A DNA stretch of 64,000 nt from Irpex lacteus (taxonomy: Eukaryota > Basidiomycota > Agaricomycetes > Polyporales > Irpicaceae). The notes under the pieces were generated by a model. The model was given only the letters and a program-made list of their open reading frames with translations. It had not been told where the DNA came from and made no database searches. The position numbers and the translations under genes were made by a program. The stretch covers positions 3,189,205-3,253,204 of the forward strand of contig MQVO02000001.1 of NCBI GenBank assembly GCA_001986395.2, given 5' to 3'. This document shows positions 1-64,000 of this stretch, in pieces; position 1 is the stretch's first letter; the number at the start of each line of letters is the position of its first letter.

Positions 1-1671
1 ATTTCAAGATCTCAGCACATAGATTGAACGTGAAGCAAGAGAGAAATACTCACCGGTAGGCACCAATGTGAGGGGGTCTATTCCAATCAGCCAGTCATAA
101 CGATCACCCTTTCTATCCATTCCATTCGGTGATTCGGAGCACGAGAGCACTTTCTTTAGCTTTTTTCCCGGGAGCCTACTAGTCTGGTAACGGTGCACGA
201 AACTATACCGCTGACCATGGATTTGAGGGAGCGGATAGTGAGGCAGAAGAGCCGCTTGTAAGCTGCCGTAGTCCTCGAACTCTAGCACTATAGTTCGTAG
301 ACTCGGGAAATGCTCCAGGCGGGCCATCAAAGGCTGCAAAAGTGAGTCCCGGATGGCGACGTCAGCTTGCGTGAAGCAAGCGTGCACGCCAACAAGCTCG
401 ACCTGAGCGGTGCCAGATCCCGTTTCTTGAAGGTTTTCATAAGTGCCAAAAAGCCGAAGAGCTGCGGCACCGCTGCAGCTGTCCTGGCAGAAGCTGGCCA
501 CCTTCACCAAGTTCGATTTCGGTGTAATAAGTTCTGATGGAATCTCGTTAGTGTGCAAATGCGAAGCCGCACCATAGTAGTTGATGGTACCGATGCTGAA
601 GATGCAGTAGGACAGGTCCGATTGCTTGAAGCCCCACTCTCGTGACGTCGCCCATCGGTATATTTGCTGATAGTCTTCTCTAGACAGCGCACAAAGCAGG
701 AAGCCCGGATGGGTCATCGCAGCTGCAAAACAGAGACCGACGTTGTTTTTGCAGTTTGAAGCTCGGATATGCAAGTAACTCCTGTCCCGTTGAGCTGCCG
801 ATCTCGCACGCAATCTCGGAAAGTGGGATGAGAGAGTTTCTTCTGGGCCGTCCATGTCCCATGTCCACTTGTCGAACCTTTGCTCGCCTGCGTGAGCAAA
901 ATGGCCAACGTACTTGGTAGCGTGGGCAAACGTTGGTAGGTGCACATCAGTAACGTGAATATATTGGTATTTAAGCAGTGAAGGGGGAGTGATGATGGTT
1001 GGAGGAAGACTCCAGTGAGGACTGTCGCGTCGAAAGAAACGGGGGAAGTCCCAGGGGATAGGACCTACGATGTGAAGTCTGCAAAGCTTGCTCGTGAAGC
1101 GTGGGTGACTAAGTAGATGGCAGAAGGACAAACGCGAAATACAATACGCCTGCTTGACGTCGATCGCCTTGACGAGCTCCTGAAGGGGTAGAATCGAGTA
1201 TTGTGGAGATGTTCCGTAAGCCAGTAATGTCTCGACAGCTCCATGGGAGGACACGACAAGCGTAGCGCCAGAGAATATGTGTCTTCGGCATAGATTAGCC
1301 CAATGGCGACAAACTAAAGAGCACATCTTAAGAGTGTGTAGCGAGTCTTCGATACTGCCAAGGGAGGGCTGCCAGGTAAGACGCTTGCGTGTTTTGTTTC
1401 GCCAGTCAGATCCAGCATGGTGCAAAATAGAGTCGAAGAGTTCCTGCGGAATCGTTGCACCTGGCCCGGAGATACTGTCGCGTCGAAATAGGGAGCGACT
1501 AGAAGGGAAGCGAAAGTCTACTTTATAACGATGTTGAGGGGCAAGCTTGACCCATCCGGGGAAAGACCTGGCTCGAAGGCAGCGATATGTTTCCGTGCTG
1601 ATATCTCGTGAATACAACACACACTGAAACACGAACGCGAGGGCTTGAACAAGGTCAAGATTCCTGGTCAT
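1..1671 (-). CDS. F-box-like protein, 3' end cut by window edge
   Basis: The visible coding exon runs from an ATG at 1671 down to 54, where a GTGAGT donor follows in phase 1. The last exon is therefore at or beyond the left edge. About 540 residues are visible. A degenerate F-box lies near residues 72-135 (I-P-Q-E-L-F-D-S-I, then C-S-L-V-C-R-H-W-A-N-L-C-R-R), a pattern typical of the large F-box families of agaricomycetes. Such proteins usually act as substrate adaptors of SCF ubiquitin ligases; the rest of the chain shows no recognisable repeat. The gene is a paralogue of the plus-strand gene at 8966-11103, sharing the F-box core, a D-S-P-H-W-S-x-P-P motif, a K-W-T-W motif and the same penultimate donor position. 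An additional upstream exon, as modelled in the paralogue, cannot be excluded. Function beyond the F-box is unknown. Confidence 0.7.
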
Positions 1672-3452
1672 AGATAACTAAGTCCGTTGTACTTCGATAA
1701 GCGGTGAGCAGAGACATACTGCTGTTGTGCGTTACGCAGATGTGTCATCATGCCAGTGTCCATGTCCCTTCGAGAGTGGTGTATAGTTCTTGGGAAGGAA
1801 AGTTAGTGCAGGATGTGGATAAACAAAGGACAGCTTGAGCACTCACACCGGTAGGGCGGGGTTGGGAGGGGTCTGTATCATCAGATACGGCGGCTTGGGC
1901 TTAAGTATCATTAACGATCTCTCTACTTTCATATCAATTGGCTGGGATACATACAATGTCTCATTGGATGTTTAATGGGTCGTATTTGGCTATCATTTTT
2001 GCGTCTACTACCGGTTTTCTACGCACGCGGTCTTATACCTTGAAGTGAATAGAACCGGCCACTCAATCTACATTGCTACATGTGGACAGATTGATAGCAT
2101 ATTCCGGATACCTGCAGTCCGAGGAGTAATTGACGTTGCAAAGCGTTAGTTTAGAGTTTAAATCTCACGAGTATGGAATGGTCTTACCGGTTCAGAAAGA
2201 AATTCATCGTCGTAGCTGATATGCATGAGAACATAGCCAAATGCTGCAGGTGCGTAAGTAGGATAGTATGCTGCACTAGCGTCGAGGGGCAGTATGCGGG
2301 AGCTTTCTTCCTGACCGGTTACTACGTTCAAGATTCTGGAGGTCTAAATTCCAACACTGCATTTTTTCCGTTTGTACGGATGTACGTATACGCGCGTTCT
2401 CGTGTGTATCGTATCCCGTATACAGGTAGTCCCATGGGTGATTGATGACGGGGGGAAGTGTCAGTTAAAGGTTTAATTTTTCAAAGTACTGAATGGCCGT
2501 ACTGTTTCCAGATATTCTCCTTTTGCAGCCGACGTTCACGGAAACATTGATTACTGCTATGAATGCCGGAATGAAGTTTCATCCTACGCCACCGCCAAGG
2601 CATACGAAGCACTCTTGAACACCTGTCGTTACATTTGAGTAGACACGTGTGGTCGAATAAAATCGAGGTTAGGTCGGCCAGCATGCCTGTGCCTCTCTGC
2701 TGTCCAATCTTACCGTAAGCAATCCGCATTGTGCCGCAATAAACCAGACACTCACTGACGGCATAAGTATCCTGTACGACGAACAAACTATCTGCTTGTG
2801 ATCTTTCGATAGCGCATTCATTTTACGAAGGACGCAACGCGCTTCGCTGTGCCAGGAGCGTCGGACCTCCGTCATCAACTCAAGATTTCCCTGCTGTTCA
2901 CTACTTAGTAGAAAGTGGTTGAATAGCTCAGATCGCACGTTCGCGCCCAGAATTTTGTGATCTCGGTGTTCAAGCTACCTTGCGGTGATACATATTAGAG
3001 AAACATCACGGAGAAGTAGATGTTTACAATCAACTCACTGAGAGGACGGTGGACGATCCGATGTGTGTTTGCACTCTTTGATAGATGCAATAATTGGTAA
3101 CCCACTTACAGCCCAAGGTTAGCCAGGAGACAACCTCCTAGCCGTCTACAATCGTGGTGATTGTATATTAGGGCAATGCAACATGGAAGTTGAGAACGAA
3201 ACTTGAGCTCGAGCGTCTGATCGCGAGGTCTACTCCCTTGGGTACCACCTGTGGCCACCCTTGATCCAGTAGACGACCACCATTTATCGCGTGTAGTAAC
3301 CCTCATAACAGATATACGGCTCGTGGTATATACACATCGACGTGTCTTCTAAGCGTACATACATTCCAAGCATACATGGTATCGTGTTCGTGTTCGTCAA
3401 CCGTCCGTAAAATGTCCATATCAACAAAAGAAAAAGAAAGCAAAGCACCTTC
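1672..3452. other. Gene-free stretch, 1.8 kb
   Basis: Apart from the possible F-box relic I see no supported gene. Short frames exist, for example about 90 codons at 2173-2445 plus and 90-100 codons at 2481-2938 minus. None has introns, a domain or a paralogue here, so they are not annotated. The right part is the 3' flank of the gene ending at 3597. Confidence 0.5.
1841..1895 (-). pseudogene. Possible relic of an F-box gene 3' end
   Basis: On the minus strand this short stretch reads like the end of the penultimate exon of the neighbouring F-box gene, including the D-P-x-x-x-x-P-T-G peptide followed by a GTGAGT-like donor. The match to bases 50-85 covers only a few dozen bases and no open frame continues upstream. 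I read it as a decayed duplicate, but chance similarity is possible. Confidence 0.25.
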
Positions 3453-3575
3453 AGTCCTCACAAACACGGCCCAGAGTCCTCACAAACACGGCCCAGAGTC
3501 CTCACAAACACGGCCCAGAGTCCTCACAAACACGGCCCAGAGTCCTCACAAACACGGCCCAGAGTCCTCACAAAC
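3453..3575. repeat. 22-bp minisatellite, five full copies plus a partial
   Basis: The unit AGTCCTCACAAACACGGCCC plus AG is repeated head to tail with almost no divergence: five complete 22-bp copies from 3453 and a truncated sixth. It begins only about 22 bases beyond the stop codon of the minus-strand gene ending at 3597, so it should be transcribed in that gene's 3' UTR. Copy identity suggests recent expansion. Confidence 0.95.
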
Positions 3576-3596
3576 CCCTAAAAACAAACCCACCTC

Positions 3597-6082
3597 CTAC
3601 TCATCAGCAAACCACCTCTCCGCCTCCGGCACAACCACCAGCGCCCTAATCCGTCTCTGCTGCAAAATTTCCGTACAAGTCCGCCTCCTCCACTCCTTCG
3701 TACTCGACCCAGGAACGACGTCCGTCGCCTCAAACCGGCCCGCCATGAGCAGCCTCACGAGTTGCAAGACGGCAGATTCCGCTACGGCGGCAGAGACGTA
3801 GGTGTTCGTGCGCGTTGCGTTGGATATGAACATGATGAAGCGGTCGAGCGGGTCGCGCATGAATGAGGTGGGGGATTCGCCTGGGATGGAGGTGTCTATG
3901 AGGAGGTTGGTTGATGTTGGCCGAGAGTTTGGGGTTCGTTTGTCTTTATCTGGGTGTCCTATACTAAAGTGAGAGGATACAATTAGCATGTGAACGTAAG
4001 GTGTGATGGGTGTGGATGCCTTACCGAGTTTTGGAAGAGTGGAGGAAGTGATCTACAAACTCGGACAGCGTAGCTTTGAGTGCCTCTTGCTCGTGTGCTT
4101 GGCACTGACACAAAATGGCGACGGCGTACTTCCAGTCCGCAGAAGGTGCCATGATCTGCGCAAGCAAAACGTCCAGTGCAAACGAGCGTATACGCGCGTC
4201 CACCGTCGGATCACCACTACCGACACGAAAATCGTCAACATGAGTATACGAGGAGGTTGAAAGGTACTCACGACGACTGAAGCATCCACGCAATATTATT
4301 CGCATTCGCCACCGCCGCAACAAGGTTAACATCCCCCGGGAACCTCCCCCACTCCCTCATAACCCAAAACGCAAGCCCCCTAACCGCCCCCGCACACCAA
4401 CCCACACCCCACTTCTCATCCGCCCGTTCCACAGACAACGCAAACGCCACGACGTCCCAGAACGTCTGCTGGTCTTCGTCTTTCGCATTGACCATCCTCT
4501 TTGCAAGCGAAGAATGTAGAGAAGTGTGTTTGGCGAGACCGGCGAAGGCGAGTGTGGAGGCGAGACGCATTGCTTTGATGCGTTTTTCGGGGCGGACGTA
4601 TTGGCCCGTTGACCGACCACCTATCAAAGCGAACTCGGCGCGCCAAAGGGAGAATATCGTCTCTGCGATGCCTCCATTGATGGCTTCTTGTGCAGCGGAT
4701 TGACTATGTCGGAACAACTCGGCTGCAAAGAGGAAGAAGGGAAGAGCGGGGTGGGCGAGTTCGCCGGAGACAAGGGCTGGGTGGTTCGTGTACACGCCAC
4801 GGATATCCGCTGGACGACGAAACGAAGCGACAGTGGTGGTTATATGCGTCGCACCCTCGACAGCCAGCTTGCCCGGTTCCCTCGTCGCGATAAACAGCAC
4901 CAGACACTGCAATTCCAGCGGTAGGTCGGGACGGAGGTACTTGGGATAGGTGAGGAACGGGGCGACTGCGCTGTCGAGAATCCGTCCGTAGCTGAGTACC
5001 TTGGAGTCTGGCGGGAGGAACTTGAGCCAGAGGAGGTGCAGACGCGTGTCGTCGAACGCTGCGTGGACTAGGGAGGGCGACTCGAGGAGGACGCCGTGGA
5101 TGAGTCTGTGGAAGCCTTCGGTGGCGCGGCGGTAGCTGTCGTAGGTGTTCCATGCGAAGGCGAGTTTTTGGGCTGCTTTTCGTGCGTCTGTCTCGGAGTG
5201 AATGGCGTATTGTCCGGATGGGAGTGTTGACCTATAGAGCGAGTGTAGATTAGCATAATTACAGCATTATTGTGGGGAGAGCGTTAAACACACCATGCTA
5301 GAACGTACGACGCAGCCAAGTGTCGCAGTATAAGGTGGGCGTCACCTGCGTCACATTGCACGAGCGCGCTGGCCATCGGTCTCGCGTCCCCGTTGGAGCG
5401 AAGTTCCTCCAAGAAGACGCTCCATATTTCGTGCAGGAGACTTCCTGGATATTCGTCCGTGCACACGAGGCTGGCCCGCGATAGGTTATTTACGCACTGT
5501 AAGTGGTAAGGAGATAAGGCGTACCTGAGCAACTCGATTAGGTCCTTGTAGACGACGGAGTCTACAGGATCTGGGCGCGCCTTGAGGTATGTGGATACCC
5601 AGTGTATCCTTGTCTGTGCGATCTTGGTCCTTGTGGACACAGAGTATTTGCCCTTCAGAGCCATTCTGCGAACGTATGACGAACCAATTCAATGACTGAA
5701 TGATAGTGCAATACTGCAAGAAAACTCACCTATGAAGCCGCAACAATTCCATCCTTACATCCCCCACATACTGGCACCCACTACTCGCACTCGCCACCCG
5801 TAACCTCCCAAGCACAGTCCTCGCCTGAATCTCCGCATTCTGTCGATCCGCATACGCCACAACAGCCTTCAACACACCCGAAGTAACCTCCAAAACCCCA
5901 TCAAGTCTGCGTCTCAACAGTCCGAACCCATATGCATCAGCGATGGCAAAGGACTGGCCCTGGGGAATTGTATCTTGAGACTTGGTGAGCGAGATCTTGT
6001 ACTCCTTCTCATGGATGAGAGACTCCCAGTCTTCAGGCTCTAGCAAAGCCTCTTTGAAGTTGATCTGATACGTATGGGCCAT
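3597..6082 (-). CDS. Conserved-looking helical protein of unknown function (ARM/HEAT-like)
   Basis: Five exons join in phase: 6082-5730, 5665-5294, 5231-4272, 4216-4025 and 3963-3597, giving 747 residues. All four introns are 55-64 nt with GT-AG ends. The ATG at 6082 opens M-A-H-T-Y-Q-I-N-F. The protein is rich in leucine and alanine helices, has no signal peptide or membrane span, and has no catalytic motif I recognise. The overall look is of an ARM/HEAT-type helical scaffold, but I cannot assign a family. The 3' UTR appears to contain the 22-bp minisatellite. RPN10 lies about 540 bp upstream in the same orientation and I see no functional link. The exon structure is well supported by uninterrupted frames; the function is unknown. 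Confidence 0.8.
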
Positions 6083-6622
6083 CACCGCGTACGAGTAAAA
6101 TCCTTGTAACCCAGATACAGTAGACGGTGGCGAGCGTGGTGGTCAAGAGTAACTTGAAGGTTCCAGCGCAGCACCTCTACTACCGCCTACTTGACGACGG
6201 AGGGAGTACTGTGGGATAACTGACGGCGGTCGCGGTGCAAGGATGGCAGCAGGCCATGGCAGTTTGATAAGTGGCAGTTCGTCATTGTTTGGGCGGTGGC
6301 GGGAGTGGCAGTCCAATTACAAGCTAGGACGAGCGCGCGGCTATCTCATCGTAGTCGACTTTCCGTATATCTATTTGGCCACATCTGACCGAGGCCGCGT
6401 GAACTTGTACATATGATGTTTCTGAGCTGCTCTAACAATATGTTGAAGGATTTCTCTAGAACGAAAGAAACTGCGGGCTGTGAATGGTTGTTGCACCCCA
6501 CTGAGCAAGTCGAGAGTTGACAATCGGTGAGCAGCGACAATGATAGATTACAGAATTGTTACACTCGGTCGCACATCAACACGTCCATACCCATCCATAT
6601 ACGACAAACACAGACCTAATCA
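6083..6622. other. Intergenic: RPN10 3' flank and promoter of the helical-protein gene
   Basis: This 540-bp gap separates two minus-strand genes. It should hold the RPN10 3' UTR (right side) and the promoter of the gene starting at 6082 (left side). I see no ORF, RNA gene or strong repeat. Confidence 0.5.
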
Positions 6623-7873
6623 CTACTTCTTCTCCTTTTCCTTATCACCCCCTTGCCCCTGCGACTCCTTCATACTCAACTCAATCGCCCTTGCAATAGC
6701 CTCCTCCTCCGAGATATCCTCGTCTTCATCTTCGTGCGCCTCCATGTCGACGTCGTTGCCCTCGGACATTGCGATCGCCTGCTTCAACATTGCCTCTTCT
6801 TCGTCGTCTGTTGGTTCTGCTGGTTCAGTGGTAGGCTCGGCGGCGGCGGTAGTTGTGGCGGGTGCTGCTGAGGGAGCTGAGGGAGCAGAAGGGGCTGGTG
6901 CAGATGAAGAACCAGAAGCTCCCGCTGCTGCTGCTTGACGGGCTTGTTCTTCCTCCATGGACATTCTTAGTGCCTAAGTGATACGTAGGGAGAGTTCAGA
7001 ATCCATGACCATAACTCATAACAGATAAAGAACGACGTACCATAGCAAGTTCTGGGTCCAAACTGGGATCCACACCGAATTCAAAGCCTCCTGCTGCACC
7101 TCCGCCTGCCGCGGCGCCCGTAGACTCCGCAAGCACTTCATCTGGTATGCCACGATCGCCTGCGAGAATCGGTGATGAGTTGAGGGCTTCAGAAAGCAAA
7201 TGTGAGCCGGGTGGTATGACGACCAGATGTCTGTAGAAGCGAGTGGTCAACGATTCGCAAGCATATACCGATACAACTCAAATTCACGTACGAATTATCC
7301 CCTTGCGAAACATTCTCCACAAACGCGCGCAATATCCGACTCTGCTCCTCATCCGCGCCCTCCCCAAACGCAACAACATCAACGCTCACGCTGTTCTTCT
7401 TCAGCTTCTTCGCAAGCTTCACAAGACTCGCCTCGTCCGACCCAGATCCAGAAAGCGGCGACCCAATGAAGACGATAACTCGCTGACGGAGGTTCTTGTT
7501 CTGTCTGTGCTTCAACGCGAGCTGCGAGACGGATATGGCTGTCGATATGTCGGCTGTCCCGGCCACTCTGCTGGCGGCGGTGTGCAGGGCTCCGAGGATG
7601 TGTCCGAGGTCTTTTGTGTTCGTCGCAAGGACTTCTGGTCTTTTCACGCACATCGTTCTTCAATATACGCCTAGTAGAAGTAGATAAAGTGTAAACGCAC
7701 CCCTTGCCAGCACTAGTCATCAGCCCAACGAGGTTCTCCGGGTTCGAGTCGACCTTGGCTTGAAACACGGTCGTCACCGCGTCCTTCTGCGCGTCGAACC
7801 GAGTCGGCTGGTAGTCCCCGTTGCGCATGTATTCGGAGTTGTCAATGATGATCATCGTCGCTTCGAGAGGCAT
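6623..7873 (-). CDS. RPN10: 26S proteasome regulatory subunit Rpn10 (ubiquitin receptor)
   Basis: Four exons (7873-7701, 7639-7292, 7230-7041, 6973-6623) encode 353 residues. The N-terminal half is a von Willebrand A domain, beginning [20 protein letters not shown], the Rpn10/S5a signature. It continues through N-P-E-N-x-V-G-L-M and an R-V-I-V-F-I-G-S-P segment to about residue 190. The C-terminal part carries ubiquitin-interacting motifs: one across the exon 3/4 junction (about 232-250, A-L-R-M-S-M-E-E), a second near 294-308 ([13 protein letters not shown]) and a third near 324-340 ([13 protein letters not shown]). An Ala/Ser/Pro linker lies between the first two, and the tail is Lys/Glu-rich. 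Rpn10 sits in the proteasome cap, binds polyubiquitin chains and stabilises the base-lid contact. Introns are 61-67 nt. The identification is very secure. Confidence 0.97.
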
Positions 7874-8965
7874 CTTTGACGAGTGTTTAGACGATGTCGA
7901 GATTGATGGTGCCGGCGACGAGAAAGTGAGGAGGTTGTGTAGGACGTGGACGAGAATGAGGACGAGATGAGAGGACGCGTTTGGATGACGCGTCCCTTTG
8001 ACGCCCAGAGATCTCCGTCGCGATCAGATGAACCGCTATATTTTGAATGTTTTACTGTAACCTCCACCAGCTCTGTTTTTTCCAGCGTTGTCGAACGTTA
8101 GACTTGAAGACTAGGTAGGTTGTTCTTAAATACTGGTGACTAGGTGTATTCATCCAAACCAAGCGTATCGATATCAACACTCAGTGACCTCCAAGTTGTT
8201 GTCAGCTAATTCTGTCCAAAGGTTCTCTACTGCTCATATCCGCGTAATTTGTGTATGAGCAGGCGGGAGCATTGGCACAGAATGAGCTGTGCATGAAATT
8301 TCAGGAGATTTGACGCATAAATGCGGGCAGAACCATCGGGTACGATTCCCAGCATATGACACTAATACGATCTTGAGTTCTCAATATTTACTGTACTTGT
8401 CGTAGGAGACGTACCACCGAGGACCTAGGTGTAACTTATGAACCGTCGGGTCCCAATAGACTTCGCAAGATTCTTGCTATAGGCTCCAAATGATTTCGCT
8501 GAACTAGTGAGCTTATGGAGGTAGGCACTATGATGATCGTGGTTAGTACACGTTAACACTCGTGCTGTCCGTTTCGTGTAACACTAATTTTGGGTAAACA
8601 GTAGTAGAAGCCGCGAGACGTCTGCGTTAGTACGTCAAGAGGTCCTATGCCTAGCTCGAGCTGCGCGTAACATTAAGCATCACTGCTTTCACAGACAAAA
8701 TAAAAACGCTGGGTAATTACCGTGGGTACACTACCGGAACCCGACGGCTCCTCGACAAAGGCATTAGCTTTATAGTTCGCGAGTGGACGCCTACCAGTGG
8801 TGCCAGTGCGAAACTTGTTCCTATTGCGGGAGTTAGTGAGAGAAGTAATTTCGTCACAGCTTTCGCATTAATCACTCCCTCATTGGCGGCGCTGGTACGA
8901 GAAGCACAAAGAATCCGTTCATTTATAGAACAAAGGCTTCGATTTCCAACTACTAGGACCCCAGA
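7874..8965. other. Intergenic stretch between divergent RPN10 and an F-box gene
   Basis: This 1.1-kb gap separates the RPN10 start (minus) from the F-box gene starting at 8966 (plus). I see no supported ORF. I looked for a proteasome control element next to the RPN10 start and did not find a clear one. Confidence 0.45.
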
Positions 8966-11103
8966 ATGGCCTCAGAGTACGCTTCGGTAGCGCCAGAAGG
9001 CAAGGTTCTGTACTTGGGTGATGCTGATGCTATGTACCTGACAGATCGTTGTACAGCAATGGTGTTCCCCGCTGTCGGTTTGCGTCAAGAAGGTACCGGA
9101 TGCATGCTATATTTGAGAGCTCTTTTTTTACGCGGCGCTCTCACCTATCCTCTCTCCATGATTTATGGCGCATCTGTTCCCGTACGTCTTCGCGACACTC
9201 TCCGCCGACGGTCTCTGAAGCGCATACTTCCGAACAGCGGAGCGGAACGTCAGAGGCAGATGACGGAAATGTCTACCTCAGTAAAGTGAGTTCTTACAGT
9301 AAAACCTCGTATTCCTCATAATTATTGTGACGTGGGATAGCGATAGCAATAAGCTAGGCTTACGCATTAACGAGTGGCAATATCGAAGCATTGTTGGACA
9401 CTCCTTAGATGGCACTCATCGACACCGGTGGCTTCAAAAAGTAACATTAGCCATCAAATTGAAACAAACCATTCATGAATCCGCCTCGGATGACGACAAA
9501 GTGATTTTTTCTCCCGTCACGGTACGCCCTCCTGGATGGTTTCAACTCTCCGCCAATCAGCGATACGAAGTCCCCTTTCGCTTCCACACCGTGACCTCTC
9601 GTCAGTCTGGGATGGGCGCGAATATCCCACCCGAACTTTTTGACATTATTGTGTCCTATGTCATTGAACTATGCGACGAAAGAGGATCTGCTCTTTGGTC
9701 GATGAGGAGGATAGCCACTGTGAACAGTGCGAAGGACTGGCGTCATCCCATCAAGTTGTGCTCTCTCGTTTGTCGACATTGGGCGAACATATGTCGACGG
9801 CGCATGTTTTCCGGAGTTACTCTTACTCTCACGTCACCCGACGATGTCGAGATCCTCAAAAAATATGCCATTCATGGCTGCCCCAAACTTCTCCCAATAC
9901 TCCAGCTCATCGGGTCAATAGTGGTAGAGCAAACATACGAGGCTTCTCGGTCATTCTGCCACGTGACTCTTCCCGCTGCCAGCGACAAGCTTCGAGAGCT
10001 ACGATTGTTTGGTCCTATCCCAGCACAATTCTCTCAACAACTGAAACTCGACAGTCCGCACTGGAGTTACCCGCCGCACGCTATCACAACACCCTCGTTA
10101 TTGCAGTACGACGTAGTCTCCGTGCGGGACATACACTTACCTTCATTCGCACATATCGTTCGATATGTTAGGCACTTCATACATGCAGAACAGTGCCGAT
10201 TCAAGAAGTGGACGTGGGAAAAAGACACGCCTCAGATCTTTCGTTATTTATCCCGCAGAAGCAAGCAGCAATCCGAGTGGAAATCTATAGAGGTCGATGC
10301 CTCCGAATGCAAGAATAACTTTCTGCTCTGCTTGCAAGCCGCAGTGACGCATCCGAGCTTTTTATTACACGCGCTACCCCGTGACGAGTTCCAGGAAACG
10401 CTTTCGTTGATGTTTGAGTTGAGCGAGCCGTTTTCTGTCTATGATGCTTCTGACGATACTGCAGAATGCATCATCGAGAGCGGTATGCGACACCACCGCT
10501 TATACAAATTGACCAGTATTGACGCTCATATTTGACCAGATTATCCCAAGTTTACTTTAGGATCGCAGGAACCGCCGACGGTCAGACTCTCTTTGAGCTC
10601 CAAGGGGAAATGGACCTCTTTGGATCTGGTTTTCGATGGTTCATCTCAAGACGAGTCGGAGCCTAATATGCGTCTCATTGGTCTAAGAGTGTTTTCAAGG
10701 GGAGGGTCCGTCGGTTCTGGAGCTCTTGCGACGCTAATGGGACACCTCAGAGCTCATCCGAGGTTACGGGCTGTTGTTATCGAATTCAAGTCCTACGCAG
10801 AGTTACAAGGGGCCATGCAGCCGTTGTCTTCGGATAATGCGCTACCCTGGCAGATTAATGACTGGCCATGTACTCTTGTGTGTGGTGGGTCAGGTCACTG
10901 CATCGACATAAGCCCTATAACATTGACCTCCACCGGTACGTCAGGCCTCGCTAATCCACCATCTATACATTTCAGGCTTACCACAAATGTGCAAATACAG
11001 GAGTATCCTGGCAAAATCATGTGGACATCATTCCATCACTGCTGCAATCTCGACATTGAATATCCGAGTCGTGTCATACTTTTGTATTAAATATCCCATA
11101 TGA
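8966..11103 (+). CDS. F-box-like protein, paralogue of the gene at the left edge
   Basis: Modelled as four exons, 8966-9285, 9341-10515, 10561-10935 and 10976-11103, with introns of 55, 45 and 40 nt that all keep phase, giving 665 residues. The F-box lies in exon 2 (I-P-P-E-L-F-D-I-I, then C-S-L-V-C-R-H-W-A-N-I-C-R-R). The body matches the minus-strand gene at 1-1671 along most of its length, including P-G-W-F-Q-L, D-S-P-H-W-S-Y-P-P and K-K-W-T-W. Exon 1 is the weakest part: it opens at a good ATG and its phase matches, but it has no counterpart visible in the paralogue. The next ATG inside exon 2 lies just before the F-box, so a shorter protein is the alternative. It probably acts as an SCF adaptor with an unknown target. 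Confidence 0.65.
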
Positions 11104-11665
11104 ACCGCTTGAACCTAGACTCACTTTTCGTTATCCATTTGCCAGTAGTTCAGCCATGACTCCCATCTCCTACCCATGGTACATCGAACGTTCGAACTCC
11201 CGTGTAACTGAACCCTTCCGAGTCAGAGTCATTTAGTATTCGAGCCTATGGCCATATATAACGGCTGTGCTGCGCACATGTTGGCACTGCATTTCAATAC
11301 CATCAAACTGACCACACCACTAGTATTGTTTCTGCTCTACAGTCCTCAGGTTACCAACCACTGGCATACGTAGCCCTCATGCCTTCTCCTCTCTCACACT
11401 CGCGATCGAGAGTGCGAAGAAATGTTCCCCATATTGATCACAGAATTGAGATGATCGCAGATAAGCAGCACCCTCCGTGACAACTTTGAGCTTTTTTATA
11501 TGGGGAAGTATTTATCAGGGCTACAGGATGGTAGGACTGTACATGGGCTTTCGGCACACATGGCTATTTATGATATCGTCTTTCCTGTCATGCGGTTCGC
11601 ATATGGTCTCAACAGAGATGAATAAACGATAGTGGTTGTGCATTATCAGAATGTTCGTACGAGAA
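11104..11665. other. Convergent intergenic stretch
   Basis: This is a 560-bp gap between two converging F-box genes. I see 3' flanks only, with no ORF, repeat or RNA gene. Confidence 0.45.
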
Positions 11666-14365
11666 CTACGCTTCATACGCTGAACTAAAAGTTGCAATTC
11701 CCTTGTCGAATAACTCTTGACACAACGCCCCACCAGTGCCATTCCACTGACCACACAAAGTTCCATCAATCTTTCCCCTCAGCTCCTCAGAGACGAGATA
11801 AACCGGGCTCGGTATCGGAATCGTGAGTTGTTCGTCAACCCAGTGATCTTCCAGGGGTTCTGCGATATTATGACTATCGATATCCATGTAAGTGAATACG
11901 CCAAAAAGGCAGCTGTATAGGTACTCACGTTTCTTGGATATGCGCAAGCACAGCGGCTTTGCTCGTCCGAGCGGCGACGGTGTTCGACAACTGGCACAGC
12001 GCACACCGGAACTCGTCACACGCCTCTCTACCACTGAACTCGACTTTCCTTGCTGCAGGTTCAAGCGCTTTGGCAGCGGCCACCTGCGCGGAAGACGCTT
12101 TGCTGTACTCGGGGAAGTCATAGGATTCCGGATACGGCACCTTGTGCATCTCAAAGACCTGTGTCAAGTATATCGCGACGTGAGTTGAGTCGGCTATGAC
12201 CGCATCAGTCGTACTGGGAAGCTGGTACTGACCGCGGTACGCCATGGCATGATCGCCACCCATTGGCATTGATCTGTACTCCCGTGCCTACGACACACAC
12301 GCACATCTGCCCTATCAAGCTCCTCGACAGTCGCCGTCTTGACGTCAAACCCACACAGCGAGACCACCTTCGCCGTCACCGTGATAGCACGGGCAGCATC
12401 TGAGTAAGTAGGACTGGCAAACGCACGTGGGATCCACACGACTTGTTCACTGAACGTCTTCCTCGCTTCTGCATAGTAAGTCTCGGAAACTCCCTCAGGT
12501 AGCGGAAGATAGTGCTCTGTGGAGCATGAGGCGGGGCATTGATGGCGGAGAGCATGCGGGATGGTCCGCGCGACGTTGATACATCCTACTCGCCCCTGGG
12601 CGCTGCAGATGTGCAACGAACCGACGGCCAGCCCGAGGGAGAGCGGGTCGCACGATGGATCGAGGTCGCAGCTTTCGCGGACAAGGTTCACTAGGGCCTC
12701 TTTCGTTTCGTTGTCGCTGTTCTCTATGTATGTGGGTATGGCTTTCTGGAGGAATCGTTGTAATTTTTGAATGTCGAAAGCGTCTGGGTCAGTGGTGGGC
12801 TTCGCTGAGAGAAGTTTCTCGACGCCTGGGACGTGAAGCGCTACTTCGAGAGCCGATAGCTTCAACTCCGGAATCCCAGCTACGATACGTTTGATGACGG
12901 AGTGCAGAGCCTCGAAACGTTTGGAGAGTGTGACCCGCTGCTTCTCGGACAGCATGAAATTCCTACTGTCTTCCATGAATTTGATAATTTTCTCCTCCAT
13001 GTTCTTCCATGCTGACGTCGTCACGTGTCCAACCCAGTGGTCAGCAACCCGTGCAGCGCGAGGACGAACAAGTTGAAAATAGATAGCTACCTACCTCCCG
13101 CTGTCAATAGATGCACCTTTTTGACCTCGGACAACGACGAGAGTGATATGCCATCCTCCTTCCTTGGGTCGTTGTCGAAATACTCGATCACTTCTCCCCA
13201 GCCCAGTTTCTCGAGTCTGTCGAGAATCCTTGAAAACGATCAATTGAGGCGTGCATTCCTTAGCAGTTCTTTAGACACGTACTGCTGCCTGCGAACCGCG
13301 TACAACTTCTCAATTTCGACTGCACGAGTACGTTGGACTGTGTCGAGCCATTTCTCGAGCTGAGTAGCCTCCTAATATCGTCCAGTAGAACGCAGTCGGC
13401 AAGTATCTCAAGCGGGTACAGATATAAACGCACCTCTGCACGAGCAGCTGCCAGTCGCTCCATATCGTCCAGTAGCATCGGCACGTCTTGCGGCGACGCC
13501 TCCAAGACACATTTATTGAAGCGCTCCACGTCCGGGCGGTACCAGCAATGCGAATAATAACCGTGACGGTGGCTAACCGGCACAGAGGGTAACAAGACGT
13601 CTGTACGTTTGCGCTGCTGACACCAGTGTGTTTGCCAGGCTTCGAAAACGTTATCGTCTAGAAGGTCACACAAATCCGAATTCGTTGTGTAGACACCCAC
13701 CGCTCTATCGTGATAAATAATCAATGGAAGACTTGGTGGCGGTTTCAAAATGCACGCGTAAGCAATAACACTTACAAGGTGTCGAAGCAGGGCTTGCATA
13801 AGCGGATCCTCCATTGCCAGCAGGCCCGACCGCTGTTGCGTCGCAGGCAATGCTAAAGTATTATATGCATTCAGTAAGTAGCGTCATAGTGAGATGTCGT
13901 ACATGACAAAAGGTACTGAACGCTAGATGTGCGTAAGCCGGTTCACAAAAATCGTTGGGACAAGGCGGAAGGCCAGGGACGTTTGCGCGGGCAGCTTTCC
14001 ATAAGTAATGAGACTTGCGGTCCATGAACATCTTGCGAAGCTCTTTTGACGTGCGTGCCATGCTTAGGAGGTCTTGAGGTTGCAGATGCGAGCATATCTA
14101 GTACATGACACGTCAGCGGGCAACATATTTAAGTCAGAGAAAAAAGAGGAGTCTGTACCTCCAGAAACACATCGAGGGGCATATCAAGCAGAGCTTGCAG
14201 AGCTCCAAGCTTGGCATTCTTTTTAGTAAAATTGGCTGCCTCTGCTTTGACCTTCTTTGAACTTGAACGATCCCCGGTTTTACCGCGAGCGACACTCTTC
14301 TTACCGGCATTGCTCGATTCGTTGGGCGTCCTCGGTCGTACTAGTTGCCTCGTCGGTTGGATCAT
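11666..14365 (-). CDS. 9-exon F-box protein (copy 1)
   Basis: Nine exons join in phase: 14365-14159, 14097-13903, 13852-13776, 13704-13434, 13371-13283, 13228-13095, 13011-12233, 12158-11929 and 11873-11666. They give 729 residues. The N-terminus is basic (about 55 residues) and leads into an F-box, L-D-M-P-L-D-V-F-L-E then I-C-S-H-L-Q-P-Q-D-L-L-S-M-A-R-T-S-K. After it come W-K-A-A-R-A-N-V-P-G-L-P-P-C and a Cys/His cluster ending R-L-C-K-P-C-F-D. A later region has C-x2-C pairs and a conserved C-terminal H-W-V-D-E-Q-L-T-I segment. It is divergently paired with a paralogue of identical exon architecture at 14582-17238, and a broken third copy lies at 26020-28427. One donor (after 12233) is the weaker GTCAGT. 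It is presumably a substrate adaptor for an SCF ligase; the target is unknown. Confidence 0.85.
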
Positions 14366-14581
14366 CCGTAAGTGTTTTCTTAGATATAGATAGTGATAAT
14401 AATGTCTTAAGGTAAAGGGCGATGAAATGGTTGCGAGTTAAGAACGGTTAGACGCGGTTTGAAGTCGCGACGCTAAATGAGTCACGGTCCAACACGTGAT
14501 CGTGTCATTTCGTTTCAGGGGCCAGCTGCAGGCGGCCATTATAATCATTTGTCTTCGACTTCGTTCGTTGGAAATACTGAA
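14366..14581. promoter_or_regulatory. Shared divergent promoter of the F-box pair
   Basis: Only 216 bp separate the start codons of two diverging 9-exon F-box paralogues, so both promoters must lie here. The arrangement suggests an inverted duplication centred on this interval. I did not identify specific binding sites. Confidence 0.6.
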
Positions 14582-17238
14582 ATGTCAAGGAGGTCTTCCA
14601 GAATAAAGGAACTACCCAAGCACAATGGTGTAACGAACAACATAACAAAAAATGACACGGACATCAGCCCGCCAGGACGTGGACGTAACACTGAACCAAA
14701 GATCCCCCTGCGGCCCAAGGCTACGCGTAAGGATGCTCATCGTCCTCAGGCTGCGAGAAGGAGACAAGGAAAGCTAAGACAGATGCTGGACATGCCTTTG
14801 GATGTTGTCTTAGAGGTAAGGTCTCTTTCCGTACAAAAGGCTTGAAGCCCGCTTACTCACTCATTGTTGTAAATGTACCGTGTCACAGATATGCAGTCAT
14901 CTTCTTCCTCGAGACCTCCTCCACTTGGCTCGGACATCGAAGGCCCTCCGTGCCTTTTTCATGAGTCGCAGCTCCCAATCTATGTGGAAATCCGCTTGCG
15001 CAAATGTACCTGGTCTTCCTCCGTGCCCCTCCGATCTGAGCGAGCCTGCCTACGCCAACCTAGTGTTTGATGCCCATTGCCACGTGAGTCCACTGCACCA
15101 GTACAACCACTGACGGTGTACTTGAGGATTGTTGAACGTTGGGAACTTACTATTGATGTACATAGGACTGTATGAAGAAGAACTGCAACCACATTTACCC
15201 GACTTTGCGAATACGGCTTTGTAAGTCATGCAGAAAGTCTTCGAGTTTGTGAGTGTGAGCTCTGCCCTCGTCCAGGATGTTCCAATCTGTCTTGATACAT
15301 GATACTTGACTGAATATGATCTAGGATTGTGCGAGGATCCTACGTGACTATTGAAATCTGCAACTTTGCTGTCACTCACGTCCCACTTTCGTGTAGTCCG
15401 TCTGAGGTGATACGGAACGGTATGTACAATACGCATTTTGAGGGACGGGCTGCTATATCTTACGTTAACTCTGTTTTGCACACCATAGAAGATTACAATG
15501 CGTATTTGAAGCAGGAAGTTCTAGAGTTCATAAAACAACTCAAAGAGACACCCATCGAGGGCCGCGAAGAGCTTTTGAACAGGACGCGGGAGGTGGTTTC
15601 GGAGATAAGCAAGGTGAGCAGGGAGCAATTTACGTTGTATTCACAGAAATTTACATCGTACGTGCAGCACGCCAAGTTATTGCAGGATTGGCTCGAATCT
15701 ACAAAGACCTCCCGAGTTGACGAATTGAGCGAGTTGAGATCCTCGCGCCGGAAAGCGTAAGTCTGTTCGGATATTCCGTCTTGACTGGTTTCTCATACTA
15801 TCTATAACTCTAGTATACTGGAGAAATTGCATGAGGACGGCCAGTGGGAAGAAGAGTTCGCGGAAATGGAGAGGCACAGTCGTCTTGAGGACCAGTTCAA
15901 CACCTTACCAGAGGTCCGTAAGCCGCAGGCCCTGACCGCCAAAAGTAAGTCTTTGTATCTCAACCTCGAAGCCTTTGCCTTCGACGTGATCACTAAACTA
16001 ATTGACAGTATGGACAAACATCCAGGGCCCCGTCACTGCTTTCATGCAACAAATCAAAGACAAAAGAATCGCAGAGATACGCAGGAAGCCGATGGAAGAC
16101 AGGCTGCGTTCGATGCGCGAATTTGTCAAGATCCTCCCAATGCGAATCCCTGGGTTCTCCTTCTCTCCGCTCGACATAGTGATCCAAGTTCCCGAGGCTC
16201 AACGTCTGATCGATCCAGACGAACCCACATTCAATCCAGAAGATCTGGTAGGACCTATTAAGAACTACCTCGAAGCAGTCGCACGACAGAAAAGAGAGGA
16301 GTTCCGGAAACGTATCCTACGTGTATGCGGTTTGAATGATTCCGGTTCCACCGATCCGTTCTCCCTTAAGCTCGCCGTTGGCTCGCTATTTGCGTGCCCG
16401 TCATCTGGATGTGGGGAACCACTCTCCCTAGAGCAAGCCGTCTTCCACAAGTGCTACGGCGGCTACCAATTCGAACACAAAAAGCCGAAACATACGTCAC
16501 AAGAGTTTTTCGACGCGGCCAGCCGAGTTAATTCTGGCGACACCTATAAGACGGCCATGTGGTACAGAGAGCTGTGGTACGAGGAAGGTGTCACGGTGAT
16601 GCGAAGAATCGTGGAAGCGTGCGGATTCGATTGTAGGACTGCGACGATTGACGACTTGGATCGAGCAGACGTTAGGCTTCGGTGTCTTTGCCATCTTCAC
16701 GTGAAGGGAGACTGGCGACCCATCATGACATGGCGCACTGCGGTAAGTAGGGCACTCATTGCACTCTGTTTAAGCTGCAAAACTGTGACTAACGAACACA
16801 GTATCTCGTAGATGGCAAATTGGGCGTACCAGCGCGGGGGGTGCGGGCACTTCAAGAGGGTGTCTGAAGTGGAGAGCACTGCAGCCAAGTCATTAGATAC
16901 AGCCGCTCTTGCACTCTGCAAACGGCGGTGGGACGAGCAGAAGAAATGTCTGTGCCGTCACTGCAGTGAAAGTCATATGACCAAGGCATCGGTCTTATCC
17001 CATATCCAAGAAAGGTGTGTTCCGCTCTCTACGTGCCATTGCTAGCACAGCTTACACGAACGTCGACAGCCATGCCATTGCAGAGCCTTCAGACGCGGAT
17101 TGGGTAGATGCACACAACACACTCCAAATCCCGGACCTTGTTTGGCTCGTCTCGGACAAGCTTCGCGATGAACCACCTGGGTATCTGATGAGCTCGTGGT
17201 TTAGGGACGGTATTGCTGCGTATTGTGAGCTTAAATAA
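14582..17238 (+). CDS. 9-exon F-box protein (copy 2)
   Basis: Exons 14582-14815, 14889-15083, 15166-15248, 15325-15613, 15668-15756, 15814-15944, 16009-16742, 16812-17014 and 17070-17238 join in phase to 708 residues. Exon 2 (195 nt) and exon 5 (89 nt) have exactly the same lengths as in copy 1, and every intron has the same phase. The F-box reads L-D-M-P-L-D-V-V-L-E, I-C-S-H-L-L-P-R-D-L-L-H-L-A-R-T-S-K, followed by A-N-V-P-G-L-P-P-C-P and R-L-C-K-S-C-R-K. Intron 4 (54 nt) is in frame and open, so retention would be tolerated. An earlier ATG at 14477 is in frame, but the start at 14582 better matches copy 1. The gene converges on the ERG20 3' end about 295 bp away. It is a likely SCF adaptor with unknown substrate. 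Confidence 0.85.
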
Positions 17239-17532
17239 GCGCATACCTTTGGATACCAGTACTGTACGCTGTCGTGAAAATACGTCACAAGAACTATCGC
17301 TCATTCAAAACCCTCACGAGCGAGCTCGTATACTCATCATATCGAAATTCGCGTGTCCAAAGGATCGTGTTCAAGCTTCGATTAACGGCAACAGCGCAGC
17401 GGGAGTTCAACGTTCAACGTAAGCACACACCAAGTCGGCAGTAATACCAGTATAAGACACCCATTGTATAACAATCGCAAGCAAAACCAAGCTAACTATA
17501 CATTCCAATTCTCACATACTACGCCCTCCATT

Positions 17533-18911
17533 CTACTTCTGCCTCTTGTAAATCTTGTTCAAGAACGACGTGAACACCTGCCTCTGCAGCTTAACCTGTC
17601 CCTCTGCACCAAGACCACCCTCCGGGATACTCTCGATCAACCCCGTAATCCTCTTATACGCATCCTCCTCATACTTGTAGTACTTCCCCGGTACGTCCAC
17701 CGCATAAAACACCTCCTTCACCTTCTGCTCGCTCTCCTTATTCTTCCGCCCATAGTTCTCGTCCAACACTTTCCTCTGCTCAGGCGACGCCAAAGCCAGG
17801 GCAGTGTTGACGACCCACGAGCACTTGTTGTCGATGATGTCCGTGCCGATCTTCCCGATTTGCTCAGGCGTGCCGGCGAAGTCGAGGAAGTCGTCTTGGA
17901 TTTGGAAGTACTCGCCGAGGGGGATAAGGATAGAGGAGGCGAGTTTGTAGGGGTCGACGGAGAGAGATGGGTGTGAGTGGGGGATGTTTACGTAGTACAT
18001 GGCGAGGGCGACGGGGAGGTAGAAGGAGTAGAAGGCGGTTTTGTAGACGACGATGAGGCGGTGTCTGTGCGAGGATGACGGGTAAGAAACTAAAGGAGAG
18101 GATGAGAGGGTATGGTGGAATGGCGACTTACTTCTCGAGTGAGAACTTGCTGAGATCGACGTGGTCTTCTGGTGCGGTGATCAAGTCCAACAGTTGGCCG
18201 ATCTCCGTCTGGAACGTCGTCTACAAACGAATAAGTTAGCATCAGTCTGTCATCTCTCTCACTACACGTAAATCATCCCAGATCGAAGACGGAAACACGT
18301 GCATACCTCGAGGAAGAGCTCAAGGAGGTGGACGTAAGACGGCTCATCACGGAAGTGCTTCTTGAGCAGGTAGTAAATGGCAGCCTCGAGCATGAAAGAG
18401 TCGTTGATCGCGATGAGCCCGACGCCCTCCTGGCGGTACCAGCACGGTTGCCCACGGCGGGTAATGCTCGAGTCCATCAGGTCGTCCGACACAAGGAAGA
18501 ACGCTTGGAGCTACAGTATCCCCGCACGAACGAGCAGTCAGTTTTGGATGGATGAAGAGAAAGGAGAGGGAAGACGCACGAGCTCGACGGCCCATCCCAG
18601 CACGGCAGACTTGAAGTACTCCTCGTCAGTCAACGGACGGCCTTTGAGGATCTCGACAGAGTCGACGACGGACAGTCCGCGGTTGAGTTTCCCACCCGGG
18701 ACGTTGTAGTCCAAGTTCTACATGCGTGCGCCATCAGTCTTCTACTACACATGCTCGAAGTGACACAGCAGAACACAACACGCACCTTCTTGAACCACTC
18801 GAGAGCATCGGCGGGTACGTTCTGCGCCTTGACATACTCGAGGACCTCGTCGCGGATAGTGTTAAACACATCCGTGAACCTCGTCCGCTTGAGCGCCTTC
18901 GCGTCGGCCAT
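17533..18911 (-). CDS. ERG20: Farnesyl diphosphate synthase
   Basis: Five exons (18911-18786, 18717-18580, 18510-18307, 18220-18132, 18064-17533) encode 362 residues, the usual length of the fungal enzyme. The first Asp-rich motif is S-D-D-L-M-D-S-S followed by R-R-G-Q-P-C-W-Y. Two phenylalanines stand at positions -5 and -4 before it, the pattern known to limit chain length to C15. The second motif is Q-D-D-F-L-D, with the K-C-S-W and Y-G-R-K segments after it. The enzyme condenses isopentenyl diphosphate with dimethylallyl and geranyl diphosphate in the cytosol, feeding sterol, prenylation, dolichol and sesquiterpene routes. All introns are about 67-68 nt. A truncated copy of the last exon lies at 28501-28816. 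The identification is secure. Confidence 0.97.
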
Positions 18912-19544
18912 ATTTATGAGAGTTTGACAGCTGGTTTTTGCACCGATATAGGTAGAGGTATATGTAGGATGGCAGGTCGACGCTCGTTGTCAACTGGAGA
19001 AAGAGAGATGGAGATGGAGATGTGGTATGTAGAGTTGAGGTGCGGGTTTTATATGTGCAAGCGAGAAGGTGCGACGGGGGCGAGGACGCAACATCGTGCG
19101 ATCTCTGAATAAAGTTGGATATCGATATGAGGCCGCGAATAAGCGACCCCCCCACTTTCCTTTAAATCCGACCCCCCCCACTTCTCCATTAAATCTAATT
19201 CACCTACTCCCTGTATAATTCTCGCTCATGCTCATGCTCATCGTCATCGCGATTCGTCGGCCGTTACTCGTGATCGCCTTAGTACTCCCACGCAGTCGGG
19301 CAGGGAAAGTAGGAAATTAACAGTGAGTGGTGATTGTCGTTGCGTCGTGAGTACGGTAACTCTACTACTACGTGGATTAAGCATATCATACATGTAAACA
19401 ACAAACAGAGCATGATGGACGAGCGATATGTAAGTAATGCGTGAGACAATGCGAAAGACAGCCTAGGATACTTTTTCTCCCTCCGACGACCCAAACCAAT
19501 CCAAGACCCAAAGCTTAAAGAGGTTCTGAACAGTTAAACGTCGT
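18912..19544. other. ERG20 promoter and HSP60 3' flank
   Basis: This is a 630-bp gap between two minus-strand genes. It contains two C-rich tracts near 19148 and 19173 and pyrimidine/purine-rich stretches, but no supported ORF or RNA gene. Confidence 0.45.
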
Positions 19545-20712
19545 TTAGAAGCCTCCCATGCCGCCCATACCGCCCATACCGCCCATACCGCCACCAACAG
19601 GCTTGTCCTTCTCCTCAGCCTCGACGACACATGCCTCGCTCGTAGTCAACAACGAAGCAACGCCAGAAGCATCAACAAGAGCAGTACGAACGACCTTGAG
19701 AGGGTCGACGATACCCGCCTGGATCATATCAACGTACTGACCCTTAGCAGCGTCGTATCCCCACGAGAACTTGTCAAGAGCGCCATAGTTCTGCTGGAGA
19801 GCACCGACGATGACCGACGACTCCTCCCCTGCGTTCTTGTAGATGGTACGGGCGGGAGCGGTGAGTGCACGACGGACAATCTGGACACCGAGGTCCTGGT
19901 CGAAGTTGGCGGTGGGGATGGGCTTGGCGTCAGGGGACAAGGGCTGGCTAGTCGAGCCGGGTGCGTTCGACTGGAGCATGAGGGAAGCCTTGAGGAGGGC
20001 AATACCACCACCGGGAAGGATACCCTCCTCGACGGCAGCGCGGGTCGCGTTCAAAGCATCGTCGTAACGGTCCTTCTTCTCACCGACCTCGACCTCGGAG
20101 CTACCGCCGACCTTGATGACGGCGACACCACCGCTGAGCTTGGCAAGACGCTCCTGGAGCTTAGTCTTGTCGAACTCGCTGGTCGTGGGATCGGCAAGCA
20201 GAGAGCGGATCTGCTCGCAGCGGGCTTGGATGGCGTCCTTGCTGCCCTCGCCGTTGAGGATGATGGTGTCGTCCTTGGTGATAGTGACGGAGCCAGTCGA
20301 ACCGAGGAGGTCAGGGGTAGAACGCTCGAGCTTGATGTCGAGCTCGTCGGTGAAGACGGTTCCACCGGTGAGGATGGCGAGGTCACCGAGGATGGACTTG
20401 CGGTTGTCTCCGAAGCCGGGAGCCTTGACGGCGCAGACCTGGAGCTGACCACGGAGCTTGTTCAAGATGCAGGCAGCGAGAGCCTCACCATCGACGTCCT
20501 CGGCGATAATGAGCAGAGGGCGGCGCTGTTGGGCAGCGGTCTCAAGGGAGGGGAGGATATCCTGGAGGAGGGAGATCTTCTTCTCGGTCAAGAGAATGAG
20601 AGGCTTCTCGAACTCGACCTTCTGGGCCTTGACGTCGGTGACAAAGTAGGGGGAGATGAAGCCACGGTCGAAGCGCATGCCCTCGGTGATCTCAATCTCG
20701 TCCTCAATGGTA

Positions 20713-20744
<32 letters not shown>

Positions 20745-21520
20745 TCCGACCTTCTCCATAGCCTGAGCGATGAGGTTGCCGACATGGGTGTCACCGTTGG
20801 CAGAGATCGTCGCTACCTGGGCGATTTCTGCGGTGGTGGTGACGGTCTTTGCTTGTGACGAGAGGAACTCGACGACACGGTCTACGGCGGCCTGCGAACC
20901 ACGACGGAGGTCCATGGGGTTGCATCCTGCAGCGACGTTCTTGACACCCTCGGAGTAGATGGCACGGGCAAGGACCGTCGCGGTCGTTGTACCGTCACCA
21001 GCCAACTCGTTCGTCTTCTGTGCAACATCCTGGACGAGACTGTATTGCGTGTGAGCGATGTTCACTTCGACTCGTGAGAGTAAACGTACCGAGCACCGAG
21101 GTTCTCGAACTTGTCCTTGAGCTGGATGGATTTTGCGACAGTAACACCGTCTACGTCACACGCGTCAGACACGTCCAATATAGTCGACACAGTGACAGTC
21201 AGCTCAGCACTCACCCTTGGTAATCTTGGGACCACCGAACGACTGCTCAATGATCACGTTCCTGCCTGTGAGAGCGAACAAATGACAAGTAAGACACCAG
21301 TGCACAATCTACGTGTAAACGAAAACACTATACCTTTAGGACCGAGCGTGACGCTAACAGCATCGGCAAGGACGTCCACACCCTTGAGGATGCTAGCACG
21401 GCCCTCGTTAGAGAACTTGATCTCCTTGTGGGCACCTCTCGTCAGTGCGGGCTGCGACCTGGCAGCTTTTGCGGCAGCGCGGCGGAGCGCACGAGTCGAG
21501 GTCTGCGAGATACGGTGCAT
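19545..21520 (-). CDS. HSP60: Mitochondrial chaperonin HSP60 (GroEL-type)
   Basis: Four exons (21520-21334, 21265-21215, 21150-21090, 21039-19545) give 597 residues. The first 30 or so residues are Arg/Ala/Ser-rich without acidic residues, as expected for a mitochondrial targeting peptide. The mature part begins near [10 protein letters not shown]. Group I chaperonin hallmarks follow: [54 protein letters not shown] and the flexible G-G-M repeat tail. The protein forms the ATP-driven folding chamber of the matrix with its HSP10 lid. The three introns are all in the first 430 bp. The identification is secure. Confidence 0.97.
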
Positions 21521-21834
21521 GGTGTGTATTAAGAAAGGGTAGGTTGTAAGAGGGACGACAAAGAGGAAGAGGAGGCGGTGGTGGACGAAGGCGAACGATG
21601 AGGAGGGGAGAAAGCTCGACGAGCAACTAACAGCTCACGACCGCCGACTGCCCCGACTTTTAAAACTCCCAGCGAACAATCTAGAATCACGCGTCACAGT
21701 GCCACGTGGACGGGATTGTCACCGTCACCCCTCGGCAGTGGTCGGCCTTAGTCGGCGCTTGCATACAGCTTAGGTATTTTTACACGTGTTATGGTACACA
21801 CTTTCTACGATGTTCTACGTTCTATACACTGTAC
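21521..21834. other. HSP60 promoter region
   Basis: A 314-bp gap upstream of HSP60 and downstream of the GH15 gene. I see no ORF and did not identify a clear heat-shock element. Confidence 0.4.
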
Positions 21835-24800
21835 TCAGTGATACTTGGCCTGCATCCTCGACAAGTTGTACGCCGCAGAGATGAGCGTAACGTGGCTGCA
21901 AAAAACACGGTCAACACTGCGAAATACCTATGAAAAGCGGGCACTTACGTGAAACCTTGCACGGCGTTTCCAAGTCTACAGAGTACGCGAGCGAGTCATG
22001 ATCAGCATTTTAGTCAGCTTTCCCCAATGCCCAGATGTGACGTACCCATCGCCAGCCGGGGAGATTTCCTCTGTGCATAGCCCGACGTGGTTTGTGTATT
22101 GCAAGAAGTCCTATCGAAGGTCTTAGTGATGAACTAAGCGTTTGCTACTACGATACGATCCGTACCTCGAACATAGCGACTGCCTTCCTGAACAACGGCT
22201 TGTCGTACTCACCAGCCCGCGCGAGGGCCTCGACGGTCCTACACGCATATGTCACCCGTTGAGTATTGAATTCAATTAGAGATACAGCGAATCACATACC
22301 AGAGCGTACAGAGACAGAACGTCCCTTCCTCGCCTCCAACTCCATCGTCCGATTTAGCGACATCATACCGATAAACCAGCCCCTACCACATACAATATTA
22401 ATTAGCCTCTTCCTCACAGTTTCTTGTACCCACTAAAATAGAGAGAAACCTACATTCGACGTCAACCCGCCCCTCTCAGGCGTCAACAACACCTTCTTCA
22501 ACGTCCCCAAGAACCTCGGATCCGACGGCGTCGAGAAGAACACGAGCGGCATGATCATCAACGACGAGTCCAGCACGTCCTTGTCCTCGTATGCCTGCCC
22601 GAAAATCTGCAACTCGGGGTTCCACGCCTTCTCCATGATCTCTTCGTATAGCTCGTCTCGTGCTTTGAGCCATTCGAGGCGGCGGGGACAGGGGAAGGAG
22701 CGTTTGTCTGCCAGACGGAGACCTGGATTGTTAGAGGTTGGAGGAGTTGTAAGGGAGAGCGGGGTGGTTTAGCCGTTTGTCTCGGTAGATAGAGAATAAA
22801 CGAGACGTGCCTCTATCGATAGCCACCCTGCCCAGCAAAACGTCACGGTATCAATCTGCTCTTAACACGATGGAAAGGAGAACATACCACATCATAACTT
22901 TCGAATACTGCATAGTGCCACAAAAGATTATCAGATTTTCGTGTCCTCGTTTCCGTCGAACAGCACAAGGACTCACAGTGAAATGCTTCTTCGCGCCCCG
23001 AACCTCCCTGCGACGATGTATGAAAGAAGAGTTGGTAAAAGTGTGGTGCGGTGAGCCTCTTACTGACCAGATCGACAAGTCGGGGTCGCCTTTTACTTTG
23101 ACGACGTCTGCGTGGCGTGTGAGTTCAGGAAAGGAGGGTGTGGGGAGGGGACGTACAATCCACTCTGCGAAAGGACTAGTCAGCTATGAGGCCATGACCA
23201 GAATAGAAGGAGAGACGTACAGTTCTCGTACAGCAACCCTGCCCACCAGGAAGTTCATGACGGAGGTTGACTCAGACCAAATTCCACGGGCAAACAAAAC
23301 AGAAAGGGAACGTACCACATATCGTATCCCTATAATCATCACATATATGTGAGCACCTGAGACAAGCTGTCGTTCGGAAAGATAGATGAGGGGAGGACAC
23401 GTACTAACGGTTTACCGTACTTCTGTCCGAGGTAGATACAATCCATCCTACATTTTCGGTACAACGTCAGCCACGCGCCGCAATACCATGATCACCCGCC
23501 CCTTCGCCCCAGAGGCCTAGATAGACACGATACGGATGATATATAGTACGACACGTACAGTTCGCCATAGATGTCCTGTCAAAATACATAGTACGCGTAA
23601 GGTGTATGCACATGCGTGTGGGACAAACAAACAACTGCTTACCAACTGCACATGGTCAATCGCGCCATTTCCGATCCTACATCCAGTCGCACATCAGCAT
23701 CTCATTCTCGCACATAACGCGCAAGGAGCAAAGAACGTCTAACAAACACCCACGCGAGGTGTCCAACATCTGAAGAAGAGATGTGGACGTACCGAACAGG
23801 TTTGGACCCCTTATGCCCATCCAAATGACTCAGCTCCTCCTCGGGGAAGAGCTTCTCTCCGTGGATGGTGTACATGATGTTGAGCGAGCCGTCCGGGTTT
23901 TTGTCTTTCACGCGTTCGAATATGAAGTCCATGTATGCTGAAAGTACGTTCAAATTCGGGGCGGTCAAAGGTGGTTAGTGGAGTGTAATGAGTTTGCAAG
24001 AAAGAGGAAAGGAGGAGAGAAGGAGAAGGAGACTGACCGTTAGCCTCGTACGTGAACCCGAGTCTGATGAGCGCATAGAGCGTAAAGGACGAGTCGCGGA
24101 TCCACGACGCTCTATAATCCCTACATACAACGCACCGTTAACAAAGAAAATAATGAAAAATGACGATACATACCAGTTCCTCGTACCCCCGATATACTCA
24201 GGCAAGCTGAACGTCGGACTGGCGACGACGGCGCCGGTAGGTTCGTATATGAGGAGCTTGAGCGCGAGGGCGGAGCGGTTGACTGCTTCTTTCCAGGAGC
24301 CTTGGTAGGTTGAGCGGCGGATCCAGGAGTTCCAGTATGCGTTTGTTGACTGTGAGAGGAGAGGGGGGGTGAGTGTGAGTGTGAGGGGGATGAGGATGAG
24401 GAAAGAGGGAGGGCGTACGTCGAGTAGTTCTCTCATTAGACTCTACGAATCAAATGTATTAGAACTAAGCATATAATGCCATCTAACCGCATACCTTTGT
24501 CAAAATCGGATCGTCCGCCGCCCTCAACTCCGACGCCGTAGTCACCAGCTTCTCAAACGGCACCCCCAACGCCTCCGCCTTCGCCCGACTAGGCCTAACC
24601 GCATCCGTATAACCCGCATGTTCGGGTGGGGTCCTCAACACCCACGTAACAACCTGCCCCTCGCTCAACTCAAACTCACTGCACACGCTCTCCCCCAAAT
24701 GTCCCTTCTTCCTCAGATCAAGGATGTCGAGAGGGATGTGCGGGACGGGCACGGCTTCGAGGGTGCTTTCGGGGACGTAGCGGAGGTCGAGGGTGAGGTT

Positions 24801-25618
24801 CGCTTGCGGGGAGGTGAAGAGGGCTTTGAGGTGTGCGGTGGAGGGGTCGTAGGAGGGGGAGGTGGGGGAGGTGGGGTGCGGGTGTGGGATGGAGGTGTCG
24901 GGGATTAGTTGGGTTGTGTGCGGGGAGCGGGCGTAGTTGAAGGCGGGGGCGCATTCGAGGCGGAGAGGGAGCTTGCCTCGGACGCACTGTGATGGTGGTT
25001 GGTATTAGGGTAAGTCGAAAGGATGATGGGATGAGGGGATGGGGACGTACTTCTACGCGACGGACGAGCCAGGAGAGTAAGGGACGTGCGGTTGCGCTGC
25101 TGGGCTGGCGGGGGAGGAAGTCGGTGACTGTGACGACACCAGAGTCGTTCATAAACCTAGGGTGTGATTATGAAGGAATGTGTGGTTAATAGTGAACTGT
25201 TAACGCACTTTGTTTGGAGGACATTGGAGCTGGGCAAGTAGTTCTGCTTAGTAGAGAAAGAGACACGAGGGTGGATAGAGAAGTGGCCGCCTTTGTCTTT
25301 GTCAAGTATGCGAGCAAAGATGGAGGGAGAGTCAAAGTTGGGGACGCAGTAGCTCTCGACTGCGTGGTGTGATTAGATTAGTACGGAGGTGGTGCACGGT
25401 GCACTCACTGGATCCGTCGATGCTGACCTGCCTCGATGTTAATGCATGGTGTATTTCGAGACAGCATTACAAGCTCACTAGTGCAGCAGTCCTCAAATTC
25501 CCTATACTATCGATACAATAACATCAGACACCAAGATCAAGCACACCAAGAATACGTACAGGCCATGGTCTCCAATGGAGAGGTATCCACGATCTTTGCT
25601 AGGCTCGAGGACGTTCAT
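21835..25618 (-). CDS. GH15-family glycosidase (six-hairpin, trehalase/glucoamylase-like)
   Basis: I can join 26 exons in phase from the ATG at 25618 to the stop at 21835, giving about 700 residues. Exons are as short as 8 (23164-23157), 14, 17, 18, 19, 20 and 24 nt. The intron after 22811 needs a GC donor (GCACGT) to stay in frame. Family landmarks in order: [52 protein letters not shown], then C-T-L-W-T-V-E-A-L and C-T-E-E-I-S. The glutamates in W-E-V-R and T-E-E-I-S are at the expected positions of the catalytic acid/base pair. There is no signal peptide, so it is probably cytosolic. GH15 members release glucose from alpha-glucans or trehalose; which substrate cannot be decided here. Confidence 0.88.
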
Positions 25619-26019
25619 CTTTTCGTTGGAAATGGGAGCCACGACGAGTAGAGATAATAAGAGCACTGGGACGTTGTCCTTGAGTACTCGGTGGATTTAT
25701 AGTGGTGGTCGTTGCGAGAGATAATCTACGGCGATGACGGCGAGTGTGGTCGTCTGATCCGTGATCGGGCACACATCGGGCTTCTTCGGTCCGTCGTCAT
25801 ATGTTTGTCTGACAACTTCTTTCATGACATTCAGCACCGTGGCCATACATTGTACTTCTACGTACAAAGAAGCAGATATGCGCATTGTATTCTGAGTGCA
25901 ACAAGCACGATCATGTGTGGCACTGGCAGTCGTTTAATGGTGGCGTGTTGCGGTGCCAGTCGTGTCCCTCCCCAACGCCGTTCAGCTTATCGCTACAAGT
26001 TCTGTGGCTTCTCTTGCCA
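25619..26019. other. Intergenic: GH15 promoter and upstream of the F-box pseudogene
   Basis: A 400-bp gap between the GH15 start and the first codon of the decayed F-box copy. No supported gene. Confidence 0.4.
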
Positions 26020-28427
26020 ATGAGCCAGCCAGCTAGTGGGAAACCACCGTCTAGGCTGGGCAAAGTAGCGGGTAGTACTAACAGTAACCCGCTAAGCACC
26101 TCCAAAACTCCACGCAGATCCAGTAAGGGGAGGCTACAAGCGTTCCTCGACATGCCGCTCGACGTGTTCTTGGAGGTGAATTCTCTTTTTCTATGACACA
26201 TATACATCCAATCCTGACAAATCTCTGCGTAGATATGCACTCATCTACAGCCTTCTGACCTTCTCAACATGGCACGCTCGTCCAAGGGGTTGCGCACTAC
26301 GTTTATGGACCGCAGGTCGCGATACCGCTCGCGCAAACGTTTTCGGTCTCCCGCCTTCCCCAGACGACCGCTTACGCTTCTCTCGCCTTTGAAGCGTTCT
26401 GTCATGTAAGACGTTCCAGTTCCAGGATCTGTATGTACTTATAATTATTTCCGGTAGAACTGCGTAGAATATCACGGCGATGTCTACTGGCGATGGAGGG
26501 TCCGCTTATGCAGACCCTGCTTCGATAAATCGTGAGTCGCCGATACCATGCTTAACTCACTCTCACATCATCCATCCACTCATTCTCTCGCCGCCTTATA
26601 GAACAATCAACGTCGGTTGGGTGGATAGATGCATCGGCGAGGATGCAGCTGCCTCCCTTTACAAGCTGAGAGAAATAAAGCACGAGCTGTGCAGAAGTTT
26701 CGAGTTGTTACCCGTCATTTGGGTCGTTAGCAAAAGACCTGCGCTATCGAAACAAGCACGCCGTGAGTACTTACTTTGGTGCACATTTCGCCATCACGCT
26801 TTAATGACGTCGACACTAGCTTTCTGGTACATCCCAGACGTGAGACGACTCAAGGATCGCATGGCTCAAGCTCTTAGACGACTTGGAGCAAGCGGCACCG
26901 CTCGTCTCGAGGTGCGAGATTCACCGCTTTGCGCTTTCGAGCCGCTCACTGACTGTAGTCAACCACATCGATCAATATCCGGAGGCTCGTCAGGTGGAGA
27001 AATGGCACAACGCGTTCCTGGATGCTCGTGCAGTCGAGGCTGAGAACCTCGTAGACAACGGTGCGTGCCCAGGTGTGATACATCATACACTGGCACGTCT
27101 CATGACCATCGACATCCAATCTTTTTATGTAGAATACTGGATAAACTCAAACTGGGGTGGCGGGAAGAGATCGCATACTTCGGGGACGATCCCAAAGCGT
27201 TGTCACGTCACCTGCAGTCATGCATGTAGCGTACGGTCCCCTAGCGACAGTGGTGCCTCTGTTGACTCGCTCGAGCAGAGTGGAAGGAGGATGATGGGGT
27301 TTATGGAAGAGTGCAGGGCGCGCATGCTGTCCGAGAAGCGGCGTGCTGTCCTCGTAGAACGGTTCAAAGCGTCGCAGTCGGCTGTCGAGCATGCCGTGGC
27401 ACTGGCAGGACTCCCTAGCGTGACACTATCGGCTCTCGAAGTCCCAGGAGTCGACAACCTTCTAGACGCCACGATCCCCGCTTCCGACTTCGACATCCAT
27501 CGTTTCCTCGAACGCGCCACCCCCCCCTCCCCCCCGTACCTAGCAGACCGCGACAACAAGGCAAGAGACCCTCATCCGCCATCGACCCCATTCGCACTTG
27601 GGCTAGCCGTGGGTACGATAACTTACACATCTGCGCGCGCTGCAACACCGCCATCAACGCTCCTCGACGGTGCCCGCCCGGCCAGAAGGGATGTCTACGA
27701 CGTTCGCAGGCCAGTTCGCGTGGGATCCAAGCGCGCTGTTGATGCTACGGCGAGGATGATTTCGTTTCGTCGTGTGGGTTCGATGTGAAGAGTGCCACGA
27801 CGGGGTGGCGCGTGCTACGAGGAGCAGTGGTGAGAAGCGGGTGGCGGTCAGTCGCTTATGAACACGTCCAGATCTCTCTGAGCACTAAGTAACTAACGCG
27901 GGTGTTTCTTTTCTAATTTCATCTCACTGGCATCTATGCGGCACAGGCTCTCGAGTGGCACAGAGTCATCCTGCGTTCGAGGTACTACGACCAGCCCGAG
28001 TACGGGAGGGCATCCCCCACACATGTCTCTGCCGCCAAACCGCTAGAACCTGCCGCTCGGACCTTCGAGTCGAGTTTGTCGCGAGTTCCGGTGTGCGTTG
28101 TGGCCGGCCCCGAGCAAAGCGGCTGTCCTGACGCACATCAGAGAAAGGTGAGCTTACTCTAGCCTGAAATGGCTTTCTATTCCTACTTTGGTTTGTATGT
28201 TCGTTGGCATGCTCAATTATCGTCAGTCATGGCGTCGCAGACATCATTGGGTGGACGAACAGCTCACGATAGCCATTTCGAGTCCAGTCCACCTCGTCGC
28301 GGAAGAGCTGAGGGGAAAACTTGATGGGGTGCCCTGTGTGCAATGGGACAGTAGTGGTGCGGGGGTGTCGTGTCAGAATTTGTTTGACAAGGGTACTGCT
28401 ACTTTCATCTCTACAGACGAAGCATAG
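26020..28427 (+). pseudogene. Decayed third copy of the 9-exon F-box gene
   Basis: Exon 1 (26020-26175) is intact and ends in L-D-M-P-L-D-V-F-L-E at the same donor as the functional copies. Exon 2 starts at 26233 (I-C-T-H-L-Q-P-S-D-L-L). It has lost bases twice, between R-Y and A-R-A-N-V and before A-Y-A-S-L-A-F, so it shifts frame twice and meets a stop. Exon 3 (N-C-V-E-Y-H-G-D, R-L-C-R-P-C-F-D) is intact. The middle exons are recognisable (E-A-R-Q-V-E-K-W, I-L-D-K-L-K-L-G-W, F-M-E-E-C-R-x-x-M-L-S-E-K, F-A-L-G-L-A-V-G) but have deletions and frame changes. The last exon, W-V-D-E-Q-L-T-I to the stop at 28427, is intact and closest to copy 1 (11666-14365). Exon order and most splice sites are retained, so this is a DNA-level duplicate, not a retrocopy. 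Confidence 0.8.
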
Positions 28428-28500
28428 TTTTCGTAGAAATGATCCTGGTACTTGTTGCACATCTATCCATACCGTATGTCAACAGCGTCACGGGAAAGTA

Positions 28501-28816
28501 GTCTACAAAACCGCCTTCTACTCCTTCTACCTCCCCGTCGCGCTGGCCATGTACTACGTGAACATCCCTCACTCCTCTCTCAGTCGACCCGTACAAACTC
28601 GCCTCCTCAATCCTCATCCCCCTGGGCGAACACTTAAATCCAAGAGCTGTTGACGTACCCGGGAAGTATTATAAGTATGAGGAGGATGCGTATAGGAGGA
28701 TTATGGGGCTGATTGAGAGTATCCCCGTGGAGGGACTTGGGGCGGAGGGGCAGGTTAAGCTGCAGAGGCAGGTGTTTACGTCGTTCTTGAACAAGATTTA
28801 CAAGAGTCAGAAGTAG
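28501..28816 (+). pseudogene. Truncated farnesyl diphosphate synthase fragment
   Basis: The sequence matches the last exon of ERG20 (17533-18064). It begins abruptly at [12 protein letters not shown] and ends K-I-Y-K-S-Q-K plus stop. An internal deletion removes everything between L-I-P-L-G-E and V-D-V-P-G-K-Y-Y, including the second Asp-rich motif, and a small indel shifts frame before the deletion. Similarity continues into the 3' UTR (GGAATGTATAGTT), and I see no poly(A) tract. It lies directly after the F-box pseudogene and in the same orientation, whereas at 17.2-17.5 kb the F-box and ERG20 genes converge. It is non-functional. Confidence 0.9.
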
Positions 28817-29325
28817 GCGGCTTTTCGGTATAAGAATAGGAATGTATAGTTTTGGTTTTTGGTTTCGGTAGGCATAGAATGGGTGCTTCGTACTGCTGTT
28901 TGCTTCGGTGTCTGCTCGTGTTCGCGGTGCTCCTGTGAGTCCATCGTTTAAAATACGAACCATTTATGAAGAATGAACAATCATTCGCGCAGTTAGTGTA
29001 CTCCTTCCGCGTTGAGTTCAGTGTTCACGCCTTCGAGATATGCGTGTATTGCAACAATTACAAGTGGCAAGTCATAGACCGGGAATCCAAGCATCGTACT
29101 GTACAAACCATAGCCAAAACCGATAAATACCACAATCACAGCACACCACTCCCCTCTTCTCCCTCCTCTCCTCCCTCACACCCTCCTCCTCCCTTCCGCC
29201 TCTCATCCCCTCCACCCCTTCCCTACAAACAAATACTCTTCGCACTCCCCACCTTCTCACCTAATTCCCAAACCCACTCAACCCACCCGTCAACCCCCCA
29301 CCCCCAAAAATACTCAACCCAGTAT
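28817..29325. other. Intergenic, C/T-rich
   Basis: A 500-bp gap between the ERG20 fragment and the 3' end of the next minus-strand gene. The right half (29150-29330) is a strongly pyrimidine-rich plus strand. No supported gene. Confidence 0.4.
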
Positions 29326-31873
29326 TCAACAAACTAGCCACACTAGTAATAGCATCCATCTTCGTCGCGTGGTCCCCACTATCCCCTCCTCCTCCTCCCG
29401 TAGTAGTGCTAGTCGCTCCTCCGTAATTGTATACTCCCGTCCCCCGCCTACTCCGGCGGCGGCTAAGATAGCCTGCGTCTGAGCTTGGCTTTGTTGCTGG
29501 TAACTCCCCAACATCGAACTATAAGCACCCGTAATCCTCTGCATCTCCTCAACACTCTCCCTCTCCCTCCTCTCCACCTCCTTCCTCTGCACATCCACCA
29601 CGATACCCTCCTGCCAGGCTTTGTAGATCCTTAGACAGGGGGGCGCGGGTGTGGAGGGGAAGGCGGAGCGGGGGAGGGGGGTTGGGAAGGGTTGGGAGGT
29701 GAGGGGGTCAGTGAGGGCGAAGAGGGGGAGGGTTTTTTGCCAGAACTGTTGGGAGGGAGTGTGAGTGGGTTAGTAAGAAGTATTATAAAAAAGATGAGGG
29801 GGGGAAAGCGTACCTTCCACGTCTCGTCCGGATCGGCTCTCGCGTCGAACACTTGGGAATGTAGGAACGCACGTCTGTCCAGCACCGCGATCTACACACC
29901 CACCCACCACCGTCGTCATTAGCATCTTCACAAAACCACAAAACGCCAAAACCAAAACCACGAAAACACCACAAAAGAAGATAGAGGGAAGGAGACTTAC
30001 GGTTTTACCGTCCCCCCTAACCCGCCACTGAACAGGAAACCCCGCAGCCTCATACAACCCCTCGATGTACTCGACGAGGAGCCGTCCTTCGAGCTCGCCT
30101 GCGCCTGCGCGCATGGACATCCAGGCGTATTTCTCTGGTTCTATTACGCCTGTGGGTGAGCGACGTAGGAGCCCGTTAGCATTAGATTTCGACGTGGAGA
30201 GATTAGATTAGATTTCGACGTTCGATTGAATTTAGAGGGAAGAGAGCAGAGGGAAGATGGAGCAGAGGGAGGAAGAAAAAAGGAGACGGAAGAAAAGGAG
30301 GGAAAAAGAGAGAAGAGGAGACAGGACGCACCAGTACCCCGCAACCCAGGTAGGGTGCACTGCGCGTCGAGCCAGAAGAAGAGCGCATCGGAGAGGCGGG
30401 TGAAGATGGGGGATGGGCGGGATGTTAGGGGGTCTATTAGGCTGTTGGCGAGCGTTAGCGAGCAATGGGAGAGGTGTGCGTTAGTTTCGTTGTTGTATGG
30501 TATGGCAGACACAGACAACAAGAAAGAAGCGTTAGGAGGAGTGTCGTAGCCGTCGATGTGTGGCCTCTCTCTTCTCGTAGAGAGGGTAGAGAGGACGTAA
30601 GTGCAATCACAATACGTCGTACCACAGCCCCATCTCTGATCTACCGTCCGTCCATCACCAGAGATTTGTACGCGGCTACGTATGTGTTGCCTCACTTATT
30701 GCCCACGACGAACACCAGTAGACCAACCGGCGTAGCACTCTCAACTGAGTCCACCCCAACCGGCGTCGACACTCTCCACTCAACTCAACTCGACTCAACT
30801 CAATTCAACTCAACTCCCCCGATACAGACCAACGACGAAGAGCAGGACGAAACACCAGCAGAACGGAAGATAAAAGACGGAAGACGGAAGACAGAAGACC
30901 AAAGACGATATAAAGAGAACACTCACTTTCCATAAAAACTCCCAACGTCCCCCGCAGGCCCGTCAAAGTCTACAGGCTGGTACCCCCCTGCCCCTACCCC
31001 TCCCGTCCCTGATCCTCCACCTGCTCCGCCTACTCCTGCTCCCGTCCCTAATCCTCCTCCTTCTCCTCCTGCACCTGCTCCTCCTCCCGTCCCTCCTCCT
31101 GCGTGAGGGGAGTGAGGGGGTGGGGACTGAGGTTGATGCTGATGCTGAGTTTGCTGAGGGGGAGGTGGTGGAGGCGATTGCTGATACTGAGAAGAAGGTG
31201 GAGGAGGAGGCGAGTGCTGCTGCTGCTGATACTGAGCCTGAGGAGGAGGGGGTACGTTATACCCTCCCCCACCTCCACCATAACCAGGCGGAGATTGCGG
31301 CTGCGCTCCATACGGTGATGAGTACGATTGAGACTGAGATTGTGAGTGAGTAGGTCTGGGAGGCTGTTGAGGCCCAGCGCTAGGTGGAGGACTGGGATAG
31401 GCCGCCCCTCCTCCTCCGTAGCTTTGAGAATGAGACTGCGAGTACGAGTGAGAGTGTGAGGGTGGTCGGTTGGGCAGGGGAGCAGATTGTACATGCGGCT
31501 GGGAGTGTGGTGGGGGGTACGTAGACGCGTGGTGCGGAGGCCTAGGTGGCTGTTGATGAGAGTTATGAGATTGGTTTGATGTGTGAGATGGGTGGTTGGG
31601 ATAAGGCGAGTAAGGCGGGGTAGGTACGAAGGCTGGGTAGAACGACGTTGGCGACGATGAGGCGGAGTGTGATTGAGATTGTGTGTGTGCGTGTTGGGGG
31701 TGGGGCGGGCGGTTGTGGTTGTACATGTTCTGGGAGTGAGAGTGAGAGTGGTTGAGGTTCCTGGGTGGGAGAGGAGGTGGTTTGTTGTGCGATGTAGGAG
31801 GAGATGGAGAGGAAGAGGAGGAGGAGGATGGTTGGGTGAGGAGCCCGTCTTGTGGGGAGTATGAATATTTCAT
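29326..31873 (-). CDS. Low-complexity N-terminus plus DUF7514-like domain protein
   Basis: Five exons (31873-30927, 30441-30332, 30149-30001, 29891-29814, 29745-29326) join in phase to 567 residues. Residues 1-315 are extremely rich in Pro, Ser, His, Gln and Gly, with runs of S-Q-S, P-P-P and G-G. After the first intron comes a compact segment, L-I-D-P-L-T-S-R-P-S-P-I-F then V-I-E-P-E-K-Y-A-W-M. It continues through W-K and F-W-Q-K-T-L-P-L-F to a charged helical tail (V-E-R-R-E-R-E-S-V). This arrangement resembles fungal proteins with a DUF7514 domain, though I name that family from memory of its pattern only. Intron 1 is unusually long (485 nt) and contains an AACTC tandem tract. Function is unknown. 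Confidence 0.7.
30777..30816. repeat. AACTC pentamer tract inside an intron
   Basis: About eight near-perfect head-to-tail copies of a 5-bp unit (CAACT on the plus strand), with two single-base variants. It lies within the 485-nt first intron of the gene on the minus strand. Confidence 0.9.
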
Positions 31874-34126
31874 GATTATCGCCGGTGCACGCGTGAGTCA
31901 CGTCCACGCGGTGATCAATCCTTTGTGCACCTTGTCTCTTCTCTGGTGGAAGAGGTCAGCGTCCTGTGTCGTCGGACGTCCCTTGACTCTTCGTCTTCTT
32001 CTGCACCTAAAAATACCAGGAAGAGGAGGCTGTTCTGTTCATTCCATGCACAGAGGCTGTCCGCGTCGCCCCTTAGCGACGAAGAGAGGCTCTGGACAAT
32101 GAGCACCAACTAGAGAGGGGGCGTGCGTTTCCCAGTATAGTCTAAGTGCAGCTGTCAGTTATTGACCTATCATGTCAGTCAAAGATATTGCATCGCCTTA
32201 CAACATCGTGTTCCTTCCTACCTCTCGCAGGTACAAAAGCAGAGATGTGAGCCCCACATACGCGTGGTGTTATTGTGCACGCCATTCGATGCATGCTTGT
32301 CGTCGTCGTTGTCGAGGATGTTAATGATGGTGGCACGGAGAGACGCGTCGGTGATCTAATCGAGGGCTCTCACGAGGATCGTCGCTCAGGCACACATCAT
32401 TCCCGCCTCTCGGATCGAGATTGTTGGGCGTAGTATCTACGGAGCGCTGGCGTTCATTGACTTCAGGCCGGGCTACGACGTATGCCACAGCTTTCGGTGT
32501 TTGTATATGTACACTCGGCTCTAGCGTAACATCGCTGCACAGCGTGATATCGACGAGCTACTTACGCCTGTTTGGGCACTCTCTGAGAACTACACAAACC
32601 CGAACTTGCATACGCAATTCTCATGGATCTGCTAGATCTATAGACTTATCAGATTAGCAGCCAACACGGTTTGGTACGAGCGAGCGAGTATGTTGGCCAG
32701 GGCCTGTACATGGTCAGTAAGTATGCTATCAATAACATGACGAGCTGGTCCCTGACACAAACAAGGAACAAGGAACACACACTCAAAATACCAGACATGA
32801 AGCAGCGCGCGAGCTTCGATAGGGTGATACATACAATCCGTGCGTGGAAGTTCAAGTGTCTACGAGGAGTACCGGGTGTGTATATGCATATGGAAGCATT
32901 GTCCCGACAAGTGTCGCAGAAAGTATGTCAAACACACCATCCCGATGCAAGCAGAAACAAGCAGACGTCGTCATTAGTTCGTCTCTCAAGATCTCAAGTG
33001 TCATGTTGGATATGTGTGATCTTATGGCATCTTCGGCTATATGGAGATATATACAGTCCAGATACGGTACATACAATACAGAATAGAAGACGACAAAAGT
33101 CCCGTTGATATTGATCACGTCGAAGGAAGAAAAATGAAGCACCACAACCGCCACCACTACCAAGCCAAAGGGAGAGAAATAACACGACAAAGTCCCGGGA
33201 TTCAAGGTTGCATGCTTTTCGTAGGCAGAGGATCGAGAATACCGCGTCGAGGTCAAAGAGGAAAGAGAGGGCCAAGGAGGGTACCGTATGCCATACACAT
33301 GCCTCGCGACGTGAATCTTCGAGCTACCGCGCGCCTCCCTCCGATAGTGCATAAAGCACGAGAGTGTACGAGGCGGGCTGGGATCCCTTCTGGAGTCCTA
33401 TTGTCGTTCATCGTTCATCCCTCGGATTCGCTTTTGCAGCGACCAACCCCGCCATTCCTCAGCCCTCCTCTCAACCCATCCTGTCAGATCCTCCCCTCTC
33501 TCGATCGCCTCCTCTGCCCCCTTTCCCTCTGTTACCCATGCCCTATTTGGACAACTCACAACTGCCAACATTATCCCTACCAATCACTTGCACAACCACT
33601 CGCACAACTCATCGGCCACACCCCGCCCCGCCCTCCGCCTCGATGACGCAACCCCCAACCCCAACCCCCTACCAAACACCAATTATCACCCACTCGCAGC
33701 CAGAGCCTCGACCCAAGACGCGAATCGAAATCCTTGACCCGAGCCCGAATTCCGAGGAGAGATCTGAGACCCGAGGAGGGATCTGAGACCCGAAGGGATC
33801 ATCCTTCTTCCGATTTCGAAAACATCGATTCGATGACGAATGGGGTACGGGAGGGTCGTGTTCTTTTCGTATGTTGGGGACGTCATCAGGAGAAAGAAAA
33901 GAATTTGTTTGTTTGATGATGCGAGGAGAGGGCTCCGGAGGACGATGGGGAGAGGGGAGGAAGGTTGCGATGAGTGAGCCTTTTGAGAGATAGAGGCGGG
34001 TTCATTAAATATTAGATATAGCATCCTAGGTGGCGATGGCGATGGTGAGCGGAAGGAGGGAGATGAGGAGCCGTGTATAGCGTGTCGGGCAAGAAGACGG
34101 AAGGAGGGAAAGAAGGGGAAAGGAGA
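31874..34126. other. Gene-free stretch, 2.25 kb
   Basis: Several frames of 60-200 codons exist (for example 33041-33646 plus), but their translations are compositionally odd, overlap each other on both strands and show no splice-consistent extension. I do not call any. It contains promoter sequence for the gene starting at 31873 and the 3' flank of the phosphatase gene. Confidence 0.4.
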
Positions 34127-34889
34127 CTACCGAGGTGTAGTCTGCACTCTACGCATCGAGGGACGGTCCGAGGCTGGTGGGCGCCATTGGCGTTCCCATT
34201 CTTGTAGGCATCTACGGAAGAGGGTCAGTATTTGTGGATGAGAGGTGTAGGGAGGTGAAGAGGTAGGAGGGAGGAGGAGGGAAGAGGGAATGGGGGGAGG
34301 AGGAGAGAAGCGGGGGAGGAGAGGGGGACGAGGGAGGAGGAGGAGGAAGGGAGGGGGGATAGAAGAAAGACGTACTTGACGAACCCGCTATTGGGCTTGA
34401 CGCACGCCCGTTTGCGTTTGACGAGGTCAAAGGCTGCGTCGTAGGACATGTTGTGTGTGTAGATGAGATACGCGATGACTACCGCGCTTGATCTCGACAC
34501 GCCCTACACATCTCATTAGTCTCTTTCAATAGACGAAGGGTATCCCTCAGACGCACCTGCTGACAATGCACAAGCACATTAACCCCCCTCCTCAACCTTT
34601 CATCAATCCACCTCACAGTCGCCTCAAGATGGGGCTTCAAATCCGCCGTCGTACTATCCAAAATATCCAACCTATAACTCTCCATCCTCCGTCCGCCCTG
34701 GCCCGTCTGCTGAGCATCGACGCTCGGGAGCCACGGCGCGTCGAGCACCTGCACGAGCGCGCCTATGCTGTGCGAGGAGAGGAGCTGGGCGTCGAAGATG
34801 GCGGAGAGGGAGCCGAGGTAGAGGGCGCCGGTGTGTGTGGTGGGGGAGGCGGGGAGGATGAGGTGCATGGGCGTGCACATGGCTTGCAT
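34127..34889 (-). CDS. Dual-specificity protein phosphatase
   Basis: Exons 34889-34557, 34503-34376 and 34211-34127 join in phase to 181 residues with introns of 53 and 164 nt. The active-site loop spans the first splice junction and reads V-H-C-Q-Q-G-V-S-R-S-S, the H-C-x5-R signature of cysteine phosphatases. Upstream, L-Y-L-G-S-L-S-A is the usual DUSP entry strand and D-I-L-D-S-T-T-A-D-L is the general-acid region. Downstream, A-Y-L-I and K-P-N-S-G-F fit the fold. An ATG at 34921 would extend the N-terminus as M-I-R-F-D-N-L-P, but a run of five Cs leaves it one base out of frame. I therefore start at 34889. The substrate is unknown. Confidence 0.85.
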
Positions 34890-35508
34890 CACTTCCGGGG
34901 GAGGTTGTCGAAGCGGATCATTGGTGTTTAATTGTTAATTATCGACTGTGGGAGGTTTGTTAGAGTGAAGGTGGAGATGAAGACGAGGAGATGCAGGAAG
35001 ATGAGGGTGAAGAGGAGGAAGAGGAGGAGTATAAGTAGGATTGTCGGATGGGTGGAGTAACACCCAGCACCCAGTGAAGAGTGGAGGCCTAGACTCGTCG
35101 ACCTGAGCTCCCTTCTTGCCCCTGCCGCGTCAGGCAATCATAATCATCAACTCCCGTCAAATCAGTTCACCCGTATTCCATATCCTCTCGAGCCACTCCG
35201 AGTCGTCCTGCTTTGTTCTCCATCGTAGGCTTGGGCTTGTGAGACTGAGTGATAATGAGAGAAGTGAATAGAGTGGGTACGAGATATGTTGGAGATCTCA
35301 GATCCGCAAGATCTCCGAGTACACCGAACCAGTACTTCTTCCGCCCATCCCATTCCATTCCGCTCCTTCGTGTGCCTGCCTTCGTGTACCCATTCTTCTA
35401 CGCCTCGTGTCTACCATTTTGAAAGCGAGTGGATCAGTGGATGTGCGGCATGCGAAACAGTGGTTCGAATTTCATTGGTTCTTTGGTAGACTGAGGCTGG
35501 CCACAGGT

Positions 35509-35825
35509 GTTATGTTATAACTTGTCGTGCCGACGAACTCACACCTATGCTAATTGGCTATCTTCGTCTCTGCCGAGTTCTTATAGAGGTCGAGACTGTT
35601 CACAACGTAAGTACTGCATACAGTAGTGCTTTACAATTCGTACGTTCGGAACTCTCTCTTGTTAATGTTATGTTATAACATGCATATGCCGTGCCGACGT
35701 ACTCACACCTACGCCAATTGGCTATCATCGTCTCTGCCGACTTCCTACAGAGGTCGAGGCTTTCCACAACGTAAACACTGTATACGGTAGTGCTTTACAA
35801 GTCGTACGTTCTCCATTCTCTCTTC
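35509..35825. repeat. Tandem duplication of about 158 bp
   Basis: Two direct copies start at 35509 and 35667. Both run from GTTATGTTATAAC through the shared blocks CTCACACCTA, TTGGCTATC and CGTCTCTGCCGA to CGTACGTTC. They differ by scattered substitutions and small indels, so the duplication is not recent. Confidence 0.85.
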
Positions 35826-35869
35826 ACCTACCATTCCTCCAATCGTAATTCCTACTCTTCTCACTTTAC

Positions 35870-36960
35870 AGCAGTCTCGCTCTCACTCGAACACATCTAG
35901 CTCTCGTCTCAAGTTCTAGGTCGTCTCGTCCAAAACATACAGTAGTCTATAACGTTAACTATCACTCTCATCTCCGAGTGTTCCACAGCATGCAACCATC
36001 GAGGTGAGTTTCAACTGTACTCAGCAAGGAACCTTGTCAGAACATGCTCAGTCCAGCCAATCAAATCGTTCCCGCTCGTCCAGGAGTAAGACAAAGTGAG
36101 CTGTATGTTCGTCTCTGTGTCGTCAAATCGTATTCCTGCACTTCTCACATAAGTCTCGTTCACACTCGAATGCATCTAGTTCTCGTCGCAAGGTCTCGAT
36201 TGTCTTGTCCAAGACATGCAGCTTGCTTAAACCATAACTCTCGAGTATCATCTCCGATGCTCACAGTACCCTTGCGTTGAGGTGAGCTCGAATCGTGGGT
36301 TTTGGGTTCCAACTTTCACTGCAACACGCTCATTCCAGCCAATCATATCACTCCCGCAGGCGGTTACTAGCACGTACTGAAACCTTACGTGTGTAAATGC
36401 TGCTTACGCGTGGTAAGAAGGCTCGTTAACCAGCCTCTGTACTCGTACCTCATACTAGGTGGTAAGTGGGTAATCCGACTCCGGTGCAAGTTCTGGTACG
36501 TTTCCTGCATTGCGTTGAAGCTAACCATGGATTTCAAGTTACAATTTGTCTTGCTGACGAAGCTAGTATACCAGGTGGCCACATCAATCGGCTATCGGTT
36601 CTCTCTTTCCTACCGCGAGTACCAAGGCTCCCGATTGAACGATGAACGTATACAAATTACATTGTACTACACAACTCCGAGTCGTATGGTCCTCTCTTTC
36701 TTGTGAAGTGGTATTCCCACTCTTCTCACCCAAGCCGAGCTCACACTCGAACACATCTAGTCCTTGTCGCAAGTTCTTAATCGTCTTGGGCAGCACATTG
36801 CCACAATTTGTAATCGAGGTGAGTTTAAATCGTGGGGTTTGTGTTTGAACCTTACTTACCAACAGCCAGAAACCTTATCGAAAACTAAGGAGAACACGCT
36901 CGTTTCAGCCAATCATGTCGTGCCTGCTGGACCAAGGAGTAGGTTAAAGTTCTCGCATGG
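35870..36960. repeat. Three diverged copies of a 300-500 bp repeat
   Basis: The motif order CACTCGAA...CATCTAGT, then CAAG-TTCT/GTCT, then TCGTCT-TC, then GAGGTGAGTTT/CTC, then CAGCCAATCA appears three times (starting near 35880, 36155 and 36730). Copies differ by many substitutions. There is no coding potential. Confidence 0.7.
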
Positions 36961-38839
36961 CCGTGGCGTGCCTACGCATGTAGTTCAGGTTCAGAAACAA
37001 ACGGCAATCTTGCCATTCATGATCGGGTTCATAGGATGTAGCATGCATATGGCTCGTTTAGTGAGTTAACTTACCAAGTCCACCGATAGCATCACGCTCA
37101 ATTTGCGTTGGTATTACACTCGCCAACAACCGATACAGGGCTCTAAACCCCGTGAGTCGTCACAGGTACGGCTTTATGAGCCTTATTATCCCGGATAGTC
37201 GTCGTATAGATCGTACGACCACCTACCATCTAGCCCAAAGTCTAGCAACTACTGAAGGAACGCCTCTACCTAGGTACGTGTAAACTGGCCCGTACCGACC
37301 TGCAACAAGCTTACCGTACACTCGCACGGCTCACCTCACCTGTAATACAAACTCCGGGAACGTGCCCTCCCCGTTTTCTGCGCCACGGCGTGCACTTACA
37401 TATGATGGACTCGCCGCGTCGGAGGCGTCGCTGGTCTAAGTAAATGTACTCGCGTCCCAGTCCTGGATATTGAAAACCGGTGAGCAGGTCCGACACTCCG
37501 CGCTCCCAACCTCTTGCTCAGCGAATAACGTAGGGCAAACGAGAATGCTAGATGTTACGGTGCTGGCGAGTACGTGTTGGTGAGTGATTACGATCGATAC
37601 CGTATATGATACATTCATTCACTCGCTTCAATATACGCCTGGAACGCTATGACATATCAGATGCAGCTTGAATATGCAGTACGATTGGGTTCCTGGTAAG
37701 TCTGGTCCTGGATGGGCTACGTGGATGAGTCTAAGCTTGAGGAAGTCTGATGCCGATCGAAGAAAGGTACGGCGAGAGTGCGTGAGACGACCGAAATGCC
37801 GAGACGTCGACATGCTGAACTGAACGACTAGATATGGCCTCCTGCGACGAGGCCTTGAACGTTTGAAAACGGACTTGAATTGACAAATGACGAGCATTCA
37901 AGTCTAGTGTGGACACGGATAGACGTATGCACGTATCCGATCCGTCTACGAAATGTAATTAAACGTCAATATCCAAATCCAACGAATTGCCTATACAAGA
38001 AATAAACGTCGGAAGCTCGGAGAGTACGTACCGGCCACGCGTACCCGCGAGCCACAGCCACACTTACTGTAAGCAAGCTTTGCAGATTTGACTTGTCGTG
38101 TCAACCAGATGTTCTCGTGCCAAGGTATGCGCTGGAAGACCTACGTCTGGGCCCTGGAACCTGTACGACACAACGTTCGAAACGCCAAACTCGAGACCGT
38201 ACGCCGTCCATTATACTGCCTTCATGACGGCGTCCCTCAAGTGGTACGAGAGCAAGTCCACTAGGTATGCCTATTCGCCGGGTCTATTACGATCAGTAAG
38301 TCACTGAGGATAGTCTAGATCATACAAAACTCTAGAACCTCGTACCGTCCTTCCCGGAGTCATACAGATGGCACTTCCGTGCGAGTCGCAGCATGAGTTG
38401 AGGGTACCGTGCTCACAACTCGGAGCGCTGAAGAATCTCAACTGCAAGCCTCGCGGATTACGCACGTCCGAATCGCGATCGCGATCATACACATGCGTCC
38501 GATAGAGTTCAACAACCCCATGGGGCAATGCTAAAAGACATGTGGCGCGGGGAGTCTCAACCTGGAAACCATTCCGTCCAAATCTTTGTGTGCGCTCTAG
38601 TTTTGAATATTAACGTGCAAAGCTAGAGCCCACACAAAGACCTGGACGAAGCTCCACGAGCAGTGGTATGTAACATATGCGTCGTACACAAGGTTTGGCA
38701 CACTAGCGATGCCATTATCGAACGGATAGAGCGAGACCTGAGGAGGTCGGCATAGATTATGAATACCCCGACGGTCACTAACAGCCTTCGCGGGAGCGAG
38801 ACACAAGCCACGCACCATCTATATGTTAATCTCAGTATT

Positions 38840-41800
38840 CAATCGACAGAGAGGTACGGCTCACACGCGAAGTGGACAAATTGAATACCAGTTGGGCCCA
38901 GGTACTCTGGTCACGCTTCTTGCTTCTAATCCTTATGGGCTTATGTTAAGTTTGAGAATTCGGATGCTCGCTGATGTCGTGTGGGGTCATACAAATGATC
39001 GAGCACAGGTGCTGGCGTATTTGTATCAAATAGAGGCGGTGCCGTGATACTATAATCTGGACCAAGAGTAGTAGACGAATTGCATACCCAGCGATGTGGC
39101 ACGACTCGAGTATCAGTCGACATTTGTAGTTTGCCATCTTCATCGATTTGCACGTCCAGAGTCTAGATGGGTTCACGGGAAGCAGAGCATAACATAGGAG
39201 AAGGAAAAATCGAGACTAGCTGGCCAGCTTCACGTCGATTCGATTACACGGTGGCAGGATCGACTAACCGCGAAGATCTGAATAAATCAACAAGATTTAG
39301 CCACTTCAAGGTGAATACATACCTGCCGATAGAGCGTCACTACAGCCGGCACGAGGATCACATCTGTATTTGAGTCTCACCTTCTTTCCGCGAAGGTCAC
39401 CGATCCCAGTCCAGGCACGTATCGCCGTCTAGTTTGCTTCTTGGATCCATTCTTGACACAACACGACGTCTTCAGCTGTGCCTTAAGTTCCTTTGTCCCG
39501 ATCGTTCGACGCGGACGAATTCGAACCCATCGCTATGCCGAGAGACTGAAGAAGAGGCGGGCTTAGAGTGGCATATGTCGACACGGCTTCCCGTTTTCTG
39601 GACATATACCAAGCCTCTCGTCAGCGGGTTGGTCTGCTATGTTTGCGGTGGCAGTTGTTCAGACCTAGCCTTAGAGCTTGAAGAAGATACGGCATTAGAG
39701 TGGCACGCGTTCAAGTCGACGCAATTTTCTGGGCGTATACATACTGAGCCTTCATCGGTGAGAAGGGTGTGAGTTTGTTACGTTCGCGGTGGTAGTTAGT
39801 GAGACCTAGACCTATGACTAGACCTATACCGATTTAGAGAGGTTGTTAACCTTGCGCGTACCAGACGGGAGAATGGACGCAACCAATCGATCGAGTCAAG
39901 GGGTACGACCTGTTTGGGGGATTCCGGATACAGTTGAAATACGTTAAATCTAAGTATACATGTGTAATCAGCTGTGTGCAGGTATCATCAGCATAAACAG
40001 CAGAAGACGTCGTGTAGGAATCTCACCACTCCAATCAGTCGGCATAAAGGCACAGCTCACACGGGAGATGAAACAAGACGGCAGGCCCAGGTACTCTTGC
40101 CGCGATGCTTCTTGCTTCTCATCCTTATGGGCCTATGTTTAAGTTTGAGAATTCGAATGTTCGTTGGGGTCGTGTGGAGTTATACAAATGACCGAGTACA
40201 GGTGCCGGCGTGTTTTGGATCACATAGCGGCGGTGCCGTGATGCTATAGTCTGGACCAAGGATAGTAGACGAATTGAGAAGGAGAGACAAATTGCTCACC
40301 TCGACTGTTATCCAATCGTCGATAATTATAGAGCGCCTGTCATCTGCCAACTTCATCAAGTACAAGGTCACCGATCATAATTGGCCATATACACATACAC
40401 AGTTCGGCGCAAGGATCGCCACTTTATTTCGACTCTCACCTTCTTTCCGCGAAGGTTAGCGACCCCCGTCTAGGCACGCCACGATCGTCGTGTCGTCGAA
40501 CTTCTACTTGATGCTTGCTTCCATTGTGTCTTGAGTTGCCTGCCGCCGGACCAGAGGACGTATGATAACGATGGCCTCGAACGTGTGAGCACGAGCCCGT
40601 GTTGTGGCGAATTATGTAGTCGTGTCCTATCTCCACGCCGGGAGCTCGAAGAGGCGGCCTTGGAGTGGCATACGTTATCTGGACCGCTTCCTGTTTTCTG
40701 GACATATACCAAGTCTTCGGTGGTGAGGTGGTCTGTGTCTGTTACGTTTGCGGTGGAAGCTGGTAAGATTCAGGTCCCGACCTAGAGCATTGCAAAGAGT
40801 CCGTAGTCCTGCGCACCAACGGATCGAATAAAGCCGTGTCGAGACCTAATCTGTCGTGCTGCGAAGAATTTTTGGTCGCTGGTCGACTGTGGACAGGTAT
40901 CAACAGCATAAACATCGTATAAAAAGCTCACCACTCCAATAAATCGATGTACAGGCATACAGGCACAGCTCGCACGGGAGATGAAACAAGACGGCCGGCC
41001 GAGGTACTCTTGCCGCAATGCTTCTTTGCTTATGGGTATATGTTTGAGTTTGAGAATTCAGATGCTCGCTGGGGCCGTGTGGGCATATACAAATGCGTGA
41101 GCACAGATACCAGCGTATTTGTATCACATAGGGGGGTACCGTGATACTATAATCTAGAATAGAGTTGGTAGACGAATGAAGAACAAAAGACGAATTGCTC
41201 ACCTCGACTGTTATTCCATCGTCGACATTTGTAGAGTGCCTGCCGCCTGCCATCTTCGTCAAGCACAGGGTCATGATTCGTCATATACACATACAAAATC
41301 GGCGCAAGGATTACAACTGTATTTCGAGTCTCACCTTCTTTCCGCGAAGGTCAGCGATCCAGGTCCAGGCACGCCATGTACATACATACTGCTTGCTTCC
41401 ATGGTGCCTTAAGCTGCCGTCGGACTAGAGAATAAAAACGTTCGATAATTATGGCCTCGAACGTGTGACAATGAACCCGTGAAAGAAGAGGCGGCATTAG
41501 AGTGGCATACGTCGATGCAGTTCTCTGAACCACTTCGTGTTTTCTGGACATATCATATACCAAGCTTTCGTCGACGAGATGATTTATGTCTGCTACATTT
41601 GCGGTGGCAGTTCGTGAGTTCTAGATCCAGACCGAATTAGAGAGATTGTCGACCTTGTGCGTGCCAGATGGGGAGAATGAACGCAACCAGTCAATTACGT
41701 TGAAGCTGACTTACTACTTATTCGAGGATCCCAGGTAAAGACGCGATACGCTAGATCTGTGTATGATCGGCTGTATACAGGTGTGTCATGAGCTTGAACG

Positions 41801-41900
41801 GCAGAAGACGTGCATAAATATCACCAGAATTCTAGTCGATCGGCAAGCAGACACAGGCACGGCTCCCACACGAGTTGACAGAGTTAGGCTGTCGAATCGA
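38840..41900. repeat. Three tandem diverged units of about 0.9-1.2 kb
   Basis: Corresponding landmarks recur in the same order. GGCTCACACG-like then GTACTC then GAGAATTC occurs at about 38847, 40041 and 40949. GTGATACTATAATCT occurs at about 39040, 40238 and 41140. CTTCTTTCCGCGAAGGT occurs at about 39380, 40438 and 41336. TTTGCGGTGG occurs at about 39642, 40749 and 41600. A partial fourth start is seen near 41850. No unit has an intact frame. Confidence 0.8.
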
Positions 41901-42359
41901 AGTGCATCTCGGCTTCCAATCCGTAATTCCTGATGAGTATATGTATCATGGAAGAGCCCTGAGTGAAGGAACGTCTGCCGTTATGTTCTACTCGTATCGC
42001 TGGGAGCTGCTGCACGATATGTATTGCTGTGACCTGGGCCTAGATATATGTATGAATATTTTCAATAACGTACCACAGACAAAGCACTTACCGACTGGCA
42101 ACGAGGTATTTCATCTGGATACGTTATACGTTCAATGTAGCAGTGGACCATATCCATCCGAATTCGTGTGACAAATTCACTGCGAAGATGCATATGTTGT
42201 ACCAGCTTGTTCTATGATGCCGTCCACATTCCTTGTATCACATAAATATGATGTGCGTAGACATGAAAGAGAGGCATACCAGGCGGATGGCAGTCTGGTT
42301 CTGCGAGATATGGGGTATGCGGGAGCCTAGAATATGAACGGCACCGCGCAGTTCGAGGT

Positions 42360-43560
42360 TATAAAGACAATTTAGTCGGTACGTCTTGAAGTTTCATGTG
42401 CCGATGCGGTAAGATCGTATGACGAGAGCTGAATAACGGATTGTAGGCAGTGATTCGTGCGGACATATGCGCCTGGTTTCTAGAATCTGCGGGGTTGGAG
42501 GGAGACGTAGCGAAGTGCGCAAGTATGGGTGCGAGAAGGGTACGATAAAATGAGGAACAGGTGTATTGGGTGACCGCGCACGGTAGATTTCTTCGTACTG
42601 CTCCAGTTGATACGAGCTTTGGGGCGTGTGGGACCGCGTACGGCATCATAGGGCTCGAGGCCATAGAGACGATTTGTAGGTATATCTTGGAATTTGAAGT
42701 GCTCGCACGGACCGTACGACAAGGACCAAGTAATCTATCATGGAAAGGCCGGGGATTCTTGGGATATATGCGACTACTTTCTGCAATATGAAGGTGTTGA
42801 AGGGAGGGAGGAATATTGAGGGAGCATATATGCGCGCAAGGGCTTCACATACTAGTTGAAATGAATGAGTCAAACAATGAATATGCAGCGTGTTATTGCG
42901 TGGCAAGAGGGTAGTTTATTGAGCGGCGACGTACTGTAGATTTCTTCGAACCGCTCCAATCGACTGATTTGGCTATTCCCGCAACGACATACAAAGGCTG
43001 ACTTTCCGCTAGATTTCGAGGGTGACGGTGTGCATATATGCGTGCCCTAGTAATGAGGAAGAAAACTCGATGATAAGATATATGCGTTAGAGTAGGTGAA
43101 AGAGAGATGAGTATGCTTACGAGGCAACGCGCAAGAGGGTCCTCTGGGCTGCGCGAGTCGACGGTCCACACCGAAGAAGTAAAACTGTAGCCGTATGGCT
43201 GAACCTAGACGATACTGAGTAGTGTTGGAAGGCGGTAGTATCGGGTTGCATGCATATACGCGTTTGATACGACGGGAGCGAACATAGGTGGGCCGTAAAT
43301 GCTGCGGCAACGTATTGCAAGAATGTCAGGCTCTGAACTAGCAAGCGCAAAGAAGCACTACGCACCTAGGTTAGGTTAGGACATATTAACCTAACCTCTG
43401 TAATACAAAGTGGCCTAGCGAAGCGGTGCTTTCGTTTCTCCATGCATGTATGCACGGAACGGTGAACGTAGTCGAGCTATAAATGCTACAGCTACATACT
43501 GTAAAGGCCGTTGAGATCAGACTCTGAGATAGTGAGCACAAATAAACACAACGCACCTCT
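42360..43560. repeat. Diverged repeats of a few hundred bp
   Basis: Short shared blocks recur: CGTACTG...TAGATTTCTTCG near 42590 and 42930, CATATATGCG at several places, and GGCAAGAGGGT/GCAAGAGGGT near 42900 and 43130. They suggest an old array of related units. Boundaries are unclear. Confidence 0.45.
43365..43397. repeat. Interstitial telomere-like tracts, head to head
   Basis: The sequence reads CCTAGGTTAGGTTAGG, then a 5-base spacer, then TTAACCTAACCTC. That is about three TTAGG units followed by about two CCTAA units in the inverted, end-to-end orientation. The pentamer is the same as at the chromosome end. Confidence 0.75.
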
Positions 43561-43739
43561 ATCAATCCTTTCGCGTATCCTGGCAAAGTGGTGGTAGGAG
43601 AGCAAGTACCGTGACCGTTCCCTCCTCGGCGGTCCGCAGCAAGGCGCATCAATCCCGGCGCCATTCCCCGTCCACGTCCACCTTTCCCACCCTCTCCCCC
43701 AACTTCCACTTTCTTTCCTCGATGAAGCGATGACAGCTT

Positions 43740-46700
43740 ATGCTAATGTCGCCCCTCACCAAAACACCCCTCCTCCTCAGCTTCCTCTCTCTCTTCATCG
43801 CAATATGCACCGCAGAGGTCCTCGCCCTCCACCGGCCCCAGCCTACGCACCAAGGAATCACTGACCTCGTTCCGAGACGGCGTACTACCTATCCTTCCTC
43901 CTCTTCCCCTGACTCGACAGACGATCCTAGTTCGACTAACGAGGGCACGACGCTTAGCTTGTTGGATATTGTACTCGTAGCGTCCGTCGATGGACGTCTA
44001 CACGCGCTCAACCGTACCTCAGGCGACGCACTCTGGTCCATGTCCGCCCCTACCACTTCCTCCACCTCTTCCTCCTCCTCCTCTTCCATACCACCACTCT
44101 CACCACTCTCACCACTCGTAAGCACCCGGCACCCACACTCCCCCTCCTCCGACCCCGACGACACACAAGAAACATACATAATCGAGCCCCAAAGCGGCGA
44201 CATCTACGTCCTCCCCACGCCCTCCTCTCCGCTACACCGTCTCCCCCTCTCAATGTCCCAGCTCATCGAGCTCTCGCCGTACAGCATCTCAGGCGAAGAC
44301 AGCACCAAAGTTTTTGTAGGACGGAAGGAGACGAGGTTGCTTGTGGTGGAGCTGGAGACTGGACGGGTTAAGGCGACGTTGGGGAGTGGGGAGTGTCCGT
44401 GGGATCCGTTTGAGGAGCTGTCGAGGGATAGGGAGGGAGATGGGGATGATGGTGATGAGTTGGATTTGGACGAGCTGGAGGATAGTAGGCCGAGGAAGGT
44501 GAAGAGCTCGAGTACAGAAGTGTTCATCGGGCGTACCGGTGAGTCTCCCTCCCCCCTCCCTCTCCCCCTCTCCCTCCCTCTCCCTCCTTCTCTTGCTCCC
44601 CTCCAAACTAAACTTCTCTACACCAGACTACCACCTATCAATCCACACCCGCCCCCACTCCCGCACAACCCCCCGCCCACCAACGCAAAACCTCTCCTTC
44701 TCGACATACGGACCTAACAACCAGGACGTCGCGTTCCAGGCGGTGTATACGAGGACCCCGGATGATGTTTATGTGCAGGCGTTGGCGAGTGGGAAGATTA
44801 TGGCGTTTCGGACGACCGGAGGGAGTGGACAAGGAGAGGGGAAGAGTGAGGAGGGAAGGGAGGGGGAGACGAAGGCGCTTTGGGGGCATGCTTATGATGA
44901 GCCTATGTACGTCTCTCTTTATTCATTCATTATTCTTACCATACGCTCATCACGTCTAAAACCTATTCGTCTGCTCCCTCCCTCCCTCTACCCACCTATC
45001 CACCACTACATACGCTCCCTAACTAACCTCGTCCTTTCCTTTGTCCATCCTGCTTTCATCTCTCCTTTCATTCATTCCCACTCTACGCTCATTACATCCA
45101 ACCCTCTATTCGTCTGCTTCCTCCCTTTCCCTCCCTCATCCATCTTTCCTTTCATTCACTTATGCATCCTAACTAACCTCTCCTCTTCACTCCCTACACA
45201 GAGTAGCAACCCTAGACGTCCTAACAACCCCAACCCGCCGCACCCCCCTAGTCCTCCTCCAACCCCCCCTCCCCCTCCACCGCCTCTTCCCCACCCTCGA
45301 CCTCTCTTCCCTCTCTTCCCCTTCTTCCCCTTCTTCTCCCTCTTCTCCTTCCTCTCCTTCCTCTTCCTCCGCTGCCGCTCAACTCCCTAATATCAACAAC
45401 GCATGGGTGGGGATGGTGGAGAGCACGGGGAGTTTGTACGTAATGAGCCCGGAGAGGTTCCCGCTTGTGGTGTTTGGGGATACGAGTCTGGATGCTGAGT
45501 ATGGAGTGGGAAGGGGGAGGAGGTTGATCGACCCGCCGCCTTCTTTCAATCGTAACCACAACCACCCTTCTCCTCATTCCCCTTCCTCCCACTCCCCCTC
45601 ATCCCACTCGAACGACAGAGAAGGAGAAGTAGGAGAAGAATCAAGCGAATACGACCTCCCCCCCTCCCTAGACTCCATAACCCGCTTCATGAAACGCAAA
45701 CGGCTCCGTCAGATGTGTTCTGACCCGGACGTTGCACGCACTGATAGGAGGTGTCTGGTTGGTGTTCGGAAGGTGGAGGGAGAGGGAGGGGGAGGGGGAG
45801 TGAGGTTTGGGGGATTGGTTGGGGGTGTGCCGGGGGTTGGGATGCCCCCTGGGATGGGGTTGTTGCCGGCTGGTGTCAACGTTGATGTTGCTAGTGGTGG
45901 AGTGGGAGGAGGGGCAGCGGGAGGAGATGGGACGAAGGCAGTGGACGCAGGAGGTGGACAAAGCAACCGTTCACTCGGCGGCGGTACGACGAGAGAAGGA
46001 ATCGTAGGCCCCGCCGGCGTAGGGATTGCGCGCGTCGGAGACGCAGAGATCGGGGACGCGTACACCCTCGGTGCGATTCTCGTCACAATCTTGATGGCTG
46101 TTGTGCTTGGGTACGTTGTACGTGGCCGGCGGGGCACGAAGGAGAAGGAGAAGGTGGATGGGGGGAAGGCGAACGGGGTTGGGAGTACTGGGAAGGGGGA
46201 GAAGGGGAATGCGGATGTAGGCAGAGAGAAAGGAGAGGTAGGGGAGGTGGTGCTCAAGTCGGGCGTTGAAGTTCATTTGCCTGACGTTCCGCCGCTGCAA
46301 GCTCAATCGACATCTTCGACGTCCGCGTCGATACCCTCCTCATCATCAACAGCCCTGCCACCACCAACCCCCGCGACGCCGTCTACACCCACACCCAAGC
46401 CTCGTTCAAGAAAAGTATCATTCGGAGACGCACTCAGAACAGACGGTGAAGACGTAGATGCTGAGGATTCCTCATACGAGAACGACCAGGAGCCCGAAAA
46501 CGAGAACGAGAACGGCGAGGAGCAAGATCAGGAGCAAGATACGAGGAAGAAGAAGCCTGTGAGGCGAAGGAGGGGGAAGAAGAAGCCTAAGGCTATCGTC
46601 GTCAATGGCGGGGAGGAGAAGGAGAATGGTGTGAGTGGGTCAGGGAGCGGGGGAGGGAGCGGGGGAGGGAGTGCGACGGGGATTGTGTTGGCGACGCCGA

Positions 46701-48267
46701 AGGTTGTTACGCCGAGTGCGTCGTTGGTTGTTTCGGAGGATATCCTTGGTGAGTGGTGTATTCCTGACTCGACGGCTGCTGATCGCGACGAACGACGACG
46801 CTGACCGCTTACGATCCCCGCAGGCTTCGGCTCACACGGCACCGTCGTCTTCAGAGGCTCCCTCCAAGGCCGCGCCGTCGCCGTCAAACGCCTCCTGCGC
46901 GACTTCGTCACCCTCGCCTCCCGCGAAGTCTCCGTCCTCCAAGAATCAGACGACCACCCCAACGTCATCCGCTACTACTACCAAGAATCACACGCCAACT
47001 TTCTCTACATCGCCCTCGAGCTCTGTCCCGCCTCGCTTGCCGATGTCATTGAGAGACCGGACATGTTTAGGGAGATCGTCGTGGCGTTTGAGCCGAAGAG
47101 GGCGTTGAGGCAGGTTACGGCGGGCTTGAGGCATTTGCATGGGCTGAAGATCATCCATCGGGATATTAAGCCGCAGAATATACTCATCTCGCATGCGAAG
47201 CTAGGAGCGAACGCGAACGGTGTGGCTGGGGGCCATAGGATGCTCATATCGGATTTCGGACTGTGCAAGAAGCTGGAGGTCGACCAGACGAGCTTCTACC
47301 CGACCGCGCATGGAGCGATGGCTGCGGGCACTGTCGGCTGGCGGGCTCCTGAGATCCTACGCGGAGACGTCTCGCTCGATTCGGCCAACTCGTCTGGCTC
47401 GCTGGGTGGTGTTGCGGGTGAGGAGTCGCAGTCGTCGAGAGGGAGTGCGTATGGGTCAGATGTGGGAACGCCTACGGGACGACTGACGAGGCTGACGAAG
47501 AGCGTGGATGTGTTCGCGCTTGGGTGCCTTTATTATTATGTCCTGACGAATGGCGGGCATCCGTTTGGAGATCGGTATGAGCGCGATGTGAATATCTTGA
47601 AGGGGGCGAAGTGTCTTGATGGGCTGGAGAGGTTTGGGGAGGAGGGGAGCGAGGCGGTCGATGTCATCACGAAGATGTTAAGCCCTGAAGCGAGGGAGAG
47701 GTACGTGGTTGTCTGAGTATTTTTTCCATGTGAGACTGACGTTTGCGTACGATCTAGACCAGACACGTCGACGTGCCTCCTACACCCGTACTTCTGGGAC
47801 CCCGGCAAACGACTCAATTTCCTGCAGGAGGCCTCCGACCGATTCGAGATCATGTGTCGCGACCCTCGCGATCCTTTGCTTGTCGAACTCGAGACGGGTG
47901 CGTTCGGCGTCGTAGGCAACGACTGGAACGCGAGGCTCGACAAGTGGTTTATCGAGACCTTGGGCAAGTACCGCAAGTACGACGGCAAGAGCGTGCAGGA
48001 CTTGATGCGCGCGCTTCGTAACAAGGTGAGTGTTGTCGTCTCTTCACTTTTCGTCGCTATCGCTAATTGATATTCGTCGTGTAGAAACATCATTATCAGG
48101 ACCTACCGGACAACGTCAAACGACAAGTCGGCAGTATGCCCGAGGGCTTCCTGGCGTACTTTACGAAACGTTTCCCCAAGCTGTTCTTGCACGTCCACCA
48201 GGTCATCGCGTCGTCGCAGCTACGCACCGAGTCCCAGTTCAGGACGTACTTCGAGCACTCCGAGTGA
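43740..48267 (+). CDS. IRE1: IRE1, ER-stress sensor kinase/endoribonuclease
   Basis: Six exons (43740-44538, 44627-44906, 45202-46748, 46824-47700, 47758-48025, 48085-48267) give 1317 residues. The N-terminus is a signal peptide (L-L-L-S-F-L-S-L-F-I). The luminal part includes V-A-S-V-D-G-R-L-H-A-L-N-R and G-M-V-E-S-T-G-S-L-Y-V, repeats of the sensor beta-propeller. A membrane span lies near residues 646-665, followed by a long low-complexity linker. The kinase (about 875-1165) shows G-F-G-S-H-G-T-V-V, V-A-V-K, H-R-D-I-K-P-Q-N, S-D-F-G-L-C-K and W-R-A-P-E. The final KEN ribonuclease includes K-H-H-Y-Q-D-L-P-D-N-V-K. IRE1 senses unfolded proteins in the ER lumen and splices the HAC1/XBP1-type mRNA. 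Intron 2 (295 nt) contains an internal duplication. Confidence 0.95.
44907..45201 (+). repeat. Long IRE1 intron with imperfect internal duplication
   Basis: Within this 295-nt intron the block TACGCTCAT-AC-TC, then CTATTCGTCTGCT, then CTCCCTCC, then TCCTAACTAACCTC-like occurs twice, roughly 130-150 bp apart. The rest is pyrimidine-rich. Confidence 0.6.
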
Positions 48268-48612
48268 GCGCGCTCTCTGTCTACTCCATGTTTTCCTCTT
48301 CGCTCTCGCATACTTCTGGACATCTTTCGCCTCACTCCACACACCTATCGTGCTCCGTCATCCTCTATCCTCACGTGTTCTTATACTTATTTTGCATTGC
48401 TCTCTTCTTTTCCGTTGCTTTGGATGCTGTATCATTATAGTATGCTGTCTGATGTCGCTCATGTGTCTCATAGTCATGCAATTAAAATCACGGCTGGATT
48501 ACTGTACGTGCTGTGATGTGTATGCTACGGCCACTGCCAAAAGATGCGCCACATTGCCGGAATTGTTTAGGTGTGCCGGAATGAGAGAATTCGTAAGTTG
48601 CAGTTCAATGTA
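48268..48612. other. Intergenic: IRE1 3' flank to tRNA
   Basis: A 345-bp gap between the IRE1 stop and the tRNA gene. I see nothing else in it. Confidence 0.4.
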
Positions 48613-48717
48613 GGCTCAATGGTCTAGTAGTATGATTCCTGCTTCGGGTTTTTCCCATTGCTTCCAAAAAAGCAATATACCTGCAGGAGGTCTCGGGTTC
48701 AATTCCCGATTGAGCCC
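48613..48717 (+). tRNA. tRNA-Pro (anticodon CGG) with a 33-nt intron
   Basis: The acceptor stem GGCTCAA (48613-48619) pairs with TTGAGCC (48710-48716), with discriminator C at 48717. The D arm region contains GGTCTAGTAGTATGATT, close to the A box. The anticodon stem is CCTGC/GCAGG and the loop is TTCGGG-T, placing anticodon CGG at 48645-48647. The T arm is TCGGG-TTCAATT-CCCGA with a good B box. The intron occupies 48649-48681, immediately 3' of position 37, and can fold on itself (ATTGCTT/AAGCAAT). It decodes CCG proline codons. It marks the junction between the last core gene and the repeat-rich chromosome end. Confidence 0.93.
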
Positions 48718-48723
48718 TTTTTT
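48718..48723 (+). terminator. RNA polymerase III T6 terminator of tRNA-Pro
   Basis: Six consecutive T residues follow the discriminator base directly, a standard Pol III stop signal. Confidence 0.85.
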
Positions 48724-49119
48724 CAACAAGAAAAACAGTTTGACCGAACCATCATGTGAATGTGGCGGAAACACTAAATAGACAAGCTGCTGGCCTGCTG
48801 GACATTTTTTGACATGTCTATCTAAGGTTGTTGTGTGTGGGATACCACCACAGAGGCAATAGCAGACTGGACTCTAAGTGTGTGATGCTTGACATGAGTA
48901 GTTACTATGAGGTACGCTAGGCCTTGCCAGGCCCTAGAAAGCCGCCGAGCCTGGGCTAGGCGCGCAAGCAGGCTCTGCGCCTCGGGTGAGCAGATGCGGG
49001 TTGCTGAACTGTGCCAGTGACGGGATTGCAGCGACGAGTGCTCACCGGCTAAGCCGGTGAATGCTCGTAACCTGACAGTGTGAGGTGTGACTGCTGCTCA
49101 CTGTGGATTAGGTTGAGGG
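48724..49119. other. Left margin of the subtelomeric block
   Basis: No gene. A GC-rich stretch near 48910-49000 contains several GCCTAG/CTAGGC pieces, and the first full dyad (ACCGGCTAAGCCGGTGAA) is near 49045. Confidence 0.5.
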
Positions 49120-49520
49120 GTTGCACGCAGCATGTGGCCGGCTAAGCCGGCGAGTTAGCAGATGAGACTGCTCACTGTGGGCTGAGCCGGTGGGTGCCCG
49201 TCACAGAGTATTAGGTGTGACCTATGGGTTGGGAGGGTCGCAGGCAGCATGTGGCCGGCTAAGCCGGTGAGTTAGCAGATGAGACTGTTCACCAATGTGG
49301 GCGTGGGTGCCCGTCACGGAGTGTTGGGATGAGTTGGGAGGGTCGCAGGCAGCATGTGGCCGGCTAAGCCGGTGAGTTAGCAGATGAGACTGTTCACCAA
49401 TGTGGGCGTGGGTGCCCGTCACAGAGTGTTAGGATGGGTTGGGAGGGTTGCAGGCAGCATGTGGCCGGCTAAGCCGGTGAGTGAGCAGATGGGACTGTTC
49501 ACCACTGTGATGCCTGTCTC
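49120..49520. repeat. Dyad array, units of 105-117 bp
   Basis: The dyad CCGGCTAAGCCGG recurs at 49138, 49255, 49360 and 49465 (spacing 117, 105, 105). Each copy is preceded by GCAGCATGTGG and followed by GAGTTAGCAGATGAGAC or a close variant. The last copies are nearly identical. Confidence 0.9.
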
Positions 49521-50116
49521 TGGTGGGGAGTGGGTGTGGCTCCGTTGCTCACCCTAAATGGGCAGTTGGTTAGTTAGTTAACTGCGTATAGATGAGAAAC
49601 ATGAGGAGTGCGATATAACCTATCTGACCGTACTTAGCTGCAGGCAACCGTGTTGGCCGGCTAAGCCGCTGTATACACTGACAGACGACTACTTAGACAT
49701 ACATCACTGCCACGAAGTCGCTGTAGCGAGAGGCAGTTGCCGCTACGAGAAAAGTAAATTTGGAGCTCATGAGGCCAAGTCTCACGGATCCGTCATATTC
49801 TCCATACACGTGGTACAGATCTAGACCACTAGCCTGTCAGGGCTAGTGGTCTAGAATCTATGCCACGTGTGGTTTATGCTCGAGATCTCGATTGACTTAG
49901 CCGTAGTGGGCGACAGGTTGCGATGGTCTACACGTAATAATAACCGTGCATTGTCATTCACGAAGACGTGAGCCGAGCAAGGTTGTGCCCTTCTCATAAG
50001 CGAGTTGTTTCCAGAAGACAAGTAACGTTAAACCTTCAACTAAGCGAATATGCAGTTCGCATGAGGTGCTACGTGAGCGCACAGGGAAAGATATAAAGGT
50101 CGAGCCATGAAAACGC
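49521..50116. other. Intergenic between the 105-bp array and the next gene
   Basis: About 600 bp with another dyad variant near 49655 (GGCCGGCTAAGCCGC) and the inverted repeat listed separately. No ORF supported; the right part should be the promoter of the gene starting at 50117. Confidence 0.45.
49805..49869. repeat. Long inverted repeat (hairpin 1)
   Basis: Arms of about 29-30 bases separated by 6 bases. The inner 15 (TCTAGACCACTAGCC) pair perfectly and the outer ACACGTGG pairs perfectly, with a short mismatched part between. It lies about 250 bp upstream of the gene at 50117. Confidence 0.9.
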
Positions 50117-50926
50117 ATGGCGGGAGTAAGCTACTCAGTCATGCCATTCCGCGCCCTTTGGACGAAGGAAGTCTACGTGCAGCAGCGGCGTACAGCCCCG
50201 ACTGCTGGGTTTGAGTTGAATGTTGTCCGGTGGTTTTATCAGGTGAAGGAGGGGATCGCGGCAAATGGCGGCGGTGCGTTCCTTACATTATACGAAGTGT
50301 GGGTACTGACGTTGTGCACAGTGCGCCCTCAAAAGTTTGCTGGGATTGAAGCTCAGCTCAGTGAGCGGGAGCAGGACCTGCTGGTGAAGATGGAGAGGTT
50401 GATCGTCTCCGAGCGTCGTCAAGAACACGCTGGGACCTCTGATGCCGAGTTGGCACTCAGGGACGGCGACGTCGAGCCTTTTCTGCAACCTCTTCACGAG
50501 CCTGAAGCGTGGGCCCCCTATTACTACCCGGGTGACCCAGTGGTGTCGCCGGACTCGGACGACAAGGACTGGGCGGAGGAAGAGGAGCTCGCGGCGCTGG
50601 AAGCCGAAAGTTTCGATCGGACGGACGAACTTCCGTCAGGCGAATGGACAAAATTCGTCTCCATCCCTCCTCACCGAGCAGACGACCTTGAATGGCTGCT
50701 GAGAAAGGATCGAGCTCTTCTGCGGGTGCCCGGCCACGGAATTGAAGGCTTCTTCGACAGGGTGGAGGACTGGAGGAAGGAATTGCCGAAAGGCAAGGCC
50801 TACTGCTTAAAACACTGTGGGGAGGGTCGCCGACTGGTCGTCATCGTTGCTGCAGAGGCTGGAACGTATAGTGAGGTGGACTTACGGGCGTGGGCCCATC
50901 AGTTGTATACAAACAGCCTTGGCTGA
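50117..50926 (+). CDS. Subtelomeric protein of unknown function, acidic centre
   Basis: An open frame of 269 residues starts at a good ATG (50117) and ends at TGA 50924-50926. The N-terminal half contains W-F-Y-Q-V-K-E-G and a long helical segment. The centre (about 130-185) is acidic, including P-D-S-D-D-K-D-W-A-E-E-E-E. The C-terminal third reads S-G-E-W-T-K-F-V-S-I-P-P, then L-E-W-L-L-R-K-D-R-A-L-L and R-L-V-V-I-V-A-A-E-A. A perfect GTGCGT...CACAG intron of 48 nt (multiple of three, beginning at about 50274) sits inside the frame, so a product 16 residues shorter is likely. I recognise no family. It is the first gene of the dyad-rich block, with hairpin 1 upstream. Confidence 0.6.
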   Translation: MAGVSYSVMPFRALWTKEVYVQQRRTAPTAGFELNVVRWFYQVKEGIAANGGGAFLTLYEVWVLTLCTVRPQKFAGIEAQLSEREQDLLVKMERLIVSERRQEHAGTSDAELALRDGDVEPFLQPLHEPEAWAPYYYPGDPVVSPDSDDKDWAEEEELAALEAESFDRTDELPSGEWTKFVSIPPHRADDLEWLLRKDRALLRVPGHGIEGFFDRVEDWRKELPKGKAYCLKHCGEGRRLVVIVAAEAGTYSEVDLRAWAHQLYTNSLG

Positions 50927-51036
50927 ATTAGGACGCTGTTATCATAATTCTTCGCCGAGGCATTTGAATCAAAGTCACGGTCTTGCTGGAGATGAATGTG
51001 TGAAATGCAAATGAGTTTGTGACGGTAAAGATACAG

Positions 51037-52220
51037 CTACTGAGACAGAGCAGTGCGCCTGATGGTCTTAAGCTTTTGCAGCATGCGGTCATATTCGAAC
51101 ATGATGGTGTTTTCTAACAGAACGCGACTACTAGCTCTGTCGACGAGCCCTTCCAAAGTTTCAATCTTTCTGTCCAGATACTCGACTGTAAGCACGGCAT
51201 CGGGCGGCGGCGCGAAGAATGCGTCCTTGTCGGACAGAGCCTTGAGTTCAGCTGGAATTTATTGGTACAGATGAAGGCGAGAATAGAAAGATGGCAGCAT
51301 ACCATTCCTACGCTCCTCGCTCCAACATACAACCTGCAGCCTCTGCCGAATGTCTGCGGGTGTCAGAGTGCGCGAGACGACGTCGACTTCTTCGGGAGCC
51401 TTGTTCAATGGAACATTGAGGATATAAGGATATGATAACGAGGATGAAGGCGACCACGTACCAGCGAAATGACATTCTTGGTTGATGCGGACGTCTGAGA
51501 GGGTGAAGTATTTGTGTCGCTCCTAAGGAAAGGGTACAGTTAATGTGTGACGGTTGGCGAACTGTAGACACCTACATAATGCTTGAAGGGAGTGTAAAGC
51601 AGACCAGTCACCTTTTTATAATGTTGCTGGCATGAAAATCGCCGGCTAAGCCGGATGACATTCACAGCAATGGGAATGGGCGGCTGGGCCGGCGACCTCT
51701 CGTGCGAGAGAGCAGCTGGAGGCACTCGGCGGCTGAGCCGGCCACTAGCTGTGCGTGAGAGCAGCTGCAGGCATTCGGCGGCTGAGCCGGCCACTGGTTG
51801 CGTGAGAGAGCGGATGCAGGCACTCGGCGGCTGAGCCGGCCACTAGCTGTGCGTGAGAGCAGATGCAGGCACTCGGCGGCTGAGCCGGCCACTGGCTGTG
51901 TGAGAGAGTAGCTGCAGGCACTCGGTGACCAATTCGGCCCCAACCTGTGTGGGAGAAGGGCGGCTGAGCGCGTGTGAGAGCAGCGGCAGGCACGCGACGG
52001 CTGAGCTGGCCATTGTCTGCGAGAAGAGTGCGTCTGGGCGGGTAGGTCAAACTAGTACATCAGTGAGAAGCGTAGAGCTTTAGTGGGGAAGCGTGAGGCT
52101 AGGCCGGCAAGTCGCGATAGTGATCACAGATCATGCTCTTAGCCGACTAATTTCTTCACGTTTTAGACGAGCTTCGAACCCATGTATAGAGATAGGAAGT
52201 GCCAAGTCGTTTTCTGGCAT
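51037..52220 (-). CDS. Subtelomeric coiled-coil protein of unknown function, repeats in its first intron
   Basis: The three downstream exons are clear and in phase: about 51626 down to the GTAGGT donor near 51573, then 51522-51303 and 51251-51037. They encode T-G-L-L-Y-T-P-F-K-H-Y, E-R-H-K-Y-F-T-L-S-D-V and a C-terminal helical region, E-Y-L-D-R-K-I-E-T-L-E-G-L-V-D-R. The likely first exon is 52220 downward (M-P-E-N-D-L-A-L-P-I-S-I-H-G-F-E-A-R-L-K-R-E-E). The exact donor is unresolved; a GC donor after L-R would fit the phase. If right, intron 1 is about 500 nt and contains the 49-bp dyad array. It is divergent from the gene at 52401. No family recognised. Confidence 0.5.
51680..51935. repeat. 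Dyad array, exact 49-bp period
   Basis: The core CGGCTGAGCCGG recurs at 51730, 51779, 51828 and 51877, exactly 49 bp apart, with a degenerate fifth copy near 51925 and a variant (CGGCTGGGCCGG) near 51681. Linkers GCACTCGG and GTGAGAGAGC/GTGAGAGCAG alternate. The array probably lies in an intron of the minus-strand gene. Confidence 0.9.
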
Positions 52221-52400
52221 TTTCAAGTGACAGTTAGTCAACTTATCAGGGTCGCCTGAGTACCACACCGATCAGAGAAAACGTCCAAAATCACGTACGC
52301 TCGCGTCGAGGATAACGTACATTCGCTTAAGCTGGCACGATGGAGGAATATAAGGGCATTGATTTTTCACCGCCTCCTACAGCGAGCTAGCCCCTCCACG
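52221..52400. promoter_or_regulatory. Divergent promoter interval
   Basis: About 180 bp separate the likely start codon at 52220 (minus) from the ATG at 52401 (plus). No dyad copy lies inside it. Specific elements were not identified. Confidence 0.4.
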
Positions 52401-53112
52401 ATGAACGTGTCAAGGGCTCAACATCTCCAGCTATGGATGATTGACCAGCGGAGTGGGTCGCAAATGCCAGTTGTCGCCCCGCCGGCGATGGAGGAGATGG
52501 CCGATGATGAATTCGAGGACGGTAAGCCACATGGAATATCAGGGCAGTTGTTGCATCACTAAGGGCGGCTCAGATCCAGACTCAGACTCAGACTCAGACT
52601 CAGACATGACTGTACGACAAGATGACTACAACCGGTCACCCAACACACGGTCGATATTTGAGGACTTTGACGACGAGGTGGATGATAGTTGTGAGGGAGA
52701 CGGCGACGACGAGACGGATGAACTCGGGGATTTGCAGGACAGTGGCAACTCAGGAAACGGTGAAAATGACGGTCAACAGGAATTCGATTGGGCAGCCGAG
52801 CCGGAGGAGTTCGTAGAACTCTGCGCGTACCACATATGGTCCAAAGAGGACCTCACGGTGGATTTCGCTGGCCGACTTCATGGTCTATTCACACTTCCCG
52901 ATGAACGCGAGCCCAGAGATTTCAACATCTTGGGCTACATGTTTTGGCGCAAGGAGTTGGCATGGGTGTGTCTGGAAGACGTTGAAGGGGGCGCGGTAAT
53001 CGGGATCTGTTTGCACTCGTTTACTATGAAGCCAGAGACCGAGGGAGAACACGATACCTGCTCTGGGTTGGAGAGGTGGATGATGCGTGTATATAATTGT
53101 ACTGATATGTAG
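52401..53112 (+). CDS. Subtelomeric acidic protein of unknown function
   Basis: Two exons, 52401-52521 and 52574-53112, join in phase across a 52-nt GTAAGC...TCAG intron to give 219 residues. The first 35 residues are neutral. Then follows a D-S repeat (P-D-S-D-S-D-S) and a strongly acidic stretch (E-D-F-D-D-E-V-D-D, D-G-D-D-E-T-D-E-L). The C-terminal half looks globular, with F-V-E-L-C-A-Y-H-I-W, F-N-I-L-G-Y-M-F-W-R-K-E-L-A-W and G-L-E-R-W-M-M-R-V. I recognise no family. An acidic centre flanked by tryptophan-rich segments is also seen in the gene at 50117, but I cannot show homology. Confidence 0.6.
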
Positions 53113-53303
53113 CTTCGGCGCGAACATGTATTCGTAATCTTTCCTGTTAAAAATGGTTTTAGCTTATTGTTAAACATGGTATACACAGGTGGTTATGATC
53201 ATAGCACTTGACGTCGTGGATGTGGGTCAAGTAGAGCAGCGGCAATATCGTAGTCCGACGACGGCGATGCTGAGTTCGCGCCCTGGCCTGCGCAAAATGT
53301 TGG

Positions 53304-53354
53304 GAGCTGATAACGCGCGGTGATTTCGATCGAATCACAGCGTGTTATCAGCTC
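53304..53354. repeat. Long inverted repeat (hairpin 2)
   Basis: Arms 53304-53328 and 53331-53354 with a 2-base loop; GAGCTGATAAC and GTGATT pair perfectly with their partners, with a few mismatches between. It lies between the acidic-protein gene and the helicase gene. Confidence 0.9.
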
Positions 53355-53409
53355 TAGCAGGGTTGCGTTCACTAACCTTTTAGGTGTCGGTTGATCGGGG
53401 CGTGTGGCA

Positions 53410-53920
53410 TTACCCGTGTGGACGGCTAAGCCGGCGACGCACGCCTCAAGGCTTGGGAATGTATACAGGCAGCCTCAATGCACGCCTCGTGGACGTATTC
53501 GGCAAGACATGCTCATCGGGGCAAGCGAAATGAAGGCTAAGAAGGCGATCCGCACAGCAGTAAGCGGCTAAGCCGGTGACTCGTCGCACATATCAACGGA
53601 GAAGCACCAAAGGGGAAACTGACAGACGGAGATATCCGTCTGGCGTGGTGGCCGGCTAAGCCGGCGATGCACGCCTCACGGCCTTGAAAATGAATACGGG
53701 CAGCCTCGAGGCACGCCTCGCGGACGCGCACATTGACTACGCTCATTGGGGTAAGTGGGATGAGCGTCCAGCAAGACGACAAGCACAGGAGGAAGCGGCT
53801 AAGCCGGTGAACTGTCACGCATACGCACCGACGTGCACCAGACGGGGAGTTGAGGGACGGAGACATCGCTCTTGGTGGGCGTGGTGGCCGGCTAGGACGG
53901 CGATTGCCATATCTAGGACT
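53410..53920. repeat. Tandem units of about 235 bp carrying the dyad
   Basis: Two full units begin near 53410 and 53645 and a partial one near 53880. Shared order: GGCTAAGCCGGCGA, GCACGCCTCA, GGCAGCCTC, CGCCTCG-GGACG, GCTCATTGGGG/GCTCATCGGGG, GCGGCTAAGCCGGTGA, GACGGAGA. Each unit has two dyads. The rest of 53113-54226 holds no gene. Confidence 0.85.
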
Positions 53921-54226
53921 TGAAACGAGGCCGTGATGGTGTCTAGGACGACCAATCAGTGTCCGCGGTATCAATATAGAATTCGTGGCGCAGATCTTCC
54001 GCAGGCTGGATATTCTTGGCTAACATCCTAGCGTGAGAGCGAAATATACAGCCCTGCATCTGTGTTGCCGATGCGTCTACGCGGAGTATGTTCGCGATCT
54101 GCGATTTGCAATCTCTGGCTATCCTCTTCAGGATGCGGTGATGGATGTCATTTCATTAACGTGACATTTATAACTCGCGTGCCTGTCCCTTTCCCTCTCA
54201 TCCTCCTCAGTCTCCTCTCTCTCATC

Positions 54227-57200
54227 ATGAAGAGCCTGGCATGTATGTTACTTGTCTTCAGCGACATCTGGTCCTCGCCGTCGTGGCTCGAACGTACTCG
54301 AGTCCATGGCGCGCCCTGGATGGAGCCTCGTACCTTCATCGACGGCACCCCGACGATGCCGGAAGATCAAGCCGTCGAGGTTGAAGCCCTCCTCAAGGCC
54401 ATTCAAAAGCCCGATGACGAGGACGCTGCGCAAGGAAAGCATGCGCGAAACAAGAAGAAACAAGAACTGATCTACTACAAGAAGGAGCACGCCCTGGGCC
54501 GCGCTATCTGGAAGGGATGGGTAGGTAGTCATTTTAAGCGTTGGAAACTGAACAACTTCGTCGACGACTGGGCGAAGACGGTTGGCTGGGACGCGGAGAG
54601 TATGGTCAAAATGTCCAATTCGCGAACGGTGCGTTGCATTCGACTGTTGTCTGACTGGTTACTGACTGCATGATAGTTGAGTCCGGCCGTCACCGGCAAG
54701 TTCCAGCGAAAGACCGATGCGTTCTTGGCCGCGTTCTTCAATGGCGACGAGCCTGTCACGATCCTGGAGGCGTTTGGCTGTTGGAGCACGAAGGCTGTCG
54801 ACTTCGCCGAGCACGTTCTTCGTGACTTGACGATTCGGCGTTGGAGCGGGCAGCAGACTCGGTTTCAGGCTAGCGTCATGAAGGAACGCTTGGCAGTTGA
54901 TGCCGCCTACGAGCGTGAGTAGAGTATGCAAGCTTGACTTGCTTGTCTAACGCGCTTCACTTCCAGGAATGGCTTCCGGCAAGGGGGACGTCTGCGAGAT
55001 CACGTCGGAGTACGTTGCGCTGGCGAAGAAATTGCGCGACAAGTTGGCCACCAAGACGCTTTTGGATGGCGAATCCGAGATTGTCAAGGACATCGAGGCC
55101 AAAACTGCAGGCGTGCTGCGTAACATGAACTTCGACGGTGATCTCGCCAGCTTGCCTGAAGCGAGTAAGTACTTGTGTTTTCTCAATGTCCATTACTTAC
55201 TCCAGTTCAGAGACGTTGAAGGCGTGGCGGGCAGCGGTGAAGAATCTCGCCAAACCCGAGCAAATGAAGGCCGTCGAGGTTCAGATCCACTCGATGCTGA
55301 CGACCCCGCTCAGCGACGACCTTCCAGAGTCGTTCGACGAGATCTTTACCCAGCTTCCTCAGCTTGGTGATGTGGCCGATGGCGCCTACTCGAAGAAATC
55401 GTCTCATGAGCTGTACGAGTCGCTTGGCTTCCCGACAGATTGCATTCAGGGGATCGCGGATAAGCGGGACAAGGAGCGCGTTTACAGTATGTGGGACAAT
55501 GACCCCGACGCCGTGGCGTTCTGGGAGAACCCTCCCAAGGGTCGAGTGGAGGAGCTGAAACTCACATGGCATCAGGATGTCGGTGTGCACGTCGCCTCCG
55601 TTTCGATGTGCAGGAGGCAACCCTTGTTTTTATTCGACGCCGTTGGCATAGGCAAGACTGCGCAGGGTGCCGGTGCCATATTGATGAGGCCCTGGCTTCG
55701 ATCGTATTTCGAGACGAATGGCAAGTTGCCTCCTGCGATGGGTGAGTGTTTATTCAAGTTCCTGCTATGCGATTGAGAAGTGGGCGGCCTAGCCGGCCAG
55801 TGCGTGCACAGACCGCCTGTCTACCTGCGTAGGCAGCCTGCACGCAGTCAGCACCGGCCTAGCCGGTGAGTGCGTGCACACAGGGCTGTACGCATGCACT
55901 GGCAGCTGCACGCAGCCAGCACCGGCTTAGCCGGTGAGTGCGTGCACCCAGGGCTGTGCTCATGCACTGGCAGCTGCACGCAGCCAACACCGGCCTAGCC
56001 GGCGAGTGCGTGCACAGATGGTCTGTACGCGACTATAGCCATCCGCATGCAGTCAACACCGGCTTAGCCGGCGAGTGCTTGTACAGACAGCCTACACGCG
56101 TGCATAGGCAGCTGCACGCAGCCAACACCGGCCTAGCCGGCGAGTGCGTGCACAGATGGTCTGTACGCGACTATAGCCATCCGCATGCAGTCAACACCGG
56201 CTTAGCCGGCGAGTGCTTGTACAGACAGCCTACACGCGTGCATAGGCAGCTGTGGGCAGTGACCACCGGCTTAGCCGGTGAGTAGGTACTCAGTCGAGTT
56301 GTTTGCGTCCGCAGACGGCTGCATGCAGTGACCACCGGCTCAGCCGGCGAATGGGTGAATGCTGTCCTTGTGAGCCCGCATGCGTCCAGGCAGAGAGCAC
56401 GCCGGCCTAGCCGGCCATTTCATTACTCAAGTAATTTTCTCAACAATCTGTTTCCTGCGTCATGCGTCAGTTAGTCGATCTCGTTTGCTAACAATATTCT
56501 CAGCTGGCATACCGGACGCTACTTGCCCCGAGGACGGGATCAGTATCGTCATCGCCTCGTCGGGGTTGCTGTCTCAGTGGCAGCAAGAGCTCCGAGACTT
56601 TGTCCTGCCTGGACACATCGACATCCTCTGGTACGAAGGCAGGCTTTCAACTCGCAAGGACTGGTGGACCAATACGTTTGGTCGCAGCCTGCAACCCATC
56701 CAAGCTCGAAAAGTCGTGCTCGTCAACTACAGTGTAAGTCCGTGATCAATCGATTCATTCCTCTTCTGATCGTTTCTTGCAGGCTCTCACAGACGACGCC
56801 CTGGCCGTCTTGGATGATGAAGGCATGATTCGGCCTGGAGGGGACAACACTCCTTCTACCCTTTTCGGTCAGGTCATAGGTACCCTCATCATCGACGAGG
56901 CTCACAGTATCCGCAATCGTAATCGCCTCTCTGCTGCCGTCAAGGCCCTCGTCAAGATTTCGGGAGCTGCTATATTCCTAACGGCCACACCTATCGTCAC
57001 GAGACCAGAGGTGAGTCTGCAGTCTGGCCGCCTTACATGTTTCTGACGACTGCTTCTAGGATGGTTGGCGTCTTGCGGATGCTGCCGGGCTCGAACCCGG
57101 TGAAGAGAACCGGAAGGCCATGGCGAAGGAGATACGCGAGGCTCAGGCGAAAGATCGCAAGGAGGCCGCCTCACTCACTGAGGCCAGCACGTCTGATCTC

Positions 57201-59759
57201 CTCACTGCGTCGGGCGCCCAGCACGATAAGGGTACTTTCTTCGTCGTCTGTGCCAAGTGGATCAACCTTCTCCGCACCTTTTTCGCTGGTCGCGCTCTTC
57301 GTCGGACCCTTCGCACCTTGGACTTCGAAGACAAGCCTCTTTGGCTCATGCCCGACCCTGTGGAGGTTCAGATGAAGCTCAACCTTCACGACCATGAGCT
57401 GGATGTCCTCGAGAACGCTGCTGAGACGGCCAAGGCGAACACGAAAAAGGATTCCGGTTGGCGTGCAGTACGTGATATGTTTTTTCTCAAAGAGACCGAG
57501 ATTGACTTTATCTGCAGTCTTTCTATCTCGACGCGCGCAAGTGTGTCCTACATCCCAGCCTGCGTGATTCGAGGCTTCTGCGATCGCCTCCCTCCACGCT
57601 CGAACAGTACAACGCCGTCCCCTCCGCCAAGATCGATGCTATCATCGCGATCATCACGCATCATCAGGCCGCAATCGGGCTCCCACCTCTGCGCGCCTCG
57701 TCGCCCACTCCACCCACCACCAAGCCCAACGCCTTCGAGCCTATGACATGGGAGGAGGCCCTAGCCATGCGGGCAACTGATTTCGAGTTCGATCCGAACG
57801 TCGAGAGGCCTGAGCCGTCGCACGACAAAATTGTCATGTACTCGGCCTTCCCCGAGCACAACTTGTTTCTCAACGCGGTACGTCTTTTGTGGTGTATGCT
57901 TTTTTTGCTAATGATATGGGATCTAGTGCCTCTCTTTTCACGGTATCGAAACGATGGAGGTTAACGGTCGCAAGACTAGTGCGCAACGTGCGGAGACGTT
58001 GAAGGCGTTCCGTAGGGCCCCTCCAAACGTCGTACTCGTCATCTCCAGTGTGGGAACCACGGGCCTCAATCTCGATTTCGCGAATATCATGATCATCGCG
58101 GTGAGTTATTTCATTCTTGTTTCATTCCTGTCGTCCTAATAGAGCTACAGGATCTGTTGTGGTCGAAGCAAGACGCGCTTCAAGTCATCGGGCGTGTTTG
58201 GCGTCGACCCCAGCCGAAGCAAGTCATCGTGTACCATCTACTTGCGCTAGGATCCCCTGATGAGTTCCTGAACGATCTCTCATGGGGAAAGGGCGCCATG
58301 CACGACACGTTCGTCGGGGACCGCCCTAATTTAGGTATGTGTCCCACATGCCTTTCTCATAATCAGCTCACCTCCGGGCACAGCGAGTATGCTGAGGAAC
58401 GAGGATCAGGAAGACGAGGATGCCTTGGACGATCACGCCGAGCAGGACGATCCAGCGGCGCTAGTCAATGCCGCGAAGAGCAGCGCCTCCGCCGAAGCCA
58501 AAGCACTCGCCAAAGGCAAGGGCAAAGCCAAGGGCAAGGCCAAAGCCAAGGGCAAGGGCAAGGCTGAGGCTGAACCCGCGACTGAGCCCGAGGCCCCGCG
58601 TGAGCCCAAGCGCAAGCGCAAGCCCAAGGCCAAGAGTAAGGACAAGGGTAAGGACAAGGCCGCCGGCGAAGACGGAGCCGACCCCATTCAGGATGCCGAG
58701 TTCGTGCCTACTCAGCCCGTCGATTCTGACCCTATTCAGGATGACGAGCTCGTGCCTACTCAGCTCGTCGATCATGACGCATTGTCTCGGGCCCTCGCAG
58801 AGAGTCGTCGGCAGCTCGACGCCCATCGTGCGCAGGTCGGTAAAGCTGGTCAGTCGTCTGGTATGGCTGCCATGGCTGCTGCAGTCCACTCGCCGGCTGA
58901 GCCGCAGACCTCCCTCCCTGCTCCCTCCGCCTCAACGGACACCGCGGTCTCGTCCACTACCTTATCAGCGTCGGCAACCGCGCCTATCCCTCCTCCCTCC
59001 GCCAGCCAGCTCTCCCGCTCGCCTTCCCCGTGCACACCTGCTTCTCGGGGCGATCCGATGGATATTGATGCAGACGACAAGATGGACGTCGATCCCACGC
59101 AGTCAGATCAGTTCAATTGGGACGACCTCGGACACCTGCTGGCCAACGACGACCCGACTGAGTGGTCCTTCATTCGCGCCTGCCTGACCGAGGAGATGGA
59201 CTTCAATGACACTTCCATTGACTTCCAAAAGAAGTTCGGCAAGCCGTTCGAGTGGCAGAAATGGCAGCAGTTGGGCATCGAGTTTGACCCTAACGATCCG
59301 CAGAAGCACTTGACTATCGACTGCGTCGAGTACTTCGATAAGCTGCTAGACTCGTGGCGTCGCGAGGCGTTGACCCCAGACCCCAATGCCGAGGAAGAAG
59401 GCGGTAAGCGTGGTCGATTTTAACAGAAGCAAGGTTATTAATTTTTTGTAGATCCAGCGACACCGATGAAGCTCCCAGGCAAGCGAGCCAAGTCTGCAAC
59501 TCGCTCTTCGTCTTCCGATCGAGTGGTGTCGCCTACCCCGGCGCCCAAGAAGATTCGCCCCGCCATCGACGACATCAGAGACCAGAGCAACGTCAGCGGA
59601 ACTATGATTCCCGCGCTTCCGGACTTACCCAGCAGCAAGCCCCCGAAGAGGAAGGCTGCGGCGAAGGCTGGAGCGAAGATCGCTACTATGGCCGCGGAGA
59701 AGAGCGCTGCAACGGCTAACACTGCGTCTGGCTCTCGTCGCCCTCCTCGCAAGGCCTAG
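54227..59759 (+). CDS. SNF2-like helicase/ATPase, subtelomeric
   Basis: Twelve exons join in phase from 54227 to 59759 (54227-54628, 54677-54914, 54967-55164, 55211-55741, 56504-56733, 56783-57010, 57060-57467, 57518-57877, 57927-58100, 58151-58334, 58384-59403, 59452-59759), giving 1426 residues. SF2/SNF2 motifs are intact: D-A-V-G-I-G-K-T-A-Q (I), I-I-D-E-A-H-S-I-R-N-R (II), F-L-T-A-T-P (III), S-S-V-G-T-T-G-L-N-L (V) and Q-V-I-G-R-V-W-R-R (VI). An N-terminal part of about 470 residues is unfamiliar. The tail has a Lys/Ala/Gly-rich stretch, a repeated D-P-I-Q-D-x-E-x-V-P-T-Q, a Ser/Pro linker and a basic end. Nine introns are near 50 nt; intron 4 is 762 nt and filled with the 69-bp dyad array. 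It probably moves or remodels protein-DNA complexes. The exact start is uncertain; in-frame codons continue to 54062. Confidence 0.85.
55784..56418. repeat. Dyad array, 67-70 bp period, inside helicase intron 4
   Basis: Ten dyads (CCGGCTTAGCCGG or CCGGCCTAGCCGG) start at 55784, 55854, 55922, 55990, 56059, 56128, 56197, 56266, 56335 and 56402. The linkers alternate between two types (GTGCACAGATGGTCTGTACG and TTGTACAGACAGCCTACACG). Each dyad is followed by GGTGAGT or GCGAGTG. The whole array is intronic. Confidence 0.95.
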
Positions 59760-59980
59760 TCCATCCTACAAGTTCTCCCCTGGTCAACGTTCAACCGTTC
59801 GACCCATACTGCATCTATCATGAACTTGTGGATGATTCGAGGCTGCTGTCGGTGGGGTGCTCAAATGGACTTTTTTTTGTAATAATAAGATTTGTACGCG
59901 TATATCATTGAGATGTTTTGATTCGTTGGAATGTGATTTGCTTTGTCTGTGTTCGATTATGGTGTGTCTTTGAGATTCAG
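59760..59980. other. 3' flank of the helicase gene
   Basis: About 220 bp with a T8 run near 59871 and an AT-rich segment; no gene. It leads directly into the 52-bp array. Confidence 0.4.
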
Positions 59981-60312
59981 CGGCTAAGCCGCACACTCAC
60001 TGCCTGGAGCCTCATCCTATTCACCCACTCTGCGGCTCAGCCGCACACTCACTACCTGCAACCTCACCCTGGAGACGCACTCTGCGGCTAAGCCGCACAC
60101 TCACTGCCTGCAGCCTCATCCAATCTACCCACTCTGCGGCTAAGCCGCACACTCACTACCTGCAACCTCGTCCCAGAGAGGCACTCTGCGGCTAAGCCGC
60201 ACACTCACCGCTCATGAGGCATTCCCAACTACGTACTGGTGCGCACGGCTAAGCACGCCACCCACAATGCCACTTCAATGTCTCCCTCGCGTGCTGCCCG
60301 GCTAAGCCGCAC
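59981..60312. repeat. Dyad array, exact 52-bp period
   Basis: CGGCTAAGCCG (once CGGCTCAGCCG) starts at 59981, 60033, 60085, 60137 and 60189, exactly 52 bp apart, then less regularly at 60246 and 60299. Each copy is followed by CACACTCAC; linkers alternate TGCCTG-AGCCTCATCC and TACCTGCAACCTC. Confidence 0.95.
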
Positions 60313-60778
60313 ACTCACCGTTCATGAGGCATTCCCGGATCCCTTCCATTGTGCACCTCGTTGGCTAAGGCGGAAAAGTCCTCCCGCATGACTTCACAAC
60401 GCGTGGATCTGTGCTACTTGGAATCCGTATCTTGTGATCGCTCGGGGCTGTAGAACTAGAAATGGTGAACGTAATGCGACCTGTTGAGAGCTCCTCCACA
60501 TCATTCAAGTCCACGATGTTGCAACCAATGGGTCGTGACAGGCCATGAACGGCAGCAGCCGATCAGGCCTGTTCACGACCTAAAGGATGCTACATTGCTC
60601 GACTTATACAATGCGTTGTCGCTCCCGCGAGCCGCAGCGTTCCGTGTCAATCGTCGCTAGCCCGCCATCGCTCCAAGGGCATCAAATCTCCGGGTCGGCC
60701 GGGAGTACGGGACTCACATAAATCATTATAATATAACATGCTGCTCAACTCCGTAGCCCCGCCCCTCGAAAATCGACC
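60313..60778. other. Promoter-side gap of the last gene
   Basis: No gene. It contains hairpin 3 and a TATA-like AT run (ATTATAATATAAC, about 60725-60737) roughly 45 bp before the start codon at 60779. Confidence 0.5.
60531..60580. repeat. Long inverted repeat (hairpin 3)
   Basis: GGTCGTGACAGGCC (60531-60544) and GGCCTGTTCACGACC (60566-60580) are complementary apart from one bulged base, with a 21-base loop. It lies about 200 bp upstream of the last gene. Confidence 0.85.
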
Positions 60779-63447
60779 ATGGCCAGTGAGTGGCTCCCAA
60801 CTCGCAACTGGAGCCTCGAACAGTTCGTCGAGACCGCGAAACAAATCCTGCTCTCAGGTCGAGACGATGCCATTCACCGATTTCTTCAGTTTGTCCTCGC
60901 AGGCAAATCTTTCGATCCTGCAGGCAGGGCGAAGCGTGTACGTTTGATTCCATCCATGCATACTCCGGCCGTGGACACTCTTCGCTTGCGTGCCACGCGC
61001 GATTTCGACTCTCTTATCGGGATCACCACCTCTCTTCCATTCCGCCGCGCCATCGCAATCTATCCGCTCCCAAACTTTCAAGATACACTGCGCAAATCCA
61101 ATCATCTCGTCAAGCAGATACGTTACCAGGTGATGTATCCTCTGACATAATTTCGCCTTTGATTCTCACCTATATGAAACTTAGGGATGGAGCGAAGCAC
61201 GCGATGTCGAGTTACATCTCATCCCAAATACCTGTTTCGCGAAGCTTGCCCATCGTGCCAAGATTCTTATTTTCTTTCCAAAGCTCTACGTTCCCGGGCT
61301 AGGCGTCCAATTATCGCAGGAGCACCTACGGGCATTATACTTGTCTACCCGTAAAGCGTTCAAGGCCTGTTGTCCGGAGCACATCTCTCATTGGCATCCA
61401 AACTACACGACAGCCTTTGAAGCGGCAAAGGACAAAACCGGCAAGCTTCACTTCTCCACTGTTGACATCTCCGCCTCTCTCCTCCCCCGATTTACGGAAC
61501 GTCTTCGGAGGAGGCTGCATCGCTTCCCCGAATTTGAGGACTTTTTCTTCGTGACGGAATACCGTGGTCTCAAGGGTCAAACCTCTCATGATGGAGCTGA
61601 GGCCGCGGGAATCTATGGCGCCTACGACGCTCTCACCGTTGACCTCAATCTTGACGATATCAACGACAACGAGTGGTTTGTCGATATTGGGCTCGAGCTT
61701 CATGCTCCCGGAAAGGTTTTGCAATGGACCGAGGATGCCCACGGACTTCTGATGGAGTACCTTTTACCAAACTTGAACCGTCATAACACACGCAAACTTA
61801 TGAAGTCTTCCCGCTGGTCAACCGATACCGCCGCGCTCCTGTACGATCTTGCCGGATTTCGCGTGCCGTTGGGCGGCCATCCCGACCACGATGGGATACG
61901 TTACATCAATGTGTATACCACTGACAAAGGCCCCACGTACCAACTCCACCGAGGGGCCTTCGGCTATCACAAGCCCCTCGATGTATTGCCGGATGCCATA
62001 CATGGACTCTTGAAAGACGTCTCTCAACTTATGTCCATCTATCGTCACTGCTGCTATAACGCCGCTGGAACTCAAGAAGGTTGTACGAGGCTAGAAATCA
62101 GAGTGCCCTTGATGGCGGCGTACGATCGAATCCGTGTCTTTCCTCGAGACCTGGCGCGAGACACCGTTGTGGCCCTTGATGCAAGAGTCTGGTGGTGAGA
62201 TGTCTAGTGATTCTACAGTTAGAAGTCACGGCTCACTATTCCGTAGGGAGTTCAAGTGCCTCCGCGTAACCGCACTTCACTACGTGTTGTCAGCGTTTCA
62301 AGAAGCCCCGCCCAGCAGTCAAATACAGGTGCAAGGATTGCGATTAGCTGCCTTGTCGGTGTGGATGTTAAACGCGATGATCTTCCGGCCCCCGGATTAT
62401 TCATCAGACAGGAAGCTTTCTCGCATCTCTGCTTTGCAGTATCCAGCTGGACTTGATTACTGGGAGGAGGATGGTATGGCCGACGGAGATGAGCTTCCAG
62501 AGCCAGCACTTGGTATTCGAGGCGCCTATTTTGTGGCGGATATTCACGTCCATGACCACTTTTTCTATTTGCCCTCGCTGGGGCCAGACGATTGGGGCGT
62601 CTCAGACATCCGAGCCGTCTTCACACTACCCGCAGTCCAAGTGAACGCAGCATTCCTATCAAGGCGAGCCAGGCAGCAAGCACGAGTTATAACTGCAAGC
62701 GCGCCGAAGGCGAGAAGGATGCGCCGTCCGCAAATCGTCGTTCGTGAGATTGCAGCAGATGCGAAGGTAGACGTGTTGCCCAATCTGAACCTTGAAGCCT
62801 CAGGTGTTCGATTCGCACCCCTGGAGACTTTACCAGAGCCAGGTGCCCCGCTTGCCGCGCCCCCAGCCCCCCAACACGCGAACATTGTCGCATCAGCCGA
62901 GGTAGATCGCGCCGTACAATCAATTCTCCGTCAGCTCTGCTCCAACATTGTTGCAGTATCTCCAAATCGTCGACGGTCGGGCAGAAATATGTATTGCACT
63001 CTGTCTCCCGAGAAGCAGCAACAGGTGGACGCTGCACTCTTTAGGCAAACCTGCCTCCCTTTTGACACCGTTCAGCTGAAGTTGGCCCCGATCACTACTT
63101 GGGACACCACGTTCTTTGATCGATTCTTCCCCTCTCAATTCGACCAGGACCCATCCACTCGCTCCCGTCGACAGAACTTTGACAAATGTAGCTACTTCCT
63201 CGAGTGGGAAGCAGTGGTCACTAGGCTACCACCTGACGACATCAGCAAGATTCGGGCTGAGCTTCTACCTTGGTGGCAAACACTCACCTGGCTTCCGTAT
63301 TCTGCATATGACCGTATGTGGGACACGAGACCCTGGCACGATCTGTCAAAGACACGATTACCCAACGGTAGTGGCAACGGTCCTGCCCCGCGAATTGCTG
63401 TCAACGAGCGAGCTAGAGTAGCGTTGCGTCAATTTAGGTTGAGCTAG
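60779..63447 (+). CDS. Large telomere-proximal protein of unknown function
   Basis: Three exons (60779-61129, 61185-62194, 62247-63447) join in phase over 55- and 52-nt introns to 853 residues. It opens M-A-S-E-W-L-P-T-R-N-W-S-L. There is no signal peptide or membrane span. The first two thirds look like one or two globular domains with conserved-looking segments such as F-F-F-V-T-E-Y-R-G-L-K, W-F-V-D-I-G-L-E-L-H-A-P-G-K-V-L-Q-W and P-D-H-D-G-I-R-Y-I-N-V-Y. A basic, Pro/Ala-rich linker (about 640-700) follows, and a C-terminal domain carries D-K-C-S-Y-F-L-E-W-E and L-P-W-W-Q-T-L-T-W-L. I recognise no family and no catalytic motif. The frame is uninterrupted, so it is probably under constraint. 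Hairpin 3 and a TATA-like run lie upstream. The stop is only about 430 bp from the telomere repeat. Confidence 0.75.
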
Positions 63448-63523
63448 TGCACATGTATTGTAGACACAGTTGCGTTGGGCTATTGTGTAATCTAATGACT
63501 GGTCTTACAGCGAGAGGTGAGAT

Positions 63524-63877
63524 TGGCCGGCTACGCCGCTCAGACCCCTGGCTCGTCGCTTCTTCGTCTATGAGTCACGGACTGTTGAATGGCCGGCCTA
63601 GCCGCACACTTGCGCCGACACAGCCTCCCAGAGTTGACCGGCTCAGCCGGCCAGCGCTCTCCTGTGAGCTGCGGTCGAAGTCACTAACAGGCGAACTGCT
63701 GCTGCCAGTGCTCACCGGCTAAGCCGGCCATTACTGGGCTGTGGACACGAGCCGAGTTTGAAGCGCCCTGCGGGGTTTGCATGGGTGGGTGGGCGGCTTA
63801 GCCGGCCATTTTTTTGCGTACGCATCTAACTAACTAACTCACTCACTCCCAGCAGAGCTGACCGGCTAAGCCGGCCA
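63524..63877. repeat. Telomere-adjacent dyad cluster
   Basis: At least six dyads (near 63529, 63593, 63639, 63714, 63793 and 63861) with irregular spacing. Three of them continue as CCGGCCATT. The last one passes straight into the telomere array. Confidence 0.9.
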
Positions 63878-64000
63878 TTAGGTTAGGTTAGGTTAGGTTA
63901 GTTAGGTTAGGTTAGGTTAGGTTAGGTTAGGTTAGGTTAGGTTAGGTTAGGTTAGGTTAGGTTAGGTTAGGTTAGGTTAGGTTAGGTTAGGTTAGGTTAG
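63878..64000 (+). repeat. Telomere repeat array (TTAGG)n
   Basis: About 24 head-to-tail pentamers TTAGG reach the last base of the window, with a single irregular unit (TTAG) near 63900. The G-rich strand runs 5' to 3' toward the window end, as expected at a right-hand chromosome terminus. The unit is five bases, not the six-base TTAGGG usual in filamentous fungi. Confidence 0.97.

Follow-up and report, generated by a model that had tools for sequence, protein, structure and literature searches.

Subtelomeric X and Y' elements of Saccharomyces carry STARs, which are anti-silencing sites for Tbf1 and Reb1, and in yeast subtelomeres sites for these two proteins set the chromatin or transcription state. 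Zn2Cys6 proteins recognize inverted CGG triplets, whereas Helitron 3' hairpins and bacterial REP palindromes are short GC-rich palindromes that occur in many copies. In Agaricus bisporus var. burnettii a multi-copy RecQ-like helicase gene is reported to lie beside the telomeres (PMC7473861).

The window, that is the whole stretch of 64,000 nucleotides analysed here, comes from a wood-decay polypore near Irpex, whose HSP60-type gene shows 97% identity to that of I. rosettiformis, and ends with a (TTAGG)n telomere (63,878–64,000). It is preceded by a subtelomeric block of about 15 kb (48,898–63,877; this and the following features are on the plus strand unless stated otherwise), which is studded with a short palindrome, the dyad. 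Below we compare this locus with the systems mentioned above.

The block and its dyad arrays

The block is repeated in the genome and adjoins telomeric repeats at several ends. Near-complete copies were found at contigs C212 and C131 and partial copies at C116, the left end of C58, C110, C28, and C37. The block comprises gene A (50,141–50,926; 261 aa, no Pfam match), gene C (52,401–53,112; two predicted exons, the exon-2 ORF without a Pfam match above the cut-off), a gene for an SNF2-like superfamily 2 helicase (54,227–59,759; Helicase_C 1.2e-12, SNF2-rel_dom 1.6e-11), and gene E (60,779–63,447; 853 aa, three predicted exons, no Pfam match). The copies of gene A at C212 and C131 are free of indels, those at C116 and the left end of C58 have a stop inside the match, and the C212 copy of gene E carries a 1-base deletion. 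Protein searches gave five weak matches for the helicase (best 1.4e-8), whereas none of the 7,996 candidates scored for gene E qualified as a homologue at 0.001. In the genome, C187 and C137 hold distant helicase relatives and C267 a relative of gene E. Single-sequence structure predictions reached a mean pLDDT of 42.5 for gene A and 34.1 for exon 2 of gene E, which is too low for use. The window has no Rfam match at gathering thresholds.

With one mismatch allowed, 30 matches to the 13-mer CCGGCTNAGCCGG were found in the window (100 shuffles: mean 0.18, maximum 2). The first starts at 49,045, in agreement with the earlier note, which had seen no dyads in the first 48 kb. That note had also described arrays of different, fixed periods that share one 6+1+6 dyad, and dyads continuing up to the telomere. 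Five arrays were indeed confirmed at 49.05–49.51, 51.68–51.93, 53.42–53.90, 55.79–56.42, and 59.98–60.31 kb, and single dyads continue to the telomere at 63,878. What all arrays share is, however, only the 11-mer core CGGCTNAGCCG, as the outer bases differ in the 49-bp and the 52-bp arrays. The strict 13-mer CCGGCTNAGCCGG was rejected as the conserved unit because its outer base and its centre vary.

Array 1 (49,045–49,670) consists of five dyads 93, 117, 105, and 105 bp apart and one more at 49,657, and is situated about 470–1100 bp upstream of gene A. A dyad at 51,642 and the 49-bp array (together 51,642–52,020) are flanked by minus-strand ORFs near 51.1–51.6 kb and by gene C; in the array the cores are spaced by exactly 49 bp, the core is mostly CGGCTGAGCCG, and the dyad has the form GCGGCTGAGCCGG. 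Upstream of the helicase gene (53,418–53,904) the units measure 230–231 bp and not 235 bp as noted earlier, and each holds two dyads of different context. Ten units of about 69 bp lie within a predicted helicase intron (55,742–56,503); their cores, CGGC(T/C)NAGCCG, are 67–70 bp apart, and some units carry CCGGCCTAGCCGG. In the 52-bp array (59,980–60,310), located upstream of gene E, the outer bases are swapped (GCGGCTNAGCCGC) and the dyad reads GCGGCT(A/C)AGCCGC; the period, previously thought to be exact, is so for the first five units and is followed by spacings of 57 and 53 bp. Six further dyads or near-dyads are found between gene E and the telomere (63,527–63,876). One match, at 58,893, lies where the helicase gene is predicted to be coding; chance probably accounts for it.

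The intron holding the ~69-bp array is 762 bp long in the window and at C131, 765 bp at C116, and 757 bp at C212. Since the first three lengths are multiples of three, length alone would not decide between exon and intron in these copies. The array was rejected as an exon because the read-through frame hits a stop in the window and because the 757 bp of C212 are not a multiple of three.

Sequence, genomic distribution, and constraint of the dyad

The full motif is the symmetric 19-bp sequence TSRC-CGGCT-N-AGCCG-GYSA. Among 182 perfect cores in 20 flank-independent groups (a count omitting the internal loci L033 and L034 as well as the site in the helicase coding sequence and the copies of that site) the motif has a sharp edge at position 9, where the information content drops from 1.47 bits to 0.13 bits at position 10, and the outer T has a frequency of 0.92. 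The frequencies of T at position 8 and of C at position 7 both round to 0.00 in the 20 groups; in a set of 61 contexts, compiled after removal of six sites judged to be background, these bases are seen in only 3 and 1 half-sites, respectively, out of 122. The centre base of the perfect cores in the sequences examined is A in 80, T in 73, G in 18, and C in 16 cases. The CGG triplets are paired at a fixed spacing, CGG-N5-CCG, as in a Zn2Cys6 target site; since the sites were searched for by this very core, only its excess and its context count as evidence for this pairing.

All data on the dyad stem from one genome, whose 44.3 Mb hold 112 copies of the 13-mer CCGGCTNAGCCGG, against 0 for the reversed control, and 216 cores (158+58; controls 6 and 21). 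CCGGCTAAGCCGG has 104 genomic sites, and 96 of the 100 listed are situated no more than 40 kb from the end of a contig; such end zones make up 14% of the 20 contigs bearing listed sites. The earlier note had suggested a genome-wide search, taking confinement to chromosome ends as support for a subtelomeric role and a frequency expected from composition as evidence to the contrary; near-confinement was found and the motif exceeds the frequency of its control. At 4 of the 17 telomere-bearing ends seen, the perfect core is absent from the contig among the matches listed. The outer T...A pair, which played no part in site choice, is present in 140 of the 216 cores, compared to about 12 expected from base composition, many of the sites being duplicates of each other. 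The control for the 19-bp pattern that includes the outer T and A gave one match against these 140.

Within arrays, comparing units that were picked by hand according to register and with degenerate cores included, the core is 2.7- to 8.7-fold less variable than the linkers in five of six arrays and invariant in the sixth (core/linker pairwise differences 0/0.375, 0.04/0.289, 0.133/0.485, 0.056/0.453, 0.057/0.498, and 0.162/0.430; for array 1, 0/100 in the core and 318/848 in the linkers). In the 49-bp array 5 of 38 windows, and in the 231-bp array 9 of 231, are at least as invariant as the core, counting the core and its overlaps. A search for a second motif common to the linkers yielded nothing strong. 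In an alignment of ten ends three dyads lie at matching positions, with 25 of 30 cores perfect and five having one mismatch; their conservation places these dyads no higher than the top 6–9% of nearby windows and 8–13% of all windows. Between block copies differing by about 1%, the core changed at 7 of 825 positions, the array linkers at 97 of 4028 (p 0.003), and other non-coding DNA at 74 of 7448, so that the young copies show the core changing no less than other non-coding DNA does (p 0.85). The proposal that the dyad itself is constrained is supported by the low variation of the core in arrays, the dyads at the ten ends, the sharp edge, and the outer T/A.

A putative binding site and its alternatives

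The dyad is symmetric, sharply delimited, nearly confined to subtelomeres, constrained relative to the linkers in arrays, and present in many unrelated contexts. A nearly constant dyad amid changing surroundings suggests that a protein binds there. Judging from the sequence, we consider it probable (about 0.6) that the 19 bp of the symmetric dyad serve as the binding site of a putative homodimeric protein working at chromosome ends. As the core reads CGG-N5-CCG, the binder would probably belong to the zinc-cluster (Zn2Cys6) factors of fungi or be some other general regulatory factor. Such a factor would occupy sites clustered between genes in the subtelomeres and control the state of chromatin or transcription there, in parallel to the Tbf1 and Reb1 sites of yeast. 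The arrays would arise by local tandem duplication of whatever adjoins a dyad, and for this reason periods and linkers would differ while the selected site persists. The attractive idea that the binder is encoded in the same block was not supported: apart from the SNF2 helicase, Pfam detected no DNA-binding domain among the block proteins tested, it detected a zinc-cluster domain in none of them, and block genes were found on no more than four of the 20 listed dyad-bearing contigs (the helicase on four, gene E exon 2 on three, and gene A on four, each count being a lower bound). A protein from one block may act in trans on dyads elsewhere.

The earlier note had left open whether the dyad is a protein-binding site or a hairpin. 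The palindrome could fold in single-stranded DNA or RNA, as a hairpin or cruciform, and stall replication or drive tandem duplication; it is present in every array, has a perfect 5+1+5 core with arms of up to 9 bp, and in the 52-bp array both outer bases are swapped. Among the 61 contexts compensating changes are clear at position 7, which covaries (42 paired, 32.3 expected, p 0.001), but not at positions 6, 8, and 9. Pairing at position 6 (38 contexts, 35.0 expected from shuffling) and position 8 (32 contexts, 26.9 expected, p 0.08) is barely above expectation, G/G and C/C mismatches between the half-sites are common, and the outer T/A persists although it lies outside pairs 6 and 8, which vary. 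This near-independent variation of the half-sites at positions 6 and 8 fits a dimeric protein better than a hairpin. A folded structure therefore appears unlikely despite the covariation at position 7, whereas the sequence favours the binding-site half of the proposal. It is about equally improbable that the arrays descend neutrally from one old satellite, with a core that seems conserved owing to gene conversion or to our core-based choice of sites. The arrays do homogenize, the linkers share weak words such as CAGGCA (12 of 46 contexts), and the young copies reveal no special constraint on the core compared to other non-coding DNA; on the other hand, the outer T/A is enriched though it was not used in site choice, units chosen by register still show a core of low variation with degenerate cores included, and matching dyads persist at ten diverged ends.

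A purely local role is also doubtful, namely that gene A, gene C, the helicase, and gene E are each driven by a zinc-cluster factor acting through the array upstream. By our gene models each larger intergenic gap of the block has an array, but arrays would be kept out of coding regions anyway, dyads also occur inside an intron and on contigs where the block genes were not found, and C187 and C137, with their distant helicase relatives, have no CCGGCTAAGCCGG among the matches listed, which do not extend to C267. Chromosome ends might also break at or beside dyads and be recapped by telomerase. In two of the 15 junctions read, TTAGG starts 3–4 bp past a dyad core (C110 and the window end, where the last core stops 4 bp before the first TTAGG), a proportion with p about 0.01 by a density estimate made post hoc. 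When the genome was searched for AGCCG in the 24 bases preceding the repeat, these two ends alone had it; the end of C131 may be a half dyad. Of the other 12 junctions, however, C92 comes closest, with a dyad-like site (one mismatch) at a distance of 115 bp, and over 700 bp most of them show no such site. Breakage and healing at dyads is highly improbable as an explanation. Only a slight chance is given to the reading that the dyad marks chromosome ends, such that a dimeric factor would recognize most ends whatever their sequence, breaks would preferentially heal beside a dyad, and the site would spread with subtelomeric duplications and persist because dyad-free ends do less well.

If a protein binds the dyad, mushroom-forming fungi would possess a factor specific to subtelomeres whose 19-bp address can be read, and tests of end recognition, silencing, and repair outside yeasts would become possible. 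With their variety, the arrays amount to a natural experiment in which the selected site is set apart from its changing surroundings. In the titles and abstract beginnings found the motif is undescribed, and among PMC-licensed papers the full text matched core strings only in a Mycobacterium paper that is unrelated by its title.

Comparison with known systems

Like the subtelomeric RecQ-like helicase genes of fungi such as Agaricus bisporus var. burnettii (PMC7473861), the helicase gene is multi-copy and adjoins telomeres; unlike them, its product matches SNF2-rel_dom and Helicase_C, with no RecQ-specific model among its Pfam matches, and is not assigned to the RecQ type. In overall layout the locus resembles X and Y' elements with their Tbf1/Reb1 STARs, which likewise have repeated telomere-adjoining blocks, a helicase-type gene, and clustered non-coding protein sites (on such elements see PMC3060084 and PMC9531808). 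In contrast to these elements, the site described here is symmetric and spread across several tandem arrays, the helicase is SNF2-like, the host is a basidiomycete, and the dyad is known from sequence alone; the dyad also differs from the Tbf1 and Reb1 sites. Being short, GC-rich, palindromic, and present in many copies, it resembles Helitron 3' hairpins and bacterial REP palindromes, but Pfam detected no Helitron-type or Rep/Pif1-type protein among the block proteins tested and pairing is not enforced at positions 6 and 8. With Zn2Cys6 sites the dyad shares the inverted CGG triplets of CGG-N5-CCG; it differs from them in that the outer T/A pair is constrained as well and the spacer is largely common.

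Shape and placement of the dyad

The dyad is a real symmetric motif, largely confined to the subtelomeres and under constraint. The positions reported earlier for the tandem arrays (49.1-60.3 kb) were borne out in the window, but the claim that every array carries the same 6+1+6 dyad held only for a common core, CGGCTNAGCCG, as the outer and central bases vary by array. In the window 30 dyad matches were found, compared with 0.18 by chance. The search of the genome (44.3 Mb, 317 contigs) yielded 112 sites for CCGGCTNAGCCGG (reversed control 0), 158 for CGGCTAAGCCG (control 6) and 58 for CGGCTGAGCCG (control 21); numerous internal CGGCTGAGCCG sites look like background. Two among 100 CGGCTAAGCCG sites listed, on C1 and at 2.98 Mb of C58 (C-numbers denote contigs), have unrelated flanks.

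By flank similarity, 182 perfect cores were collapsed into 20 groups. The resulting half-site reads T(0.92) G/C(0.59/0.33) G/A(0.75/0.18) C(0.80) CGGCT, and directly beyond it the information falls to 0.13 bits. Since the core letters were fixed by the choice of sites, positions 6-9, counted outward from the centre, alone count as evidence. The outer T and A are present in 140 of 216 cores genome-wide, where about 12 would be expected from composition (an estimate, and some of the sites are duplicates of others). Reversed as a control, the 19-bp pattern matched once.

Confinement to chromosome ends, for which the earlier note had proposed a genome-wide motif search, was assessed with 100 listed sites of the 104 for CCGGCTAAGCCGG, spread over 20 contigs. 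Ninety are no more than 20 kb from a contig end, a zone making up 7% of these contigs, and 96 within 40 kb (14%). For the 13 contigs longer than 150 kb, 54 of 58 listed sites fall within 40 kb of an end (10.5% of the length). The remaining four of the 100 form a single cluster on C37 (65.6-65.9 kb) within a fragment of the subtelomeric block. Among the matches listed there are at least 17 telomere-bearing ends, 13 of which carry dyads on the same contig end (C32, C33, C53, both ends of C58, C67, C70, C80, C92, C110, C131, C136 and C212), those of C32 and C67 lying 27-36 kb from the telomere. Telomere-bearing C4, C35, C61 and C112 showed no perfect core among the matches listed.

The telomere junctions and the subtelomeric block

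The window forms the right-hand end of C58 (3.25 Mb) and terminates in (TTAGG)n. C4, C35, C53, C67 and further contigs also end in this pentamer (63878-64000 in the window), and irregular units, TTAG and TTTAGG among them, are interspersed. For Polyporales, TTAGGG is used in passages of two papers (PMC10817607, PMC11783313), and for Rhizoctonia a passage of PMC7884421 prints both TTAGG and TTAGGG. Fifteen telomere junctions were read. TTAGG begins 4 bp (window) and 3 bp (C110) past a dyad core, and C131 may terminate in half a dyad, a full core lying 68 bp from it. At the other 12 the closest dyad is 115 bp off (C92), most having none within 700 bp; a whole-genome pattern search found no third junction like those of the window and C110. 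The proximity has a p of about 0.01, estimated after the data were seen. The final 1.2 kb ahead of the C131 telomere (locus L026) holds an extra array with a dyad every 59-60 bp or so, in which the linkers of the last units are strongly diverged.

The block extends from 48,898 to the telomere and codes for a SNF2-like helicase, one predicted intron of which houses the 69-bp array, and for genes A, C and E. Near-complete copies are found at C212 and C131, partial ones at C116, C58 left, C110, C28 and C37. Where C212, C131 and C116 align over long pieces, identity is 96-99%, apart from one 1.4-kb piece of C131 (89%). Relative to the window, indels in the block genes are all in-frame in C131 and likewise in C212, save for the deletion of one base in gene E. 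The C116 helicase and gene A match piecewise with internal stops and gene A of C58 left contains a stop, so that decay or misassembly seems to have affected some copies. Compared with the window, and on the basis of few changes, the helicase has non-synonymous to synonymous rate ratios of 0.63 and 0.78, and gene E has ratios of 0.16 and 0.21. The helicase has distant relatives on C187 and C137, and gene E on C187 and C267; they were located at about 0.76, 0.91 and 1.02 Mb of C187, 11-14 kb of C137 and 399 kb of C267. Two helicase copies, one on C187 and one on C137, resemble each other, and these relatives may represent an ancient gene family, mobile or dispersed.

An IRE1-like pair of ORFs, one for a kinase and one for RNase 2-5A, directly precedes the dyad region. 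The stretch 48609-48717 resembles an intron-bearing tRNA gene by eye; ARAGORN (bacterial setting) found no tRNA there and Rfam gave no match. Away from the dyad region are a perfect 22-bp tandem repeat (3453-3575, 5.6 copies), a 164-bp repeat (35526-35824, 1.8 copies) and an HSP60-type chaperonin gene (19.5-21.2 kb; 97% identity to Irpex rosettiformis over 93% of the query). That match makes a phlebioid polypore the probable host.

Variation in core and linkers

With units picked by array register, pairwise difference was 0 to 0.162 in the core versus 0.289 to 0.498 in the linkers, the DNA between cores. Windows of 11 columns varying no more than the core numbered 3/93, 5/38, 9/231, 2/58, 1/41 and 2/49 (the core and its overlaps counted). 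Among the young block copies, 7 of 825 core bases were changed, 9 of 600 in the four flanking bases on each side, 97 of 4028 in array linkers and 74 of 7448 in other non-coding DNA; therefore, on this short time scale, the array linkers are fast and the core is no slower than ordinary spacer.

A second subtelomeric repeat of about 1.7 kb is present at ten ends (C53, C116, C170, C185, C212, C28, C32, C33, C58 left and C60), with 74-87% identity to C53 in BLAST pieces and no ORF of at least 130 aa inside C53 2102-3460. Its first 1.3 kb is well conserved and contains three dyads kept in position, 25 of the 30 cores being perfect and five having one mismatch. As 32, 44 and 51 of 570 nearby windows equal or exceed these dyads, their conservation is good, not unique.

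Protein site or hairpin

Selection for pairing itself, as in a hairpin, would make mismatches at positions 6 and 8 less frequent than if the half-sites varied independently. Position 6 was paired in 38 of 61 cases (35.0 expected) and position 8 in 32 of 61 (26.9 expected); for position 7 the count was 42 of 61 against 32.3 (p 0.001). These counts favour a putative dimeric protein, a hairpin role being a possible alternative, and the dyad is best read as a putative protein site. Its CGG-N5-CCG form suggests a candidate zinc-cluster factor. The yeast zinc-cluster protein Ume6 binds TAGCCGCCGA, and TAGCCG within this site equals one half of the dyad, which we regard as a lead only.
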